A DNA stretch of 64,000 nt, from assembly GCF_037081835.1 (NCBI RefSeq), contig NZ_CP146516.1:1511501-1575500 (forward strand), given 5' to 3'. Shown in pieces: positions 1 to 64,000 of this stretch (the first letter of the stretch is position 1; every line of letters starts with the position of its first letter). Below the pieces are notes generated by a model, which did not search any database, was not told the DNA's origin, and saw only the letters and a program-made list of their open reading frames with translations. Source of the stretch: Spirobacillus cienkowskii. GTDB lineage: Bacteria; Bdellovibrionota_B; Oligoflexia; Silvanigrellales; Silvanigrellaceae. A program made the translations under genes and the position numbers.

Positions 1-735
1 AATTGGAATGCCATCTGGCAAATAATGCACATTTTTTGTTGCGCCTAAGTAACCAATGCTTGGTTGTATTTTAGGCAAAGCTTGAAGAGGAATAGAAAAT
101 AACTCTAAAAGTTCATCATCATATTGACCAGTGTGTAAGTTGTATAACATTGTACGGCTTGCATTTGTATGATCAGTAAAAAAGGATACGCCGTCTGTTA
201 ACTTCCAAATAATGTAACAATCTATTGTTCCCAATGCAAGATCACCCATTAATGACCATTGCTTTGTTTTTGGATAATGTTCGAGCATCCAGTGCATTTT
301 GGAAGCACTAAAATAGGGATCACAGACCAATCCTGTTTTGCTTAAAATTTTTTTTCTAATATTTTCGTTTCGCTTTAATGCGTCGCAAAACTCTGCGGTT
401 CTTCTATCTTGCCAAACAATCGCATTCCCTGCAATTTCGCCGGTTTTTTTATTCCATGCTAAACATGTTTCGCGTTGATTTGTAATACCAATAGCAGCTA
501 TTTTATTAACTAAAAATTCATGGTTTTGTAAAACTGCGAGATCAAGACAATTTTTAATTGACTTTAATGTCGTTTCCCAAATATCGTTTGGATTATGCTC
601 AACTAATCCTGGTTTCGGATAAATTTGGGGAAACTCAATTTTGTTATTTCCATACATGCTAAAATTATTCATACTAAATAAAGAAGATTGTATTCCTGTT
701 GTTCCTTCGTCAATAGAAAGGATAAAATCTGTCAT
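1..735 (-). CDS. glpK: Glycerol kinase, N-terminal part (runs off the window)
   Basis: The first 245 residues, read from the ATG at 735, are visible; the rest lies beyond base 1. Glycerol kinase phosphorylates glycerol with ATP to sn-glycerol 3-phosphate in the cytoplasm. The N-terminus has the FGGY-kinase phosphate-binding segment SIDEGTTG, then FPQIYPKPGLVEHNPNDIW, the segment GITNQRET, VWQDRRT and TNASRTMLYNL, all characteristic of glycerol kinase rather than xylulokinase or other sugar kinases. An AAGGAGTTAATG stretch sits just upstream of the ATG. No facilitator gene is visible on this side. The gene is divergent from nagZ, with 57 bp between them. The identity is strong; completeness cannot be judged. 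Confidence 0.95.
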   Translation of the reverse strand, partial: MTDFILSIDEGTTGIQSSLFSMNNFSMYGNNKIEFPQIYPKPGLVEHNPNDIWETTLKSIKNCLDLAVLQNHEFLVNKIAAIGITNQRETCLAWNKKTGEIAGNAIVWQDRRTAEFCDALKRNENIRKKILSKTGLVCDPYFSASKMHWMLEHYPKTKQWSLMGDLALGTIDCYIIWKLTDGVSFFTDHTNASRTMLYNLHTGQYDDELLELFSIPLQALPKIQPSIGYLGATKNVHYLPDGIPI

Positions 736-792
736 AATCATTAACTCCTTTTTTAAAAATATAATACTATTCTTTGTCAGGAGGATACTAAT

Positions 793-1923
793 GTGAGATC
801 AAAGACACAACAAATTGTTCCAAAAAAATTTCAAGATTATTTTTATTCATTACCAACTATTGAGCAAGCTGGATTTTTTTTATGGCCATCACTCGCTAGT
901 GATGACATTAGTATAAAAGAAAAAGAATTATTTAAAATCATCAAGCCATCAGGATGCATTCTGTTTAAAAGAAATTTTCAGACCCTTTCTAAATCTAGGC
1001 AACTCATTACAAATTTAAAAAAATATATTGCAAAAAAAAAATCAAATTATCGCATGCCATTTATAGTTTCTATTGATGAAGAAGGAGGAAGAGTTTCTCG
1101 CTTACCGTTACCTTTTCCTAGAGGAAAACCAGCACTTGAATTTGCAGATAATGATGATTTAATAGGACTTGAAGGACAACTTTTACACCAAATTTTTATT
1201 GCAAAAAGTCTTGGAGTTAATTGTATTCTTAGTCCTGTCGCAGATATCCTGTCAGAACCAAATAATCCTGTAATTGGAGATCGATGCTTTGGTAGAGATG
1301 CGCAAACAGTAACTAAGTTTGCAAGTTTTGCAAATCATGTTTTAATGCAAGAAAATATTTTTTCTTGTGCAAAGCATTTTCCAGGACACGGTAACACCAA
1401 AACAGATTCCCACAAAGAACTCAGTGTGAGTGATGTTAGCCTAGAACAATTAAAACAACGAGAGTGGATACCATTTCAAAAACTCATTCAAGACAATATT
1501 CCTTTTATTATAAGCGCGCACGTTATTGTTCCAAGTTTAGACCCAAAAAATCCTGCCACATTAAGCAAAACTATTTTAACAAAATATCTTAGAAATGATT
1601 TAAATTTTAAAGGCATAATTTTAAGTGATGACTTGCGAATGAATGCAATCGCTGAGCATTATAATTTAAAAAGAAAAATTGAATCATCTATTACTGAAAG
1701 CTCTGACGTTTCAAGTCATGAAGAGGATAACTTTTTAAAATTGGCTTCAATAGATGCTCTTTGGGCTGGATGTGATATTTTATTAAGTTGCCAAAGTATC
1801 ACTCGAGAAGCAAAAATTGCATATGCTATTGCTGAAAAAATGGAAAATGATAAAATTTTCCATAAATTGATGTTGGAGAAAGCGTGGAATATTTTTTTGA
1901 ATTTAACAAAAAAACAAAACTAG
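793..1923 (+). CDS. nagZ: Beta-N-acetylhexosaminidase, GH3 family (NagZ)
   Basis: NagZ removes N-acetylglucosamine from anhydromuropeptides during cytoplasmic peptidoglycan recycling. The 376-residue protein shows the substrate segment IDEEGGRVSRLP, the family signature KHFPGHGNTKTDSHKE with the catalytic His/Asp loop, and the nucleophile region ILSDDLRMNAI. The length is slightly above the usual 330-350 because of a polar insert after the nucleophile segment (about residues 290-310). The start is a GTG at 793: an ATG two bases earlier is followed at once by TGA, and a strong AGGAGG lies at 779-784. The 3' end overlaps the next gene by 40 bases, so the two are probably co-translated. Confidence 0.93.
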   Translation: MRSKTQQIVPKKFQDYFYSLPTIEQAGFFLWPSLASDDISIKEKELFKIIKPSGCILFKRNFQTLSKSRQLITNLKKYIAKKKSNYRMPFIVSIDEEGGRVSRLPLPFPRGKPALEFADNDDLIGLEGQLLHQIFIAKSLGVNCILSPVADILSEPNNPVIGDRCFGRDAQTVTKFASFANHVLMQENIFSCAKHFPGHGNTKTDSHKELSVSDVSLEQLKQREWIPFQKLIQDNIPFIISAHVIVPSLDPKNPATLSKTILTKYLRNDLNFKGIILSDDLRMNAIAEHYNLKRKIESSITESSDVSSHEEDNFLKLASIDALWAGCDILLSCQSITREAKIAYAIAEKMENDKIFHKLMLEKAWNIFLNLTKKQN

Positions 1924-2501
1924 AAAATATTGCATTTTTTCTATTGATTAGTTTTTTTTTACATTCATGTATTTATTTTGCAGTGGTTTTTATGCATGTC
2001 CCTGAACCCGAAACAATTTCTATTTCTCTTACAAATAATAACTTACAAATTGTTAACAATAAGCCACAGTCAAAACCAAAACAACAAAAACCCAATACTC
2101 CAAAAGTTCAAAAACAAATTGCTGTAGATCAAAAAAAACCACTACCGCAACCTGTTACAAGCAACCCACAACCCAATCCAACAGAGCAAACAACACAAAA
2201 CGATCAGAATGAAGCCTACGCGAACGAAACTGTTGCCGATAAGTCGGCGGCATGCACATTACCAGAAATCAATTTAACCGATGATGCCACTCAAGCAGGA
2301 GTGACAAGTGGTATTGTTACGATTGATGTGTCTATTGATGGAGATGGCAAGGTCACAAAAGCAAAGTTGGTGCGAGGAACAGGTTATAATGTTGATAGTG
2401 TCGCATTAAAAGTAGCATTAACCTTAAAATGCAAACCTGCAATAAAAGAAAAATCCAGTTTAGCTGTGATTAAAAGAATCAATTGGAAGATAATCCCTTA
2501 A
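1884..2501 (+). CDS. TonB-family protein
   Basis: This 205-residue protein has the TonB layout: a short cytoplasmic N-terminus, one hydrophobic segment (about residues 15-37), a Pro/Gln/Lys-rich spacer (about 55-110) that would cross the periplasm, and a C-terminal TonB-like domain (about 135-205) with the typical VTIDVSIDGDGKVTKAKLV start and a final RINWKI strand. TonB proteins transmit energy from the inner-membrane ExbB/ExbD complex to outer-membrane receptors. The start is a GTG at 1884 inside nagZ, with GGAG about 6 bases upstream; a TTG at 1944 is a weaker alternative. It faces dusB tail to tail and overlaps it by 4 bases. Candidate partners ExbB/ExbD lie 8 kb away at 9580-10658. Whether it serves siderophore uptake or another receptor is unknown. 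Confidence 0.82.
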   Translation: MEYFFEFNKKTKLENIAFFLLISFFLHSCIYFAVVFMHVPEPETISISLTNNNLQIVNNKPQSKPKQQKPNTPKVQKQIAVDQKKPLPQPVTSNPQPNPTEQTTQNDQNEAYANETVADKSAACTLPEINLTDDATQAGVTSGIVTIDVSIDGDGKVTKAKLVRGTGYNVDSVALKVALTLKCKPAIKEKSSLAVIKRINWKIIP

Positions 2502-3616
2502 TTGACAATCAAGTCTTCTGCTCCCACACCACGATCCAAAACGCGATCCATTTCATATTTTGGATCATAAGAACTTTGCACTGCTTCCGAACCATTTGAA
2601 AAACTTCTTAGAGTACTATTTGCAATATTTGCTGCGTAGTTTTTTAAAATTTCGCGAGCGGCGTCTAAACTTTCTACACGATTTAATGTTTCACGAACTG
2701 CTTTACTTGCTGGAAAACCTTTTGTGTACCAAAGCAAATGTTTACGCGCTAAAATTGCAGCAAGCTTATTATTGCCATAATGCTCTTGTTGATACGAAAT
2801 ATGTCGCATCACCAAATCTAACCATTCTGCGAAACTTGGGGCAACAGGTTTATTGTTTAATATTTCTTGAAATATCCAAGGGTTTCCTAATGCACCGCGG
2901 CTGACCATCACAGCATCGCATTGTGTATTGTGTTGCATCAAATATGCAGAGGAATAAGAAAAAAGATCTCCATTGCCCACTTTAACAACTTTTGATGAAA
3001 ATCGCTTGCCCACTTCAATGGCTTTTGCAATATTTTTATGATCACACGGAGTTTCATAGCCTTCAGAACGCGTTCTGCCATGCACAGTAAACATATCAAC
3101 ATTTTCAAGCAACGCTCGCTCTGTGGTGTCTGAAACAGAAATAGCATCCCGAGTATAGCCAATGCGATATTTTACAGAAAGAGGGCGATTTGTTGCTGCC
3201 CGTGATTGTTTGATTGTTTCAGTGATGCGTTGCGGGTCTTTGAGAAAACCACTGCCGCACCCTGCATTGACGACTTTTTTAACAGGACAACCCATATTAA
3301 TATCAATGGTATCAAATCCTTGCTTATCAAGATAGCGAATGGCGGAGGCCACTTGTTCGGAACAAGGACCTGTCACCTGAACCCCAAGCACAGATTCTTG
3401 TGCATGGCGCGCCATCATTTCAAAAGTTCTTTTATTTTGATATGCAATTGCCGTAGCAGATAACATTTCTACATAAGTCAATCCAGCACCCATTTCTTGA
3501 CAAATTCTTCTAAAAGGAATGTCAGAAACTCCTGCAAGAGGAGCCAGAAAGACACGATTTTTAACAACTAAATCACCAATTTGTATAGGCTGATTAAAAA
3601 AATTCACAGGACTCAT
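2498..3616 (-). CDS. dusB: tRNA-dihydrouridine synthase (DusB type)
   Basis: This is an FMN-dependent enzyme that reduces uridines in the tRNA D-loop to dihydrouridine. The TIM-barrel start LAPLAGVSDIPFRRICQEMGAG is followed by the Dus signature DINMGCPVKKVVNAGCGSG, with the proton-donating Cys of the GCG motif, then KYRIG, TVHGRTR, VGNGD and SRGALGNPWIF for phosphate binding of FMN. At 372 residues it is about 40 longer than E. coli DusB; the extra residues are a C-terminal tail with no recognised motif. The ATG overlaps the stop of the upstream rlmN-like gene (ATGA at 3613-3616), so the pair forms one RNA-modification operon. Confidence 0.92.
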   Translation of the reverse strand: MSPVNFFNQPIQIGDLVVKNRVFLAPLAGVSDIPFRRICQEMGAGLTYVEMLSATAIAYQNKRTFEMMARHAQESVLGVQVTGPCSEQVASAIRYLDKQGFDTIDINMGCPVKKVVNAGCGSGFLKDPQRITETIKQSRAATNRPLSVKYRIGYTRDAISVSDTTERALLENVDMFTVHGRTRSEGYETPCDHKNIAKAIEVGKRFSSKVVKVGNGDLFSYSSAYLMQHNTQCDAVMVSRGALGNPWIFQEILNNKPVAPSFAEWLDLVMRHISYQQEHYGNNKLAAILARKHLLWYTKGFPASKAVRETLNRVESLDAAREILKNYAANIANSTLRSFSNGSEAVQSSYDPKYEMDRVLDRGVGAEDLIVN

Positions 3617-4689
3617 TCCTTTGCCATTTTATCTTTGATTAATTGACCACACGCTGCTTGAATGTCTCTTCCCTTTGACAAACGCACTGTAGCCACCATA
3701 CCCGCTTTTTTAAGCTCGGTTTGAAAAGCATACACTCTGCCTAAATCAGGGCGGCGAAATGAAGCGCCTGTGTGCTCATTTAATGGAATCAAATTGATTT
3801 TTACAGATATGCCAGTGAGCAATGCGATCAATGCTTGAGCGTGCGCCGTTGTATCATTAATTCCACGTAGTAATGTGTATTGAATCATAAATTTTCTTTT
3901 TGGGAATTTTTGTGAAAAGTCTTTTAATACAGAAATAACTTCGGTTATGGGACTCTTAAGATTAACCGGCATAATTTTACTTCTTTCCTCATCAAAAGGA
4001 GAATGCAAAGACAATGCCAACGCAACTTTAGAATAATTAAGAACTTTTTGTAGTTGAGGAAGAAGCCCGACAGTGCTGATTGTAACCTTATTGGGCGAAA
4101 AGTTGAGTGCAAGGGGATCACAAAATATTGTGGTACTTTCTAACACATTATCTATATTATCAAGAGGTTCACCCATTCCCATATACACAATATTGGTCAC
4201 TCTAGGATAAGAAGACAAATCATTTACAAAATTTTCTGAACGCCAACGCTCTGCAAGAAGCACCTGTGCAACAATCTCATCAGAAGTCAAACTCCTTTGT
4301 AACCCCATACGACCAGTCTGACAAAAACGACAACCTTGCTCGCAACCGACTTGCGTTGAAAGACATTGGGTCAGTCTGCCTCTTTCTGGAATTAAAACAC
4401 TTTCAATCAACTTGCCATCACGTTTAAGGCGCATCACAAACTTAACAGAACCATCATGCGAACTGCATTGATATTCGGCAATTTCTAAAGGCAAATCGAG
4501 AGAAAACTGTGCGTCAAACCAGTTCTTAACATCCTGACTCAGCTCAATAAAATGATCAACTTGACTTTTTTTATGCTTATAAATATTGCGAAATATAGTA
4601 TCGGCGCGCAACTGCGCCTTTGCTTTTCCAAAGAAACTTGAGAGGAGTTCAACAAGTGCAACTCTTTTTTGACCGTAAAATGGAATCAT
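3613..4689 (-). CDS. Radical SAM RNA methyltransferase, RlmN family (first copy)
   Basis: RlmN enzymes methylate C2 of A2503 in 23S rRNA and A37 of some tRNAs. The 358-residue protein keeps every mechanistic residue I can check: the radical-SAM cluster motif GCEQGCRFCQTG (CX3CX2C), the upstream Cys in TQCLSTQVGC, MGMGEP, SLHSP and the C-terminal Cys in AACGQL. It differs from the second copy at 61855-62967, which is nearer the family consensus (for example SLTSDE here against NLTMGE there). It is coupled to dusB by an ATGA overlap. AAGG lies about 11 bases before the ATG. Specialisation of the two copies for tRNA and rRNA is possible, but the sequence alone does not show it. Confidence 0.87.
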   Translation of the reverse strand: MIPFYGQKRVALVELLSSFFGKAKAQLRADTIFRNIYKHKKSQVDHFIELSQDVKNWFDAQFSLDLPLEIAEYQCSSHDGSVKFVMRLKRDGKLIESVLIPERGRLTQCLSTQVGCEQGCRFCQTGRMGLQRSLTSDEIVAQVLLAERWRSENFVNDLSSYPRVTNIVYMGMGEPLDNIDNVLESTTIFCDPLALNFSPNKVTISTVGLLPQLQKVLNYSKVALALSLHSPFDEERSKIMPVNLKSPITEVISVLKDFSQKFPKRKFMIQYTLLRGINDTTAHAQALIALLTGISVKINLIPLNEHTGASFRRPDLGRVYAFQTELKKAGMVATVRLSKGRDIQAACGQLIKDKMAKE

Positions 4690-4767
4690 AATTTTTTTAC
4701 CTTAATATTACCCACCTTAATGGTGTTTTCTTTTCAATCAAAGTATAAATTGATGGTCAAGTTCTTT

Positions 4768-4795
4768 TTGCATTAATTAAGTTTTATGCTATCTT
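4768..4795 (+). promoter_or_regulatory. Possible promoter of the DUF4301 gene
   Basis: TTGCAT (4768-4773) and TATCTT (4790-4795) are separated by 16 bp and lie 34 bp before the gene start. Both boxes match the housekeeping consensus only partly, and the surrounding DNA is very AT-rich, so chance similarity is likely. Confidence 0.3.
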
Positions 4796-4828
4796 CTCAA
4801 TTTATTATGAAAATTTAGGAGACTTTGA

Positions 4829-6736
4829 ATGGAATTTAGAAACGAAATCATACCGCAAGACATTTTCCAAAACTTCATGAATGTCACACCTAAACACTTA
4901 CATAATCAAAAACTAAATTTTCAACGAATTTCTATACATCATTCACGTATTTTATACGCAATAAATAATAATATTCAAACAACAATCCCTATTTCTGATG
5001 CATGCACAATCGAAAATGGGGGCATTATATCAAATGCCGTATTTAACGAAATTACCAATAACACTGATTTAAATTTTGTTAAATCAACATGTTTAAAACA
5101 ATGGATCCGCAATTCTTTGGTAACATGTATTCCTGCTGCAGGAGCTGCTGCACGTTTTTTTTGTGACTTACAAAAATTAATAAATTCAATTGAAGAAACA
5201 GTTCCTGAATTAAAAAAACTTATTAATAAAAATGAAATTATTATTAATGAAAAAAGAAGAAATCAAATTATAGATTATTTAAATAATTTTATTTTGAGTT
5301 CTTTTTTAGAAAAAACTATGAATTCAAAATTATATAAAAATAACAATACTATTTTTGATACTGTGAATTTTATAAAATCACAACTATTTAATAAAAATAC
5401 AATTATAAAGTCACAACACATTAACAATATTTTGGTAACATATACAATTTCTAATTTTATACTAGAAAACTATCAAAACATCCCTAAAGCTTTACTTCCT
5501 GCTACAAATGAGAATGATACTTTTTTAAAGCTTAAAATTATAGAACAATTTCATCTTTTTCATTCTTTAGGAAATGTATTAATTGTGCCACCAGAAATGA
5601 AAAATAATTTTGAATTAGAAATTCAAAAAATAATATCTAATTTTACCGATCAAAAATATATATCCAACATTGATAATAATGTAAATTATAAAAATTATGT
5701 CAATAACTGGATTGTTTTAGAACAAGGTTTTGATTTATCAACAATTCGCTTTCATATAGATGGAAAGCCTTACCTTGATTCAAATGGAAATATTTCTCTT
5801 GTTTCTGCAGGACATGGAGAGCTTATTCACCTTTTTAATGATATCGCAGATAGCTTTCCGGAAGCTGAATGTTTGCACATCAGAAATATTGATAATATTA
5901 TTGGAACACAAGAAACGCAGCAAGATGCATTGCTAAATTTAAGTAAAGTATTTAAAGTAGTGCGCCAGTGTCTAGAATATTTGCGGTTACAGATCCAAAT
6001 CATAGTAGAAAATAAAAATAATCTCCATAAAGCTAAAATTAGTGACATTGAAGTTTTTAATATTCTGCTTTATTTTTCTAAGCTTATAAATAATAATTCT
6101 TTACATAAAGAATTATTAAATTGTTATCAACAAGAACAATCTATTTCATTTTTGTTAATTATAAAAACTCTTGGACAACTATTTCATTGGCCATTAGATG
6201 AATTTCAAAATTATAATATAACAACATGGATACAACTTTTAGATAAATTAGAAAATCCTTTATCCGTTTTTGGCGTTGTTCAAAAAGAAAAAAATGATAC
6301 AGGAGGCGGTCCCGTTTTTGTAAAGTTACAAGACAACTCAAATATTAAATTATGTCTAGAAATGCCTCATGCCTCAGAAAATGATTGTAAAAATTATTTT
6401 GGTGACAATGGTAAAGTCACTCACTTTAATCCTGTATTGGTATTTTTTGAGTTAAGAACTCATGATATTTCTAAAAATGAAAAAGAAAAAATAGGAAAAA
6501 AAGTTAATTATGCAAAACTTTTTGACGAACGTTTTTGGTTATTAACACAAAGGGAACACATGGGGAATCCAGTGTGTTACCATGAAACTGTGTTGTATGA
6601 ACTTATTGGAAACTCTGCAGTAACAAATTTATTGTTTATTGAAGTTCCTCGTTCTCTTTTTCATCCACACAAATCTTATGCAGACACCATAGGTAAAAGT
6701 AGGCACTCTTATGGATTTGACGAAATTATTTCTTAA
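4829..6736 (+). CDS. DUF4301 family protein, nucleotidyltransferase-like
   Basis: This large cytoplasmic protein (635 residues) has the landmarks I know from DUF4301: IPAAGAAARFFCDL early on (about 93-106), resembling the nucleotide-binding loop of sugar-nucleotide pyrophosphorylases; GHGELIHLFNDI and LHIRNIDNI in the middle (about 330-355); a glycine-rich TGGGPVFVK (about 490); HFNPV; and IEVPRSLFHPHKSYADTIG near the end. The reaction is not known; a sugar- or nucleotide-activating role is only inferred from the loop. Most of the remaining sequence is rich in Asn, Ile and Lys. AGGAGA precedes the ATG. The next gene begins inside its last 26 bases, so the two are likely translated together. 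Confidence 0.75.
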   Translation: MEFRNEIIPQDIFQNFMNVTPKHLHNQKLNFQRISIHHSRILYAINNNIQTTIPISDACTIENGGIISNAVFNEITNNTDLNFVKSTCLKQWIRNSLVTCIPAAGAAARFFCDLQKLINSIEETVPELKKLINKNEIIINEKRRNQIIDYLNNFILSSFLEKTMNSKLYKNNNTIFDTVNFIKSQLFNKNTIIKSQHINNILVTYTISNFILENYQNIPKALLPATNENDTFLKLKIIEQFHLFHSLGNVLIVPPEMKNNFELEIQKIISNFTDQKYISNIDNNVNYKNYVNNWIVLEQGFDLSTIRFHIDGKPYLDSNGNISLVSAGHGELIHLFNDIADSFPEAECLHIRNIDNIIGTQETQQDALLNLSKVFKVVRQCLEYLRLQIQIIVENKNNLHKAKISDIEVFNILLYFSKLINNNSLHKELLNCYQQEQSISFLLIIKTLGQLFHWPLDEFQNYNITTWIQLLDKLENPLSVFGVVQKEKNDTGGGPVFVKLQDNSNIKLCLEMPHASENDCKNYFGDNGKVTHFNPVLVFFELRTHDISKNEKEKIGKKVNYAKLFDERFWLLTQREHMGNPVCYHETVLYELIGNSAVTNLLFIEVPRSLFHPHKSYADTIGKSRHSYGFDEIIS

Positions 6737-7232
6737 ATCAAAACATGGAATTATTGATGCACAATTACAAACAAAGCAAGTAGCTCTTACCTTATTTTCT
6801 GCTCTTAAATCTCAACTCGAACAAGATTTAAAATATTTAACATTGCAAAAAGATCTTGATGATGATCTTTTTTTTAGTAAAGTTCAAATATTATTTGGCC
6901 AGTATTCAGACGAATCTAAAAATAAAACAAATACAACACACAAAGACAAACGTTATTTATTTATATATATCCCAGGAAATGCTGGATTTTTAATTGAACC
7001 AAATACAACTTTTGATACTTTAAATATGTACAGAGCAACCCGTGTTTATCAACATTTAGGAAGCACTAAAGAAGACAATGCTTTAACCCCCTATTTTGTG
7101 CTTAAAAGTGATATTATTGGGGAATTTAAAATACTGGATGAAAACTATGTGAGAGTTTCTGACAATCAAAAAACGTTATCTGTAGCACAAATGAGCGAAA
7201 TGCTAATACTTTTATCGGACTCTATGAAATAA
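6711..7232 (+). CDS. Unknown protein coupled to the DUF4301 gene
   Basis: I do not recognise this 173-residue protein. It has no signal peptide or membrane segment. The first 60 residues look helical and charged, then a region with YLFIYIPGNAGFLIEPN suggests a small alpha/beta fold. The ATG at 6711 lies inside the end of the DUF4301 gene with an AGG about 7 bases upstream, which argues for translational coupling and a shared task. It runs tail to tail into the DMT transporter gene and overlaps it by 21 bases. Confidence 0.6.
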   Translation: MDLTKLFLKSKHGIIDAQLQTKQVALTLFSALKSQLEQDLKYLTLQKDLDDDLFFSKVQILFGQYSDESKNKTNTTHKDKRYLFIYIPGNAGFLIEPNTTFDTLNMYRATRVYQHLGSTKEDNALTPYFVLKSDIIGEFKILDENYVRVSDNQKTLSVAQMSEMLILLSDSMK

Positions 7233-8186
7233 CACCTTTGAAGTTTCACTATACTTAACACCAATAATAATAGAAATTAAAACACAAAATATCCCTAAAA
7301 AAGTATTTAATCCAAAAGGCTCGTTAAGTAAAAGTATTGCAAATACTGCAGCGCTAATAGGAACAACTCCTGTTAGTAATGCAGCAGTACTAGTGTCAAT
7401 TTTAGCGATCCCTTTATTATAAAATACGTAAAACAAAGCCCCGCTAAATAATCCAATCAAAAAACTAAATACCCAAATATTAGCCTCTAAAGTAAAGATA
7501 TTAAAACCATTACAACAATAATAAATAAAAAAAGGCAAACACACTATTGCATTGAATAAGTTTATGAGCAATCCAGAAACTAACGGACACACTTTGATAT
7601 TGATCATTTTTGCAAATACAGTAAATAATGCTTCAGGTATCATAGCAATAAAAACAATAATATTCCCAATCACCATACTTGATGAACCTAAAACATGAAG
7701 TGATAACTCACCATTAAGATGTATTTTATTAATATTTAAAAACATAACACCGATAAAAACTAAAACAATTGAAGCCAGATGCACTCTTTTTAATGGGTAT
7801 TTTAAAATAAAAAAAGAAAATATTGCTATCAATGTAGGAAGAGAACTCCCAATAATACCGACAGATGTTGCTGTTGTTTTGTCAAGACCTAAAATATAAA
7901 TTAAATTAAAAATCACCCCACCAGATAAAGCCATTAATAAATAAACTATCCAGTCTTTTTTAGAAAATCTTTCTTTAGTTAAATAAAAAGCAAAATTTCT
8001 TTTAACAATGTAAGTAACAAAAAACAAAATTAAAATTCCAAATAAATAACGAATTTCAAGCAAAACCAGAATAGGCACCTTACCGACTATAAATTTATTT
8101 AAGACAACGTTAATGCCAACAAATAAGTTGGCAAGCAGCATCTCAAAAACACCTATTAAATAATTTTTACTCAAATGCACGTTCAC
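7212..8186 (-). CDS. EamA/DMT family transporter
   Basis: This is an inner-membrane protein of 324 residues with about ten hydrophobic segments arranged as two EamA repeats (about 10-150 and 170-310). The repeat ends show the usual small-residue patterns, for example GLDKTTATSVGIIGSSLPTLIAI in repeat 1 and GIAKIDTSTAALLTGVVPISA in repeat 2. DMT proteins export amino acids, bases or other metabolites; the substrate cannot be read from sequence. The start is GTG at 8186, with AAGGTGA about 7 bases upstream. It is separated by 34 bp from the following ligase gene. Confidence 0.85.
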   Translation of the reverse strand: MNVHLSKNYLIGVFEMLLANLFVGINVVLNKFIVGKVPILVLLEIRYLFGILILFFVTYIVKRNFAFYLTKERFSKKDWIVYLLMALSGGVIFNLIYILGLDKTTATSVGIIGSSLPTLIAIFSFFILKYPLKRVHLASIVLVFIGVMFLNINKIHLNGELSLHVLGSSSMVIGNIIVFIAMIPEALFTVFAKMINIKVCPLVSGLLINLFNAIVCLPFFIYYCCNGFNIFTLEANIWVFSFLIGLFSGALFYVFYNKGIAKIDTSTAALLTGVVPISAAVFAILLLNEPFGLNTFLGIFCVLISIIIGVKYSETSKVLFHRVR

Positions 8187-8220
8187 AATTCACCTTTTTC
8201 GATAAATTTGTCATTATTTC

Positions 8221-9543
8221 TTATACAAGAAATTTTAAAAAATCAATAGAAGGCTTTGACGTGACATTTTTTCTAACAAAGTTAAAAGCATCGATTTCTT
8301 GCCAATAATCTTCTTTTTGAGCGATAAATCTTCGGTAAGCTGAAACGGCTTTCATACCAGCTGTCTCATTGAGAGAAAGCAGCACATCTTCTGCATAGTC
8401 AAGCAGAGCATGAGAAATTTCGAGATTGTTGATGTCGGATTTTTTTATATTATTCAAATCAATATGAAATTTTTTTAAAATTTTCCAGGTATTTCTTCTG
8501 GTTTTATTGTTTTTTAATAATGCATAAAAAAAAGCGACGGGAGCTAAAGAATGCTCAAAAGGCTGCGCATCAATATGACGAATTTCTAAAAAATCACGCA
8601 AACGGAGATCGGGAAATAAAGTTGCCAAATGATTTTCCCAACTTTCAATTGTTGGCCTTGTCCCTTTATACCCATTCTTAAACCATTGCTCAAAAGTTAA
8701 CTCCTGGTACAATGGCTGCTCGTGAATTGGTAAACCCTCAATAAAAAAGACATACGCTTTTTTGGCCCACTGTGCATACGCACATTCTATATTTTCTGCA
8801 AACAATAACTGAGCGGGTATTCTTGAACGAGAGGGATCCATTTTTTTCCATATTTCTTGGCGTTCCGAATAAGTCGTTATTTTTTTATTTTTGAAAAATT
8901 TTGAATTTGCAAAAAGATGTCTAGTCAGAGGAATCAGAATTAAGGTTAAATTCACGGCATCTTGCCAGTTTTTATCACCAAAAATGTCTAAATTTGCTTG
9001 AACTGTTGCTGTATGCCGCATCATGTCTATACCGCGTAATTGCGGTGCAGACTGAAAATAACGCGTCATAATTTGATAACGTTCTTTTGGCAATAATAAA
9101 GGGTGATCATCTAAAGCGATTGGATTTGTGCCATGCGATAAAAAAACCAAATTTCCATCTGAAGCAGTTTCAATAATTTTTAATCCATGAACAACATTTG
9201 TCACCAAATCAGAAATTTTTTCGAACGGAGCCGATGAAAATTCTAACTGCCCACCTGGTTCAACGCTCACATTTCCTCCCTCTTTAAAAAAAATATCTGT
9301 AATTAAGGAGGAGGATTCGTCGTATTTAATTTTTAAAGGATTAGACACTTCTGCAATACGTTTTAAAAAGGCTTGGATCTCAATTTTTGAAGAGGAGGTA
9401 CCAATTGGAGATAAAGTTTGCGTGTCATAGGCATGCATTTCCATTTCTATGCCTATTTTTTCTGTATCTTTTCGAGTGCTTTTAATACTTTGAACCCAAA
9501 CTCGAGAACACAATTTATCATCTAACTGAGTAAAATTAACCAT
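8221..9543 (-). CDS. Glutamate-cysteine ligase, GCS2 (plant-like) type
   Basis: This enzyme makes gamma-glutamylcysteine, the first step of glutathione synthesis, in the cytoplasm. The 440-residue protein shows EKIGIEMEMHAYD for the metal- and ATP-binding strand, VEPGGQLEFSSAP, the GIDMMRHTATVQANLDI segment typical of this branch, and EIRHIDAQP. The ATG at 9543 is preferred because GGAG lies about 9 bases upstream; a TTG nine codons earlier has no ribosome site. No glutathione synthetase gene is in the window. EgtA of ergothioneine synthesis is a relative and cannot be fully excluded, but no other ergothioneine gene is nearby. Confidence 0.82.
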   Translation of the reverse strand: MVNFTQLDDKLCSRVWVQSIKSTRKDTEKIGIEMEMHAYDTQTLSPIGTSSSKIEIQAFLKRIAEVSNPLKIKYDESSSLITDIFFKEGGNVSVEPGGQLEFSSAPFEKISDLVTNVVHGLKIIETASDGNLVFLSHGTNPIALDDHPLLLPKERYQIMTRYFQSAPQLRGIDMMRHTATVQANLDIFGDKNWQDAVNLTLILIPLTRHLFANSKFFKNKKITTYSERQEIWKKMDPSRSRIPAQLLFAENIECAYAQWAKKAYVFFIEGLPIHEQPLYQELTFEQWFKNGYKGTRPTIESWENHLATLFPDLRLRDFLEIRHIDAQPFEHSLAPVAFFYALLKNNKTRRNTWKILKKFHIDLNNIKKSDINNLEISHALLDYAEDVLLSLNETAGMKAVSAYRRFIAQKEDYWQEIDAFNFVRKNVTSKPSIDFLKFLV

Positions 9544-9579
9544 TAAAAAAAGCTCCGCATTAAAAAACAAAAAGATAAC

Positions 9580-10005
9580 CTATTTTTTTTGTACAATAGG
9601 ATCAAGTTGCAGAGCAAAATCAGAAACGCCTTCAGTCCGCAGTGCATCCATAACTGTTACAACTGAGTTATATTCCGCACTTTTATCAGCACTAATCATT
9701 GCTACAATTTTTTGTTTTAACAGAATTGCATTTTTTGCTATTTCTTTTAATTGTTCTATGGCAACAATTTTTCCATCCAGCATAATGCTTCCATTTTTAT
9801 CGATAGAGATATTAAAAGTTTTTTGATTTTCTAACTTTTCTGCAGAAGCTGCTTTAGGAAGTTCGAGTTTCATGCCTTTATTCACTAAAAAATGCGCTGT
9901 TACCATAAAAATAACAAGCAACACCAAAACCACATCAACAAATGGAGTGATATTGATGTCAACAATTGGCTCATCATCGCCACCAATTTTATTGCTACCA
10001 GCCAT
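9580..10005 (-). CDS. exbD: ExbD/TolR family proton-channel protein
   Basis: This is a small inner-membrane protein with one transmembrane helix (about residues 15-37) and a periplasmic domain. The signature DINITPFVDVVLVLLVIFMV holds the proton-conducting Asp at the start of the helix. With ExbB it forms the motor that energises TonB, or, as TolR, the Tol-Pal system. The ATG at 10005 follows GAGGTG at the usual distance; a TTG five codons upstream is not supported. It starts 17 bp after exbB. No tolA, tolB or pal gene is visible, so an ExbD role is more likely than TolR. Confidence 0.88.
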   Translation of the reverse strand: MAGSNKIGGDDEPIVDINITPFVDVVLVLLVIFMVTAHFLVNKGMKLELPKAASAEKLENQKTFNISIDKNGSIMLDGKIVAIEQLKEIAKNAILLKQKIVAMISADKSAEYNSVVTVMDALRTEGVSDFALQLDPIVQKK

Positions 10006-10022
10006 AAACAAACACCTCAACT

Positions 10023-10658
10023 TTATTTTTTATTAGAACCTAAGTGGGTCATGATAATCCGAGACGTTGCATCACTGTTTGCTATTTTCTTTTTTATAGA
10101 GCGATTAAAAAAATTGTAAGAAACAACAGCTGGTATTGCCACCAAAATTCCAAGGGCAGTTGCCACCAATGCCTCAGAAATTGAAGACATAATAACCTCG
10201 GGGCCGGGATTTGCTGCGGTAGCAAGTGCATGAAATGCTTCTATAATTCCAATTATTGTACCAAATAATCCAATAAATGGTGTATTGCTGCCTAATGTTC
10301 CTAAAACAACCGTCCCTTTTTCTAACTTAGTTTTGGCTGCAATCATTGTGGCGTTCATGGACTCTTCTGCGGCTTTCATACTATCTTTAGCACGCATTAA
10401 TCCAATAGCAGCAACATTTGCTTCAAGCATTTTGTGTCCAGAACACCATGCTGACGTTTGCTCAATAGGCTCAGAAGAATTTAGCCGTTCTGTCAGATTT
10501 TTAATAAACTCTCCAAAATCTCCTCGAGTTTTTTGCAATGCAATAATGCGATCAATAATAATAGCTAGATTTAATATGCTACACAAAATCAGCAAATACA
10601 TCACCCACTGTGCACCTGTTGCTAATGCGATTTTCAAAAATTCTTGGGTTACATTCAT
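10023..10658 (-). CDS. exbB: ExbB/TolQ (MotA) family protein
   Basis: This inner-membrane protein of about 211 residues has three hydrophobic segments (near residues 12-35, 105-130 and 150-175) and the MotA/TolQ/ExbB core: GTLGSNTPFIGLFGTIIGIIEAF, then MSSISEALVATALGILVAIPAV. It forms the pentameric proton channel around the ExbD helices. The ATG at 10658 follows GGAGAAAAATC; a TTG five codons upstream is less likely. It is the first gene of the pair with exbD. The tonB-like gene at 1884 is a plausible partner, although it is not linked. Confidence 0.88.
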   Translation of the reverse strand: MNVTQEFLKIALATGAQWVMYLLILCSILNLAIIIDRIIALQKTRGDFGEFIKNLTERLNSSEPIEQTSAWCSGHKMLEANVAAIGLMRAKDSMKAAEESMNATMIAAKTKLEKGTVVLGTLGSNTPFIGLFGTIIGIIEAFHALATAANPGPEVIMSSISEALVATALGILVAIPAVVSYNFFNRSIKKKIANSDATSRIIMTHLGSNKK

Positions 10659-10692
10659 GATTTTTCTCCGCAAAGTTGCTTTTTGCTTTAAC

Positions 10693-11946
10693 TTAAACTG
10701 TAAATTCTAAGTTTTCGTAAATATCAACCAAATGTTCTTTTGCTCTAGGCAATGCAGGGCGTTGTAATGCGATTTCAACATCTGTGACGTATTCTATTTT
10801 GCGAATTCCGCAAAGCACACTGGTCACCCCTGGATACCAAGCGAGAGTTGCGACAACATATTGAGATAAGGTTGCATCATCATAGCCTGGCACATCTTCT
10901 AATTGCATTTTTGCTAATGCTTCCAAATCATGAGCGAGTTTTGACCAATTTGCCAACCCTCTTTGCATCCCCTCATCCAAATCTTGTGTCTCTTTTTGAT
11001 TTATATTAGGTCGCGTCAAACGAACAAGCCCATCATTAAACATCGCATTAAAAGGACGGTTGATCATGACACCGATGTCATTCTTTTGGGCATAAGACAA
11101 AGTGGATTCACCAGTACCCTCAATGTCATACAAAGCGGGCGAAACTTCTAACCAGTTCATTGGCATTTGCACAACTTTAAAATGAGAATCAGACGAAATT
11201 GATTTGGCAATATCATGCACTCTTTTAATAGAAACAGCAGAAAATTCTTCGATGGGAGCACCTAAGTTATTAGAGCTGATGCCATAAGACTTTATTTTGC
11301 CACAAGCAACAAGTTGCTCAAGGCACATAAAACTCTTTTGCAGTCGTTCATAAAAAATAGTGTGTGCTTCTTCTTGCGCCATGCCATCAAGTTCAAAACG
11401 TTTCAACATATATTCAGGATTGTGCAACAAATAAACGTCTAAGGTTTCTATACCGAGACGACTTAAACTTCGATCAATTTGATCGTAAATAAAAGAAGGG
11501 TGAATGCAATGCCACGTTTCTTCGCCAAATTTACTAATTTCTTGAAAACCTTTTCCTTGTAATTCTAGCGATTTTGCTAATTCTATGTTTGCCCCTTGTA
11601 TGTAGCCAACTTTTGAGACCAAGACAATATTTTCTCGTTGAATCACTTTTTCTGCAATCAATTTACTCAACGCTTTGCCAATTAATAACTCAGACTGGCC
11701 GTATCCATAATTAGAGCTAGTATCAATTAAATTTAACCCTTTACGCAGAGCGGTTTCTAAAGCATTCGCCGATTCGGGAAAGCCCAATTGTTTTGCAAAA
11801 CCAACTCGATATGTGCCAAATCCAACAGGAGAAACCTTAGGGCCTCCTTTATATAAAGATCGTCTGCGTGATTCAAAAACACGCCCCAAACTTTGCGAAG
11901 ACGGTTGTGTTGCATCGGCTGTTGCAAAACCAAGATGACAAGACAT
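10693..11946 (-). CDS. Aldo/keto reductase
   Basis: This is an NAD(P)H-dependent oxidoreductase of the AKR superfamily, 417 residues with a TIM-barrel fold. Visible motifs are GFGTYRVG, LIDTSSNYGYGQSE with the catalytic Asp and Tyr, VLVSKVGY (catalytic Lys), and DVYLLHNPEYM in place of the common DLYQIH. It is about 90 residues longer than a standard AKR because of an N-terminal extension of about 35 residues and a longer C-terminal half. AAAGGAAATATTT precedes the ATG. It follows the LolC/E-like permease gene by 16 bp and is probably co-transcribed with it, without an obvious functional link. The substrate is unknown. Confidence 0.83.
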   Translation of the reverse strand: MSCHLGFATADATQPSSQSLGRVFESRRRSLYKGGPKVSPVGFGTYRVGFAKQLGFPESANALETALRKGLNLIDTSSNYGYGQSELLIGKALSKLIAEKVIQRENIVLVSKVGYIQGANIELAKSLELQGKGFQEISKFGEETWHCIHPSFIYDQIDRSLSRLGIETLDVYLLHNPEYMLKRFELDGMAQEEAHTIFYERLQKSFMCLEQLVACGKIKSYGISSNNLGAPIEEFSAVSIKRVHDIAKSISSDSHFKVVQMPMNWLEVSPALYDIEGTGESTLSYAQKNDIGVMINRPFNAMFNDGLVRLTRPNINQKETQDLDEGMQRGLANWSKLAHDLEALAKMQLEDVPGYDDATLSQYVVATLAWYPGVTSVLCGIRKIEYVTDVEIALQRPALPRAKEHLVDIYENLEFTV

Positions 11947-11962
11947 AAATATTTCCTTTGTT

Positions 11963-13228
11963 TTAATAAGTCTGACTCAATCCCTGCATCGGCGAGACGC
12001 GAGACGCCTTCCATGCAGGGTATAATGCTCCAAAAAATGAAAGCAAAATAGAGGTAAACAATGCGATGAGAATCAAATGCGAATCAATTTGTACCGGAAC
12101 TTTTTTGAGATAATAAAATTTTTGAAAATCTCCTAAAGGTATTCCAGCAAATATTTTTAAAATAAGAAGACCGGATAATACGCCTGTCAAAGAACCCAAT
12201 ACACCCAAAACAAATCCAGAACACACAAAAACTCGAATTATAATAGATTTTGTAGCACCTAATGCGCGCAGCAACGAAATGTGGGGAGCTCTATCCATAA
12301 CTGTTAAACTTAATGTAACAATAATATTAAATCCAGCGACAAAAGAAATAATCAAAACAATAAGTTTTATTGCAGTTCCATCACGTTCAATTTGCTCAAA
12401 TAAACCTCTATCAATTTGTTGCCAAGCAATGACATTATAAGGAAGCAAACTATTTAATTCTTGAGAAACGGACAAGGCATCATCTAAATTTTGTAATCGA
12501 ATTTCAATACCACTTGCCCAGCTTTCTACTCCAAACAGTTTAACTCCATCTTCAAAATTCATGAGAACCTGTTTTTTATCATACTCAGACAAACCCGTAC
12601 TAATAAAACCTGTGACAAATAATTTGTTATAGCGAATGCCTACCCGACCATTTTCATGAGCAAAAGTCATGAGAGTGACCGTATCGCCAATTTTCGCATT
12701 TAAAGAATCAGCCAATTCACTACCTAAAATGACATGCGGCAGCAATTCTGGAGTAGAGGTATCATCTTTTGTATTTCTTGAGCGATCAATCAGTGGGCTT
12801 ATTGCATTTAGGGTTTTTAATGCATCAATAGGATTGATGTATTTTTGCAAACTGTCTTTTGATGATGATGCTGTGCCTTCTATAGCACGAATATAAACAG
12901 CTGACGTCTGACGCCCTAATCCCATCACAGACTCCTGATAAATAAAGCGACTCATTGAATGAATAGGCGCAGGAATGATGGACTCTAATTTTTTTTCAAA
13001 CTGCATTGGATTGCTAATTCCAGACTGAGAATAAATAATAATATTAGGATTTGTAGAAGAAATTATGCTTTTTAATTCTGATTGAAAACTATTTAAAATA
13101 GTAATGACGACCAAAAATGCGGCAACACCAAAAGCAATTCCTAGCACTGAAACTATTGAGGTAAAGCTTAAAAATTTTGAATTTTTCTTACAAATAAAAT
13201 TTAATGCAAGTCTTAATATCAAATTCAC
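11963..13228 (-). CDS. LolC/LolE-like FtsX-family permease
   Basis: This inner-membrane protein (421 residues) has the LolC/E layout: helix 1 with SIVSVLGIAFGVAAFLVVITILNSFQSE (about 24-50), a large periplasmic domain (about 50-275), and three C-terminal helices (about 285-310, 335-360, 385-410) ending in LYPAWKASRVSP. LolCDE extracts lipoproteins from the inner membrane toward LolA. No LolD ATPase gene is adjacent, so the partner must be elsewhere if this is a true Lol protein; another MacB-like export role cannot be excluded. The start is a GTG at 13228 with only a weak ribosome site. The gene is divergent from clpB across a 277-bp intergenic region. Confidence 0.8.
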   Translation of the reverse strand: MNLILRLALNFICKKNSKFLSFTSIVSVLGIAFGVAAFLVVITILNSFQSELKSIISSTNPNIIIYSQSGISNPMQFEKKLESIIPAPIHSMSRFIYQESVMGLGRQTSAVYIRAIEGTASSSKDSLQKYINPIDALKTLNAISPLIDRSRNTKDDTSTPELLPHVILGSELADSLNAKIGDTVTLMTFAHENGRVGIRYNKLFVTGFISTGLSEYDKKQVLMNFEDGVKLFGVESWASGIEIRLQNLDDALSVSQELNSLLPYNVIAWQQIDRGLFEQIERDGTAIKLIVLIISFVAGFNIIVTLSLTVMDRAPHISLLRALGATKSIIIRVFVCSGFVLGVLGSLTGVLSGLLILKIFAGIPLGDFQKFYYLKKVPVQIDSHLILIALFTSILLSFFGALYPAWKASRVSPMQGLSQTY

Positions 13229-13387
13229 TTCTTAACCCCATGAATCAAAAATTACTTTTTTTGAATTGACTCTTTACGCAACTTTAAAACGCAGAGACTG
13301 TCAGCAATTTTATCATTTACCACATACTTTTTTTATCGAAAGGGGAAGAACATAAAAATTATACCTAAATGACTCGAGTTTTAGTCC

Positions 13388-13416
13388 TTGACAAACAAAC
13401 TAGGAGTCTCATCTTA
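13388..13416 (+). promoter_or_regulatory. Possible clpB promoter
   Basis: A perfect -35 box TTGACA (13388-13393) is followed after about 16 bp by CATCTT (13410-13415), a weak -10, about 90 bp before clpB. A CCTTGACAAAC context also loosely recalls heat-shock sigma -35 boxes, but no CCCCAT-like -10 box is placed correctly. Confidence 0.35.
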
Positions 13417-13441
13417 ACAACGATGGGGGATTGATCTTCTC

Positions 13442-13461
13442 CTCAATTATATAGAATTGAG
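13442..13461 (+). promoter_or_regulatory. Inverted repeat in the clpB leader
   Basis: CTCAATT, a 6-base spacer and AATTGAG form a perfect 7-bp inverted repeat, 45 bp before the clpB ATG and downstream of the candidate promoter. It could be an operator or a leader hairpin. It does not match the CIRCE element of HrcA (TTAGCACTC with a 9-bp spacer). Confidence 0.4.
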
Positions 13462-13505
13462 TCATAAAAAGACTTATATTATAATAAAAAAAGGAGTTAT
13501 AATTT

Positions 13506-16100
13506 ATGGCTCTCCAATTGACACATAGAGCACAACAAGCCGTCAATGAATCTCATGCCTTAGCAAAACAAAACGGCAATCCAGAGCTGACACCTGCCCA
13601 TATTCTCTATACGATTTTTAAAGAAGAAGAAGAAATTGTTAAAATGGTGTGTCAGCATTTAGGAATTAAAATCTCTAATGTAACAGGAGAATTTAAAAAA
13701 ATCATTGATCTTTTACCAAAAGTTTCTGGAGGAAACGATCCAACCAACAGCCCTTTTTTAACCGCCTACTTAGAATCTGTAGAAAAAATACGAAAAGAGT
13801 TACGCGATGAATTTATTTCAATTGAACATTTTTTAATTGCTGCGCCAATTAGTAAACAACAATCCTTAAATTCACTATTTCAAAAACTTAATTTAGATTC
13901 TAGTACTTTACAAAAAGCTGTTTATAGCATCAGAGGTAACAATACCGTGACAGATCAATCACCCGAAAATAAACTTGGCGTTCTAGAAAAATACGCTCGC
14001 GATCTTACAAAATTGGCTGAAGAAAATAAACTTGATCCCGTAATTGGCAGAGACAGCGAGGTCAGACGCGTTGTGCAAATTCTCTCGCGTCGTACCAAAA
14101 ATAATCCAATTTTAATTGGAGAACCAGGCGTTGGTAAAACAGCCATTGCAGAAGGTCTCGCACAACGTATTATTCGGGGAGATGTCCCTGAAACCTTAAA
14201 AAACAGAAAAATTCTTGGTTTGGATATTGCATCACTGGTTGCCGGCGCAAAATTTAGAGGAGAATTTGAAGAACGCCTTAAAGCTGTTTTAAAAGCAGTG
14301 CAAGATGCATCGGGAAAAATTATTTTGTTTATTGATGAAATTCACACAATGGTAAAAGCTGGTGGAGGCGAAGGCTCAATGGATGCAGGAAACATGCTAA
14401 AACCAGCACTTGCCAGAGGTGAACTGCGCTGTATTGGTGCTACAACTCTTGATGAATACCGAATTATCGAAAAAGATCCTGCTTTAGAGCGTCGCTTTCA
14501 ACCTGTTATGGTTCATCCACCAAGCGTAGAAGATACGATTACAATTTTACGTGGTTTAAAAGAAAAATATGAAATTCATCATGGAGTCCGCATAAAAGAC
14601 AATGCGCTCCTTGCTGCAGCCACATTGTCTGATCGTTATATTCCAGATCGCTTTTTGCCAGATAAAGCAATTGACCTTATTGATGAAGCGTCAAGTCGCC
14701 TTAAAATTCAGCTTGATAGTGTTCCCGAAAAAATTGATACAATTGAGCGTAAAATTTCGCAATTTAAAATTGAATTGGTTGCTTTGTCAAAAGAAACAGA
14801 TAAGCAGTCAATAACTAAAAAAAATGAAATTGAAACCCATTTAAAAGAACTCGAAGTTGATGCAAAAAATTTACGCGAAAAATGGCAGCTTGCCAAAGGA
14901 AGCGTGAATGAAATCAATCAACTTAAAAAAGAAATTGAAAATGCTAGGGTGCGCATGGAAGAAGCAGAAAGACATGCAGATTATGCTCGTGCGAGTGAAA
15001 TTAAATTTGGTGAAATGCCCAAATTACAAGAACGCCTTCGCTCACTGACCAACACCGCATCAGATTCTAAAAATAGTGACGCCTCTGTGTATTTAAAAGA
15101 AGAAGTTGATGCAGAGGATATTGCAGCTGTTGTTTCAACCTGGACAGGGGTACCTGTCCAAAAATTATTTTCTGCAGAAAAACAAAGACTACTTCAATTA
15201 GAAACAGAACTTCAAGAAAGTGTTGTAGGACAAGACCATGCACTCCGCGCCGTCGCAAATGCGATTCGTTTGACGCGCAGCGGCTTGAAAGATCCAAACA
15301 AACCTATGGGATCTTTTTTGTTTTTGGGCCCTACAGGTGTGGGAAAAACAGAAACCGCAAAGGCGCTTGCAAAAAGTTTATTTGATTCTGAAAAATCAAT
15401 TATTAGAATTGATATGTCTGAGTATATGGAACAACACTCTGTGGCTCGATTGATTGGCGCACCTCCAGGTTATGTTGGTTTTGAAGAAGGCGGACAACTG
15501 ACTGAAGCCGTTCGCCGTAAGCCTTATTCTGTGGTGTTATTTGATGAGATTGAAAAAGCCAACCCTAAAGTGCTCAACGTTTTATTACAAATGCTTGATG
15601 AAGGGCGGCTGACAGATGGCCAAGGGAGAACAATTAATTTTCAAAATTGTATTGTAATCATGACAAGCAATATCGGTGCACATCGTATTTTAGAAGCACC
15701 ACCACATGAGCGCGATCACACAAAACTAAAAAATGCTGTTATGGAAGAATTATTACAGTTTATGCGTCCTGAACTGTTAAATCGTATTGATGAAACCGTT
15801 ATCTTTAATGCATTGAGTGAAACTGTAATTGAAAAAATTGTTTCAATTCATGTTGCTAAATTAAATGCTCGTTTGCTTTCTCAACAACACATGCAACTCG
15901 AAGTGACTCCGCAATTGATTTCGCGCATTGCTCAAGAAGGCTGGGACATTAATTTTGGGGCGCGTCCTTTAAAACGCTCACTACAAGAAAAAATAGAAAT
16001 CCCTCTTTCAATAGAATTATTAAACGGAAAATTTAATGAAGGAGATATCATTTTTGCTCACGAGAATGAAAATCAAGAAGTTGTTTTTACGAAGAAATAA
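13506..16100 (+). CDS. clpB: ClpB disaggregase (Hsp100 AAA+ ATPase)
   Basis: ClpB pulls aggregated proteins apart together with DnaK. The 864-residue length is standard. Domains in order: Clp N-terminal domain (1-145); AAA-1 with Walker [14 protein letters not shown] near residue 205 and Walker B ILFIDEIH; the coiled-coil middle domain (about 400-530) that separates ClpB from ClpA and ClpC; AAA-2 with Walker [14 protein letters not shown] near residue 608 and [12 protein letters not shown]; and a C-terminal domain with NFGARPLKR. No ClpP-binding IGF/L loop was noticed, consistent with a disaggregase. AAGGAG lies upstream of the ATG. The leader carries a promoter-like sequence and an inverted repeat, suggesting stress control. 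Confidence 0.97.
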
Positions 16101-16307
16101 AGTAAAAATCAGCTAGCTAATACACTTCAAACTATTCTTATCAATTACTTTTTTGCCCTACATTACATTAGTGTGGTAAAATAACAAAAAAATATCTTTA
16201 AAAATTTTTAATAAATTCAGAGAAAATATTTTTGATATATTTTCATCCTTATAGATAAAAATTAAAATTTCTAATATGTTAATTACATTTTTACGAAAGA
16301 CTCTCTA

Positions 16308-16335
16308 TTGAATAAATTTTCACAGATCATATACT
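16308..16335 (+). promoter_or_regulatory. Promoter of the DUF3800 operon
   Basis: TTGAAT (16308-16313) and TATACT (16330-16335) are separated by 16 bp and match the -35 and -10 consensus at 4/6 and 5/6 positions. Transcription would start near 16342 and leave a leader of about 58 nt before the DUF3800 ATG. The -10 box lies inside the inverted repeat at 16318-16348. Confidence 0.55.
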
Positions 16336-16348
16336 GTATTCTGTGAAA
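16318..16348 (+). promoter_or_regulatory. Perfect 9-bp inverted repeat over the -10 box (candidate operator)
   Basis: TTTCACAGA (16318-16326) and TCTGTGAAA (16340-16348) are perfect inverted copies around a 13-base centre that contains the -10 box TATACT. A dimeric repressor bound here would block the promoter, as in self-regulated toxin-antitoxin or defence operons. A DNA hairpin without regulatory role is the alternative. No repressor gene is adjacent, so the regulator, if any, would be one of the two operon proteins or act from elsewhere. Confidence 0.55.
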
Positions 16349-16399
16349 GAAGGATATTTATCTGATCTTAAATTAAGAATTTTTACTTAGGATATTGAC

Positions 16400-17104
16400 A
16401 TGCTAGAATATAATATTTATTGTGATGAAAGTTGTCACTTGGAAAAAGACAGAAATAATGTGATGTTTATTGGAGCATTATGGTGCCCTAAGTCTGAGGT
16501 TATAAGAGTCAGTAATGAAATTAAAGAAATACAGTCTAAATATAATAAAAATTCAGAATTGAAGTGGAGTAAAGTTTCTCCTAAAGACAAAGAATTTTAT
16601 AATAGTTTATTGCAATATTTTTACAATGAATCAAATCTATTTTTTAGAATAATTATTATCAATAACAAGAATAATCTTGATCACGCTGCTTATAATGGGA
16701 ATTCTCATGACAATTTTTATTATAAAATGTACTATTTATTATTAAATAAAATTATAGATCCCCCAAATAAATACAAAATATATATCGACAAAAAAGATAC
16801 AAAAAGCGCTATTAAAACAAAACAGCTTAAAAAAATTTTAAGAAATAGCATTTATGATTTTCAAGGGGATTACATAAATGACATAAGAATTGTTAATTCT
16901 CAACAAGTGAGATTATTACAGCTTGCTGATTTATTAATAGGAGCTGTTTCCTATGCAAATAGAAATTTAAATGGAAATATCGCAAAAGTAAGCTTAGTTA
17001 ACTATCTGAAAAAACAAACTTCATCAGATTTAAAATCAACTTTACCATTTATGAATAAAAAATTTAATATATTTTCTTTTTTTCCAAGGATATCTTGTAA
17101 ATGA
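16400..17104 (+). CDS. DUF3800 domain protein
   Basis: This is a 234-residue cytoplasmic protein. Features of the DUF3800 family are the N-terminal strand with acidic residues YNIYCDESCHLE (family form YIDESG), the hydrophobic strand MFIGALWCP, KIYIDKKD in the centre (about 131-138) and the C-terminal helix RLLQLADLLIGAVSYA (about 177-192) with a conserved Asp. The spaced acidic residues recall RNase H-like nucleases, but activity is unproven. DUF3800 genes are common on phages and defence-type islands. AGGA lies 7 bases before the ATG. The stop overlaps the next ATG (ATGA), so the two proteins are made together. The strong bias to Asn, Lys and Ile and flanks poor in genes suggest an acquired module. 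Confidence 0.83.
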   Translation: MLEYNIYCDESCHLEKDRNNVMFIGALWCPKSEVIRVSNEIKEIQSKYNKNSELKWSKVSPKDKEFYNSLLQYFYNESNLFFRIIIINNKNNLDHAAYNGNSHDNFYYKMYYLLLNKIIDPPNKYKIYIDKKDTKSAIKTKQLKKILRNSIYDFQGDYINDIRIVNSQQVRLLQLADLLIGAVSYANRNLNGNIAKVSLVNYLKKQTSSDLKSTLPFMNKKFNIFSFFPRISCK

Positions 17105-17604
17105 ATAAAGAAAGGTTATTATGGTTACCCGACCCACTTATTTTAGAACCATGGAACACTAATACTTATGAAAGTTTATATCAAATATTTTGTGAAGACT
17201 TTAAGAATAAAAATAGACCTTTATTTTTTAAGGATGAAAAAATAATTATATTTAGTTCAAATAATTTTTTATCTGAAGGCAAAGAAAAAATTTTTTGGCA
17301 TATTACAGATAAAGATGACCGTGCTTATTCTGAAAGACTACCTGATATTAGAAGAGCTGAAAGAATTAACTGGATAAGACCTATAATTGAAAATTATACA
17401 GACAATCATGTAAATTGTTTTGATTATTTAGAAGCTAATGGAAAAATTAAAACATATTTATGGTTAGAAGGTTATGATTTTGTTGTAATACTTGGTCGTT
17501 TAGAGAGAGCTAATTACACCTTAATAACTGCTTTTTATATTGGCTATGAACAAAAAAGATCTGAACTAAAGAAGAAATCATTAACAAAAAAAGCCCCAGG
17601 CTGA
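17101..17604 (+). CDS. Small protein resembling RelE/EndoU-like (PBECR-type) nucleases, coupled to DUF3800
   Basis: This 167-residue protein has no signal peptide or membrane segment. The second half is the recognisable part: RRAERINWIRPIIENY (about 81-96), then a beta segment KIKTYLWLEGYDFVVILGR and YTLITAFYIGYEQKR before a Lys-rich end. The order of an Arg-rich helix, a strand ending in a V-I-L core, and a Y-x-L-x-T-A-F/Y strand is what I associate with barnase/EndoU/colicin/RelE-like toxin nucleases of phages and mobile elements. This is fold-level resemblance, not a confirmed match. The ATGA overlap with DUF3800 implies a functional pair. Its last codons and stop lie in the terminator hairpin of an opposite-strand RNA (17586-17646). 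Confidence 0.6.
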   Translation: MNKERLLWLPDPLILEPWNTNTYESLYQIFCEDFKNKNRPLFFKDEKIIIFSSNNFLSEGKEKIFWHITDKDDRAYSERLPDIRRAERINWIRPIIENYTDNHVNCFDYLEANGKIKTYLWLEGYDFVVILGRLERANYTLITAFYIGYEQKRSELKKKSLTKKAPG

Positions 17605-17614
17605 ACGAGGGGCT
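17586..17614 (-). terminator. Intrinsic terminator on the minus strand
   Basis: A stem of six pairs (17592-17597 with 17609-17614) is followed on the minus strand by seven T. On the plus strand no T-run follows the stem, so it would not end the DUF3800 operon. Confidence 0.65.
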
Positions 17615-17646
17615 ATCTCCTTCTACACTAGGCAGATGAGCTACTT
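17586..17646 (-). ncRNA. Predicted small structured RNA, antisense to the end of the DUF3800 operon
   Basis: On the minus strand a promoter-like sequence is followed by about 60 nt that fold into two hairpins and end in a T-run. Hairpin 1 (17637 to 17615) pairs AUCU with AGAU and CUA with UAG around a GUG loop, with a 2/4 internal loop. Hairpin 2 pairs AGCCCC with GGGGCU around 11 nt. No minus-strand gene lies upstream in 17.65-20.05 kb, so the terminator needs its own short transcript. The GC-rich patch stands out in very AT-rich DNA. RNA motifs near DUF3800 genes have been described from comparative genomics (from memory), and this could belong to that group. Confidence 0.5.
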
Positions 17647-17651
17647 ATACT

Positions 17652-17682
17652 ATCGTACAAAATAAAAAAAAATTCAAGTCAA
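17652..17682 (-). promoter_or_regulatory. Possible promoter of the small RNA
   Basis: Read on the minus strand, TTGACT (17682-17677) and TACGAT (17657-17652) are separated by 19 bp, with a T-rich spacer. The predicted start near 17645 would give an RNA of about 60 nt ending at the terminator. The spacing is longer than ideal. Confidence 0.4.
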
Positions 17683-18259
17683 TTTTAAATATTTTTTATT
17701 AAGTTGCTGATTTTATAGCAAAATTTTTCTATATAAAACAACAAATTACCATTATAAACGCACCAAAACATCATAATACCTTAAAAACAATAAGATTTAT
17801 ATTTACACAACACAATAACTAGATATAATCATTATATAATAATTTTTTTAACTTAAAAAATAACTATACATATAATAGAGGTTGCGAATGAAATTAGTTT
17901 CACTTTCTCTTATAATTGATTAATTTTTAATATTAGTATATCGTGAAGTCTGTAATTATGTGCTAATATTACTATTACACAAATATTTTTATTAAACAAA
18001 TGCTATTATTATTATTTTAGAATCAGTAAGATATATTTAAGCACGACTAGATTAAATTAATTATTTAAAAAATAAAAATTTTTTAATAAAACAACAAAAA
18101 AACTTCTACCTGAAAAAAATTTAGGAATGTTTAAAAATTAACAAATCACTAGATCATTTTTAACAATAGTTAGTTTGTGTGTTTTCTCATTAGTGACTTT
18201 AAAAAAACTAGGTGTAACAAGTGTATTTTTTTTAAAAATAATAAAAAATTGAGGAAGAT
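17683..18259. other. Gene-free AT-rich stretch
   Basis: About 580 bp without a convincing gene on either strand. A tiny frame at 17888-17923 (11 codons, after an AGAGG) looks like the beginning of a signal peptide and ends at once; it may be a gene remnant or chance. No tRNA, long repeat or further GC-rich hairpin was seen. The ribosome site of the GH15 gene (GAGGAAGAT) is at the right end. Confidence 0.5.
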
Positions 18260-20047
18260 ATGTACAACTTTGCAATGATAGGCAACTGCAATGTTTCTGC
18301 ACTTATTGCTACAAATGGTGATATCGCATGGTGTTGTCTTCCAAACCCAGATTCAGAACCAGTTTTTGGAAATATGCTCGATCAGAATGGTGGCGTTTTT
18401 AAAATTACAGTTCTTGAAAAAGAACTCACATTATCGCAAAATTACATAAAAAATACAAATATTGTTGAAACCATTATCAACAATAAAGAAAATAAAATAT
18501 CAATTGTTGATTTTTCACCAAGATTTTACAAAAACGACAAAATTTATATGCCAAAAATACTCGTTAGAAAAATAATTCCTTTAAGTTTAAATCCCAATCT
18601 TAAAATTTTAATTCAACCCGTTGAGGGATGGAATAAAAAAAAATCTCAATTCAAAATTTGCTCTAATTTTTTAAACTTTAAATTAAGCAAAGGTGAGCTA
18701 AAAATTTTTAGTTCTTTAGATTTATCTCAGTTAAAAAATGAGTTTACAATTTCTATATCAAAACCAATCTACTTTGTATTAGCCTGGGACGACGAAGAAA
18801 TATTATTGAATCACATTGAACAAGATTGTGAAGATTTGTTCTCGCAAACTTTAAAATATTGGAGAAACTGGGTAAAACACACATCTTTACCTAGTCTTTT
18901 TCAACGCGAAGTCATTCGCAGTGCCTTACTATTAAAACTTCATTGCCACGAACCTTCTGGAGCAATTTTAGCTTCAATATCAACAAGTTTACCAGAAGAA
19001 TGGAACGCGAATCGCAACTGGGATTATAGATTTTGCTGGATTCGCGATGCCTATTTTACAATTATTTCTTTTTATAAATTAGGACATTTTGAAGAAATTA
19101 TCAGCATCTTAAAATTTATTTTAAAAATAATAAAGAACTTAGATGAAAATCAAATCATATTAAAGCCAGTTTATGCAATTGATGGCACTCTTCCGCTCCC
19201 AGAAACTGAAATCAAAAATTGGACAGGTTATCAAAACAATTCTCCGGTCAGAACAGGAAACCAAGCTGCCGAACATATTCAAAATGATGTCTATGGAGAA
19301 GTATTAAATATATTATTGTTGTTATATTGTGATGAAAAATTTATAGAATTACGCGATGACTATTATATTGAAATTATAGAACAACTTTTATTAAATTGCT
19401 ACCATTTGCGCAACGTTCCTGATGCAGGAATATGGGAAATACGCAACAATTGGACTGTGCACTCATTCACCTCAATTATGTCTTTGCATGCAATAAAAAG
19501 AGTAAAATTTTTACTTAACAGAAAAATACTACAATTTAAAAACAACAATATGTATAAAATATTTGAAGAAATTGAAGAGAGCTTGTTAAAATGTGTTAAA
19601 GACAAAATTTTATTTGGTGATATAACAACTCAATTTTTAGATGCAAGTTCCTTAAATATTATTAAATACCAGCTTTTAACTAAAGAAATTCAAAAAGAAA
19701 CTTTACTTAAAATATTTCAAGAACTCTCATTTAACAATAAATCATTAAATAATTTTAGCTTTATTTATAGGTACAAAAAACTCGATGATTTTGGAATTCC
19801 TAAAACTCCATTTTTGCTTTGTTCTTTTTGGTTTATTGAAGCACTCACAAAACAAAATAAATTTTTTATAGCTAGGCGTGCATTAAAAAATATTTTAAGA
19901 GCAAGTAATCATGTTGGGCTTTTTGCAGAACATTTTTGTCCGCAAGAAAATTTACAATTAGGAAATTTTCCGCAGTGTTATTCTCATGCTGGATTAATTC
20001 ATGCTGCTTTTGCTGTGAGTCCTTCTTGGGATGATATTGAACATTAA
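18260..20047 (+). CDS. Glycoside hydrolase family 15 protein (glucoamylase/trehalase-like)
   Basis: A 595-residue protein of the bacterial GH15 group, cytoplasmic as no signal peptide is present. The N-terminal domain (about 1-200) begins in the typical way with IGNCNVSALIATNGDIAWCCLPNPDSEP. The (alpha/alpha)6 catalytic barrel holds NWDYRFCWIRDAYFTI (about 252-267), DGTLPLPETEI, the acidic DAGIWEIR segment with the probable general acid, and PFLLCSFWFIEAL near the end. Relatives hydrolyse alpha-1,4- or alpha-1,1-linked glucose. Glycogen or trehalose breakdown is plausible, but no glycogen or trehalose genes are adjacent. It runs tail to tail into the racemase gene. Confidence 0.87.
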   Translation: MYNFAMIGNCNVSALIATNGDIAWCCLPNPDSEPVFGNMLDQNGGVFKITVLEKELTLSQNYIKNTNIVETIINNKENKISIVDFSPRFYKNDKIYMPKILVRKIIPLSLNPNLKILIQPVEGWNKKKSQFKICSNFLNFKLSKGELKIFSSLDLSQLKNEFTISISKPIYFVLAWDDEEILLNHIEQDCEDLFSQTLKYWRNWVKHTSLPSLFQREVIRSALLLKLHCHEPSGAILASISTSLPEEWNANRNWDYRFCWIRDAYFTIISFYKLGHFEEIISILKFILKIIKNLDENQIILKPVYAIDGTLPLPETEIKNWTGYQNNSPVRTGNQAAEHIQNDVYGEVLNILLLLYCDEKFIELRDDYYIEIIEQLLLNCYHLRNVPDAGIWEIRNNWTVHSFTSIMSLHAIKRVKFLLNRKILQFKNNNMYKIFEEIEESLLKCVKDKILFGDITTQFLDASSLNIIKYQLLTKEIQKETLLKIFQELSFNNKSLNNFSFIYRYKKLDDFGIPKTPFLLCSFWFIEALTKQNKFFIARRALKNILRASNHVGLFAEHFCPQENLQLGNFPQCYSHAGLIHAAFAVSPSWDDIEH

Positions 20048-20049
20048 TT

Positions 20050-20064
20050 ATGCATTTTATGCAT
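20050..20064. terminator. Possible bidirectional terminator hairpin
   Basis: ATGCAT, TTT, ATGCAT forms a 6-bp stem between two convergent genes, with T-runs on both sides within about 25 bases. It overlaps the last bases of the racemase gene. The stem is AT-rich and weak. Confidence 0.35.
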
Positions 20065-20764
20065 CAATTTCAAAATATTTTTTTACGCATTGGAGCGCAA
20101 GTGCATCTGTTGAATCCATGATAAATAATGATTTTTCTCCAATTTTATTATTTAAGCAAGGGGTTAAATCGGTGCATGCTGAAATAATACTATCACAATT
20201 ATTTTTTTCGCAATATTCGTACAATGACTTCCATAAATTTTTAGAATGAGTTGAAAGTCCTGTTTGCTTTATTGAGATCACAAGCTCAGATACAATATTT
20301 TGCAAGGTTTCATCATGAAAAAAAGTCACCGCAGCTTTTTTGAGTTCCTCTTGATAATAACCTGTTTTTATTAATGGTGTTGTTGCCAAGAGAGCAGGGA
20401 ATGTGTATTTTTTAGGCATAATTTTTATAGTTTCGTTAACGATATTAAGCACAGGCACATCGATGAGACTTGAAATAAAATCATAATAGGTATGCGCATA
20501 ATTACTTGGAATTGCCAAGTAATTGACTTTTGCTTGTTTTAAACTTTCAACTCCTTTTTGAATACAGTTTTTCATGGAACCATGATCGATATTTTCTACT
20601 GTATAAGATGGAGTTGCAAGAGAATAAATTAACATATTTGGATAATCAGAATCATTTTTAGCCCCATATAGTTCATGGGAATAATGTATAACTTTTTCTA
20701 AAAAAGAAATCATACTACGAGGACCCATGCCTGCAAGTATACCAACAACAATATTTGAGGACAT
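20057..20764 (-). CDS. Aspartate/glutamate racemase family protein, atypical active site
   Basis: This 235-residue cytoplasmic protein has the family start VGILAGMGPRSMISFLEKVI. In two-cysteine racemases the first catalytic Cys lies in a C-N-T-A-H motif; here the segment reads IPSNYAHTYYD, so Ser stands at that position. The second Cys is kept in ISACTDLTPC. Members with a non-Cys residue at the first site are known; E. coli YgeA, an L-Asp/Glu-specific enzyme, is one. The product could be D-glutamate or D-aspartate for the cell wall, or the protein may act in one direction or on another substrate. The gene stands alone, divergent from the E1 gene. Confidence 0.78.
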   Translation of the reverse strand: MSSNIVVGILAGMGPRSMISFLEKVIHYSHELYGAKNDSDYPNMLIYSLATPSYTVENIDHGSMKNCIQKGVESLKQAKVNYLAIPSNYAHTYYDFISSLIDVPVLNIVNETIKIMPKKYTFPALLATTPLIKTGYYQEELKKAAVTFFHDETLQNIVSELVISIKQTGLSTHSKNLWKSLYEYCEKNNCDSIISACTDLTPCLNNKIGEKSLFIMDSTDALALQCVKKYFEIDA

Positions 20765-20908
20765 GATTTATTACTCCATTTATTCTGACAAATGCTAATC
20801 ATAACGTTAAAATCGTATGAGTGTAAAAGCAAAACGTATAGTAGATTTTTAAAATTCTCTCATATATGGGTATATAAAAGCAAATCCCATTTTTCAGTGG
20901 AGGGGTTC

Positions 20909-23398
20909 ATGCTATCAAAAAATTATTGCGCAACACAATGCAAAGGAGCCCAAATTTCCATGGAAACACAACAAACACTTAAGTCTCCAGACGGAAATAT
21001 TTCTTTTACTAAACAAGAAATCCTTGATGATTATCGTATTGCGATTCGCAGTCGTATAACAAGTCAAATTGGAAGAAAAGAAGTTTTAACTGGTAAAGCA
21101 AGTTTTGGAATATTTGGAGACGGTATAGAGCTAGCTCAAATAGCAGCAGCAAAAGTATTTAAAAATGGTGACTTTAGAACAGGATATTATCGTGATCAAA
21201 CCTTTGAAATGGCAATTGCGAATGTCAATGTAACACAATTTTTCTCGCAACTTTATGCAGACCCAAATATTCACAACGAACCACACTCAGGCGGAAGACA
21301 AATGAACTCTCATTTTGCTTCGAGAATGCTTGATGATTCTGGAATGCATACAAATCTTCTGACAACAAAAAATTCTGTGTCAGATATTTCACCCACTGCT
21401 GCACAAATGGCGCGCATGCTTGGCCTTGCTTATGCTTCAAAGTTATACAAAAACCTTCCCAATCTTTTAGAGCATACCAAAAATTTTACCAACAATGGCA
21501 ACGAACTTGTCTTTGGGAGTATTGGCGATGCTTCAACTTCAGAAGGTATTTTTTTTGAAACAATGAACGCGGCAGGCGTTTTACAAGTGCCACTGATTGT
21601 TTCGGTATGGGATAATGGTTACGGCATTTCTGTTCCCCGTTCGCTGCAAACAGTACAAGACTCCATTTCAAAAGCATTATCTGGTTTTGCATCACAAAAA
21701 GAGGGGGTTGGCATTGATATTTACCAAGTTGCAGGCTGGAACTATGCAAAACTGTGTTCTGTGTATGCAGAAGCAGCACAAAAAACCCGCAACACTCACA
21801 AACCTGCTCTCATTCATGTTATCGATCTCACACAGCCTCAAGGGCATTCTACGAGCGGCAGCCATGAACGCTACAAATCAAAAGAACGCCTTGAATGGGA
21901 AAAAGATCATTGTTGTATCAAAAAATTTCGCGAATGGATTGTTGAAAATAGTTTTGCAACTCAAGAGCAACTTGATCAAATTGATATAGAAGAAAAACAA
22001 TTTGTGGAAAAAAGTCGTCAAAAAGCGTGGGATCTTTTTATTGAACCCATTCAGCAAGAGCGAAGTACAATAATAAAAATATTAAAAAATATTGAACAAA
22101 ATACTCATTATACAAATCAAATTAAAGATATAATTTTTAATTTAGAAAATGCAATTTCTTTAAATCGCCGTACCTTACAATCAAATCTATTTAAAGCAAT
22201 CATTATTTTAGCAAAAGAAAACTCCTTAGAAAAAAAAGAATTACTCAGTTTTTATCAATATTTTACTAAAAAATACTCAAAAATTTATGAAGCAAAACTT
22301 TACAGTGAATCCACAATATCACCATTATGTGTTCAACCACAGCCCCCAACTTATTCAAGTGAACCAGAGCTTGTTGACGGTCGCGTCATTTTGCAACGCT
22401 GTTTTGAATTTCACTTAAAAAATAATCCGCTTTTTTTTATTATCGGTGAAGACGTTGGAAAGCTTGGCGATGTCAACCTAGTTTTTGAGGGCTTAAACGC
22501 TAAATTTGGTGATTTTCGCGTTACAGATACAGGTATTCGGGAAACAACAATATTAGGTCAAGGACTCGGAGCTGCAATCCGCGGATTACGTCCACTTGTC
22601 GATATTCAATATTTAGACTATTTGCTTTATTGCATACAAACAGCGTCAGACGACTTGGCAACACTCCATTACCGCACTGCTGGCGGTCAAAAAGCTCCTG
22701 TGATAATTAGAACAAAAGGCCATCGTCTTGAAGGAATCTGGCACACAGGCTCACCTCTTTCGATGATTCTTGGGGCAATCCGTGGCATGTACGTCTGTGT
22801 TCCGCGAAATATGACCCAAGCCGTAGGTCTTTACAATACTCTCTTGCAAGGCGATAACCCTGCCCTTGTGATCGAAGTGCTCAATGGCTATCGTTTAAAA
22901 GAAGCCATTCCAAATAATTTAGAATCCTTTAGTGTGCCATTAGGGCATCCTGAAGTGTTAAAAAACGGAAACCATTTGACTGTTGTAACATATGGAGCCT
23001 GCTGCCGTATTGCATTAGAAGCAGCTCAAGAACTAGAAAAAATTGGAATATCAATAGAAGTTATTGATGTACAAACTTTAATCCCGTTTGATTTAACCGG
23101 AACGATTGCCAAATCAATATCAAAAACAAATGCTGTACTGTTTTTTGACGAAGATGTCCCTGGTGGTGGTTCTGCTTATATGATGCAGCAAACATTAGAA
23201 AAAAATAACGTTTTTTATCACCTCGACGCAAAGCCGCGCACTTTAACTGCAAAAGAAAACCGCTGTGCTTATGGCCGTGATGGTGATTTTTATTGCAAAC
23301 CTCAAGTCGAACATGTGTTTGAGGCATGCTATCGTATCATGCAAGAAAGATCGCCTCATATTTATCCCGAAATTTTTACAATAAATGCAATAAATTAA
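20909..23398 (+). CDS. Fused E1 alpha-beta subunit of a 2-oxoacid dehydrogenase
   Basis: An 829-residue thiamine-diphosphate enzyme that decarboxylates a 2-oxoacid for the E2 lipoyl arm. The alpha part (about 45-380) has GDGIELAQIAA, YRDQTFEMAI, GDASTSEGIFFE (ThDP/Mg motif GDG/GDA...E), WDNGYGISVP and STSGSHERY. A helical, Lys-rich linker (about 385-480) leads to the transketolase-like beta part (about 485-829): GEDVGKLGDVN, TDTGIRETTILGQGLGAA, DIQYLDYL, HRLEGIWHTGSPL and FFDEDVPGGGSAY. The branched-chain type is favoured over pyruvate dehydrogenase, but this is not certain. The ATG at 20909 follows GGAGGGG at 6 bases; an earlier in-frame ATG at 20792 has no ribosome site. No E2 or E3 genes are adjacent. 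Confidence 0.88.
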   Translation: MLSKNYCATQCKGAQISMETQQTLKSPDGNISFTKQEILDDYRIAIRSRITSQIGRKEVLTGKASFGIFGDGIELAQIAAAKVFKNGDFRTGYYRDQTFEMAIANVNVTQFFSQLYADPNIHNEPHSGGRQMNSHFASRMLDDSGMHTNLLTTKNSVSDISPTAAQMARMLGLAYASKLYKNLPNLLEHTKNFTNNGNELVFGSIGDASTSEGIFFETMNAAGVLQVPLIVSVWDNGYGISVPRSLQTVQDSISKALSGFASQKEGVGIDIYQVAGWNYAKLCSVYAEAAQKTRNTHKPALIHVIDLTQPQGHSTSGSHERYKSKERLEWEKDHCCIKKFREWIVENSFATQEQLDQIDIEEKQFVEKSRQKAWDLFIEPIQQERSTIIKILKNIEQNTHYTNQIKDIIFNLENAISLNRRTLQSNLFKAIIILAKENSLEKKELLSFYQYFTKKYSKIYEAKLYSESTISPLCVQPQPPTYSSEPELVDGRVILQRCFEFHLKNNPLFFIIGEDVGKLGDVNLVFEGLNAKFGDFRVTDTGIRETTILGQGLGAAIRGLRPLVDIQYLDYLLYCIQTASDDLATLHYRTAGGQKAPVIIRTKGHRLEGIWHTGSPLSMILGAIRGMYVCVPRNMTQAVGLYNTLLQGDNPALVIEVLNGYRLKEAIPNNLESFSVPLGHPEVLKNGNHLTVVTYGACCRIALEAAQELEKIGISIEVIDVQTLIPFDLTGTIAKSISKTNAVLFFDEDVPGGGSAYMMQQTLEKNNVFYHLDAKPRTLTAKENRCAYGRDGDFYCKPQVEHVFEACYRIMQERSPHIYPEIFTINAIN

Positions 23399-23531
23399 AG
23401 GTTTTTTTATACATAATAATAAAAAAATATACTACATAAAATTATAAAATTAACACTAAATATAATATAAGTTTTGCCGATACCTTTTTAAATGCTTGCA
23501 ACTTAAATAATAGTTAAAAAGGAAATTTTAG

Positions 23532-23750
23532 ATGAAAAAAGTATTTTGTATTTTTATTCTTGTTTTTTTTATTCTTTCATGCAAACAAGAAACTGCTGAT
23601 AAAAAAAATAATCTCAACATGCCGCAAAGAAACACCACTAACACGATTGAACAAAAAAATCCAAACAATATTTTTACCAAAAAAGGTATTGTTTATGTAA
23701 ATGAAGAAACAGGAGAATATTACTTCATCGCAAGCGAAGAAATTTTATAA
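23532..23750 (+). CDS. Small lipoprotein
   Basis: This 72-residue protein has a 16-residue signal peptide ending in a lipobox (ILSC), so Cys17 should be lipidated. The mature part begins with charged and Asn-rich sequence and ends in VYVNEETGEYYFIASEE. No family was recognised. AAGGAAATTTTAG precedes the ATG. It is isolated, with 133 bp of AT-rich DNA upstream, and runs tail to tail toward the SprT-like gene. Confidence 0.65.
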   Translation: MKKVFCIFILVFFILSCKQETADKKNNLNMPQRNTTNTIEQKNPNNIFTKKGIVYVNEETGEYYFIASEEIL

Positions 23751-23775
23751 TAACTTAATGATACAAATAATTTTT

Positions 23776-24897
23776 TTAAGTTAAAAATTTTAAAATATTC
23801 TTTTCACTTTTTGATGATTTTAAAGGCTTGGTGACGTTTAATTTTTTTCCTTCTACTTTACCATAATTATAATGCTCTGTGTACACTTTATTAGAATTAC
23901 AATTTTTTTGATTTTGCTTTGGAAAAATATGATTTGTAAAATGATTAAGCTTATGATTCTCAAGAAGAATTAAATGATTTGAAATTTTATCTAATTTATT
24001 TATATAACTATTTTTATTTTGACTTATATTTTCTAATTTATTTTGAAAACCTGTAATTAATCCTCTCTGAAATGACAATTTAAACTTACTAGATACAGAT
24101 TTTTGTGACTGATATTGCAACCACAAAGACTCCATTCTTTCTTGCAGAAAATAAAATACATGTTCAGCCATTAACAAATTTTGTTTGGTACCTAATAACT
24201 CAATAGTTTTATGACTTTCATCACATAATGGTTCATATAACTCCGAATATATTACATTTACAAAATAATATCTTTGGAGAATTGCGGATATTTGTAAATA
24301 TGTATTAGGGACTCTTTTTTTATTAATTTTTATAGTCAAACATTGATATTCTAATTGCTGTTCTCCAATTATTTTATCAATATGATATTTAGAATAAAGT
24401 TCATGAACTTTTTCCATTGCTAAAATAGCTTCATGTTCGTTTCCAGATTGTGCTAAATTTAGCAGCCGCTCAATTTTTCGAGAAATAAAAGAATCTTCTG
24501 TTTTTAAAAAAGTCTCTTTCCAATGAGTTATTTTTGATTCAATATTTAAACTTGCTTTACAAAACTCAGGAGACACAGCGATGGTTTCGCATGCTTTCAA
24601 AAAACCTTTGCCATGGTGATCCGATGTGCCATAAATTTCAGAGGCAATTTGGTGAGCCATTTCATGCTTTAAAACTTGAATCACAATATCCCAAGAATAT
24701 TCTTTAACAAGTTTAGAAGAGAGCGAAAGCACTTTTTGTTCATGATCCCATTGCCCCCAAGTACTCTTTAAATCTTTAATTATAATCAATGGTTTTTGGA
24801 GTTTAATATTATATTGGTAACAAATTTGATCGTACTCTCGATTCAATTGTAAGACCATTTTTGTATGCAAACACTCAAAAATAAAATCAAAATTCAT
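23776..24897 (-). CDS. SprT-like zinc metallopeptidase domain with DUF2786
   Basis: This 373-residue cytoplasmic protein has an SprT-like domain (about 15-130) with the zinc motif HEMAH (78-82) and a third ligand candidate in HHGKGF (about 94-99), preceded by the strand LSLSSKLV. It then has a DUF2786 domain (about 138-180) with KIERLLNLAQSGNEHEAILAM, and a helical region with LLGTKQNLLMAEHVFYFLQ (about 235-255). The last 70 residues are Lys/Asn-rich. Proteins with this combination occur in phages and bacteria; SprT-like peptidases in eukaryotes act on DNA-protein crosslinks, but a role here is not known. The gene is monocistronic as far as can be seen. Confidence 0.78.
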   Translation of the reverse strand: MNFDFIFECLHTKMVLQLNREYDQICYQYNIKLQKPLIIIKDLKSTWGQWDHEQKVLSLSSKLVKEYSWDIVIQVLKHEMAHQIASEIYGTSDHHGKGFLKACETIAVSPEFCKASLNIESKITHWKETFLKTEDSFISRKIERLLNLAQSGNEHEAILAMEKVHELYSKYHIDKIIGEQQLEYQCLTIKINKKRVPNTYLQISAILQRYYFVNVIYSELYEPLCDESHKTIELLGTKQNLLMAEHVFYFLQERMESLWLQYQSQKSVSSKFKLSFQRGLITGFQNKLENISQNKNSYINKLDKISNHLILLENHKLNHFTNHIFPKQNQKNCNSNKVYTEHYNYGKVEGKKLNVTKPLKSSKSEKNILKFLT

Positions 24898-24972
24898 AAA
24901 AATTTCTCTTTAAAAAATAAAACAAATTTTACAATTATTTATTATAAAATAATTTTGCAACGAATATCTTTA

Positions 24973-26493
24973 TTATTCCCTAATTGGAGAAAGCGTTGTT
25001 TTAGTAGAAAAATTTGTACTTTCTCTGTTTTTTTCAGTAAGTTGATTATCTGAAAGTTTTTGTGTGTAAACAGGAATCACCACTTCTCTGGTTGATCCTC
25101 CAGTCAGCACAACATCAACTCGCGTTTTAGGCAGCACCAAACTTTGATCACCCACAAAATAAGTCAACCAATAATCTCCCTCTGGTAAATACACTTCTTC
25201 AGGTTTAAAATACATGAGATCAATAGATTTTCCAAAAATAAAAGGACTTTTTGATTCAAAACGCACAAAATCTGTTTTGGTATTTCCGGTTGTATAACGA
25301 GTTTCCCATTTGATTTTAACTCGACCTAGTTTATCAATTTTTACAGCCTCTTCAGAGGCAACTAAGTTTTTAAATACGCCTTTTATTCCTTCAATACCAT
25401 ATTCATACTTTTGATCAAAAACGAGAAAAGGCATATCTGCCATAACTGTCATTAAAACAAATGGCATACGGTTGGTATGAACCGTAATTCGAGATGGTGA
25501 ACGGCATTTTTCATTTTTTGGGCAAATTGGAGAAGAAATTTGCACCCCACGTGTTTTGACTTCAGTAATTTCATTTTCAGCCACATCAACAAATTTTTCA
25601 ATTTCTGTTCCTTCGAGAGCGACTCTGTATTTTCCAGGAAAAACGGGATAATTTGTATTTAACCGAAACAAAACTTTTTCATTCACATAAGCAAAGATTG
25701 GTTGTCCACCAGCCTTTAATCGCTCTTCAATTGGAAAATTTCTTGGAGAGGAAATTTTCATAACTCCTAAATTAATTACATAGTTTGAAAAATCTTTTAC
25801 TTGAATAATTCTTTTAGTACCATTTACTTCAATTTGATACCTTCCTTTTTGTAACCATAAAGTTCCATTTACAGGCGAGGATATTACAAACCTTTTCTCA
25901 TTAGATAATAAATCCGTTGGTAATGAAAAAAACTTACTAGAATCTGTATTATTTGGAGAAGTTAAAGTAACAGGCCAAAGTGAAACTTTTTTATCAGAAA
26001 AAATTGTAGGTTGCGTATTCAGTTCAACATTTCTTCCAGAAATAGAAATCGTATTTTGGCCTGGTAACACATCAAACTCAGACCTATTATTGTACCAATG
26101 TTCTTGTTTATTCATTGGATCATTGCATAAACTATTAAAAGTATTTTCAGATAAATTTAGTTTTTTATTTTCTGCGCTTTTATTTGCAAACATTAAACTT
26201 AACTTACTCAAAACAACTTTTTTTTCTGTAGTTCCGTCATTTGTAAATTCATATGAACTGCATTCATTGGCTAACAAATAATCGCCAACAGGTAATAATA
26301 ATTTTGAATTTGTTTTTAATCTTAATAAGGGATAAAAAAATTTATTACTTTCATTTTTTTTTATTACTTTATATAAAGTAACATCCTTATCAGGTAAACC
26401 TAAAAAAACTAAATATTGTTTACCTTCTTCAGAAGTGTTTTTATTACAAGATATTAATATAAAAAATATTAATACAAAAATTATCTTTCTCAA
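24973..26493 (-). CDS. Large lipoprotein with four PEGA-like repeats
   Basis: This 506-residue protein has a signal peptide with lipobox ILISC (Cys16). I see four related beta-modules at about 65-100, 212-250, 282-322 and 434-476. Each has the pattern [LPV]-x-G-[DKR]-Y with further hydrophobic strands and a later V-x-V strand, and modules 2 and 3 end in ISSP. This resembles PEGA domains of surface proteins. Long linkers separate the modules. The start is a TTG overlapping the previous stop (TTGA), so it is translationally coupled to the small lipoprotein gene and belongs to the cheA-cheW operon. A role as an envelope sensor for the Che proteins is an inference from position only. Confidence 0.7.
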   Translation of the reverse strand: MRKIIFVLIFFILISCNKNTSEEGKQYLVFLGLPDKDVTLYKVIKKNESNKFFYPLLRLKTNSKLLLPVGDYLLANECSSYEFTNDGTTEKKVVLSKLSLMFANKSAENKKLNLSENTFNSLCNDPMNKQEHWYNNRSEFDVLPGQNTISISGRNVELNTQPTIFSDKKVSLWPVTLTSPNNTDSSKFFSLPTDLLSNEKRFVISSPVNGTLWLQKGRYQIEVNGTKRIIQVKDFSNYVINLGVMKISSPRNFPIEERLKAGGQPIFAYVNEKVLFRLNTNYPVFPGKYRVALEGTEIEKFVDVAENEITEVKTRGVQISSPICPKNEKCRSPSRITVHTNRMPFVLMTVMADMPFLVFDQKYEYGIEGIKGVFKNLVASEEAVKIDKLGRVKIKWETRYTTGNTKTDFVRFESKSPFIFGKSIDLMYFKPEEVYLPEGDYWLTYFVGDQSLVLPKTRVDVVLTGGSTREVVIPVYTQKLSDNQLTEKNRESTNFSTKTTLSPIRE

Positions 26494-26840
26494 ATTTTAC
26501 ATCCTAAGAGAGAAATCATTGAAAAATATTTAAGTTTTTCAAATTGTAGTAATTTACCAATTAAAGTCACATCTTGACCTTCTGTAAGACAAGAAAGTTG
26601 ATAAGATAAATTTTCTGTTGTGACTTGAATAAACCCTGTTTTATCTTCTAAAATGAACCACAATCCACCCGCTCCAACATCATGCACCTTACCCTTTAAC
26701 ACAACAGGGTTATCATAATAATTATCTGGTGTTAAAATTAGCAACTTAACATCTACGTTACGGAATTTTTTTTCGCACCCAAAAATTACGGCGCTTATTA
26801 TTAGCAATTTAATGATCCGATGGAGCCTCTTCTTCACCAT
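26490..26840 (-). CDS. Small lipoprotein with OB-fold-like domain
   Basis: This 116-residue protein has a signal peptide rich in Ile and a lipobox-like end IFGC (Cys about 22). The mature domain has the strand order of an OB fold: VVLKGKVHDVGAGGLWFILEDKTGFIQVTTE followed by DVTLIGKLLQ, similar to tRNA-anti/DUF4920-like folds. No function is known. The ATG lies inside cheW (32-base overlap), and the following lipoprotein gene overlaps its stop. The gene is therefore part of the cheA-cheW-lipoprotein operon. Confidence 0.6.
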   Translation of the reverse strand: MVKKRLHRIIKLLIISAVIFGCEKKFRNVDVKLLILTPDNYYDNPVVLKGKVHDVGAGGLWFILEDKTGFIQVTTENLSYQLSCLTEGQDVTLIGKLLQFEKLKYFSMISLLGCKI

Positions 26841-27420
26841 TGGCTGATTCTTCCTTTAATCCAATTGTCATTTCTGAAACTATTTTTTCTAGATTGATAA
26901 TACCACGTATTCTGTCACCAACCCTAGACACACCAGAAAGAATTCGATATTCAGCAGGAAAAAAGTTTTGCGGTATGGATTCCACTTCGGTAGGCTGCAA
27001 TCTCACAAATTCGGTAATATCATCCACAATAATTCCAAATCCTCCAAAATCGCAATGCAAAATAATAACTCGTGTGGTTGAATCTGCTTTTCCACGCACA
27101 AACTTTAAAAAACGTCGTAGGTTTAAAACAGGCATAATTTCCCCACGTAACGCAATAATTCCCTCCATTAAAAATTTTGCAGAAGGAACAAACGTGATTG
27201 TGGTCAACATAATAATTTCACGAACTAAAGACATTGGAAGCAAAAATTCTTCTTTATGAAGTTTAAAGCCGATATATTGAATTCCAGGAGATTGAATACT
27301 CCCTTCATCGGTAACATCATTGATATACCCATTTGCTGTATCGTCTTGATGCGGTAACGATACTTGAGACCCCGGTGCGTCTCCTGATAAATAAAAAATT
27401 CTTTTAATTTGCAATAGCAC
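26809..27420 (-). CDS. cheW: CheW-like adaptor protein
   Basis: CheW links receptors to the CheA kinase. The 203-residue protein has a variable 45-residue N-terminus and one CheW domain (about 45-185) with YIGFKLHKEEFLLPMSLVREI, MEGIIALRGEIMPVLNLRRFL, TRVIIL, VDDITEFVRL and RGIINLEKI. It ends in an acidic tail. The start is GTG at 27420 inside the end of cheA (17-base overlap); a TTG two codons later is possible. The long N-terminus before the domain is unusual, as typical CheW begins close to it. Confidence 0.85.
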   Translation of the reverse strand: MLLQIKRIFYLSGDAPGSQVSLPHQDDTANGYINDVTDEGSIQSPGIQYIGFKLHKEEFLLPMSLVREIIMLTTITFVPSAKFLMEGIIALRGEIMPVLNLRRFLKFVRGKADSTTRVIILHCDFGGFGIIVDDITEFVRLQPTEVESIPQNFFPAEYRILSGVSRVGDRIRGIINLEKIVSEMTIGLKEESANGEEEAPSDH

Positions 27421-30367
27421 GATTTGGATACCCCATTTTTGCTTGAGAAAAATCGTCTATGATTTCGCCAACATCCAACACTAGTGCCACGCGTCCATTG
27501 CCTAAGACACAGCCTCCAGCCACACCCCTTCTTTTGCCCATAAGACGACCAAGCGATTTGATCACAATTTCTTGCTGTCCTTGTAACTGATCGACAATCA
27601 CTCCTACCCGCTTTTCACCAACACCAACAACCACAAAAATAATTCGAGGTTTTGTGTGACGCATTCGAAATGAAAAATTTGAAGCTGTTTGGTGTTTTCC
27701 GTCAGAATTGTTCATTAAAGCACTTTCTTTGGGAGGCACCGCAACATTTGTTTCTGGTTTACTCTCTGGCGCAGAAGTCTGCTCTTGCTTTTCTTGTACA
27801 TTTGGTTCTTCGTGATGTTTAATTCTCTGAATATCATTAACAGAATACCATAATAAATCTTTCATTGTATGCAGATCAAACACATCAGCTAATTTTAATA
27901 AAGGCAACACTCTATCGCGCAATTTCACAAAATCAGCACTACCCATTTTTTGCACATCTTCTGGGCGAATACGAATACTTTCAATCACATTCACCAACGG
28001 TATGGCGTAACTTTCTCCAAGAGTTTCAACCATAAGGCTTGGAATGATGGCTAAAGTTAAAGGCAGTTTGATTGTTGTGGTTGTCCCTTTGCCCAATTCA
28101 CTATCGAGTTCAATAATCCCTTTTAATTTAACAATACTTTTTTTCACAACGTCCATACCAACGCCACGGCCAGAAATATTTGTCACTTTTTCTGCAGTCG
28201 AAAACCCCGATTCAAAAATAAGTGAAAAAATTTCTTTATTCGTCATATGCTCATTGTCTTTAACCAAACCTCTTTCTATTGCTTTAGCTTTAATTTTGTC
28301 GACTTGCAGACCTTTGCCGTCATCTTGAATAGTAATTACAATCATATTTCCATCTTGACTCGCTTTGAGATGAATATTTCCTTTTCTTGTTTTTCCTAAT
28401 TTTTCGCGATCATCAGGAAGTTCTACGCCATGATCGACACTATTTCTAATTAAATGTACGAGAGGATCGCCAATTTCTTCGACAAGTGTTTTATCCAATT
28501 CTGTTTCACCGCCAATGATATGAAGATCAATTTCTTTACCAATTTGTCTGCACAAATCACGAACAACCCTAGTAAATTTATAAAATGCATTTCCAACGGG
28601 AACCATTCTGATTTTCATAATAATACTTTGAACTTCGTTCATATGGCGCCCAAACAGCAACACACTTTCACTCATAGAGTGACCCAGTTCACTATTGCCA
28701 TTGCCACGCAGTTCTTCTTCTATGCGTGCAAAACGTGTTCTATCAATCACCAACTCCCCAACTAAATTCACCAAGCTATCTAGTCTTTTTAAGTCAACAC
28801 GAATTGTCCCTCCCGCCTCGTCCGTTTTCTTTTCATCTGTTTTTTTCTTATCTGCAGCGGGTTTGTCGGCTGCTGGTTTTGCTGCAGGTGGCGGAGCCGC
28901 AGGGGCGGCGGCGGCGGGAGGAGCTGATGCTGCTGGGGCTGCCGCAGGAGCACCTGCAGGTTTAGCAACTGCTTTGCCAGAGACCGCTGCGCTCAATTTT
29001 GCAAGGGCATCATTAATTGGTTGCTCTGAGGATTGGTTTTTTTTGATTGCTTCAAACATGCTGCGAATGCGATCCAATCCAAAAAATAAACCATCCATTA
29101 AAGCAGGAGTGACGGACAAAGTTCCTTTACGAATGCGATCAAAAAGGTTTTCCATCTTATGGGTTAACTTTTCGATGGCACGAAACCCAAACATCCCAGA
29201 AGTCCCTTTGATTGTATGTGCATTTCTAAAGATGCTTTCTACGGCTTCTTTGCTTTCTGGGTTTCCTTCAAGCTCAAGCATTGCTTGACTTAAATTTTCT
29301 ATCAAATCATCTGCATTCGACAAAAAATCTTGCAACATTTCAGGATCAAGATCGGGTTTTTCAAAACCATCTCCACCAGCCAAATTTTTCGTATCAAAAT
29401 CTTCTTCAGCTTCTTCTTCCTCACCATGCCCTGCTGCTGCAGGTGGAGGTGCTGCTGCTGCCGGTGGTGCTTCTGCTGCAGGAGAAGGGGTTGGTGAAGT
29501 GGCTTGGGCGGATGCAGTATAACTCAGAGAATCCCAAGGAGCTCCTAATTTTTTTACACATTCGGGATCTTTTTTATCGAGCGCTATGACTTCTGCCTCA
29601 ACAACCCCATTTAAAGTTTTTGCGTCAAGTTCAGCTGCAAAAACAATAAGCGAACCTTGGGCAGATGCTCGAGTTAAAATAACATCTCCAACACGAGCAA
29701 TATTATCAACATGCTTTCCAGCTTTCAGTTCTTCAAGATTTTTATAGGTTGCATCTTTAAAAACCAATGCAAAGAGATTCTCAACCCGTGGGGTAAACTT
29801 TGCAAAAAGTGCATTTTCTTCTTCTGAAATAGACTCAATTGCACCAGAATCACCTGCGACGGATCCTCCCGTTGCTGGTGATTCTGGTGCCGCAGGGGAC
29901 GCTCCAGGCACTTCCCCTTTTTTTACTTTATCTGATTTTTCGTGAAATTCGCGAACAAGCCTTTCTGCTTCCATTAAAACATCAGGATCAATTGGGTTAG
30001 GATACGCTTTATAAACTTGTTCAAAAACATTTTGCGCATCAGAAATTAACTCAATCACTTCTTTAACAAGTTTCACTTTTTCAGAACGCACAAACTCAAT
30101 GTAGTCTTCTACTGCATGTGCCATGGCAACCATTTCTGTCAGGTTTGCCATTTGCGAAAGACCTTTTAAAGTATGCAGTGTCCTAAATAATTCTTGGCTT
30201 TCTTCTAATGGAATTTCTTCATTTGCAATCAAATGTTCCTGAAAGCCTTGACATAATCCAGCAAGCCTTTCGTAGAGTTCGGTGGCTTCGTTTTTTAATT
30301 CTTGTGCAAGACCTGAATCCGATTGCTCCTGTTCAAGAATTAAACGAAATCTTTTATTTAGGAACAC
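27404..30367 (-). CDS. cheA: CheA histidine kinase with two HPt domains
   Basis: A 987-residue chemotaxis-type kinase. Domains: HPt 1 (about 15-125) with TLHTLKGLSQM and His65; a segment about 185-285 of unclear fold; an Ala/Pro-rich linker; HPt 2 (about 340-450) with NAHTIKGTSGMFGF and His384; a second Ala/Pro/Lys linker (465-518); dimerisation domain (520-600); HATPase with N box HLIRNSVDHGVELP (638-651), QDDGKG (681) and GRGVGMD (733); and a CheW-like domain (about 775-985) that carries an internal insert of about 70 residues rich in Glu, Lys and Ser. GTG start with AAGGAGGGAGA upstream. No CheY, CheB, CheR or receptor gene is present. The two HPt domains suggest several response regulators, as in pilus or Frz-like systems. 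Confidence 0.93.
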   Translation of the reverse strand: MFLNKRFRLILEQEQSDSGLAQELKNEATELYERLAGLCQGFQEHLIANEEIPLEESQELFRTLHTLKGLSQMANLTEMVAMAHAVEDYIEFVRSEKVKLVKEVIELISDAQNVFEQVYKAYPNPIDPDVLMEAERLVREFHEKSDKVKKGEVPGASPAAPESPATGGSVAGDSGAIESISEEENALFAKFTPRVENLFALVFKDATYKNLEELKAGKHVDNIARVGDVILTRASAQGSLIVFAAELDAKTLNGVVEAEVIALDKKDPECVKKLGAPWDSLSYTASAQATSPTPSPAAEAPPAAAAPPPAAAGHGEEEEAEEDFDTKNLAGGDGFEKPDLDPEMLQDFLSNADDLIENLSQAMLELEGNPESKEAVESIFRNAHTIKGTSGMFGFRAIEKLTHKMENLFDRIRKGTLSVTPALMDGLFFGLDRIRSMFEAIKKNQSSEQPINDALAKLSAAVSGKAVAKPAGAPAAAPAASAPPAAAAPAAPPPAAKPAADKPAADKKKTDEKKTDEAGGTIRVDLKRLDSLVNLVGELVIDRTRFARIEEELRGNGNSELGHSMSESVLLFGRHMNEVQSIIMKIRMVPVGNAFYKFTRVVRDLCRQIGKEIDLHIIGGETELDKTLVEEIGDPLVHLIRNSVDHGVELPDDREKLGKTRKGNIHLKASQDGNMIVITIQDDGKGLQVDKIKAKAIERGLVKDNEHMTNKEIFSLIFESGFSTAEKVTNISGRGVGMDVVKKSIVKLKGIIELDSELGKGTTTTIKLPLTLAIIPSLMVETLGESYAIPLVNVIESIRIRPEDVQKMGSADFVKLRDRVLPLLKLADVFDLHTMKDLLWYSVNDIQRIKHHEEPNVQEKQEQTSAPESKPETNVAVPPKESALMNNSDGKHQTASNFSFRMRHTKPRIIFVVVGVGEKRVGVIVDQLQGQQEIVIKSLGRLMGKRRGVAGGCVLGNGRVALVLDVGEIIDDFSQAKMGYPNRAIAN

Positions 30368-30482
30368 TCTCCCTCCTTGTCTTTCTCTTGCTTGGCCTAT
30401 ATTGAGTTATGCCATATATTGACATTTTAATCGTATTATGTGGCTATGTACTTTTTTAGAGTTAGGGAATTGGCGGAAAATT

Positions 30483-31085
30483 ATGATTAGTTATAAGAGG
30501 CTTGTTCTTGCAAGCGCATCACCTCGCAGAAAACAAATGTTAGAAAACAGCGGTATAAAATTTATAGTTATGCCAGCAGACATTGATGAAAAACCAAAAT
30601 TAAATGAAAAAGCGCAAGACTATGTTTTACGCAACGCGAGAGAAAAAGCTCAAGCAATAAACAATAAATTACCAAATGGTGAATTTATATTAAGTGCAGA
30701 TACTGTTGTTGTCACACAAGAAGGTCTTATCTTAGAAAAGCCAAGTGATACCAATATCGCAAAACAAATGCTTTTACAGTTGTCTGGAAAAACACATTTT
30801 GTCTACAGTGGCTATGCCCTATTTCAAAATCATAGAGAACTCGTGAGTCGCGTTGTTGAAACCTTAGTGACTTTTCGCACAATTTCTGATCGCGAGCAAA
30901 ATGCCTACATTGCAACTGGCGAACCTTTTGATAAGGCAGGTGGATACGGGATACAAGGGCATGCTATGGGATTTATAGAATGCATCCAAGGCAGTTATAC
31001 CAACGTCATGGGATTACCGTTAAGTCAAGTTCTGCAGGACTTAGAAAATTTTGCAAAACTCGAAACATTTGCATATCTGCATTAA
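30483..31085 (+). CDS. maf: Maf family nucleotide pyrophosphatase
   Basis: Maf proteins hydrolyse non-canonical or methylated nucleoside triphosphates. The 200-residue protein begins with the family motif RLVLASASPRRKQML, has KAQAI (ARxKAxx), LSADTVVV and KPSDTNIA, and FDKAGGYGIQGHA. These place it in the dTTP/UTP-pyrophosphatase YhdE-like branch or the m7GTP branch YceF; I did not separate the two. The ATG at 30483 is preferred over an upstream one at 30438, because the protein then starts at the usual distance from the motif. It is divergent from cheA and 26 bp before yggS. Confidence 0.88.
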   Translation: MISYKRLVLASASPRRKQMLENSGIKFIVMPADIDEKPKLNEKAQDYVLRNAREKAQAINNKLPNGEFILSADTVVVTQEGLILEKPSDTNIAKQMLLQLSGKTHFVYSGYALFQNHRELVSRVVETLVTFRTISDREQNAYIATGEPFDKAGGYGIQGHAMGFIECIQGSYTNVMGLPLSQVLQDLENFAKLETFAYLH

Positions 31086-31111
31086 TTTTTTAAGCTCCAA
31101 AAAGGAACTTC

Positions 31112-31834
31112 ATGTCTGAAAATATTCAAAATAATATAAAATCTTTTCAGCAAAAGATTTTTGAAATTGCCAAATGTTACAAAAGGGATCCTAATGATAT
31201 TGAACTTGTTGCAGTCAGCAAATATCATAACACTGAAAACATTAAAAAAGCTTATCAAGCAGGATGTCTTAATTTTGGTGAAAATTATATTCAAGAATGG
31301 AAAGAAAAAAGCATACAGCTTGACGAAGATAGATTTTCAAATATTAAGTGGCATATTATAGGAAATTTACAAAAAAATAAGATTAAATTTTTAAATTCTA
31401 AAGTGTCTTGTTTGCAATCACTCGATAGCTTAGATCTTGCAATAGAAATAGAAAAAAAGGCTCCATTGGACTTACCACTTCGCGTTCTGGTGCAACTACA
31501 AATTGATTTTCAAGATACAAATAAATTTGGCGCAACAATCGAACATGCAAAAAAAATCTGTGAGTTTATGAGCTCAAGTAAAAAAATGACCCTGCAGGGC
31601 TTTATGGGAATTGGTCCTGCAGAATGCCATGAAGAAAAAAGAAAAGAACTGTATTTTAGTTTTACTCATAATAGTAAAATATTATGGCAAGAGTACAGCA
31701 CACAAAGGTTACAAAACCCAATCATTTCTCTTGGAATGAGCAGCGATTACGCAACAGCGATTGAATGTGGCTCAACAATGTTACGAATTGGGACAGCAAT
31801 TTTTGGAGCAAGAAAAAATAATAAAGTAACTTAA
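31112..31834 (+). CDS. PLP homeostasis protein (YggS/PLPBP family)
   Basis: This 240-residue TIM-barrel PLP-binding protein has the alanine-racemase N-domain fold without racemase partner domains. Visible motifs are VAVSKYHN (PLP Lys), NFGENYIQEW, WHIIGNLQKNK, LQSLDSLDLA, GFMGIGP, LGMSSDYATAIECGSTMLRIGTAIFGAR. The family buffers pyridoxal phosphate and affects amino-acid balance. AAAGGAAC precedes the ATG. It ends 4 bases inside the convergent ABC-transporter gene. Confidence 0.93.
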   Translation: MSENIQNNIKSFQQKIFEIAKCYKRDPNDIELVAVSKYHNTENIKKAYQAGCLNFGENYIQEWKEKSIQLDEDRFSNIKWHIIGNLQKNKIKFLNSKVSCLQSLDSLDLAIEIEKKAPLDLPLRVLVQLQIDFQDTNKFGATIEHAKKICEFMSSSKKMTLQGFMGIGPAECHEEKRKELYFSFTHNSKILWQEYSTQRLQNPIISLGMSSDYATAIECGSTMLRIGTAIFGARKNNKVT

Positions 31835-34800
31835 TGCATTGTTAAATCAGAAGAAAAAGCTTGCTGCTGTGATCTGATTAAAGGAATATGTGTTAACATT
31901 TCATTATCAACTTTAGCAACTTCGTGACATATTTTAAACAAACCAGAACTTACTGGGGCTGAAATTAAAATAGTCGCATCGTTGAGTTCTCTGTTTAATA
32001 GTTCAAGAATTCTTATTTCAGCTTCTTCTGTAAGCGTCAAATTATCAAGAAATATAACTTTATTCTTATGTAATAAAGTTTTTGCAAATGAAAATAAAAT
32101 AAACTCCCCCGTCCATATCATATGTTTTGGAAAATCCTCAATTTTTGTATTCAAACCATTGCAAAGTAAAGCAACAGATTGTGCGACTCCTACACGATTT
32201 AAAGCGGACCATATTTCTGAATCGTCAAATTTTTCTTCAGGATCAATATTTTCTCTTAACGTTAAAAATGGGAATAACGACTCCATAGAGATATAGGCAT
32301 AACGATTTCTAAATTCTAACGGATTAATTTTTAAAATATCTTCTTCATCGAGCATTATAGAACCTGATTCAATTTTTGTAAAAAGAAATAATATAGAAAA
32401 AAATGGAGACAAACCATATTGATTTTTTTGCGCAATGAGACCAAAACGAGATGCGTGAGGAATGAATAAATCTAAATTATAAATTGAAAATGAATTGTCT
32501 TTTGAAGCTTGTACATTTAAAGATTTTATGCAAAATGTTCCTTTGTTTGGCCATATTTCAGAAATTAATTCATGATTTCTTTCAAATTCTTGGAGACGAA
32601 TTGAAGTTTTCATTAAATTTTTAAAATAAAAAATAGATTGATTAAATTTATTTAAATCACGCCCAATATGATGAAACGCCTGAAATAAAAAAATTATTGA
32701 AATGAAAGAAAGAATTACTGATCCAAAATTAACATTTTTAGAATTAATAACAAAATAAGCAAGAAAAAGGCAAGAAAACAAAAATATAGATATACATAGA
32801 AATCTATAAAAGTAAAAAATTATTGCATTTTTATCTTTTAAAACACAGTCTGTTTCTGCAATGTTACTATTTATTTTATTAAAAAGATAAGAGCGAAATG
32901 ATTGGGAGTTAGGGTTAATATAAGAGTTAAAAAAACTGACAGTGATGTTTTTAAGGTTTTGTTTTTTTAATAATAAACTATCTAATTTTTCAAAATATGA
33001 ATTTTTAAAAACTAAAAAGAAAACGCAAGTAAATGAAAACATGGCAACTACAAAACAAAATGCCGTTATATTTGTCGATAGCATTAAAAAAATTGCAGAA
33101 AAAATTAATGATATTCTTACTATAAATGATGTTGTTGCTGTAAATAAATACTCTTTAAACTTTGAAAATTTTTCTAGGTACTTAGCCGTATAATGATGCT
33201 CATCTTGATATTCTTTAATTAATAAGTTATATACTTTTTCTTCTAATTTTGCCCCAAATTTTAAATGAGATTCAATATTTTTCAATGAAAAATAATAAAA
33301 TAATATCACCGATAACAAAGAAAACAAACTAAACATAATTAATTGGTTATTTCTTGTTAATTTTTGTCCTAAAAAATCTGAAAACAGAAATAAAAAAGAC
33401 AAACTTAATGATATATGAGACATTACCACTAAAGTAATTGGCACATATGGTTTACAAATTGAAAAATATGTACGCATATAATATATCGTAGAATCAAACA
33501 TATATTTTAACATATTTTCTTTTTTTATAGCTTCAAATTTGTTAGAATTAAAATCATTTAAATTTTCAATTTGAGAATTTTTTATAGAAAAACGTTTCGT
33601 ATTATTTTTTAAATTTTGTTGATTAAAACTATTTAAATCAACACCTGCATAATGCATTTTTGCGTACAGTCCAGCCTTCTCAATTAACCAAGAATGAGTT
33701 CCTTGCTCAACAATCATGCCGTCTTTCATAACAATGACATAATTGCATAATGCTGCTAAATTGAGATCTTGTGTAACAAGTACTCTATTTTTCCCGTGCA
33801 AAGTTTTTAAAAAACCTTCTTTAAAAATTTGCGTAGATTCTGAGGCTGAAAACCCTTTTAAAGGATCATCAAAAAAATAATACTCTGATTTTGCATATAG
33901 TATTCTAGCAATCGCAATTTTTCGTAAAAAATTAAAATTGTTTTGTTCGTTAATAGAAATAAATGTGTCATCACCATTTTCTAGATTATTTATTTCATAC
34001 TCTAACAAAGTCGCTTTAATAACTTCTATATATCTTTTTTCCTCAAATTCATGTCCCAAAATAATATTTTCTCTTAAAGTACCAGAAAAAAAACTTAATT
34101 CTTGAGGCATAATTTCAAATTTTTGAGGTACCCTTCTTTCTCCTCCAAATAATTGCAACTCACCTGCAAACGCATGAAGTAAACTTGTTTTTCCGGAACA
34201 AGAGTCTCCAACTATTGCAACGATATGACCTGGCTCATGCTCGTAAGTTATATGATATAAATTAATTTCTTTTCCCAAAACAAAAGATGCCTTATGCAAC
34301 CATAATTTATCTTGTTTTTCAATTTGATGAAAACCTGAACCTAAAGAATCTTCTTCGTAATCAATATCGTTTTGCAATAAATCTTTTTTACTCTGTTTAC
34401 TAAATGAAAAACTAAAGTTAGATTTAAATTTTTTTCTTATATCATAAAAATGTACTATATTTGAATAAAAACCGGCAGCAATAACAAAATATAAAATTAA
34501 TACAATTAAATTAATTAAACCAGCTTCTTTATGAAATAAAGCATAGCTAGTTATACTTGGTATAGCAATTATTATCCCAGAAAAATAAAACAATGTATTA
34601 GAAAATGAATTTTTTTGTACTGCACTGTATGCTAAGTTATAGCTATTTGTTTGAATAAAATTTATTTTTTTGATAAAAAAATTTTCCATTGCTAAAAGAT
34701 GTACTCTTCTTCCAAAAGAAAATATTTTTTTTAGCAGTATGCTTCGAGATTTTAAAAAAAACTCTTCTTTTTTTTCATTTCTTTTTAAAAAAATTTGATT

Positions 34801-35430
34801 GCGAAACTTAAAAATACTAATTAAAAACAAAACAATTATCGGGACCAAAAATAATTGATTCATAAAATAATAAATACAAAAAAATACCGCAATTAAAGCA
34901 GGAAAACTAAATAATAAACAAAAAGCAACAGGAATTTGAGCAATTTTATTTACAAAAAAATCTCCATTTTTATCAATATAATTATTAATAATTATATTAT
35001 TATCTTCTTTTTTTGAAAAACGCAAAATTCTTGCTACAAAATCTATAGAATAACGTTCTATGTCTGTTTTCCATTGTAATAAAACATGCTTTTTTAAATA
35101 AAAAGCTAGCAAATAAATTGTTACAAACACAACCAAATAAATTGATGTTTCTATTAATCTTTTTTGATTTATACTTATTTTGTCAAAAAGATAAGTAACT
35201 AAAAAAAACTTTAATAAAAACGGAGAAAAAAGTAACAATAAAATTAATAAAACTTGACTCAATCCACAAATTGCAATTTGTTTTTTAAAAATACTAAAAA
35301 AAATAAACCATAGAGATCGATCTGTATTGATAGCGCGTTGTAAGCATTTTTCTGGCAAATCTGCCTTTTGAGAAATCAAAGAAATAAATGGTAAAAATCC
35401 AAATAAATATTTTTTTTGAAAACTAGCCAT
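31831..35430 (-). CDS. Full-length MRP-like ABC protein with degenerate nucleotide-binding domains
   Basis: An 1199-residue single chain arranged TMD1 (about 45-330), NBD1 (about 370-600), TMD2 (about 640-960), NBD2 (about 990-1180), as in eukaryotic ABCC/MRP proteins. NBD1 keeps Walker A GDSCSGKTS (about 406), the Q-loop MPQE and Walker B YYFFDDP, but the LSGGQ place reads NEQNNF and the H-loop His is Gln (VTQDL). In NBD2 the Walker A place reads AQKNQYGLSPFFS without GKS/T, the signature reads MIWTGE, Walker B ends in FLDNL with Asn for Glu, and the H-loop His is missing (ISAPVSS). MRP-like features such as RENIDP and DSEIWSAL remain. Little or altered ATPase activity is expected; the substrate is unknown. 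No frameshift or stop is present. Confidence 0.8.
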   Translation of the reverse strand: MASFQKKYLFGFLPFISLISQKADLPEKCLQRAINTDRSLWFIFFSIFKKQIAICGLSQVLLILLLLFSPFLLKFFLVTYLFDKISINQKRLIETSIYLVVFVTIYLLAFYLKKHVLLQWKTDIERYSIDFVARILRFSKKEDNNIIINNYIDKNGDFFVNKIAQIPVAFCLLFSFPALIAVFFCIYYFMNQLFLVPIIVLFLISIFKFRNQIFLKRNEKKEEFFLKSRSILLKKIFSFGRRVHLLAMENFFIKKINFIQTNSYNLAYSAVQKNSFSNTLFYFSGIIIAIPSITSYALFHKEAGLINLIVLILYFVIAAGFYSNIVHFYDIRKKFKSNFSFSFSKQSKKDLLQNDIDYEEDSLGSGFHQIEKQDKLWLHKASFVLGKEINLYHITYEHEPGHIVAIVGDSCSGKTSLLHAFAGELQLFGGERRVPQKFEIMPQELSFFSGTLRENIILGHEFEEKRYIEVIKATLLEYEINNLENGDDTFISINEQNNFNFLRKIAIARILYAKSEYYFFDDPLKGFSASESTQIFKEGFLKTLHGKNRVLVTQDLNLAALCNYVIVMKDGMIVEQGTHSWLIEKAGLYAKMHYAGVDLNSFNQQNLKNNTKRFSIKNSQIENLNDFNSNKFEAIKKENMLKYMFDSTIYYMRTYFSICKPYVPITLVVMSHISLSLSFLFLFSDFLGQKLTRNNQLIMFSLFSLLSVILFYYFSLKNIESHLKFGAKLEEKVYNLLIKEYQDEHHYTAKYLEKFSKFKEYLFTATTSFIVRISLIFSAIFLMLSTNITAFCFVVAMFSFTCVFFLVFKNSYFEKLDSLLLKKQNLKNITVSFFNSYINPNSQSFRSYLFNKINSNIAETDCVLKDKNAIIFYFYRFLCISIFLFSCLFLAYFVINSKNVNFGSVILSFISIIFLFQAFHHIGRDLNKFNQSIFYFKNLMKTSIRLQEFERNHELISEIWPNKGTFCIKSLNVQASKDNSFSIYNLDLFIPHASRFGLIAQKNQYGLSPFFSILFLFTKIESGSIMLDEEDILKINPLEFRNRYAYISMESLFPFLTLRENIDPEEKFDDSEIWSALNRVGVAQSVALLCNGLNTKIEDFPKHMIWTGEFILFSFAKTLLHKNKVIFLDNLTLTEEAEIRILELLNRELNDATILISAPVSSGLFKICHEVAKVDNEMLTHIPLIRSQQQAFSSDLTMH

Positions 35431-35620
35431 ATCCCTATTTCAACCTTTTCAATATTTAGAAAATACTTAAAACTGCAGCAGGCTCAGTATCGTATACAAG
35501 TAAATACACTAACACAAATTAATAGTTAAAGACATAACAGAAACAAAATCATTTAAAAAACCGAATCTTTTTTTGCTAAAAATTTAAGCAAAATAACGTA
35601 ACTTAAGAATAAATTTCGAT

Positions 35621-36883
35621 TTACGAATTGCTTTTTTTTGCAGAGTAATCTTCAATAAATTTTTCTAAACCTTTTTCTTTTAATTCTTGTAAAATTTTTT
35701 TTTCTTGAATGAGAGCGGGTTCTTGTGCTATTGCAGCCTGAAAAGAGTTGACCGCACTTGATATATTACCAGAGCGAAAATACGCCATGCCTAAATTAAA
35801 ATACACAACGCCTTTGTATTTATTAAAAAACTGCAAGGCATTTTCATAAAACTGAATTGCTTCTTGCACATTGCCTTTTTTTACTAACGCAACTCCACGA
35901 TTATTAAAAAAACTCGCCAAAGCGCTGCTTTCAAAATTACCTTCAATTTTATCAAAAAACGTTTTTGCGTTACTAAAATTTCCTGTTACCGATGATGTCT
36001 TTACCATCCCTGCAAGCGCGCCCGCATTTGTTGCATCGGTTTGTAACACTTCATCATATTTTTTTTCTGCTCCAACAACATTATCCAAACCTAATAACGC
36101 ATCTCCAATCATGACTTTATGATGCAAATTATGAGGACTTTTTGCTTCTAAACGTTCAAAAATCACCAAAGCCTCTTCAAAATTTCCAGCCAAACACAAT
36201 GCCTTGCCTAGAGTGCTTAATGTTCGTAGATTTTCGTGCGAACGATTTTCGCCTCCTTGACTCAGCTTGTCTTTTAAAAATTGAATAGCATCTAAATATT
36301 TTTTATGTTGTATCCGAATTTCTCCACCTAAATAAGCATATTTAGGATTATCTTGAATCTCTTTTTCGATATCAATACTTTCTTTTAAGAGCGCTTCGAT
36401 AGCTTGAGAATCAGCCTGATGTAGCAACCGTTGTAGGTTTTTAAGCTTCGCAACAACCGATTGGCTATTGAGATAAGCCATTCTTGCTTGTTCCATTTTT
36501 GCCGTAAAATCAAAAACATTAACAACCTTGGGCATTGTATAGTAAATATCGATTTCACTCATTAAAAACGTATCTTCTTCTGCAAATGCTGCTGAACAAA
36601 CAATCAATTCAATATGATCAAATTCTGAACCGGCTTTGATTTTTTGTGAAAAAAGATGACCAGACATCCCTGACATATTCCAGTCAAATAATATCATATT
36701 AACCTTAGCACCTTCTTTTGCTAAAATATCGAGCCCTTCTTGAGCTGTTGCGGCATTAATAACCTCATAATTGCCATTTTTGGTTAAAGCCCCCATAAAA
36801 AAAGTTCTTAAGTCGGTTTTTTCTTCTATAATTAAAACACAAACTTTATTGTTATTTTGTTTGTTTTTAGTGTCTTTTGTCAT
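35621..36883 (-). CDS. Receiver domain fused to TPR repeats
   Basis: A 420-residue protein. The N-terminal receiver domain (about 13-130) has phosphoacceptor Asp67 in LFDWNMSGMSG, an acidic pair in IEEKTD, Ser in VCSAA and Lys116 in TMPK, so it should be phosphorylated. It is followed by a helical linker and about six TPR-like repeats (about 170-410) such as ALASFFNNRGVALVKKGNVQEAIQFYENAL. Such proteins use phosphorylation to control binding of partners. The gene is near the HPt protein and cheA, but not in one operon. Confidence 0.85.
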   Translation of the reverse strand: MTKDTKNKQNNNKVCVLIIEEKTDLRTFFMGALTKNGNYEVINAATAQEGLDILAKEGAKVNMILFDWNMSGMSGHLFSQKIKAGSEFDHIELIVCSAAFAEEDTFLMSEIDIYYTMPKVVNVFDFTAKMEQARMAYLNSQSVVAKLKNLQRLLHQADSQAIEALLKESIDIEKEIQDNPKYAYLGGEIRIQHKKYLDAIQFLKDKLSQGGENRSHENLRTLSTLGKALCLAGNFEEALVIFERLEAKSPHNLHHKVMIGDALLGLDNVVGAEKKYDEVLQTDATNAGALAGMVKTSSVTGNFSNAKTFFDKIEGNFESSALASFFNNRGVALVKKGNVQEAIQFYENALQFFNKYKGVVYFNLGMAYFRSGNISSAVNSFQAAIAQEPALIQEKKILQELKEKGLEKFIEDYSAKKSNS

Positions 36884-36942
36884 ATTTTCGCCTTGTAATA
36901 ACAGCTACTTTTTTATCTTATAGAAATATAACAGAGTTTTTT

Positions 36943-39069
36943 TTAAATAAAAGAATAGGGGTCAACATCAACCCTAAGAAATGCTATAAATTCCTTACTT
37001 GTTAATATGTGACTCGGTATCAATTGAATAGGTTTGAATTCTTTAATACTACTGACACAAATTTGAATTCGATATTCGTTATTCAATTTTTCGAGTGGCG
37101 CAGGATACGGTCCTCCAAGGCGAACTTCAGTGGCTTTATATTGATTTTGTTGCCAAAAATTCATTAACGCCTCTCTTAAAGACACTCCCATGCTCATTGC
37201 TTTGTCTTTATTTTTGTGTCGCAACTCAAGCAGCACTTGCCTTGAAAATGGTGGATGAAATCCCATTTTTCTAAATTCGAGCTCGCGTTCAATAAAATCT
37301 CTCACATTATTTTGTAATGAAAGCGTCACAATAGGATGCTCAGTCAGCAGTGACTGCACAACAACCAGCCCATTTTCTGTGCCACGTCCCGCTCTCCCCA
37401 TTGCTTGTGTTAGCAGTTGGAAGGTTCGTTCTGCTGCGCGAAAATCAGGTAAAAACAGCGAATCTTCAATGTGCAACACAACCACAAGTGTCACATTTGG
37501 AAAATCATGTCCTTTGGCTAACATTTGAGTTCCAACCAGACAATCAACGTCACCACATTTAAAAGTTTCAATAATTTGCGTCAACCGTGAGTGACTTGTT
37601 AACACGTCTCGATCAAGTCGTGCAGTCTTTAATCCAGGAATCGCGACTCGCAACTGCTCTTCAATATTTTGGGTTCCTACACCTTTATGAATAAAATGCG
37701 CAGAACCGCATGATGGACATGATTTCCGCATGGAAGTTCGAAAATCACAATAATGACATATCTCAACTTGTCCGTAATGATGAAGTGTTGTGGTTACAGA
37801 ACAAGAAGGACATTGTAAAGGAGTACTGCAGCATGCACATAACGCAAAATTCACAAAACCACGTCGATTTAAAATGACAATGGATTGCTGCCCCTGTTCC
37901 CATTTTTGTTTAATAAGCTCTATGGTTTGTGGAGAAAATCCGTCATGATTTTCAAATGTAATTTGTGAAGAACGTAATGGATATGTACTTTTTTGTATTT
38001 TATTTGGCAAATTTAAATAATTTTTACTATCAATAAAAAGACTCTCTACAATTTTTTGCGAAAATTTATTCTCCAATTTGTAGTAACAATATTTTTTTTG
38101 AAAAACATTGAACATTGTCTCAACGGATGGAGTTGCCGAACCCAAAATACACAATGCGTTTTCTTTTTTTGCTCGTAAAACAGCCACATCTCTCGCGTGA
38201 AAACCAGGAAATTCTTGCGCCTTATAACTACAATCATGTTCTTCATCAACAATAATTAAACCAATATTTTCGAGCAAACAAAAAACAGAGGTTCTGACCC
38301 CCAATACAATTTTTGCGAAACCCAAATGAATTTTAAACCATTCTTTCTCGTACTCAGTAGAATTTAATCCAGAATGCAAGATTGCTAAACTATCTGCAAA
38401 AATAGAACGAAATTGAACACTCATTTGCGGCGTTAAGGCGATTTCAGGAACAAGAACAAGCACAGTTTTGTTTTGTGCCACAACATGTTGCGCTATTTTT
38501 AAATATATTTCTGTTTTACCAGATCCTGTTACCCCATGTAAAACACAGACACCAATTTGCTGTTGACAAAGCGCTTGAAAAACATTGTTTTGCTCTTGTG
38601 TCAGAATATTTTCTTTATTTTGCGCAATTGGATTATTTTTAACACGCTTTAAAGCGTTTAGTAATTTATATTTATTACTATCATTATCAAATAAAAGTAT
38701 TTTAGCGAGTCTTTTAAATAAAACATTGTGTTTATCTGTATTCCAAATAAAACTAGGAGCCAAACAAGGCACCATTTTTTCAAAAGGTATTAAATAATAT
38801 TCAGCAATCCATTGAAGGACTTCTAAAACTTTAGCTGGAATTTTGGTGGTATATGGGAAAAAACCATTAATTTCTACACAATTAAATGAAGGTTGTTCGC
38901 AAAATCCTAAAAATAATGCCACAAATTTTTTTTGCAGAATAGGCACAAAACACAATTGCCCAATTTCAATATTTAAATATTGTCTTGGAATGATATATGT
39001 TAAAGATAATCCTGTTTTTGCAGCAACTGCAAAAACTCCAAAAATCATATCTTCTTCTTGTAAACTCAT
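36943..39069 (-). CDS. priA: Primosomal protein N' (PriA helicase)
   Basis: PriA restarts stalled replication forks. The 708-residue protein has the N-terminal DNA-binding domain (1-110), helicase motif I GVTGSGKTEIYLK (about 180), motif II DEEHD (about 277), GSATPS (motif III), a zinc-binding region with Cys pairs CACCS, CPSC, CHYC and CPSC (about 420-470), then VGTQMLAKGHDFPNVTLVVV and QAMGRAGRG (motifs V and VI), and a C-terminal domain. All motifs are intact. It is divergent from the HAD gene across 46 bp. Confidence 0.96.
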   Translation of the reverse strand: MSLQEEDMIFGVFAVAAKTGLSLTYIIPRQYLNIEIGQLCFVPILQKKFVALFLGFCEQPSFNCVEINGFFPYTTKIPAKVLEVLQWIAEYYLIPFEKMVPCLAPSFIWNTDKHNVLFKRLAKILLFDNDSNKYKLLNALKRVKNNPIAQNKENILTQEQNNVFQALCQQQIGVCVLHGVTGSGKTEIYLKIAQHVVAQNKTVLVLVPEIALTPQMSVQFRSIFADSLAILHSGLNSTEYEKEWFKIHLGFAKIVLGVRTSVFCLLENIGLIIVDEEHDCSYKAQEFPGFHARDVAVLRAKKENALCILGSATPSVETMFNVFQKKYCYYKLENKFSQKIVESLFIDSKNYLNLPNKIQKSTYPLRSSQITFENHDGFSPQTIELIKQKWEQGQQSIVILNRRGFVNFALCACCSTPLQCPSCSVTTTLHHYGQVEICHYCDFRTSMRKSCPSCGSAHFIHKGVGTQNIEEQLRVAIPGLKTARLDRDVLTSHSRLTQIIETFKCGDVDCLVGTQMLAKGHDFPNVTLVVVLHIEDSLFLPDFRAAERTFQLLTQAMGRAGRGTENGLVVVQSLLTEHPIVTLSLQNNVRDFIERELEFRKMGFHPPFSRQVLLELRHKNKDKAMSMGVSLREALMNFWQQNQYKATEVRLGGPYPAPLEKLNNEYRIQICVSSIKEFKPIQLIPSHILTSKEFIAFLRVDVDPYSFI

Positions 39070-39115
39070 GTTAGAACCTTTAATGAATGTCTAACTCGCG
39101 GAGACTCAAGCTTTT

Positions 39116-39793
39116 ATGAACAGACCCCGTTATGCCTTTTTTGACTTTGACGGCACACTCATTTGCCAAGACTCTTTCCTGACACTTTTCAAGAAAAGTC
39201 TCAAGAACGAACCTTGGAGAATTGTCTTGATTGTTATTATTTCGCCAATATTATTGATTACTTTTTTATTAAAATTAGACAAATCGTTTGCAAAATCTGC
39301 AATATTATGGTCTTTGACAGTTGGCAAATCCAAAAGAGCAATTGTAAAAAATTTGCGTAATATTTTAGCAAAAGAAGGTCAGCAGTTTTGGTTTCAACAA
39401 GCTATTCCTACATTTGAGCGTCTAAAAAAAGAGGGGATTGAAATTGTTGTTGTTACCGCATCGGGATCCATTTGGGTGCGTGGCATGCTCAACGGAAAAT
39501 TTCAACATTTTAAAATTATCATAGGTAGCAAACTTGGTTTTTTTGCTGGAGGCGTTATTTTAAAATCTAAAAATTGTTATAACCAAGAAAAAATAACTCG
39601 CATTCACAACAGTTTGGGTGAAAATTTTATTTGGGAAAGTGCGTGGAGCGATCATATTGCTGATCTGCCAATGCTAAAACAAGCAAAAGAACGATACATC
39701 ATTTGCCCAAAAGAAAAACACAAACAAATTTTTGTAAAAGAGTTAGGAACAAACATGAATATTTTGACATGGACTTCGCAACAAAAATCTTGA
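39116..39793 (+). CDS. HAD-IB family phosphatase
   Basis: This 225-residue protein has HAD motif I FFDFDGTLICQDS (nucleophile Asp), motif II VVTASGS, motif III Lys in the KNCYNQEK region, and motif IV WSDHIADLPML. This is the SerB-like or phosphatidylglycerophosphatase C-like IB group; a hydrophobic stretch near residue 33-52 (IVLIVIISPILLITFLL) suggests membrane attachment, as in PgpC-like enzymes that remove the phosphate of phosphatidylglycerophosphate. The substrate is not settled. It is followed by the HPt gene. Confidence 0.8.
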   Translation: MNRPRYAFFDFDGTLICQDSFLTLFKKSLKNEPWRIVLIVIISPILLITFLLKLDKSFAKSAILWSLTVGKSKRAIVKNLRNILAKEGQQFWFQQAIPTFERLKKEGIEIVVVTASGSIWVRGMLNGKFQHFKIIIGSKLGFFAGGVILKSKNCYNQEKITRIHNSLGENFIWESAWSDHIADLPMLKQAKERYIICPKEKHKQIFVKELGTNMNILTWTSQQKS

Positions 39794-39860
39794 CGTTTAC
39801 TTAATTCATTCATGGATTAAACTTAGTTTATAAGTTTCGTAAGTAAAAGGAAACAAACGT

Positions 39861-40220
39861 ATGAGCGCTCACATCAATCAACAAACTATTGAAGGCCTAA
39901 AAATGCTTGAAGAAGATGGAGAGCCTAGCTTTTTAATTGATTTGATTGAAACACTATTAAAAACATCGCCTGCAAAACTTGTCAATATTGAAAATTTTTT
40001 ATCTGCAAACGATCTCGTCGCTGCAGCCAAAGAATCACATTCACTCAAATCAAGTGTTAGAGCTTTGGGTGCCGATATATTAGGTGGTATCTGCCAAAGA
40101 TTAGAAGATCTCAAATCAACAACAAATTTTGATGATGCTAAAAAAATATATATCGAATTAAAAGCTGAGTATGAAGTTATTGCTCAAGAACTCACTTCTA
40201 TAAAAGATAAAATGAAATGA
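39861..40220 (+). CDS. Free HPt-domain phosphotransfer protein
   Basis: A 119-residue, all-helical protein with the HPt signature ESHSLKSSVRALGADILGGICQRLEDL, where the His (about residue 57) accepts phosphate. Stand-alone HPt proteins relay phosphate between hybrid kinases and response regulators. AAAAGGAAACAAACGT precedes the ATG. The next gene begins in its stop codon (ATGA), so it is co-translated with a deacetylase, which is an unusual pairing. Confidence 0.82.
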   Translation: MSAHINQQTIEGLKMLEEDGEPSFLIDLIETLLKTSPAKLVNIENFLSANDLVAAAKESHSLKSSVRALGADILGGICQRLEDLKSTTNFDDAKKIYIELKAEYEVIAQELTSIKDKMK

Positions 40221-41176
40221 TAAAAAAATTTAATTTTTTATCATTATTTTTATTAAACTCCTTCCCTTCTTTATATGCTTTTGCACAGCAAAATAATTCT
40301 TTTAAGTTTTTAAAGACAATAGAAATTGGAATTACCATTGATGACTTAGCCGCAGCTGGAATAGAATCAGCCTCAATTTCGCGAGAAGAAATTTCAAATA
40401 AAATTATTGAGGCATTGAGTTCTCACAAAGTGCCTCAAGCTTATGGCTTTGTAAATGGAATCTTGATTCAAGATACTAAATTAAAATTTAAAATTTTAAA
40501 TGATTGGAAAAAATCGGGTCATTTACTTGGGAATCATACATATTCTCATAGCAATCTTGCTAAAGTTGATTCTGAATATTTTATTCAAGATATTGAAAAA
40601 AATGAAAGTACTTTAATTGATCACGCCTCAAATTTTGAAGAATTAAAAGTTTTTCGCTTTCCTTATTTAATGGAAGGTACAAATCAAGAAAAAAGGTATG
40701 CGATTAGAAGCTATTTTAGCGAAAGAAAATATAAAATTGCGCAAGTTTCTATTGATTCTGGTGATTGGATCTACAATGAAGCATTTATCCGTTGTAAGGA
40801 CGCAAAAAACGAAGCCGCAGAAAAAGAAATAATTGAAAAATATATTCAAAATGTAGCAAGTGTTTTAAAATACCAAGAAAAATTATCAAAACTGATTTAT
40901 GGTATAAATAGAAAAACACCTCATATTTTACTTTTGCATTACAATGCACTCAACGCCTTTGCACTTAAGGATTTACTCGAACAATTAAAAAAAATGAATG
41001 TAAAATTTATTTCTTCTCCTATTGCAATTAATGATCAAATATTTCAAATGGATCCGGCTGTTTATATGAACTCAGGAATTCCTTTTTACGAACAAGTACG
41101 ACGCTCTTTAAAATTAAAGTATGATGAACCATTACCTGAAAATCACAGCAATTGGCTTAAAAATTTATGCAAATAA
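40217..41176 (+). CDS. Polysaccharide deacetylase (NodB domain), secreted
   Basis: A 319-residue protein with a signal peptide (cleavage likely after AFA at about residue 23) and a NodB-type domain. Metal-binding motifs are GITIDDLAA (Asp42, Asp43) and GNHTYSHSNL (His107, His111); RFPYLMEG follows as motif 3. The usual late His motif is likely ILLLHYNA near 238. It would remove acetyl groups from GlcNAc or xylan-like polymers in the periplasm or outside. It is coupled to the HPt gene and runs tail to tail with the exopolysaccharide outer-membrane gene (2-bp gap). Confidence 0.85.
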   Translation: MIKKFNFLSLFLLNSFPSLYAFAQQNNSFKFLKTIEIGITIDDLAAAGIESASISREEISNKIIEALSSHKVPQAYGFVNGILIQDTKLKFKILNDWKKSGHLLGNHTYSHSNLAKVDSEYFIQDIEKNESTLIDHASNFEELKVFRFPYLMEGTNQEKRYAIRSYFSERKYKIAQVSIDSGDWIYNEAFIRCKDAKNEAAEKEIIEKYIQNVASVLKYQEKLSKLIYGINRKTPHILLLHYNALNAFALKDLLEQLKKMNVKFISSPIAINDQIFQMDPAVYMNSGIPFYEQVRRSLKLKYDEPLPENHSNWLKNLCK

Positions 41177-41178
41177 AT

Positions 41179-42162
41179 TTACAAAGTAAGATTTAAAGAC
41201 ACACCCAATTCCTTTGAAATCCAACTCGTTCCACTTTGCGAAGAATCAATATGATTATAAAAAATTGAAGCATTGTGATCATTTCTATTACCTAATGTTA
41301 ACTTAGTAGAAAAATTAAAACCATTTCCTTCAGCTTTTGAGTCATTGTCATAAATCCTATTATAATCAAAATTAACACTTATAGAAAAAAAATCTTCAAT
41401 AATTGAAATCTCAGCTTCTGTACGCGCACCATAGCCTAAATATCCGCTTGGAGACCAATAATTTGATGTTGTAGAAGAATATGCTGTGTATTCAAGGCCA
41501 ACTCCAAACCATATCCAGGGTGTTGTTGTTGAAAGACCATAAAGTAACGATAAATTTGAGACTGACTTTTGATTGCCATCGTTGATCAATAAATAATCCT
41601 GAGAAAATCTGCTCATCCAATCTTCATGATAACGAATTGTTATTAATCCAAATAATTTTGTTACAAGCAAAGCATCTGATATAGAACCTGGTTGCAATGA
41701 AAAAATATAACCGCTGTCTCTTGCAACACCAATAAATCCACTAAATATTTCTGATAATACAAAAGTTGTTTTACTTTCTCCAACAAATTCTATAAATTTT
41801 TTTTGATGAAAAGAATCATAATAATTATTTATCCCTAAAGAAATATTTTGATAAAAATTTGGCGAGGATTTGTGACCAATCGTGAATAATACTCTTTCAC
41901 CAGAATAATTATCAATTGTATTAAATCCCTGAATGTAAAAAATAGAACCCCCATAGTCCCATGCTGTATCTTGTTCATTAAGATAACTGTATAAAATATC
42001 TCTGCGATGATTAGTAAATTCAAAGTTTGTTGTATGAAAAAATGAGGAATCTGAAATTAAAGTATAAGAATATTTAGCAGAGCTTAAAGATTGCTCTTTT
42101 GGATAAACCTTAAAGTTACAAATTAAAAATATAAAAATAAAAAAAATTACTAAAAAATTCAA
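41179..42162 (-). CDS. Predicted outer-membrane beta-barrel of the exopolysaccharide operon
   Basis: This 327-residue protein has an N-terminal signal peptide and no other hydrophobic helices. The mature part has many alternating aromatic strands, for example WIWFGVGLEYTAYSST and ISVNFDYNRIYD, and ends in LGVSLNLTL, as expected for a beta barrel although the last residue is Leu rather than Phe. The role as exporter of the polysaccharide, comparable to the PgaA barrel, is inferred from the operon. The start is a TTG with GAGGAAAT upstream, directly after the preceding stop. Confidence 0.62.
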   Translation of the reverse strand: MNFLVIFFIFIFLICNFKVYPKEQSLSSAKYSYTLISDSSFFHTTNFEFTNHRRDILYSYLNEQDTAWDYGGSIFYIQGFNTIDNYSGERVLFTIGHKSSPNFYQNISLGINNYYDSFHQKKFIEFVGESKTTFVLSEIFSGFIGVARDSGYIFSLQPGSISDALLVTKLFGLITIRYHEDWMSRFSQDYLLINDGNQKSVSNLSLLYGLSTTTPWIWFGVGLEYTAYSSTTSNYWSPSGYLGYGARTEAEISIIEDFFSISVNFDYNRIYDNDSKAEGNGFNFSTKLTLGNRNDHNASIFYNHIDSSQSGTSWISKELGVSLNLTL

Positions 42163-42164
42163 AA

Positions 42165-44267
42165 TTAAATTTCCTCTAATGTAAATGTACTTTCTTTATC
42201 TATTTTTTTAATTTTTAAAATTGTCATTTTATTCAAATCATCTTTTATTAATTCTAGATTACTATTTTGCAAAAAACGATAATCTTGCATGTTTGGTAGA
42301 TCTAAGTATACATACAAATCTGTTACAATAAATTTATTTTTATTTATAATTGAAAAATTAAATTTATCTACATTTTCATCATAAATAAAATCAAAACTAA
42401 TATTATTTTTTTCATTCCACCAATCTGAAACCATTATAAAATTTGCCTTCCATACTTTTTTATTTTCTAAAAATTTTAAAAAAAGATCTACTCCTTTTAT
42501 CATATTTTTTTCGGATGCTTGCTTTGATGGAAAAATAAAAAAAACGCCTCCATTTAAAAATTCAACTTCACTTAAATAATTAAGAAGGCCTCTCAAAATT
42601 AATTCTGGACTATAAATTTTTGCAGAAGTAAACAAAGATTTTTCTTTGCTATTAAGTAGTGGAAAATAAAGAAAATTGTTTTCTGATATATATAAAGGAG
42701 ATAATTGAAATAAATTTTGATCACCAATAAAATATGTAAGCTTATTTTGCATTGCAGAATTTAATGTAACAGGATCAAATTTAGACTGCGGTGGTTTAAA
42801 TCCAAATACCCTGCTTTGCCAATATTCTTCTAGCAAAATTCTAGCATTTTGAATACTTTGAAATTGATTTGATAATGATGTTTTTTCTAAAATTCCATCA
42901 TTTTCGCTCAAAGTAGCCATTTCAATTTTTTCACTATGTTCATTTTCAAACTCTAGTGACTTTTTTAAAATATTCTCAGAAGAAATAAATATAGTCGTTG
43001 GATAATCATATTTGTTAAAAACACTTTTGTATGAATTTGTTACATCTGAAACATCTTCAACTTCTATTGAATTGACAATAACTGTAGGCGCTCCATTTTT
43101 CCAAACAGACACTTCGGCCATTGGATAACGCATTAGCCATTGCAATGAACGAACCAAAAACAAATCTCGATAAAAGTTTTCGGCGACACTCAAATCACCT
43201 GCCACTTTATTTGGTTCGATATTAAGCCAAGACAATCTATTATGAGCATTCTTAAAAAAAATTCCGCGAACAATTTTATTGTGATTTTTACTATGTGTTT
43301 TAACCTGTGCAAGAGAATTGGACTCATAACAAGAAACAGCCCCTTGACGATTTATGGCGTAAAATTCCTGATTAATTGGATACCAATTTAACACCAAGCC
43401 CGGTGAGGCAGACATCCAAGGAATTGTATTGGCTGCAAATACAGTCGGGTATTTGATTTTATGTTCTAAATTACTAATAAACTCTATACCCAGCGATTCT
43501 TGAAATAATTCTTTTTGATAAGCAACTCCATTTTCATCAAAAACCCCTATTGGACCAGTAAGTAGAACATTAATATTACTATTTAAAATATTTTGAATTT
43601 CTTCTTTTAATTTATTGTCAATATGAGTTAATTGTGGAATTATCAGCAAATCATCTTTATCTATATTTGATAAATTTTTTATTAATTTAAATTTAATTTT
43701 ATAATTATTAAAAAAATTAGACCATATTTTAATTGATTCTTTATGGTACTTTAACAATGAATTATTATTTTCGTAAATTATAATTTTTTTATTTTTTAAA
43801 GTATCTATATATTTTTTTAAATTATTAATTTTTTTTTCAGAAATGAATTCTGCAAATTTAGGATTTTCTAATTGAGTATTAAGTTTGTACTCTTTTAAAA
43901 CACCTTTTTCTTGCAAAATATTATAGGTTTGAGTATCTATTTTCTTTTCACCTATTTTAAAATAATTAACTATATAAACACTAATTAAAGACAAAAATAA
44001 AATTGCACTAATTATTCCAAAAAAAGAGGTTAGTGTTTTTTTATCGCTTAATTTATTATTAAATTCATTTTCTTTTACACCTACGTTAACCTTAATATAT
44101 GGAGCATATTTTTTAAAAAAAATACCTTCTAAATTTTGCTGATTGTTTTTTTCTTTTATTTTTAATAACTGTTTTACTCTATACAAAAAATACGTTACTA
44201 ACGTAATAAATAACGTTGCTAAGCATAAAGATAAAACTATTATACTAAGTAAATTTTGTACTATCAA
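42165..44267 (-). CDS. Membrane-anchored deacetylase-like protein lacking metal-binding histidines
   Basis: A 700-residue protein with two transmembrane segments (about 5-29 and 81-102), an alpha/beta domain (about 110-380) and a NodB-like domain (about 394-560). In active relatives the second motif has an H-x-x-x-H pair; here the place reads ATLSEND (451-457), while the first-motif acidic segment EVED (402-405) and the FKPP segment (490-493) remain. The last 150 residues form a beta-rich domain. It may be a polymer-binding or scaffolding subunit, as catalysis seems lost. The start is a TTG overlapping the stop of the GT2 gene (TTGA), so it belongs to the same operon. Confidence 0.7.
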   Translation of the reverse strand: MIVQNLLSIIVLSLCLATLFITLVTYFLYRVKQLLKIKEKNNQQNLEGIFFKKYAPYIKVNVGVKENEFNNKLSDKKTLTSFFGIISAILFLSLISVYIVNYFKIGEKKIDTQTYNILQEKGVLKEYKLNTQLENPKFAEFISEKKINNLKKYIDTLKNKKIIIYENNNSLLKYHKESIKIWSNFFNNYKIKFKLIKNLSNIDKDDLLIIPQLTHIDNKLKEEIQNILNSNINVLLTGPIGVFDENGVAYQKELFQESLGIEFISNLEHKIKYPTVFAANTIPWMSASPGLVLNWYPINQEFYAINRQGAVSCYESNSLAQVKTHSKNHNKIVRGIFFKNAHNRLSWLNIEPNKVAGDLSVAENFYRDLFLVRSLQWLMRYPMAEVSVWKNGAPTVIVNSIEVEDVSDVTNSYKSVFNKYDYPTTIFISSENILKKSLEFENEHSEKIEMATLSENDGILEKTSLSNQFQSIQNARILLEEYWQSRVFGFKPPQSKFDPVTLNSAMQNKLTYFIGDQNLFQLSPLYISENNFLYFPLLNSKEKSLFTSAKIYSPELILRGLLNYLSEVEFLNGGVFFIFPSKQASEKNMIKGVDLFLKFLENKKVWKANFIMVSDWWNEKNNISFDFIYDENVDKFNFSIINKNKFIVTDLYVYLDLPNMQDYRFLQNSNLELIKDDLNKMTILKIKKIDKESTFTLEEI

Positions 44268-44589
44268 ATATCAAGTCCTTTTCTTTCAAGTTTTGCCCAA
44301 GTCATTGGCAGCTGTAATATTTCATCTAAAATAGAAAAAAACTTAACGACTTCAATCGAAAAACCATAAGTCACTCTATTAATTGCAGCGTAAAAAAGTA
44401 ATTTTATCGACTGCTTCTCATTTACAACACAAAATAAAGTTAACACTATATCTAATACAATAAGTTGCAAAAAAAAGTATCCCATGAAATCATGCGTTCC
44501 ATAAACTAAAGTATGAGTAATAGCAAAAATTCCAAAAATAAAATTTGCTACAGGTATAAATAATGATTCTATAATTAAATAATTAATAA
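44264..44589 (-). pseudogene. 3' part of the GT2 polysaccharide synthase gene, cut off by the IS element
   Basis: This stretch encodes the last 105 residues of the synthase, with membrane helices such as FIPVANFIFGIFAITHTLVYG and the C-terminal MTWAKLERKG of PgaC-like enzymes. It is in frame with the 5' part at 45609-46631 when the IS and one 8-bp copy are removed. A shorter frame can start at an ATG inside it (44485), but it has no catalytic residues. Confidence 0.85.
44582..44589. repeat. Target-site duplication, left copy (ATTAATAA)
   Basis: This 8-bp sequence is repeated directly at 45609-45616 on the other side of the IS element. The match is exact. With low-complexity AT-rich DNA, chance is not negligible, but the in-frame repair of the gene supports it. 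Confidence 0.75.
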
Positions 44590-45608
44590 TGCCAATTAAT
44601 AGTTGAGAAAAATCAATTAGAATTTGAATAAGTAGTTAAACAGGCAGGCAGAAAATCGTCCGAAAACATGGACGATAAGGCCTTTAGTCGATCGAACTTT
44701 TGATGCGATTTGAATACCGCTGGATTCAATTAACCAGTTAAAAAGGATTTCAATGGACTGCCGAATAGAGCTAACAGATTTAGAATAAACTTTCTCATCA
44801 CTAGAAAGAGTTTTTTTATTCCGAGAGAGTTTAATTGGTGTGTGTAATTTAGAGTTTATTTGATTCAAGTTTTTTTTAGTTGATTTGTCACAGTAAGCAC
44901 GATCGGCAAAGATTTGCGAATGTTTGAAGTTTAAAAGATCATTCTTAACAGCAGTTAAGTCGTGAGTTGCGGCGGGTGTGATTTTAAAATCAATAGGTGC
45001 GGCAAGTTTTTTATTTTGAAACAAAGCAGCGAGATGAAGTTTTAACCCATAGTAAAATTTATCTTTTGAAGAGCAATAGCCAATAGCAGAAATATCGTTT
45101 GCAGTATTGCACTTGTGCGCCCGAAAACCAGTTGTGAGTATAATAGGTAAAGAGTCAATAAGAATAAAAGGTTTGGATTTTGTTTTAGGGATTTTAAATT
45201 TATTATTTTTTAAAATAAAGTTTGCAAGTTCAGGAAAGAGTTTACTTAAGCTATTAAGTCTTGACAAAAATCCTTCATAAGAAGGCAAGTGAGGAAACCA
45301 GTTTGGAATAAAATTTTTAGTGAAGTTAAAAATAGCTTTTATATTTTTTTGTTTCATTAAAACTCCAAAGATGTAAATAGTGGTGACTTCTTGGTCTGTG
45401 AACGAGGGATTTGAGTTTGGACTAATTTTTAAAAAAGAGGTTGGAGAGAGTTGAGAAAAGAAATCGCAGGTAGTAAGGTATACAGTGATGAGTTGGCTCT
45501 GCCAGTCCATTGGTAGCTCCTTTGTTAATTTTGTTTGTGCAAAAATTATTTAACAAATTGGAGCTATTTCTTCAAGCCTCACAATAACTTTCTCAACTAT
45601 TAACTGGC
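44590..45608 (-). mobile_element. IS982-family insertion sequence, complete
   Basis: The element is about 1.02 kb with one intact transposase gene. Its ends are near-perfect inverted repeats: GCCA, A or G, then TTAATAGTTGAGAAA, in inward orientation at 44591-44610 and 45608-45589, with one mismatch in 20. It is flanked by 8-bp direct repeats ATTAATAA. The intact transposase and clean target duplication suggest a recent insertion. No passenger gene is carried. Confidence 0.88.
44617..45510 (-). CDS. IS982-family transposase
   Basis: A 297-residue DDE transposase. It begins with MDWQSQLITVYLTTCDFF and has the N-terminal helical region, LIDSLPI (first Asp), IFADRAYCD (second Asp) and a final Glu region SIEILFNWL, ending in GRFSACLFNYLFKF. 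AGGAGCTACCA lies before the ATG. The frame is intact and nothing indicates inactivation. It is transcribed in the same direction as the disrupted operon, so outward transcription into the 3' part is possible. Confidence 0.9.
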   Translation of the reverse strand: MDWQSQLITVYLTTCDFFSQLSPTSFLKISPNSNPSFTDQEVTTIYIFGVLMKQKNIKAIFNFTKNFIPNWFPHLPSYEGFLSRLNSLSKLFPELANFILKNNKFKIPKTKSKPFILIDSLPIILTTGFRAHKCNTANDISAIGYCSSKDKFYYGLKLHLAALFQNKKLAAPIDFKITPAATHDLTAVKNDLLNFKHSQIFADRAYCDKSTKKNLNQINSKLHTPIKLSRNKKTLSSDEKVYSKSVSSIRQSIEILFNWLIESSGIQIASKVRSTKGLIVHVFGRFSACLFNYLFKF

Positions 45609-46631
45609 ATTAATAACAAGAAAATTAGAAAAGCTCTTCAATGGGTGAAATAACCAATAAATATTCTCTCGAATGGCTTGCACAACTCCTCGAGACCACC
45701 TATATCTTTGCGAAATTAAAGACTGAAAATCTTCTGGAGCTTCCGTAATGGCAACCATCTCAGAATCATACATTGTTTTGTAGCCATTCATGAGTAAGCG
45801 AACTGTCAACTCACAGTCTTCTGCATACGTGTTCGAACGATAACCACCAACTTCTTGAACTATTGATTTATTAAATAACCCAATTGGCCCAGGAATAACT
45901 GTGACTTTTTTTAAAAAAGACTGTGCCGTTTTATATAAATTCAAACCAGAAATATATTCGAGCCTTTGAAAAGAAGTAATAAAATTTTTTACATTTCCAA
46001 TTTCAACACTTCCAGCAACTGCAGCAACTTGTGGATCTTGCTGAAAATACTTCATGCCAATTTGAATCGCATCCGAATTAATAATGCTATCTGCATCCAT
46101 ACAAAAAATATAATCCCCATGAGCTTCTGAAATAGCTCTATTGAGAGCAGCCGCTTTTCCAGCATTTTCTTGGTGAATAGCTCTAATGCTTCCTTTACTT
46201 TCTAAGAGAGCGATGACCTCTGCTGTTGCATCACTCGATCCATCATCAACCAATAATATTTCAATATTAGGATAACTGATCGCTAAAGTTGATTTTACAG
46301 CATGACTAATAACTTTTTCTTCATTGAAACAAGGAATTATTACACTAACAAGTGGATAATAATCCAATTTTTTTAAATTTTTTGAAAAATATCGATTTGC
46401 AAAACTAAGTAGTAAATGCATTGCTAATCTTCCAAAAAGAAATAGCATATAAAATCGCATTGCTTGAAAAAATATTTTTTCTATTCCAACTAATTCTTTA
46501 AATTCTGTCAATCTAAAAAACAAAAAAATTGCAAAAGTACAAATAAACAGCACAATAGATATTAATACAACTGTATCTAAATCTTTAATCTTAAATTTAT
46601 TTTTTTTCATTCTAATTATTTCTTTAAACAT
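45600..46631 (-). pseudogene. 5' part of a GT2 polysaccharide synthase gene (PgaC-like), truncated by the IS
   Basis: This family-2 glycosyltransferase polymerises a polysaccharide across the inner membrane. Residues 1-341 are original; the last two codons and stop come from the IS end. It shows two N-terminal membrane segments (about 20-40, 55-75), VSVIIPCFNEE, VDDGSSDATAE (129-131 DDG), DADS (179-182), AEDCEL (271-272) and QRYRW (308-312), the full catalytic set of a processive GT2. The lost part is the C-terminal membrane region. Restored length is 446 residues, near PgaC size. The start is ATG at 46631, or a second ATG at 46610. Confidence 0.88.
45609..45616. repeat. Target-site duplication, right copy (ATTAATAA)
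   Basis: This is a direct repeat of 44582-44589 and flanks the IS element on its other side. Confidence 0.75.
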
Positions 46632-46749
46632 TAAATTTAAAGTATAATATATAATATTTTAAAATACTTAACTCAAGTCATTCAAAAAAATGACGCAAAT
46701 TATGAATTTTTTTGAATTTATGATAAATGATTAATATAGGACAAATAAT

Positions 46750-47676
46750 ATGAGTGAATCAAATACTGAAGAAAAAGAAAATCTTGAAAGAAAAAATATA
46801 ACACCAGAAGAAAAAAAGAAAATTCTTTATATTGACGACGATGAAATATCACAAAAAATTATTACAAAAGCACTATCACGATACTTTAATGTAACAAGTG
46901 AACTTTCTGGCACAAATGCAATGCTTATTGCAGACCAAATTAATCCTCATTTAATTTTACTTGATCTCAATATGCCAAATGTTGATGGATTTGAAATTTT
47001 ACACCATTTTCGTCAACATCCCACCCTCTCTTCAATTCCAATTATTTGCGTCAGTGGTGACAAAGATGAGCACACTCGACGTAGAGCAAATGAACTCGGC
47101 GCCACAAAATACATGCCAAAACCTATTGATATTACGCAAGTTTCTACTGATGTTAAAAATTTATTGAATATTCTCAATACAACTCTTAAAAGTCAAAATA
47201 ATAAAATTAAAATTTTGATTGGATTTAATACATCAGAAAAAGACATTTTAATAAAAAAAGATATTTTAGAATTATTTAACAATGGAGAAAATATTTTAAT
47301 ACTTTCTATTCAAGAAGGAAAAGTATTTTTTAAAAACTTTAATATTAGTAATGATTCTTTTGAACTCGGAAGAATTATTTACTTACAAATAAAAGCATCT
47401 TTAATTGCAAGACTTCCATATCTTGAAGAACTCAGCTCAGTCATTTTTGATCTAAGAAGGATGTTAAACTTTGATATAGATAGCTATCATCTTATTTTTG
47501 ATAGTCCTGAGGTTTTATTTAATATCCAAGAAATTAGTCAATCGAACTCTTCATTAATATTAATTAGCAATACTTTATCGCAACATTTTAAAACAATAAA
47601 TTACTATACAAAATCTAATAAAAAAAACATTGAAAATATCAATACAATGGCAAAAATTTTAGTTGGAAACTTTTAG
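46750..47676 (+). CDS. Response regulator with unknown C-terminal domain
   Basis: A 308-residue protein with a receiver domain (about 24-140): IDDDE acidic triad, phosphoacceptor Asp72 in LLDLNMPNVDG, Ser in CVSGD and Lys124 in MPKP. All phosphorylation residues are present. The C-terminal part (about 150-308) has mixed alpha/beta sequence, for example ILILSIQEGKVFFKNF and SYHLIFDSPEVLF, with no DNA-binding motif seen and no known family recognised. It is divergent from the GT2 gene and directly precedes a GH18 gene (4 bp gap). Confidence 0.8.
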   Translation: MSESNTEEKENLERKNITPEEKKKILYIDDDEISQKIITKALSRYFNVTSELSGTNAMLIADQINPHLILLDLNMPNVDGFEILHHFRQHPTLSSIPIICVSGDKDEHTRRRANELGATKYMPKPIDITQVSTDVKNLLNILNTTLKSQNNKIKILIGFNTSEKDILIKKDILELFNNGENILILSIQEGKVFFKNFNISNDSFELGRIIYLQIKASLIARLPYLEELSSVIFDLRRMLNFDIDSYHLIFDSPEVLFNIQEISQSNSSLILISNTLSQHFKTINYYTKSNKKNIENINTMAKILVGNF

Positions 47677-47680
47677 CAAA

Positions 47681-48646
47681 ATGAAACTAATTAAAAAAAT
47701 AAAAATTTATGTTATTTTAATCGTATTTTTAAACAGTATCAATTGTTATTCAATAAATTATAAAACGCCATTTAGTCCCTATCTACAAATTTCACTTTAT
47801 GATGGCGATCAATTGATTAATATACTAAATTCTTTGAACTTAAGAAAAATTATTCTTGCTTTTATTCAAGATGGAAAAAAATGTCTTCCTTCATGGGATG
47901 GTAGCTTTTATAATTCTTTAACAGAGCAAAAATATATCAAAACTTTTAAATTATTAAAAGAAAACTCAATTGAATACCAAATTTCTTTAGGTGGTGCAGA
48001 TGGCCATGATTTGTCGATTCAATGCGCCAATTCAGCAGAACTATTTCAGGCATATGAGAAAATTTATAATCTTTATTCTCCTTTAGGATTTGATTTTGAT
48101 TTAGAAAGTCGTATTTTAAGTAAACCCAATTCAATAAATAAAATTATTCAAGCAATTAAAATTTTTCACACCAAATATCCAAATGTTTTAATAACATTAA
48201 CTATTCCCACTATGCCGTATGGCATTGAAAATAGAACAAAAAAATTAATAAAGGATTTAGCAGCAAATAAAATTACATTTACTGTCAATTTATTAGCAAT
48301 GAGTTACCATAAAAAATACAACCAAAACATGGCAAAATATGCTATACAAGCAGCAAATAATTTAAAATTTTTTTTAAATTCGGTATATCCTAAAAAAGAT
48401 CGCAAAGAGATTTGGAAAATTATACATATAACTCCAATGATTGGAATAAATGATATTAAAAATGAAGTATTTACAATTGCAAATGTGTCAGAGCTTAAAA
48501 GTTTTGCTGATAAAGTAAATATTGGAGGTTTGCATATGTGGTCATTAGATCGTGATAAACCTTGCAATAACAAATCATCAATCCACTTTTGTTCCGGTAT
48601 AAATACTCAAAAATATTTTGATTTTACAAAAACTTTTTTAAAATGA
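47681..48646 (+). CDS. GH18 (chitinase-like) glycosidase, exported
   Basis: A 321-residue protein with a signal peptide (about 1-24). It shows a GH18 TIM barrel: SLGGADG (strand 3 motif SxGG), then GFDFDLES with the D-x-D-x-E catalytic set (about Asp138, Asp140 and proton donor Glu142), LLAMSYHK (strand 6 M-x-Y) and GLHMWSLDRD (strand 8). Targets may be chitin, GlcNAc-rich polysaccharide or peptidoglycan. The ATG at 47681 is favoured over a TTG at 47663 that overlaps the regulator gene. The neighbouring regulator and polysaccharide genes support a role in polysaccharide handling. Confidence 0.82.
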   Translation: MKLIKKIKIYVILIVFLNSINCYSINYKTPFSPYLQISLYDGDQLINILNSLNLRKIILAFIQDGKKCLPSWDGSFYNSLTEQKYIKTFKLLKENSIEYQISLGGADGHDLSIQCANSAELFQAYEKIYNLYSPLGFDFDLESRILSKPNSINKIIQAIKIFHTKYPNVLITLTIPTMPYGIENRTKKLIKDLAANKITFTVNLLAMSYHKKYNQNMAKYAIQAANNLKFFLNSVYPKKDRKEIWKIIHITPMIGINDIKNEVFTIANVSELKSFADKVNIGGLHMWSLDRDKPCNNKSSIHFCSGINTQKYFDFTKTFLK

Positions 48647-48748
48647 ATTCTGTATTGACATTATAAAAACTAATTAATAGAATAAATTTTAAATAAACAA
48701 ATATAATTGTTTATTTATTTAATTTTGCCTTTCTAAAGCTATAATAAC

Positions 48749-49159
48749 ATGAATTTTCACAATAAAACTTATCAAATAAGAATTTCTGATATTAACTATG
48801 GAAATCATTTGGGACACGACAAATTAATTTCTATTGTTCATGATGCGCGTTGTTCTTTTTTTGATAGCATTGGTACAAGTGAACTCCACATCAATGAAGA
48901 TCAAATGGGCTTGGTTGTTCATGAAGTGAATTTTAAATACAAATCACAAATTCATTTCTTAGATAAAATTGAAGTTTTGTCTTATTTTACTGAAATAAGT
49001 GATTATACTGTAAAAATGAACTCTGAAATTAAAAATATTAAACAAAATAAGATGTCTGCTGTTGGGTACATCAAATTAGTTTGCTTTAATTTCAAAAATA
49101 ATAAAATTTCTAAATTTCCAAAAGAATTTGTCGAAAAATTACAAGAATTTTCCCATTAA
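48749..49159 (+). CDS. Acyl-CoA thioesterase-like protein (hot-dog fold)
   Basis: A 136-residue protein of the 4HBT type. The N-terminal motif RISDINYGNHLGHDKLISIVHDARCSFF holds the Asp and His region that activates water on the thioester, followed by the beta strands of a hot-dog fold. No partner domain is present, so it would act as a multimer. The substrate is unknown. It is separated by 102 bp from the GH18 gene and runs tail to tail with the hydrolase gene. Confidence 0.78.
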   Translation: MNFHNKTYQIRISDINYGNHLGHDKLISIVHDARCSFFDSIGTSELHINEDQMGLVVHEVNFKYKSQIHFLDKIEVLSYFTEISDYTVKMNSEIKNIKQNKMSAVGYIKLVCFNFKNNKISKFPKEFVEKLQEFSH

Positions 49160-49166
49160 ACTATGT

Positions 49167-50018
49167 CTAAGAATGTTGTTTAATCCATTGCAACATTTCA
49201 GACAAAGCCTGTTCTGCCGAAGATTTTTGATATGATGGACGATAATCAGCAAAAAAACCATGTTCCGCATAAGGATAGATAATAATTTTTGATTTACTCT
49301 TTCCTTTTGCTAAGGCTTTTTCCATTTGCGCAACTTGATCCAAAGAAATATTTTTATCTTTACCAGCATACAAGCCAAGTACAGGAACTTTTAACTGCTG
49401 TGCAATATCAATTGGTGATTGAGATTTTTGTTCCGGCGGATTAACAAGGCTTCCATACCAAGCAATAGCACATTTTATTTTAGGATTATGCGCCGCATAC
49501 ATCCATGTCGCTTTACCACCCCAACAAAATCCAGTCACAACTAAACGAGGCATATTTGCTTTTTTTGTGGCATTTAAATATTTGACCGTTGCATCAAGGT
49601 CTGCATTCACGTCTGCAACAGTAACTTTTGAAACAACATCTGAGATTATAGTTGGAATATCCTTAATATTTGCCACCTCTCCATGTCTTGCATACAAATA
49701 AGGTGCAATAGCGTAATAGCCAAGTTTTGCAAACCGTCTACACACATCGCGAATATGCTCATGCACACCAAAAATTTCGTGGCAAATAATGAGTGGTGTT
49801 AAGTTACTTTTTTGTTTAGGCATCGCTTGATAAGCAGGTAACTCAATATTGCCAGACTTAATTTTTATTTCTGAAGCTTCTATGCCTTCTAAATCTGTCT
49901 CAATAACAGAAAACGCAACCTGCGATACAGCCAACGCAAATCCGATTGGCAGCGCTGTTTTCAGGACAAAATCCCTCCGATTTACATTACGCAACTTCCC
50001 TTTGGAGTCTGTGAGCAT
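49167..50018 (-). CDS. Dienelactone hydrolase family protein with Tat signal
   Basis: A 283-residue alpha/beta hydrolase. The N-terminus has a twin-arginine signal: NRRDFVLK followed by a hydrophobic stretch (about 20-40), so export in folded state is expected. The catalytic Cys is in VTGFCWGGK, an acid in AGKDKN and His in YAEHGFF; HEIFGVHEHI is also a DLH hallmark. The ATG at 50018 has GAGGGTTTTGTT upstream; an earlier TTG is unlikely. The substrate is unknown and no aromatic degradation genes are nearby. Confidence 0.85.
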   Translation of the reverse strand: MLTDSKGKLRNVNRRDFVLKTALPIGFALAVSQVAFSVIETDLEGIEASEIKIKSGNIELPAYQAMPKQKSNLTPLIICHEIFGVHEHIRDVCRRFAKLGYYAIAPYLYARHGEVANIKDIPTIISDVVSKVTVADVNADLDATVKYLNATKKANMPRLVVTGFCWGGKATWMYAAHNPKIKCAIAWYGSLVNPPEQKSQSPIDIAQQLKVPVLGLYAGKDKNISLDQVAQMEKALAKGKSKSKIIIYPYAEHGFFADYRPSYQKSSAEQALSEMLQWIKQHS

Positions 50019-50068
50019 AACAAAACCCTCAAACAAATTATTTAATTTATAAATATCAGTACTTTATA

Positions 50069-51520
50069 TCAAAACGGGGTTAATAAGTCAATTTTCTTTT
50101 TACTAGGCTCTTTAGGTAACATAATTGTAAAAACACTACCAACTCCCACTTCACTCCGTAGGGTTATTGTTCCTCCGTGAGCCTGAACAATATGTTTGAC
50201 AATTGCCAAACCAAGCCCAGAACCGCCACCCAATCGATTGTGTGATTTGTCTACACGATAAAACCTTTCAAAGGCACGCAGACGAGAATGATTAGGAATC
50301 CCAATTCCTGTATCTTCTAAAAAAACGATATGATGCGTATCATTTTTGCGCACACTAATTTTCACAATACCACCAGGACGGTTGTACTTCACAGCATTGT
50401 CTACGAGGTTCACCAATACAGAATCAAATCTTTGCGCATCAACATAAATTTCTTCAATTTCAGGATCCACATCCGACTGAATCTCAACTCCAGCTTGCTT
50501 TGCTTTAGGCAAAATATTTTCGACAACTCGTCGAATTCCTTCGTGAATTTGATAAGGTTTGATCACCAATGTCAACGATCCCGACTCGAGTCCTGTCACA
50601 ATCAGCATTTCATCAATTAATTTTGTGAGATTTTCTGAATTTCTTACAATCACAGTTAAAAAATTTTGTGCCATATCATTATCTTTTAATGCAGGCATGT
50701 CTTGAATAATTTCTGCATAACCACGAATTGCAGAAATTGGAGTTTTGAGCTCATGGCTGACATTTGCAAAAAACTCTCTGCGAATTTCTTCGCCTTTATG
50801 GATATCTGTGAGATCAAAAAGAAAAATCATAAATACAGGATTTTGTTGTTCCGAATGCAAAACCACAATTTTAGCTCGCACACGCCGAATTTCAGGACCA
50901 TCTAAATGCAAAGATTCAATAATTTGCGGCTGAATTGCGTGATCATGAGAAACATTTTGAATCATTTTTTTTATCAATTCTGATAGTTCAACGCTCCGTA
51001 ACACTTCTAAAATATCGCGATCAGCAACATCGGTGTACCAACCAAGCCATCTCCTGACTGTATTGTTAATTTTAAGAACTTTTCCTTGGTAATTAACAAT
51101 AACAACACCTTCTCCTATGGCTGCAAAAATTTCATCAAGTCTTGATGTTTGTTCTCGTGCTTCAAGAATACTGCCACGCATTCTTTTGGCCATATCTTGC
51201 ACAGCACGCGCAATTCTCGAAAATTCATCATGCCCAACAATAGCCACCTTATCAACGCCAACATCAAAACCACCATGACGCGTAAGTTGTAATAAAGATT
51301 GCGTTGGTTTATCAACAAGCACGTACAAAATAAAGTAACAATAAATTAAAAATATTGGTAACACAAAAAATATTGGTAAAAATTGAACAATTAACAAACA
51401 AAAAAAAGTGCCAATAATAATACCTAAAAAAATTCTTTGTTTAACTGTACTTGGATAAAAAACAGAAATTAAGGGACGTAAATTCGCTTTAACATTTGCT
51501 AAGTGAGAATTTGAGCTCAC
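50069..51520 (-). CDS. PhoR-like sensor histidine kinase
   Basis: A 483-residue membrane kinase: two hydrophobic segments close together (about 28-68) with almost no periplasmic loop, HAMP-like region (about 70-120), PAS (about 125-240), HisKA with VSHELKTPISAIRGY (His256), and HATPase with NLVDNAVKYN, DTGIGIP and GGGSGLGLAIVKH. The lack of a sensing loop points to sensing within the membrane or through a partner, as for PhoR. No response-regulator gene is adjacent. The start is GTG, overlapping the dtd stop by 4 bases, with AAAGGA upstream. Confidence 0.9.
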   Translation of the reverse strand: MSSNSHLANVKANLRPLISVFYPSTVKQRIFLGIIIGTFFCLLIVQFLPIFFVLPIFLIYCYFILYVLVDKPTQSLLQLTRHGGFDVGVDKVAIVGHDEFSRIARAVQDMAKRMRGSILEAREQTSRLDEIFAAIGEGVVIVNYQGKVLKINNTVRRWLGWYTDVADRDILEVLRSVELSELIKKMIQNVSHDHAIQPQIIESLHLDGPEIRRVRAKIVVLHSEQQNPVFMIFLFDLTDIHKGEEIRREFFANVSHELKTPISAIRGYAEIIQDMPALKDNDMAQNFLTVIVRNSENLTKLIDEMLIVTGLESGSLTLVIKPYQIHEGIRRVVENILPKAKQAGVEIQSDVDPEIEEIYVDAQRFDSVLVNLVDNAVKYNRPGGIVKISVRKNDTHHIVFLEDTGIGIPNHSRLRAFERFYRVDKSHNRLGGGSGLGLAIVKHIVQAHGGTITLRSEVGVGSVFTIMLPKEPSKKKIDLLTPF

Positions 51521-52056
51521 ACAATTCCTTTCGCATCAGATTCAATAATTAAAGTTACAGGCCCATCATTACAAAACGAAACTTTCATATCTGCAGCAAA
51601 CTGCCCGTGAAATATGGGTAAATTTGCTGCCTTTAATTTTAGTATCTGTAAAAATTTCTCATACATTGGCTCTGCAATCAATTTATTTGCGGCAAAAAGA
51701 AAATGTGGTCTATTTGATTTGCGACAGTCTGCAAACAATGTAAATTGACTAATTATATAAAACCCTCCGCAAATATCTTTGATAGAATGATTCATTTTAC
51801 CTTGTGCGTCTTCAAAAACTCTTAGCAAAAGTAGTTTATCCACAAGTTTACTTAATGCTTGGTGATGATAATCTAAATATAAATTTAAATTGTTTTGTTG
51901 TTCTTCAAGCAAATCGATTTCAACTTTTTCAGCAAAACCAAAACCTAAAAAAACAACTAAACCATAATCCAGTTTTCCCTGTGAAACATCGTCAATGCAT
52001 ACTTCTGCATGCTTTGCACGTTGGACAACACACCGATAGCGGAGTTTTTTATACAT
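51517..52056 (-). CDS. dtd: D-aminoacyl-tRNA deacylase
   Basis: Dtd removes D-amino acids mischarged on tRNA. The 179-residue protein has SQFTLFADCRKSNRPHF (family SQFTL motif with the catalytic Thr) and NDGPVTLIIES (GPVT motif). It is 30-35 residues longer than the usual 145, due to inserted sequence in the first half (about 50-85, including LLEEQQNNLNLYLDYHHQ). It lies between hemL and the kinase gene and is coupled to the latter. Confidence 0.88.
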   Translation of the reverse strand: MYKKLRYRCVVQRAKHAEVCIDDVSQGKLDYGLVVFLGFGFAEKVEIDLLEEQQNNLNLYLDYHHQALSKLVDKLLLLRVFEDAQGKMNHSIKDICGGFYIISQFTLFADCRKSNRPHFLFAANKLIAEPMYEKFLQILKLKAANLPIFHGQFAADMKVSFCNDGPVTLIIESDAKGIV

Positions 52057-52087
52057 TTTTTATTCCATGCTTAATGTTTTACGCATA

Positions 52088-53401
52088 TTAATTGTTGCGC
52101 TTTAAAACATCTTTAATAACTAAAACCAATTTTTCTAAGTCTGATTTTTCGATGCATGTGCTTAAAAAACCAACTTCATACCCACTTGGTCCAAGGTAAA
52201 TTCCTTCACAAAGTAACGCATGAAATACCTTATTAAATAAAGTCATATCTGTTCTCGATACTTCTGCAAAATTTTTAGGAAGTTTATTTGTTCCATAAAA
52301 GAAACAAAAAAACGAGGCCACCCTAAAGTAACAAATCTTTGATTGTTCCATAAACTCTGTCAGCTGTTTCTGTACTAAAAGATCGAAATACTCTCCCAAC
52401 GATTCTAACTGACAAAAAGCATTTTGTTCTTCTATGGCGCATAGAGTTGTAAACCCTGCGACCATTGCAAGAGGATTACCCGATAACGTTCCAGCCTGAT
52501 ACGCGCTGCCTAATGGAGAAATGTGTTGCATAATTTCTTTTTTGCCACCATAGGCTGCAGCAGGAAGACCGCCTCCAATAATTTTACCAAAAGTCCATAA
52601 ATCAGGTTGTATTTGAAAATACTCCGCGGCACCGCCACGACAAAGACGAAAACCTGTCATCACTTCATCAAAAATTAAAACCGTTCCATATTTTTTGGTG
52701 ATATCACGCAAAAAGTGCATAAACTTTGGTTCAGGCGCAACAAGTCCCATATTAGCGGCAATGGGCTCAATAATGACAGCGGCAATATCAGAACCGTACT
52801 GATTAAAAATTTCGGAAACACTTTCTTGACTATTGTAAATAGCAGTTAAGGTGTCTTGAATCGTTCCCTCAGGCACACCCGCAGAGCTTGTATTGCCTAA
52901 TGTCGCAAGTCCACTTCCTGCTTTCACTAAAAATTGATCCGCATGGCCGTGATAACAGCCTTCAAATTTAACAAATTTATTTCTTTTGGTTGCAGCACGG
53001 GCTGCGCGCACTGCACTCATTGTCGCCTCTGTACCACTGCTGACAAAACGCATCATCTCTAAACCAGGAATCCATTGTTGCATTTTTTCGGCAAGCTGCA
53101 CTTCGAGTTCGGATGGGGCACCAAAAGTGATGGCTTTGTCTAGCTGCTTGTGCAGTGCAGAAACAACACTTGGGTGAGAATACCCTAAAATGAGTGGCCC
53201 CCAAGAAGAACAAAAATCAACAAAAGCGTTGCCATCAACATCAAATAAGTATTTGCCATGCCCATGAGAAAACACCAATGGCTCACCACCAACAGAACGA
53301 AAAGACCGCACCGGAGAGTTTACGCCTCCAGGAAATATGTTGCGACTTCTTTCCATGACAGACAATGAATTTGAATTTTTGAGCAATTGTTCATTAAGCA
53401 T
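52088..53401 (-). CDS. hemL: Glutamate-1-semialdehyde 2,1-aminomutase
   Basis: HemL makes 5-aminolevulinate for haem by the C5 pathway. The 437-residue PLP enzyme has [41 protein letters not shown], and [17 protein letters not shown] with the PLP-binding Lys. The length is standard. The ATG lies in the end of pyrG (8-base overlap), so the two are co-translated. It precedes dtd by 31 bp. Confidence 0.96.
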
Positions 53402-55061
53402 AACTACTTTCCTCTAGTTTACGTTTATGATGAATAAGAGCCGCGGCAATAAAATCTTTAAATAATGGATGAGGGGCAATCGGTCTGCTTTTGAGTTCTG
53501 GATGCGCTTGGCATGCTAAAAACCACAAATGATCTTTTAATTCCATCATCTCAACCAGAGTTCCGTCTGGACTTTCTCCAGAAACTAAAAACCCAGCTTC
53601 TTCAAATCGATGTTTAAACTTTAAATTAAATTCATAACGATGACGATGTCTTTCGCTCACTGTGTCTGACTGATACGCAAAGAACGCTTTTGTATTACGG
53701 CGCACAACGCAATCGTAAGCGCCAAGTCGCATGCTACCGCCTTTGCGATCAATTCCTTGTTGGCTTTCCATCAAGTGAATCACTTTATTTTTTGCATGAC
53801 TATCAAACTCTTCTGATGTTGCATCCGCAATTGCAAGTTTATTGCGCGCGAATTCAAGGCAAGCAAGCTGCATACCAAGACAAATACCAAAAAAAGGAAC
53901 ATCGTTTTCGCGAGCATAATGGATTGCTGCCATTTTACCTAAAATACCACGATCACCAAAACCACCAGGAACAAGAATGGCATCATACTCTTTCAAAACT
54001 TCTTTTGCATTTTGCAAAGTCAGTTGTTCAGAATCAATCCCAACAATTTTTACCTGTGACTCATTTGCAATTCCTGCGTGGGTAAGGGCTTCATAAACAG
54101 ATTTATACGAATCGCGTGTGCCCATATACTTGCCCACCACAGCCACTTGAATATGATGTTTTGGCCGTTCGATGCACTCAATAATTCGATTCCATTCTGC
54201 TAAATTGGGTTGTGCCGTCCAAATTCCAAGCAATTCGACAATACGAGCATCCATGCGTTGCTCATGATAAATAATCGGCATTTTATAAATACTATCTGCA
54301 TCAAGTGCCTCAAATACATTTTCTTTTGGCAAGTTGCAAAATGTAGAAATTTTTAATCTCACATCTTGTGCCATAGGCTGATCAGCTCTACAGATTAGGA
54401 TATCTGGTTGAATTCCAATAGAGCGTAGTTCTTTGACCGAGTGCTGAGTGGGCTTTGTTTTGAGTTCTCCAGCTGCACGAATATACGGAACAAGAGTGAC
54501 ATGGATAAAAATAGAATTTTCTTTGCCAACATCGTTACGGAACTGGCGGATTGCCTCGAGAAATGGTAGGCTCTCGATATCGCCAATGGTACCACCAATT
54601 TCTACGATTGAAACATCAGCACCTTCAGACGCTGTGATGATATTTGCTTTTATTTGGTCTGTAATATGAGGAATCACTTGCACAGTTCCTCCCAAATAAT
54701 CGCCACGGCGTTCTTTGCTGATGACGGTATCGTAGACTTGGCCTGAGGTAAAACTATTGCGTTTTGCTAAATTTGCTTTAGTAAATCTTTGATAATGACC
54801 CAAGTCGAGATCGGTTTCTGCACCGTCATCTGTGACAAACACTTCTCCATGTTGAAATGGAGACATTGTCCCAGGGTCAACGTTTATGTAAGGATCCATT
54901 TTTGTCATGGCTACGCGCAAACCGCGCGTCTCCAGCAATGCTCCGATACTTGCGGCAGCGAGCCCTTTTCCAATACTGGAAACGACGCCTCCTGTAACAA
55001 ATATATACTTTACGGGATGTTGAGAGAACCTTTGATGGGATTTAGTATCGTATTGATGCAT
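53394..55061 (-). CDS. pyrG: CTP synthase
   Basis: PyrG aminates UTP to CTP using glutamine. From the ATG at 55061 the protein has 555 residues. It shows [23 protein letters not shown] (P-loop), [38 protein letters not shown], and a glutaminase domain with [21 protein letters not shown] (nucleophile Cys) and AHPE for the His-Glu pair. GGAG precedes the ATG; an earlier TTG or other start would extend into the divergent gene's leader. It is the first gene of the pyrG-hemL-dtd-kinase operon. Confidence 0.97.
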
Positions 55062-55141
55062 TGATATACTCCGTTCGACAATCTTGTTTCGACACGGGAA
55101 CACAGGGTAACACTAACTTATGGTCAGGAGTCAAGAAAACA

Positions 55142-56800
55142 ATGAAGAATCTGCGCAACCAATTTCAAATGAGTGCAGAACAGCAATCCACTGACGGTAT
55201 TGTCTCTCATATGTTAATGGGTTTTGTGGAACGAAAAATTTCTCCACAAACCATTGCTGATGTTCTACGTGCACAAATTTTTGAATCCAATGTGCCTTCT
55301 TATCTTTTAAATACAGCAACCTGTAATGGCATTTTAGAAGCCGTTACGCATGCAAATTCAACCGAAGATTGCAGTGATTTGGTATTTTACCTCGCAACGC
55401 ATCCCCAATTTCCGGAATTCTTATCATTTAAATCAGCGACAGGATCACTACGCGTGTTATTACGGTATGTGCAAAAAAATTTTCAACACGACTCACACAA
55501 TCCTTTAAAAATTGATAAAATGATTGAAGTATTATCTGAGAAAGTTTTATCTTTTTTTCATTCTCGAAAGCCTATAGACTTAAATGACAAGGCAAGCTTA
55601 ACTGCTGCAATTAAAATGACCAATCCTTTTTTATCAAAAATGATGAGAAACTCGAGTAATTTTCAGCATCTTCGTTTTATGCTTATGTCGCCAAACGACT
55701 ACATTAATGATACAACAGTTGCAACAATAAGGCCAGAACCTTTAGAAATGATAAATATAATACTCAAATCTACAGATGACCATTTGCATCACAACGGCAC
55801 TTTTTATTATAAAACAAATCCAACACTCATTGGCACAACTGGTCGTATTAAACATCTCAACACCGTATTAGACATTATCAAATCAAATAAGCTATCTGAA
55901 TTTAAAATTGGCTTTATTATAGAATGGTTATTTGAAAAGGCTTTAGTTGAAACCATTTTACACGAAGACAACTACGACAATTATACGCGCGCTATCATAA
56001 CAGCTACAGAAAATAGCACCACTCATGTACAAATAATACGAGGACTTATAAAAGCAATTCAAAAAGATTTTTCATTTATTAACTCTCATCCACTTCAAAA
56101 AATAAAAGAAAATAGTGAAAATTTATTTGAAAAAGCAACACTTTTGACTCAATGCATTTTTCCTGTGTTAGAGACATTAACAGAAAAAGACAGTCAATAT
56201 GTGTCTAAATACATTGCCAATTGGGCAATAGAAATGCCAATTAATAATGAAGAAAGTCGTTTTTTTAAACGCTTTCACTGGCGATGGATTCGCTCTCTTG
56301 CATCACACATTTGGGATGCAAGCCTAAGAGAACCACCTAAATGGGTAATTGAGGGTGGTAGCAAGTATTGTGCAACCATATTTCAAATCGCACCAGCATT
56401 ATGGTTACAAGAATACTCTTCCTCATTACTCGAAAAAGTGTATCGAGAAACTTTGCAAGATAATTTTGAACCCTCAACACCACACATTGATTACGTAGAA
56501 TTTCTTGCTCGTTCAATGAGAAAAAAGTCACCTTTCTTTGCTAGCAGAACAGAATCATTATATGCCCTCAAACTTTTATCAAGATTAACACGCTCAGAAA
56601 CACAACAGTTCACCAGTGCTGAAGCCAGATTTCAATCTTTACTTCATAATATTAATCATCAACAAGAATTATCAGGAGAGTATGCTCTTTGGAAAGAGAT
56701 TTTATTAAACAGCGATTTTGAAAATAATTTAGGACTCAATTCTGTTTCACGAGCTCTCGCAGTACTTGCAAGACTTGCTAAAGAAACAGCAAAAAAGTGA
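55142..56800 (+). CDS. Unknown 552-residue helical protein
   Basis: I do not recognise a family. From the ATG at 55142 the protein has 552 residues; an upstream start at 55061 would coincide with the pyrG start and is not favoured, as CAGGAG lies about 11 bases before 55142. There is no signal peptide or membrane segment. The sequence looks almost entirely alpha-helical, with repeated amphipathic stretches, so an alpha-solenoid-like or scaffold protein is possible. Compositional features are ordinary for this genome. It is divergent from pyrG and precedes the asparagine synthetase gene by 76 bp. Confidence 0.6.
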   Translation: MKNLRNQFQMSAEQQSTDGIVSHMLMGFVERKISPQTIADVLRAQIFESNVPSYLLNTATCNGILEAVTHANSTEDCSDLVFYLATHPQFPEFLSFKSATGSLRVLLRYVQKNFQHDSHNPLKIDKMIEVLSEKVLSFFHSRKPIDLNDKASLTAAIKMTNPFLSKMMRNSSNFQHLRFMLMSPNDYINDTTVATIRPEPLEMINIILKSTDDHLHHNGTFYYKTNPTLIGTTGRIKHLNTVLDIIKSNKLSEFKIGFIIEWLFEKALVETILHEDNYDNYTRAIITATENSTTHVQIIRGLIKAIQKDFSFINSHPLQKIKENSENLFEKATLLTQCIFPVLETLTEKDSQYVSKYIANWAIEMPINNEESRFFKRFHWRWIRSLASHIWDASLREPPKWVIEGGSKYCATIFQIAPALWLQEYSSSLLEKVYRETLQDNFEPSTPHIDYVEFLARSMRKKSPFFASRTESLYALKLLSRLTRSETQQFTSAEARFQSLLHNINHQQELSGEYALWKEILLNSDFENNLGLNSVSRALAVLARLAKETAKK

Positions 56801-56876
56801 TCTTACCCAAATTATATTTAGTAATAAAATACAAAGCAATTATAAAAAATTGTTTTAATATGAAAAGCAGGTTAAT

Positions 56877-59006
56877 ATGTGCGGATATTCTGGAGTTATT
56901 TATACCCCAACAAGCCAATTTTTAAATCAATCTAATTTTAAAGAATATTTTTTTTCTAAAGCCGCTAGCTTAAAACATCGCGGCAGCGAACCTATGAGAA
57001 AAATGGAATTCAGCAATATTTTACTTTCTCATTTTAGGTTATCATTTCAAGACAAAGCACTAAATATTCAGCCAATGCTGAGTAAAAATAAAAAGTGGGC
57101 CATTGTTTTTAATGGTGAAATTTATAATTTTTTGAAGCTAAGACAAAAAATTTCGGTAGAGCAAGGATATAAATTTACTACGAAAAGCGATACAGAAACA
57201 ATTCTTGAAGGATTTCTTAACTACGGACTGGACATCAAAAAATATATAGAAGGTGAATATAGTTTTACGATTTTAAATACAGATGGATCTGAAATTGTTG
57301 CTATGCGTGATCCATTTGGAGTTAAGCCTCTATTTTTAGGGTTAGAAGATGTTGATACAAAAATGTTTTCTATCGCAAAAGAATCTTATGTATTCAAAAC
57401 AAAATCAATTCATTTTGCAAGTGAAATAAAAGGATTATGCACCGAAAAATCATGGGATAGAGAGGGATTTTTAAGACAGTTTGTTGGTCTTTACGAACCC
57501 ATTCGCACACCTTATCGCAATATTATACAACTGCCTCCAAACTCAATTCTTTATGCTAAAAAACAGGGTGACTTTTTCGTTGTTAAATTACAACTCACCA
57601 AATCCCCCATAAGAATGACAGAATCTAGTGGAAAAGAATCCGAAAACGAAAATGAATTATATGGTGAATTTACAAAAACTCTGCATAAATCTATAGAAAA
57701 CAGAATGCTGTCTGATGTTGAACTTGGTGTTTATTTAAGTGGCGGTGTTGATTCTAAGGTTGTTGCATTTGAAGCCTTGCAATATTATCTAAAAAAACGT
57801 CCTAAAGAGAGATTAAAGTCTTTTACTGTCAGTTTTGCAAACGAAGAATACAACGAATCCACTGAAGCACTCTCCTTTGCAAAAAAACTCAATATTATTC
57901 CAAATATTTGGAAGATCAATGAACAAAATCTTTTCTACTCTTATAAACATGCTGTTTACTATTCTGAAAATGTGCAACCTTACACAAATGGCGCCGCAAA
58001 ATGGTGGCTCAGTCGCTTTACAGCACAGCATGTTCAGGGAGTCTTAACGGGCGATGGCGCCGATGAATTGCTTTGTGGTTATCCAAGTTTTAAATATGCG
58101 AATTGGTGGAAATTTGCTCTAAGTAGTCGCCCAGAAAAAAATGTTGAAGATAAAATCAATGCCTCCCCTATTGGCACAAATTGGCGAGACAATGTGTTTC
58201 AAAAAAAATTTTCAAGTCTTGAAAAAGATCCTTGGCTTGCTGGTTCGAGTGCAGAAGGAACAGGCGAAGATTTTGTTGAAAGCTTAAAAATTTGGGGCGT
58301 CGCACACCCATTATTTAATCAAATTAAAACAATTACATTTGCAATTTTAGGGCAAGAAGAAGGCGTCAAATGGCTTGCAGAACAAAAAGAATCTGTCGCG
58401 TCTTGGTTTTCGTTTGGTTATGAAAACGAACCTGATTTTTTATCCAACCCCGATCACACTTTAATTTTGTGGCAAAATTATTTTTGCAAAACTCATCTTC
58501 CTGTGCAAGTTCTTAACTGGGTGGGTGATAGAATGGAAATGGCCAATACCCTAGAAGGACGTACTCCCTTTTTATCACGAGAAATGGGTAGTTTTATCAA
58601 AAAAATAAAAGATAATATGCTAGTGAGAGGCTTTGAAGACAAATCTATTTTACGTCGCAGTTATAGTAAAAAAATAGGGCAAAATTTTACAATGACACCA
58701 AAAAAACAATTTGGATCGCCATTTTTATTTAACGATAATAATCTAAAATCTTACTATGAGCAAATTATGACAAAAGTTAACGAAACAAAACTTTTTGATA
58801 GCAAATATGTCACTCAGCTTTATGATTTTTTAAGAAATGATTTTTCAAAAAAGAAAGCAAACGCTTATACTCTAACCCATTTAAATTCAACTTTTCAAAC
58901 ATTAATTTGCTTTTCAATAATTGATGAAAGCATTATTAAAGGCAATGTTCCTACAAGAGATATAGAATACGAAGAAAAAGTGATCAGAAATCAAAAGGCT
59001 CTTTAA
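56877..59006 (+). CDS. Asparagine synthetase, glutamine-hydrolysing (AsnB-like)
   Basis: A 709-residue protein with an N-terminal glutaminase (Cys2 in MCGYSG; LSHFRLSF; FNGEIYN; SDTETILEGF) and a C-terminal synthetase domain with the ATP pyrophosphatase loop YLSGGVDSKVVA (about 288) and LTGDGADELLCGY. It is longer than AsnB (about 550) because of a large helical insert in the synthetase domain and a C-terminal extension, so it may amidate another substrate, as AsnB-like enzymes in surface polysaccharide or natural-product clusters do. The start is fixed by Cys2. The stop overlaps that of the convergent REC-PilZ gene. Confidence 0.85.
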   Translation: MCGYSGVIYTPTSQFLNQSNFKEYFFSKAASLKHRGSEPMRKMEFSNILLSHFRLSFQDKALNIQPMLSKNKKWAIVFNGEIYNFLKLRQKISVEQGYKFTTKSDTETILEGFLNYGLDIKKYIEGEYSFTILNTDGSEIVAMRDPFGVKPLFLGLEDVDTKMFSIAKESYVFKTKSIHFASEIKGLCTEKSWDREGFLRQFVGLYEPIRTPYRNIIQLPPNSILYAKKQGDFFVVKLQLTKSPIRMTESSGKESENENELYGEFTKTLHKSIENRMLSDVELGVYLSGGVDSKVVAFEALQYYLKKRPKERLKSFTVSFANEEYNESTEALSFAKKLNIIPNIWKINEQNLFYSYKHAVYYSENVQPYTNGAAKWWLSRFTAQHVQGVLTGDGADELLCGYPSFKYANWWKFALSSRPEKNVEDKINASPIGTNWRDNVFQKKFSSLEKDPWLAGSSAEGTGEDFVESLKIWGVAHPLFNQIKTITFAILGQEEGVKWLAEQKESVASWFSFGYENEPDFLSNPDHTLILWQNYFCKTHLPVQVLNWVGDRMEMANTLEGRTPFLSREMGSFIKKIKDNMLVRGFEDKSILRRSYSKKIGQNFTMTPKKQFGSPFLFNDNNLKSYYEQIMTKVNETKLFDSKYVTQLYDFLRNDFSKKKANAYTLTHLNSTFQTLICFSIIDESIIKGNVPTRDIEYEEKVIRNQKAL

Positions 59007-60130
59007 GATCTTTTTAAAGTTACTATAATTGTTGAACTAATTGAGTTAAAATCACAAGAAATTTTAGCATTATGCAAATCAAGAATTGGCTGAATTTTAT
59101 CTTCAATCAACGCTTCGACAAAAAGCGAAGCACCACTTGGAATACATGTAAAGATGATATCTACAAATTCTGTGCTTTTTTCTTTTATTGCAATCATACA
59201 ATTAGAACCTTTAATTTCTCTCATAGGATAAACGATTTCATAGATTAACAAAGAAAAAACACTTAACATTTGCGGAGTGCGACACAAAACCTGTACTTTT
59301 TCTGATGTTGGTAACAATAATATTTCTGTTATAGTTTTTGAAATTTTTTCTTTTGCGGCACGAACAGACTGAGTTAAAATATCATTTATGTCTTCGTTTT
59401 TAAATGCTGCCAATTCAAATTGCTTTGTCCGTGTTTCATTAATAATAGGCACTAAAAAGTGTACATACTTTTCTCTTCCTTCGCTAAATTGTACACCACA
59501 TCCCATTTGCTCGCCATCCTTCGCTTCTTTTCGAACCCAAACAACTTTTCCTTTGCCTTCTATTATTTCGGTAGCCGAAAACAACAAGCGAAAATCAACA
59601 CTGTCTCCCACTGTCGGCAAGTCAGAAGTCAAAGAAGCAAAAAAACCGCCAAAACTGATATTTGTCGAAAATGTAGACACCATTCGAAGTGAGTCGCCAA
59701 ACTTAATATGCAAGCGCGAAGTCAATTCGATGCGTTCATCAAGCCTTTTTGTATACCCTTCTTTTCTTGAAAATACGGCATCTTCGACAGAATGATACAG
59801 TGACTTAATTGGCACTGGTTTTGTAAACAAAGCCCACCCACCCATTGCAATCACCACTTCAGGTGTGAGTTGGCTATTTTGTTCTGCAAGAAGAATCGCA
59901 ACTGGCGGGGCTTCCTTACCAGAAAATTGTTTTAACGCATCATAAAAATCAAAAAAATTCCCGTCAGATTGCAGGTGGTCAGCCACAATGACGTCGGGTT
60001 TTTCTTTTTTACAGAGAACATCAGCATCTTTTAAAGAATTTGCCTCAAAAACTTCATACCCCTGTTGCTTAAATTCAGAACAAATTGACTTTGTAAATTT
60101 ATTATCTTGACTGACAGCAAGAAATTTCAC
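59003..60130 (-). CDS. Receiver-like domain fused to PilZ (c-di-GMP) domain
   Basis: A 375-residue protein. The receiver-like N-terminus (about 1-120) has Asp51 in VIVADH and Lys104 in FTKPV, but the first acidic pair is reduced to one Asp in SQDNKF. The PilZ domain (about 127-235) has the c-di-GMP binding motifs R-x3-R (RLDER, 129-133) and N-x-S-x-x-G (NISFGG, 157-162), both intact. The C-terminal third (about 245-375) resembles the dimerisation/ATPase part of kinases only loosely. It probably responds to c-di-GMP and controls surface behaviour. It stands alone. Confidence 0.8.
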   Translation of the reverse strand: MKFLAVSQDNKFTKSICSEFKQQGYEVFEANSLKDADVLCKKEKPDVIVADHLQSDGNFFDFYDALKQFSGKEAPPVAILLAEQNSQLTPEVVIAMGGWALFTKPVPIKSLYHSVEDAVFSRKEGYTKRLDERIELTSRLHIKFGDSLRMVSTFSTNISFGGFFASLTSDLPTVGDSVDFRLLFSATEIIEGKGKVVWVRKEAKDGEQMGCGVQFSEGREKYVHFLVPIINETRTKQFELAAFKNEDINDILTQSVRAAKEKISKTITEILLLPTSEKVQVLCRTPQMLSVFSLLIYEIVYPMREIKGSNCMIAIKEKSTEFVDIIFTCIPSGASLFVEALIEDKIQPILDLHNAKISCDFNSISSTIIVTLKRS

Positions 60131-60201
60131 TAGTATCCTCCTTTACAAAGCAAACACAAGGTTTGTTTTGTAAAAACACTACATATAACAGGAACTCTCA
60201 T

Positions 60202-60873
60202 ATGGATTTCGTCTCTTTCTTGATCGATCAAAACTCATCTCTAGGCGCATCCATGTCGTACCTTTTTAACACGTTTGTTTCTGTGTTTGTCATGGTCGAT
60301 CCCCTAGCAGCAATTCCAGTGTATCTTCTTCTGACAGAACGTTTCACTCCTAGCGATGTCAAAAAAACACGACGAAAAGCAATCATTGTTGCGTCTTCTA
60401 TTTTATTAGTGTTTGCCGTAACAGGCATGGGTGTCTTAAATCTTTTTGGAATTTCAATATCTGCGCTACGGATTGCAGGTGGGATTTTGTTGTTAAAATT
60501 TGCTTTAGAACACATGATGGGTTCATCAGAAAAGATCAAACATGAAGAAGAAGATGAAAGCCTCCATAAAGATGACATCTCCATTGTGCCTCTTGCTATG
60601 CCCCTCCTTGCTGAACCTGGAGCAATTTCAACAATCGTTGTGCAATCCACTAAAGCAAACAATGTTCTTTATTTCTGTTTATTAATTATTGCAATTTTGC
60701 TTGTGATGTGGGTTTCTGCCTTAATTTTAAAATCAAGCCAGTATCTTTTTCGCCTCCTTGGTAAAACAGGTTTAAACCTCATGGGACGATTGGTTGGAAT
60801 TCTCATTGCAGCCATTGCCATTGAATTTGTGATCACAGGCCTCAGAGACTCTTTTCCTGGGCTTTGGAAATAA
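60202..60873 (+). CDS. MarC family integral membrane protein
   Basis: A 223-residue inner-membrane protein with about six hydrophobic segments and MarC features: FVSVFVMVDPLAAIPVYLLLT near the start, ISALRIAGGILLLKFA in the middle, then PLAMPLLAEPGAISTIVV and GLNLMGRLVGILIAAIAIEFVITGL at the end. The function of the family is not established; the link to antibiotic resistance was not confirmed for E. coli MarC. The ATG at 60202 follows AGGAACTCTCAT; an earlier ATG at 60163 is less likely. Confidence 0.88.
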   Translation: MDFVSFLIDQNSSLGASMSYLFNTFVSVFVMVDPLAAIPVYLLLTERFTPSDVKKTRRKAIIVASSILLVFAVTGMGVLNLFGISISALRIAGGILLLKFALEHMMGSSEKIKHEEEDESLHKDDISIVPLAMPLLAEPGAISTIVVQSTKANNVLYFCLLIIAILLVMWVSALILKSSQYLFRLLGKTGLNLMGRLVGILIAAIAIEFVITGLRDSFPGLWK

Positions 60874-61066
60874 CACACCGTCTCTATTTTACGTCATAGG
60901 CCATCAATTGAAATATCTTTCCCTCCTTGTTGTTTTAAAAGTTTAATATTGCTAACCTAAAAGTCTCAGAAACCAATAACCCACAGCATTATGAGCTAGC
61001 CTCAAACCTGATGTTGAGTAAAAATATACTAAATATTTGAACTGTGGTTTTTATACGAGGTGATAA

Positions 61067-61843
61067 ATGAGACGGTTTTTATCAAAATTTTTTTTAATTT
61101 CGATTGCAATTATCCTTAACTTGACAGCTCATTCCGATGACAAAAAGACAATTAAATTTGAAACTGACATTTGGTGTCCCTATACCTGCGATGAAAAAAC
61201 AACCCAGCTAAAAGGTTACGTTATTGATATGGCAGAAGAAATTTTTGCAAAACACAATATTAAATTTACTCATAGCCTGATTCCTTGGGCACGCGCCATA
61301 AAACGAGCAGAAAAAGGCGAAGTCGACGCAGTTGGTGCTGCATACAAAGAAGGACGAGAAGGTTACCTTGTTTTCCCAAAAGAAGAATTTGCCATGAGTA
61401 TCAACAAATTCTATGTGCTAAAAGAAAATAATTGGATGTATAAAAACCCAGAATCTTTAAATAATACAATACTAGGCATTGTACTTGGTTATGTTTATGG
61501 AGGTGGTGTGGGCATTTTAAATCAAAATTCCAAAAAGATTATGCCCTCTGGAGGAGAAAATGCTTTTGAAAGAAACTTGGACAAATTAATCAGAAAAGAA
61601 ATTAATGCCACAATTGAAGAAAGCTATGTGGCACAATATACAATCAAACAACTAAAATTACAAGATAAAGTAAAAGAAGCAGGGAGTTTTGGAGTCAAAA
61701 AAGGGATTTACATTGGCTTTTCTAAAGCACTACCAGATTCTGAAAGATATGCACAAATGCTGTCTGATGGAATTAAAGAACTTAAAAAAAATGGGCGGTT
61801 TGAAAAAATCTTAAAAAAATACAATCTCAAAGTAGAAAAATAA
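61067..61843 (+). CDS. Periplasmic amino-acid-binding-like protein (SBP family 3)
   Basis: A 258-residue protein with a signal peptide (about 1-23). The mature domain follows the family 3 layout: IKFETDIWCPYTC, GYVIDMAEEIFAKHNIKFTHSLIPWARAIKRAEKGEVDAVGA, and late KKGIYIGFSKALPDSERYAQMLSDGIKELKKNGRFEKIL. The PWARA and KGEVDA segments are typical of members found without an ABC permease. No permease or ATPase gene is adjacent, so it may be an orphan receptor or part of a non-ABC sensing protein. It runs tail to tail with the second rlmN. Confidence 0.82.
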   Translation: MRRFLSKFFLISIAIILNLTAHSDDKKTIKFETDIWCPYTCDEKTTQLKGYVIDMAEEIFAKHNIKFTHSLIPWARAIKRAEKGEVDAVGAAYKEGREGYLVFPKEEFAMSINKFYVLKENNWMYKNPESLNNTILGIVLGYVYGGGVGILNQNSKKIMPSGGENAFERNLDKLIRKEINATIEESYVAQYTIKQLKLQDKVKEAGSFGVKKGIYIGFSKALPDSERYAQMLSDGIKELKKNGRFEKILKKYNLKVEK

Positions 61844-61854
61844 ATTTTTACCCA

Positions 61855-62967
61855 CTAAGACTTTTCTGCCAAATATTCTCGCCGACGTGCTAATGCCACA
61901 GTGCGTGGCGCAAGATGCAATTCATCTTTACGTTTTGCTGCCAGCTGTCCACATGCTGCACTCACATCTTGCCCACGACTATACCGAATTGGCGCAGGAA
62001 TAGAACGCGCTGTCAAATACTTTTGAAATTCTTTCATTCGGATCTCATCTGTTGCAATCATATTGTTTGCTCCAGGATGCGGATTCATAGGAATAAGATT
62101 AACCTTAGCCTTTAACCCATGTAAAAATTTAACAAGCTTTTTGGCATGTAAAATAGAGTCATTGACCTGATTGATTAAAACATACTCAAACGTAATACCA
62201 TGACGTGTATGAATAGGATAATTGAGTAACGTTTCTTTTAATTCTTGCAAAGAATACTTTCTGTTAACAGGCATCATTTGCGAGCGCAACGCCTCGTCTG
62301 CCGAATGCAATGAAATTGCTAACGCAACAGGAACGTCGTGGCCGAGTTTTTGAATTTCAGGAATTAATCCAGACGTCGAAACTGTGACTTTATGTTTAGA
62401 AAGCCCAAATAATTTTGGATCAAGAAAAACTTTACATGCGCTCACAACATTTTGATAATTATCTAGCGGCTCACCCATTCCCATAAAAACAATATTTGTG
62501 ACTTTTCTGTTTAATATATTTTTTTCAATTAATCTTTTATTTGCAATAACAACTTGAAATAAAATTTCGCCCATTGTCAAATTACGCGTAAACCCCATTT
62601 TACCTGTTTGGCAAAACGTACACGCCATCCGACAACCAACTTGACTACTCACGCATAAAGTCACTCTATTATCAGACGGCATTAATACACATTCCGCAAA
62701 CAAACCATCATGCAATTTAAGCAAAATTTTTTCACTTCCATCTTGAGATGGGAGTGAAGTATCAATGCTTGGCAACTGCCAATTAAAATGTGTACTCAAT
62801 AGCTCACGCAGTTTTTGCGGTAAGTTTGTAAAAGTGCTTGGCTGAAACTGATGGCGGATATACATCCAATCCATAATTTGCTTAGCACGAAAAACAGGTT
62901 CTCCCTGAGTTTGGCACCATGCACCCCAATCCGCTTCATTCATATTTAGAGCTAACGATAAAGTCAT
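61855..62967 (-). CDS. rlmN: 23S rRNA/tRNA adenine-C2 methyltransferase RlmN (second copy)
   Basis: A 370-residue radical-SAM enzyme closest to the RlmN consensus: GEPVFRAKQIMDWMY, SQDGSEKILLKL, TLCVSSQVGC (upstream Cys), GCRMACTFCQTGKMGFTRNLT (CX3CX2C), MGMGEPLDN, SLHSADE and AACGQLAAK with the acceptor Cys. It methylates C2 of A2503 in 23S rRNA and A37 of certain tRNAs. It follows the alpha/beta hydrolase gene by 6 bp. This copy is more likely than 3613-4689 to be the ancestral RlmN. Confidence 0.92.
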   Translation of the reverse strand: MTLSLALNMNEADWGAWCQTQGEPVFRAKQIMDWMYIRHQFQPSTFTNLPQKLRELLSTHFNWQLPSIDTSLPSQDGSEKILLKLHDGLFAECVLMPSDNRVTLCVSSQVGCRMACTFCQTGKMGFTRNLTMGEILFQVVIANKRLIEKNILNRKVTNIVFMGMGEPLDNYQNVVSACKVFLDPKLFGLSKHKVTVSTSGLIPEIQKLGHDVPVALAISLHSADEALRSQMMPVNRKYSLQELKETLLNYPIHTRHGITFEYVLINQVNDSILHAKKLVKFLHGLKAKVNLIPMNPHPGANNMIATDEIRMKEFQKYLTARSIPAPIRYSRGQDVSAACGQLAAKRKDELHLAPRTVALARRREYLAEKS

Positions 62968-62973
62968 ACAAAC

Positions 62974-63888
62974 CTAACTTAAAAAAGTACAAATATCAGA
63001 AACAAATAAATCGGGCTCTTCGATAAGAATCAAATGACCGACGTCTTTATAAACAATTAACGACGAATTTTTAATATGATCTTGTAAATAATAGGAGTTG
63101 GCTAAGGGAACAACAGCGTCAGCATCTCCTGAAATAACTAATGTTTTTGTAAAAATCTTAGATAGTAAAGACTCTCCATCAAAGTTTGAAGCTACTTTTA
63201 ATTGCATTTGTGCTGCATCTAAAACAGAGTCTCCCACTTTTTCACGATTTTTGACAAGTGTTTTGCACATCATTTCAAATAACAAAGGAGAATTCTTTAA
63301 AAAACGCTCTCCAAAATAATTTTTCATGTAATTTTTTGTTGAATCTAAAGAGACATAATAATCTTTAAATTGCATCACACTTGAATGGGATTTCCCTTGC
63401 GGCCAAACGCGACTTTGGCCGCCTGCAGTTGTACTCACTAAAATAAGTGCATCAACTTGCGGACAATGCGCTGCGAGGGTTTGCGCAATCATCCCACCCA
63501 TACTAATTCCAAGTGCCGAAAATGCGTTTAACTCTAAAGAGCGGCAATAGAATGCGGCCAATGCAGCAACATCTTTTGCCATTCTAAAAACAGTCAACTC
63601 TTGCGCTTTCTCTGTAACTATCGTTTGTCCACAATAACGATTATCGAGTGCAAGAGTCGCTAAGCTAGGATTTAAGCTATGAATTTTTTTACGAAAAGCT
63701 CTAAAATCGAGATAGTTGCGTTGAAAACCGTTTATCAGAACAAGGAGCTTATTGCATTGAACTGTTGATGGCTGAAAATCAAATGCAATACGCGCACCTT
63801 CAAAATCAAGATACTGCACACCGGGTTCAGCTTTCAGATCTGATTGAGACACAGTCACAGAAATTGAAGAAAAATCAAACTGCTCCAA
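62974..63888 (-). CDS. Alpha/beta hydrolase
   Basis: A 304-residue protein with the lipase/esterase core: nucleophile Ser in ALGISMGGMIAQTLAA, acid in SGDADAVVPL and His in DVGHLILIEEPD. No signal peptide is expected with this start. I place the start at a TTG at 63888, because the frame further upstream overlaps the end of the prs gene by 70 or more bases and its first 28 residues look like chance translation. The exact start is uncertain. The substrate is unknown. Confidence 0.75.
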   Translation of the reverse strand: MEQFDFSSISVTVSQSDLKAEPGVQYLDFEGARIAFDFQPSTVQCNKLLVLINGFQRNYLDFRAFRKKIHSLNPSLATLALDNRYCGQTIVTEKAQELTVFRMAKDVAALAAFYCRSLELNAFSALGISMGGMIAQTLAAHCPQVDALILVSTTAGGQSRVWPQGKSHSSVMQFKDYYVSLDSTKNYMKNYFGERFLKNSPLLFEMMCKTLVKNREKVGDSVLDAAQMQLKVASNFDGESLLSKIFTKTLVISGDADAVVPLANSYYLQDHIKNSSLIVYKDVGHLILIEEPDLFVSDICTFLS

Positions 63889-63898
63889 GAGAATAAAC

Positions 63899-64000
63899 CT
63901 ATATAAAAAGATTACTAATAGAATCTGAGTTATGGATTCTACGGATAGCCTTACCAAGTAGCTCAGAAACACTCAATACTTGAATTTTAGAGCACGTTGC
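63899..64000 (-). CDS. prs: Ribose-phosphate pyrophosphokinase, C-terminal end
   Basis: Only the last 33 codons and the stop are visible. They read KIQVLSVSELLGKAIRRIHN and end in SNLFI, the usual C-terminus of PRPP synthetase, which makes phosphoribosyl pyrophosphate for nucleotides. The gene continues beyond base 64000. It is followed after 10 bp by the alpha/beta hydrolase. Confidence 0.85.
   Translation of the reverse strand, partial: ATCSKIQVLSVSELLGKAIRRIHNSDSISNLFI

Follow-up and report, generated by a model that had tools for sequence, protein, structure and literature searches.

The DUF3800 gene and the small gene coupled to it in a 64,000-nucleotide stretch of the Spirobacillus cienkowskii genome (the window) are a new copy of a known, uncharacterised and widespread two-gene module, found as rlfAB in phage P1 and as PDC-M04 in PADLOC. 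The earlier note on this DNA had proposed a new three-part module, but the pair is not new, because it equals both of these, and a minus-strand RNA next to it was judged not to be a component of the module. We give roughly even odds (about 0.5) to RlfAB/PDC-M04 being a toxin-antitoxin-type anti-phage defence, in which protein B would be an RNA-cleaving toxin that protein A restrains. The features of the locus, in window coordinates, are as follows.

16101 to 17900, unstranded: strain-specific block made up of the pair, an inverted repeat and the RNA module; missing from a same-species genome.
16318 to 16348, unstranded: perfect 9-bp inverted repeat, TTTCACAGA / TCTGTGAAA, with a 13-bp spacer; sits 5' of gene A.
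16400 to 17104, plus strand: gene A, DUF3800 / PDC-M04A / RlfA-like, from Pfam, PADLOC, model and conservation.
17101 to 17604, plus strand: gene B, PDC-M04B / RlfB-like, a predicted BECR-fold ribonuclease, from PADLOC, model and conservation.
17586 to 17642, minus strand: genus-specific repeated RNA/terminator module, converging on gene B, with 86–88% identical copies in the genus.
17586 to 17613, minus strand: intrinsic terminator (stem AGCCCC/GGGGCT and 7 T) in the 3' end of gene B, which would stop minus-strand transcripts.

Both genes are intact open reading frames, encoding 234 (A) and 167 (B) amino acids, and the end of gene A and the start of gene B are joined by an ATGA overlap, as the earlier note had described. 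Its DUF3800 assignment was confirmed by a match of gene A to Pfam PF12686 (E=1.6e-14, 55.3 bits against a cut-off of 21). The pair is flanked by clpB on one side and a glucoamylase-like gene on the other, and has a GC content of 24–27%, below that of clpB (38%) and of the window (33%). The arms of the inverted repeat lie at 16318–16326 and 16340–16348. A comparable repeat arose in 0.7% of Markov-1 simulations of the region, and about 3% of the window's 300-bp tiles contained one; this repeat is probably an operator for the pair. It overlaps the -10 box of a promoter-like match (16308–16335). The repeat that had been described as overlapping a promoter is present, but the promoter itself was not supported, as the region contained 21 sigma-70-like sites against 17.0 +/- 4.6 in shuffles, which is not above chance.

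Protein A matched the PADLOC model PDC-M04A (PDLC04353) with E=4e-82 and protein B matched PDC-M04B (PDLC04360) with E=1e-47. The system is called from adjacent genes matching the two models; in the window these genes overlap, and no difference from PDC-M04 is known. PDC-M04 is itself a candidate phage-defence system in PADLOC, where PDC systems were predicted via guilt-by-embedding and most are still candidates (PMC12988326). A search of the literature recovered no paper naming PDC-M04 and no published test of it.

When protein B was used as a tblastn query, it led to phages P1 and P7, where RlfB or RapB is encoded directly after the DUF3800 protein RlfA or RapA, to Bifidobacterium phage Bbif-1 and to about 100 plasmid records, mostly P1-like and from E. 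coli and Salmonella. Both proteins of the window pair are homologous to those of P1 and P7, and the gene order and coupling are the same. Protein A is 234 amino acids long in both P1 and the window, while B shares about 29% identity with P1 RlfB (tblastn E about 1e-8). The P1 pair is located behind repL and under C1, whereas the window pair stands alone with the inverted repeat as its putative operator. The P1 annotation of rlfA and rlfB reads only "possibly associated with lytic replication", and the PHROG label "replication protein" for B was set aside, as it traces to this remark and not to functional evidence. Though conserved, RlfB mostly has no annotation or a wrong one (replication protein, oxidoreductase, hypothetical) in the records examined (NC_005856 rlfB and P1-like E. 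coli plasmids).

AlphaFold2 models of A and B were built as single chains on window-derived alignments. The model of protein A (pLDDT 93.4) resembled RNase HII most (1eke; Z 13.1 and rmsd 3.1 across 166 residues), then RNase H2/H3 and Argonaute PIWI domains, in agreement with the likeness to RNase H folds that the earlier note had given for DUF3800. Across 32 sequences, the acidic residues D9, E10 and D177 were invariant and E53, D130 and D133 were conserved in at least 90%. Judging from the aligned range, D9-E10 presumably lies in the same register as the D7-E8 pair of RNase HII. As modelled, protein A adopts an RNase H2-like fold, and its active-site residues are acidic. An RNase H fold had been predicted earlier for RlfA/NamA (PMC3710099) and for DUF3800 (PMC10910872).

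Protein B had no significant sequence match in Pfam, NCBIfam or the PDB, there is no Pfam family for it, and Foldseek alone found no significant match in the PDB, the best (E 0.077) being a toxin-antitoxin toxin. The model (pLDDT 90.6) nevertheless matched HigB1 (7awk, Z 5.5), a CDI toxin (8ey4, 5.5), colicin D (5znm, 5.4) and RelE (4.5), with BrnT also in this Z 4.5–5.5 group; these values are moderate, and the first clearly unrelated structure followed at Z 3.2. The model has a helix (63–69) followed by a four-strand meander (104–110, 116–122, 127–133 and 139–146), the arrangement that defines the BECR fold (PMC3482391). In 27 B sequences F65, H67 and R85 were invariant and R79, R88, W91 and T143 nearly so; T143, conserved in at least 90%, is placed in strand 4, the strand that bears a Ser or Thr in the EndoU, colicin and some RelE clades of BECR ribonucleases (PMC3482391). 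Because of the VIA re-ranking, the order of secondary-structure elements and the conserved residues, the model suggests that protein B is a BECR-fold ribonuclease of the HigB/RelE/colicin D/CDI toxin kind. The likeness to RelE/EndoU-like nucleases put forward from the sequence was thus upheld as a predicted fold, and no earlier fold assignment for RlfB was found in the literature searched.

Protein B shares its predicted fold, a helix-borne His and a strand-4 Ser/Thr with the RelE/HigB type II toxins, colicin D and CDI tRNase toxins, but no detectable sequence similarity. The partner also differs, as the antitoxins of RelBE/HigBA are small HTH/DNA-binding or disordered proteins, whereas protein A is a 234-residue protein of RNase H fold, so the window pair does not belong with RelBE/HigBA. 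NamA/RlfA proteins found with HEPN RNases (PMC3710099) likewise place an RlfA-type RNase H-fold protein beside a second ribonuclease. However, the partner there is HEPN, whereas the model of B is alpha+beta and BECR-like, and Pfam found no HEPN match in the window pair.

The coupling of A and B is obligate. Viral contigs were retrieved using protein A alone, with the count limited to full-length A of the subfamily with sequence available downstream, and B was immediately 3' of A in all 38 distinct contigs; in two of these B was truncated and A intact. Measured over 42 distinct pairs, the spacing between the stop codon of A and the start codon of B was -13 to +10 nt. B was missing beside three more divergent DUF3800 proteins from viral contigs, all without the D130-x-K-D133 motif. 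Scanning the B alignment against the viral contigs gave no relative; relatives were found via A.

The pair was also found within type I restriction-modification loci in Campylobacter, Helicobacter and Arcobacter, where B is 34–39% and A 33–39% identical to the window proteins and the gene order is the same, whereas the window copy is outside any restriction-modification locus. These chromosomal copies lie inside hsd operons with no phage genes around them. In two other Campylobacterales genomes the pair comes after an Abi gene or a type IIG enzyme. As the earlier note had said of DUF3800, the pair is found in phages and in defence loci. In one Campylobacterales locus (L017) an abiF RNA (RF03085, 2937–2973) is found directly 5' of an AbiD-like gene, two genes ahead of the RlfAB pair. 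In an Arcobacter type I restriction-modification locus (L011), a PDC-S31-like candidate defence gene (2438–3760) is directly 5' of the pair.

A same-species genome (G057, 96% complete) encodes neither protein. In that genome, sequence that matches the window from 17904 onward begins about 80 bp past the clpB stop, and therefore the block of ~1.8 kb came or went as a unit. Neither A nor B was found in the other genomes of the phylum set (58 genomes). Horizontal acquisition of the RlfAB/PDC-M04 module at this locus is most likely.

A toxin-antitoxin-type defence is favoured because of the match to PADLOC PDC-M04, the strict coupling, the BECR fold predicted for B and the restriction-modification, Abi and type IIG surroundings. 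Folds, conserved residues, obligate coupling and mobility were computed; we infer that B is toxic and that A neutralises it, as well as the trigger and RNA target. Protein A would be translated first from a common transcript and would restrain B, either by binding it or by acting on its substrate, and would also sense infection. A phage that disturbed A, or supplied a nucleic acid recognised by A, would release B, which would then cleave cellular RNA (tRNA, or mRNA on ribosomes), so that growth stops and the phage fails. Two observations favour A as the antitoxin. Loss is one-sided, with B broken and A kept, though in very few independent events: rlfA was covered (at least 80%) in 122 of 122 E. 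coli records and rlfB was split or partial in four of the 122, including pNJS001-1, where rlfB is interrupted by an insertion of ~9 kb and rlfA is whole; the two viral contigs with truncated B and intact A show the same bias. In addition, one L. pneumophila strain requires a DUF3800 gene, comparable at the family level only, which appears with known antitoxins in a list of strain-specific essential genes (PMC7811196).

Against the toxin-antitoxin interpretation, protein A keeps its full acidic set, which is more than a simple antitoxin needs. It is possible, if rather doubtful, that A and B are instead two cooperating nucleases, which in one complex would attack phage RNA or RNA-DNA hybrids, neither being an antitoxin. 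The invariant or nearly invariant acidic residues of A and its resemblance to RNase HII are consistent with this, and NamA/RlfA domains have been predicted to retain the complete set of RNase H active-site residues and to work with HEPN RNases in a multiple-cut strategy (PMC3710099). DUF3800 nucleases are also found beside CRISPR V-A2 and VI-F loci (PMC12669027). The one-sided loss of B and the essential Legionella gene, with the same family-level restriction, argue against two cooperating nucleases.

A role in the phage lytic cycle, in replication or host takeover, with the bacterial copies as prophage remains, appears quite improbable. P1 rlfAB does lie behind repL with a C1 operator, and many copies sit on viral contigs; control by the lytic repressor C1 also argues against defence by a resident prophage. 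However, rlfA and rlfB were non-essential in P1 by CRISPRi (PMC10695390), they are part of a region that varies among P1-like elements (PMC9603915), and the chromosomal copies inside hsd operons are without phage genes.

The earlier note had also described a minus-strand RNA unit with its own promoter-like boxes. A hairpin and intrinsic terminator are present at about 17586–17640 and cover the B stop codon, and the sequence is conserved, but the strand-specific promoter boxes were absent from the sigma-70-like scan matches. The RNA sequence recurs with 86–88% identity over 57 bp at three other sites in two genomes of the genus (G004 and G006), with one compensatory change in the terminator stem between copies; its folding energy is not unusual (z = -0.98). 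One copy adjoins a HigBA-like pair on a contig with ParAB-like genes, one is terminal on a contig carrying phage-type early genes, and one adjoins a RelE-HTH pair on a large contig. None of the three has a DUF3800 gene beside it, and none of the other pair loci retrieved carries the RNA.

Rfam searches gave no match in the window at gathering score or in 16000–18300 with E up to 1, and the DUF3800 motifs that the earlier note had named were not found at the three genus RNA loci or at 18 pair loci either. The only gathering-score matches over all searches were tRNAs and the abiF RNA beside the Abi gene. No conserved RNA was linked to the protein genes, whether as in type III or RNA-antitoxin systems or as a DUF3800 motif. 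A tRNA remnant, considered from the D-arm-like GTAGCTCA, was rejected when ARAGORN found no tRNA. An RNA-guarded system, with this RNA as antitoxin, guide or target, is highly improbable: the conserved 57 bp, the terminator with a compensatory pair and the entry or loss of the RNA together with the pair are in its favour, but a third component is unsupported because the RNA occurs three times without the pair in relatives, on phage- or plasmid-like contigs and at another toxin-antitoxin locus, and no other pair locus retrieved has the RNA or a DUF3800 motif.

The RNA element seems to be a small RNA, mobile or MGE-linked, and its terminator over the B stop codon may guard B against antisense transcription. 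In G006 the RNA is a module within a longer element flanked by the palindrome GCAGTCAATTGACTGC, and this palindrome is absent from the window; the 5' part of the longer element is also found by itself. The element is genus-restricted and modular, with a 57-bp 3' module and a ~120-bp 5' module found together or apart, near toxin-antitoxin pairs and on plasmid- or phage-like contigs (window 17586–17642, minus strand; L005, L006, L009, L087, L088 and L090). An AT-rich stretch 5' of the RNA (17661–17697, TTGACTTGAATTTTTTTTTATTT) has 88–91% matches over 29–37 bp elsewhere in the window genome and in related genomes (L002, L007, L008 and L010), which may represent a shared promoter-type sequence or low-complexity similarity.

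The window copy joins three labels that were separate in the sources examined, namely P1 rlfAB, PADLOC PDC-M04 and the gene pair of Campylobacter restriction loci. Gene B, for which databases give "replication protein", "oxidoreductase" or nothing, gains a predicted ribonuclease-toxin fold, and the PDC-M04 defence candidate gains a specific mechanism hypothesis with named residues. This makes the function of rlfA and rlfB, unexplained so far in the model phage P1, directly testable in laboratory E. coli. A broader proposal, which we regard as fairly unlikely, is that DUF3800/RlfA proteins form a general class of enzymatic partners that control ribonuclease toxins and sense phage nucleic acid via the RNase H site. 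If true, this class would span BECR partners here, HEPN elsewhere and perhaps collateral CRISPR effectors such as Cas12a2, and P1 RlfAB would be its prototype.
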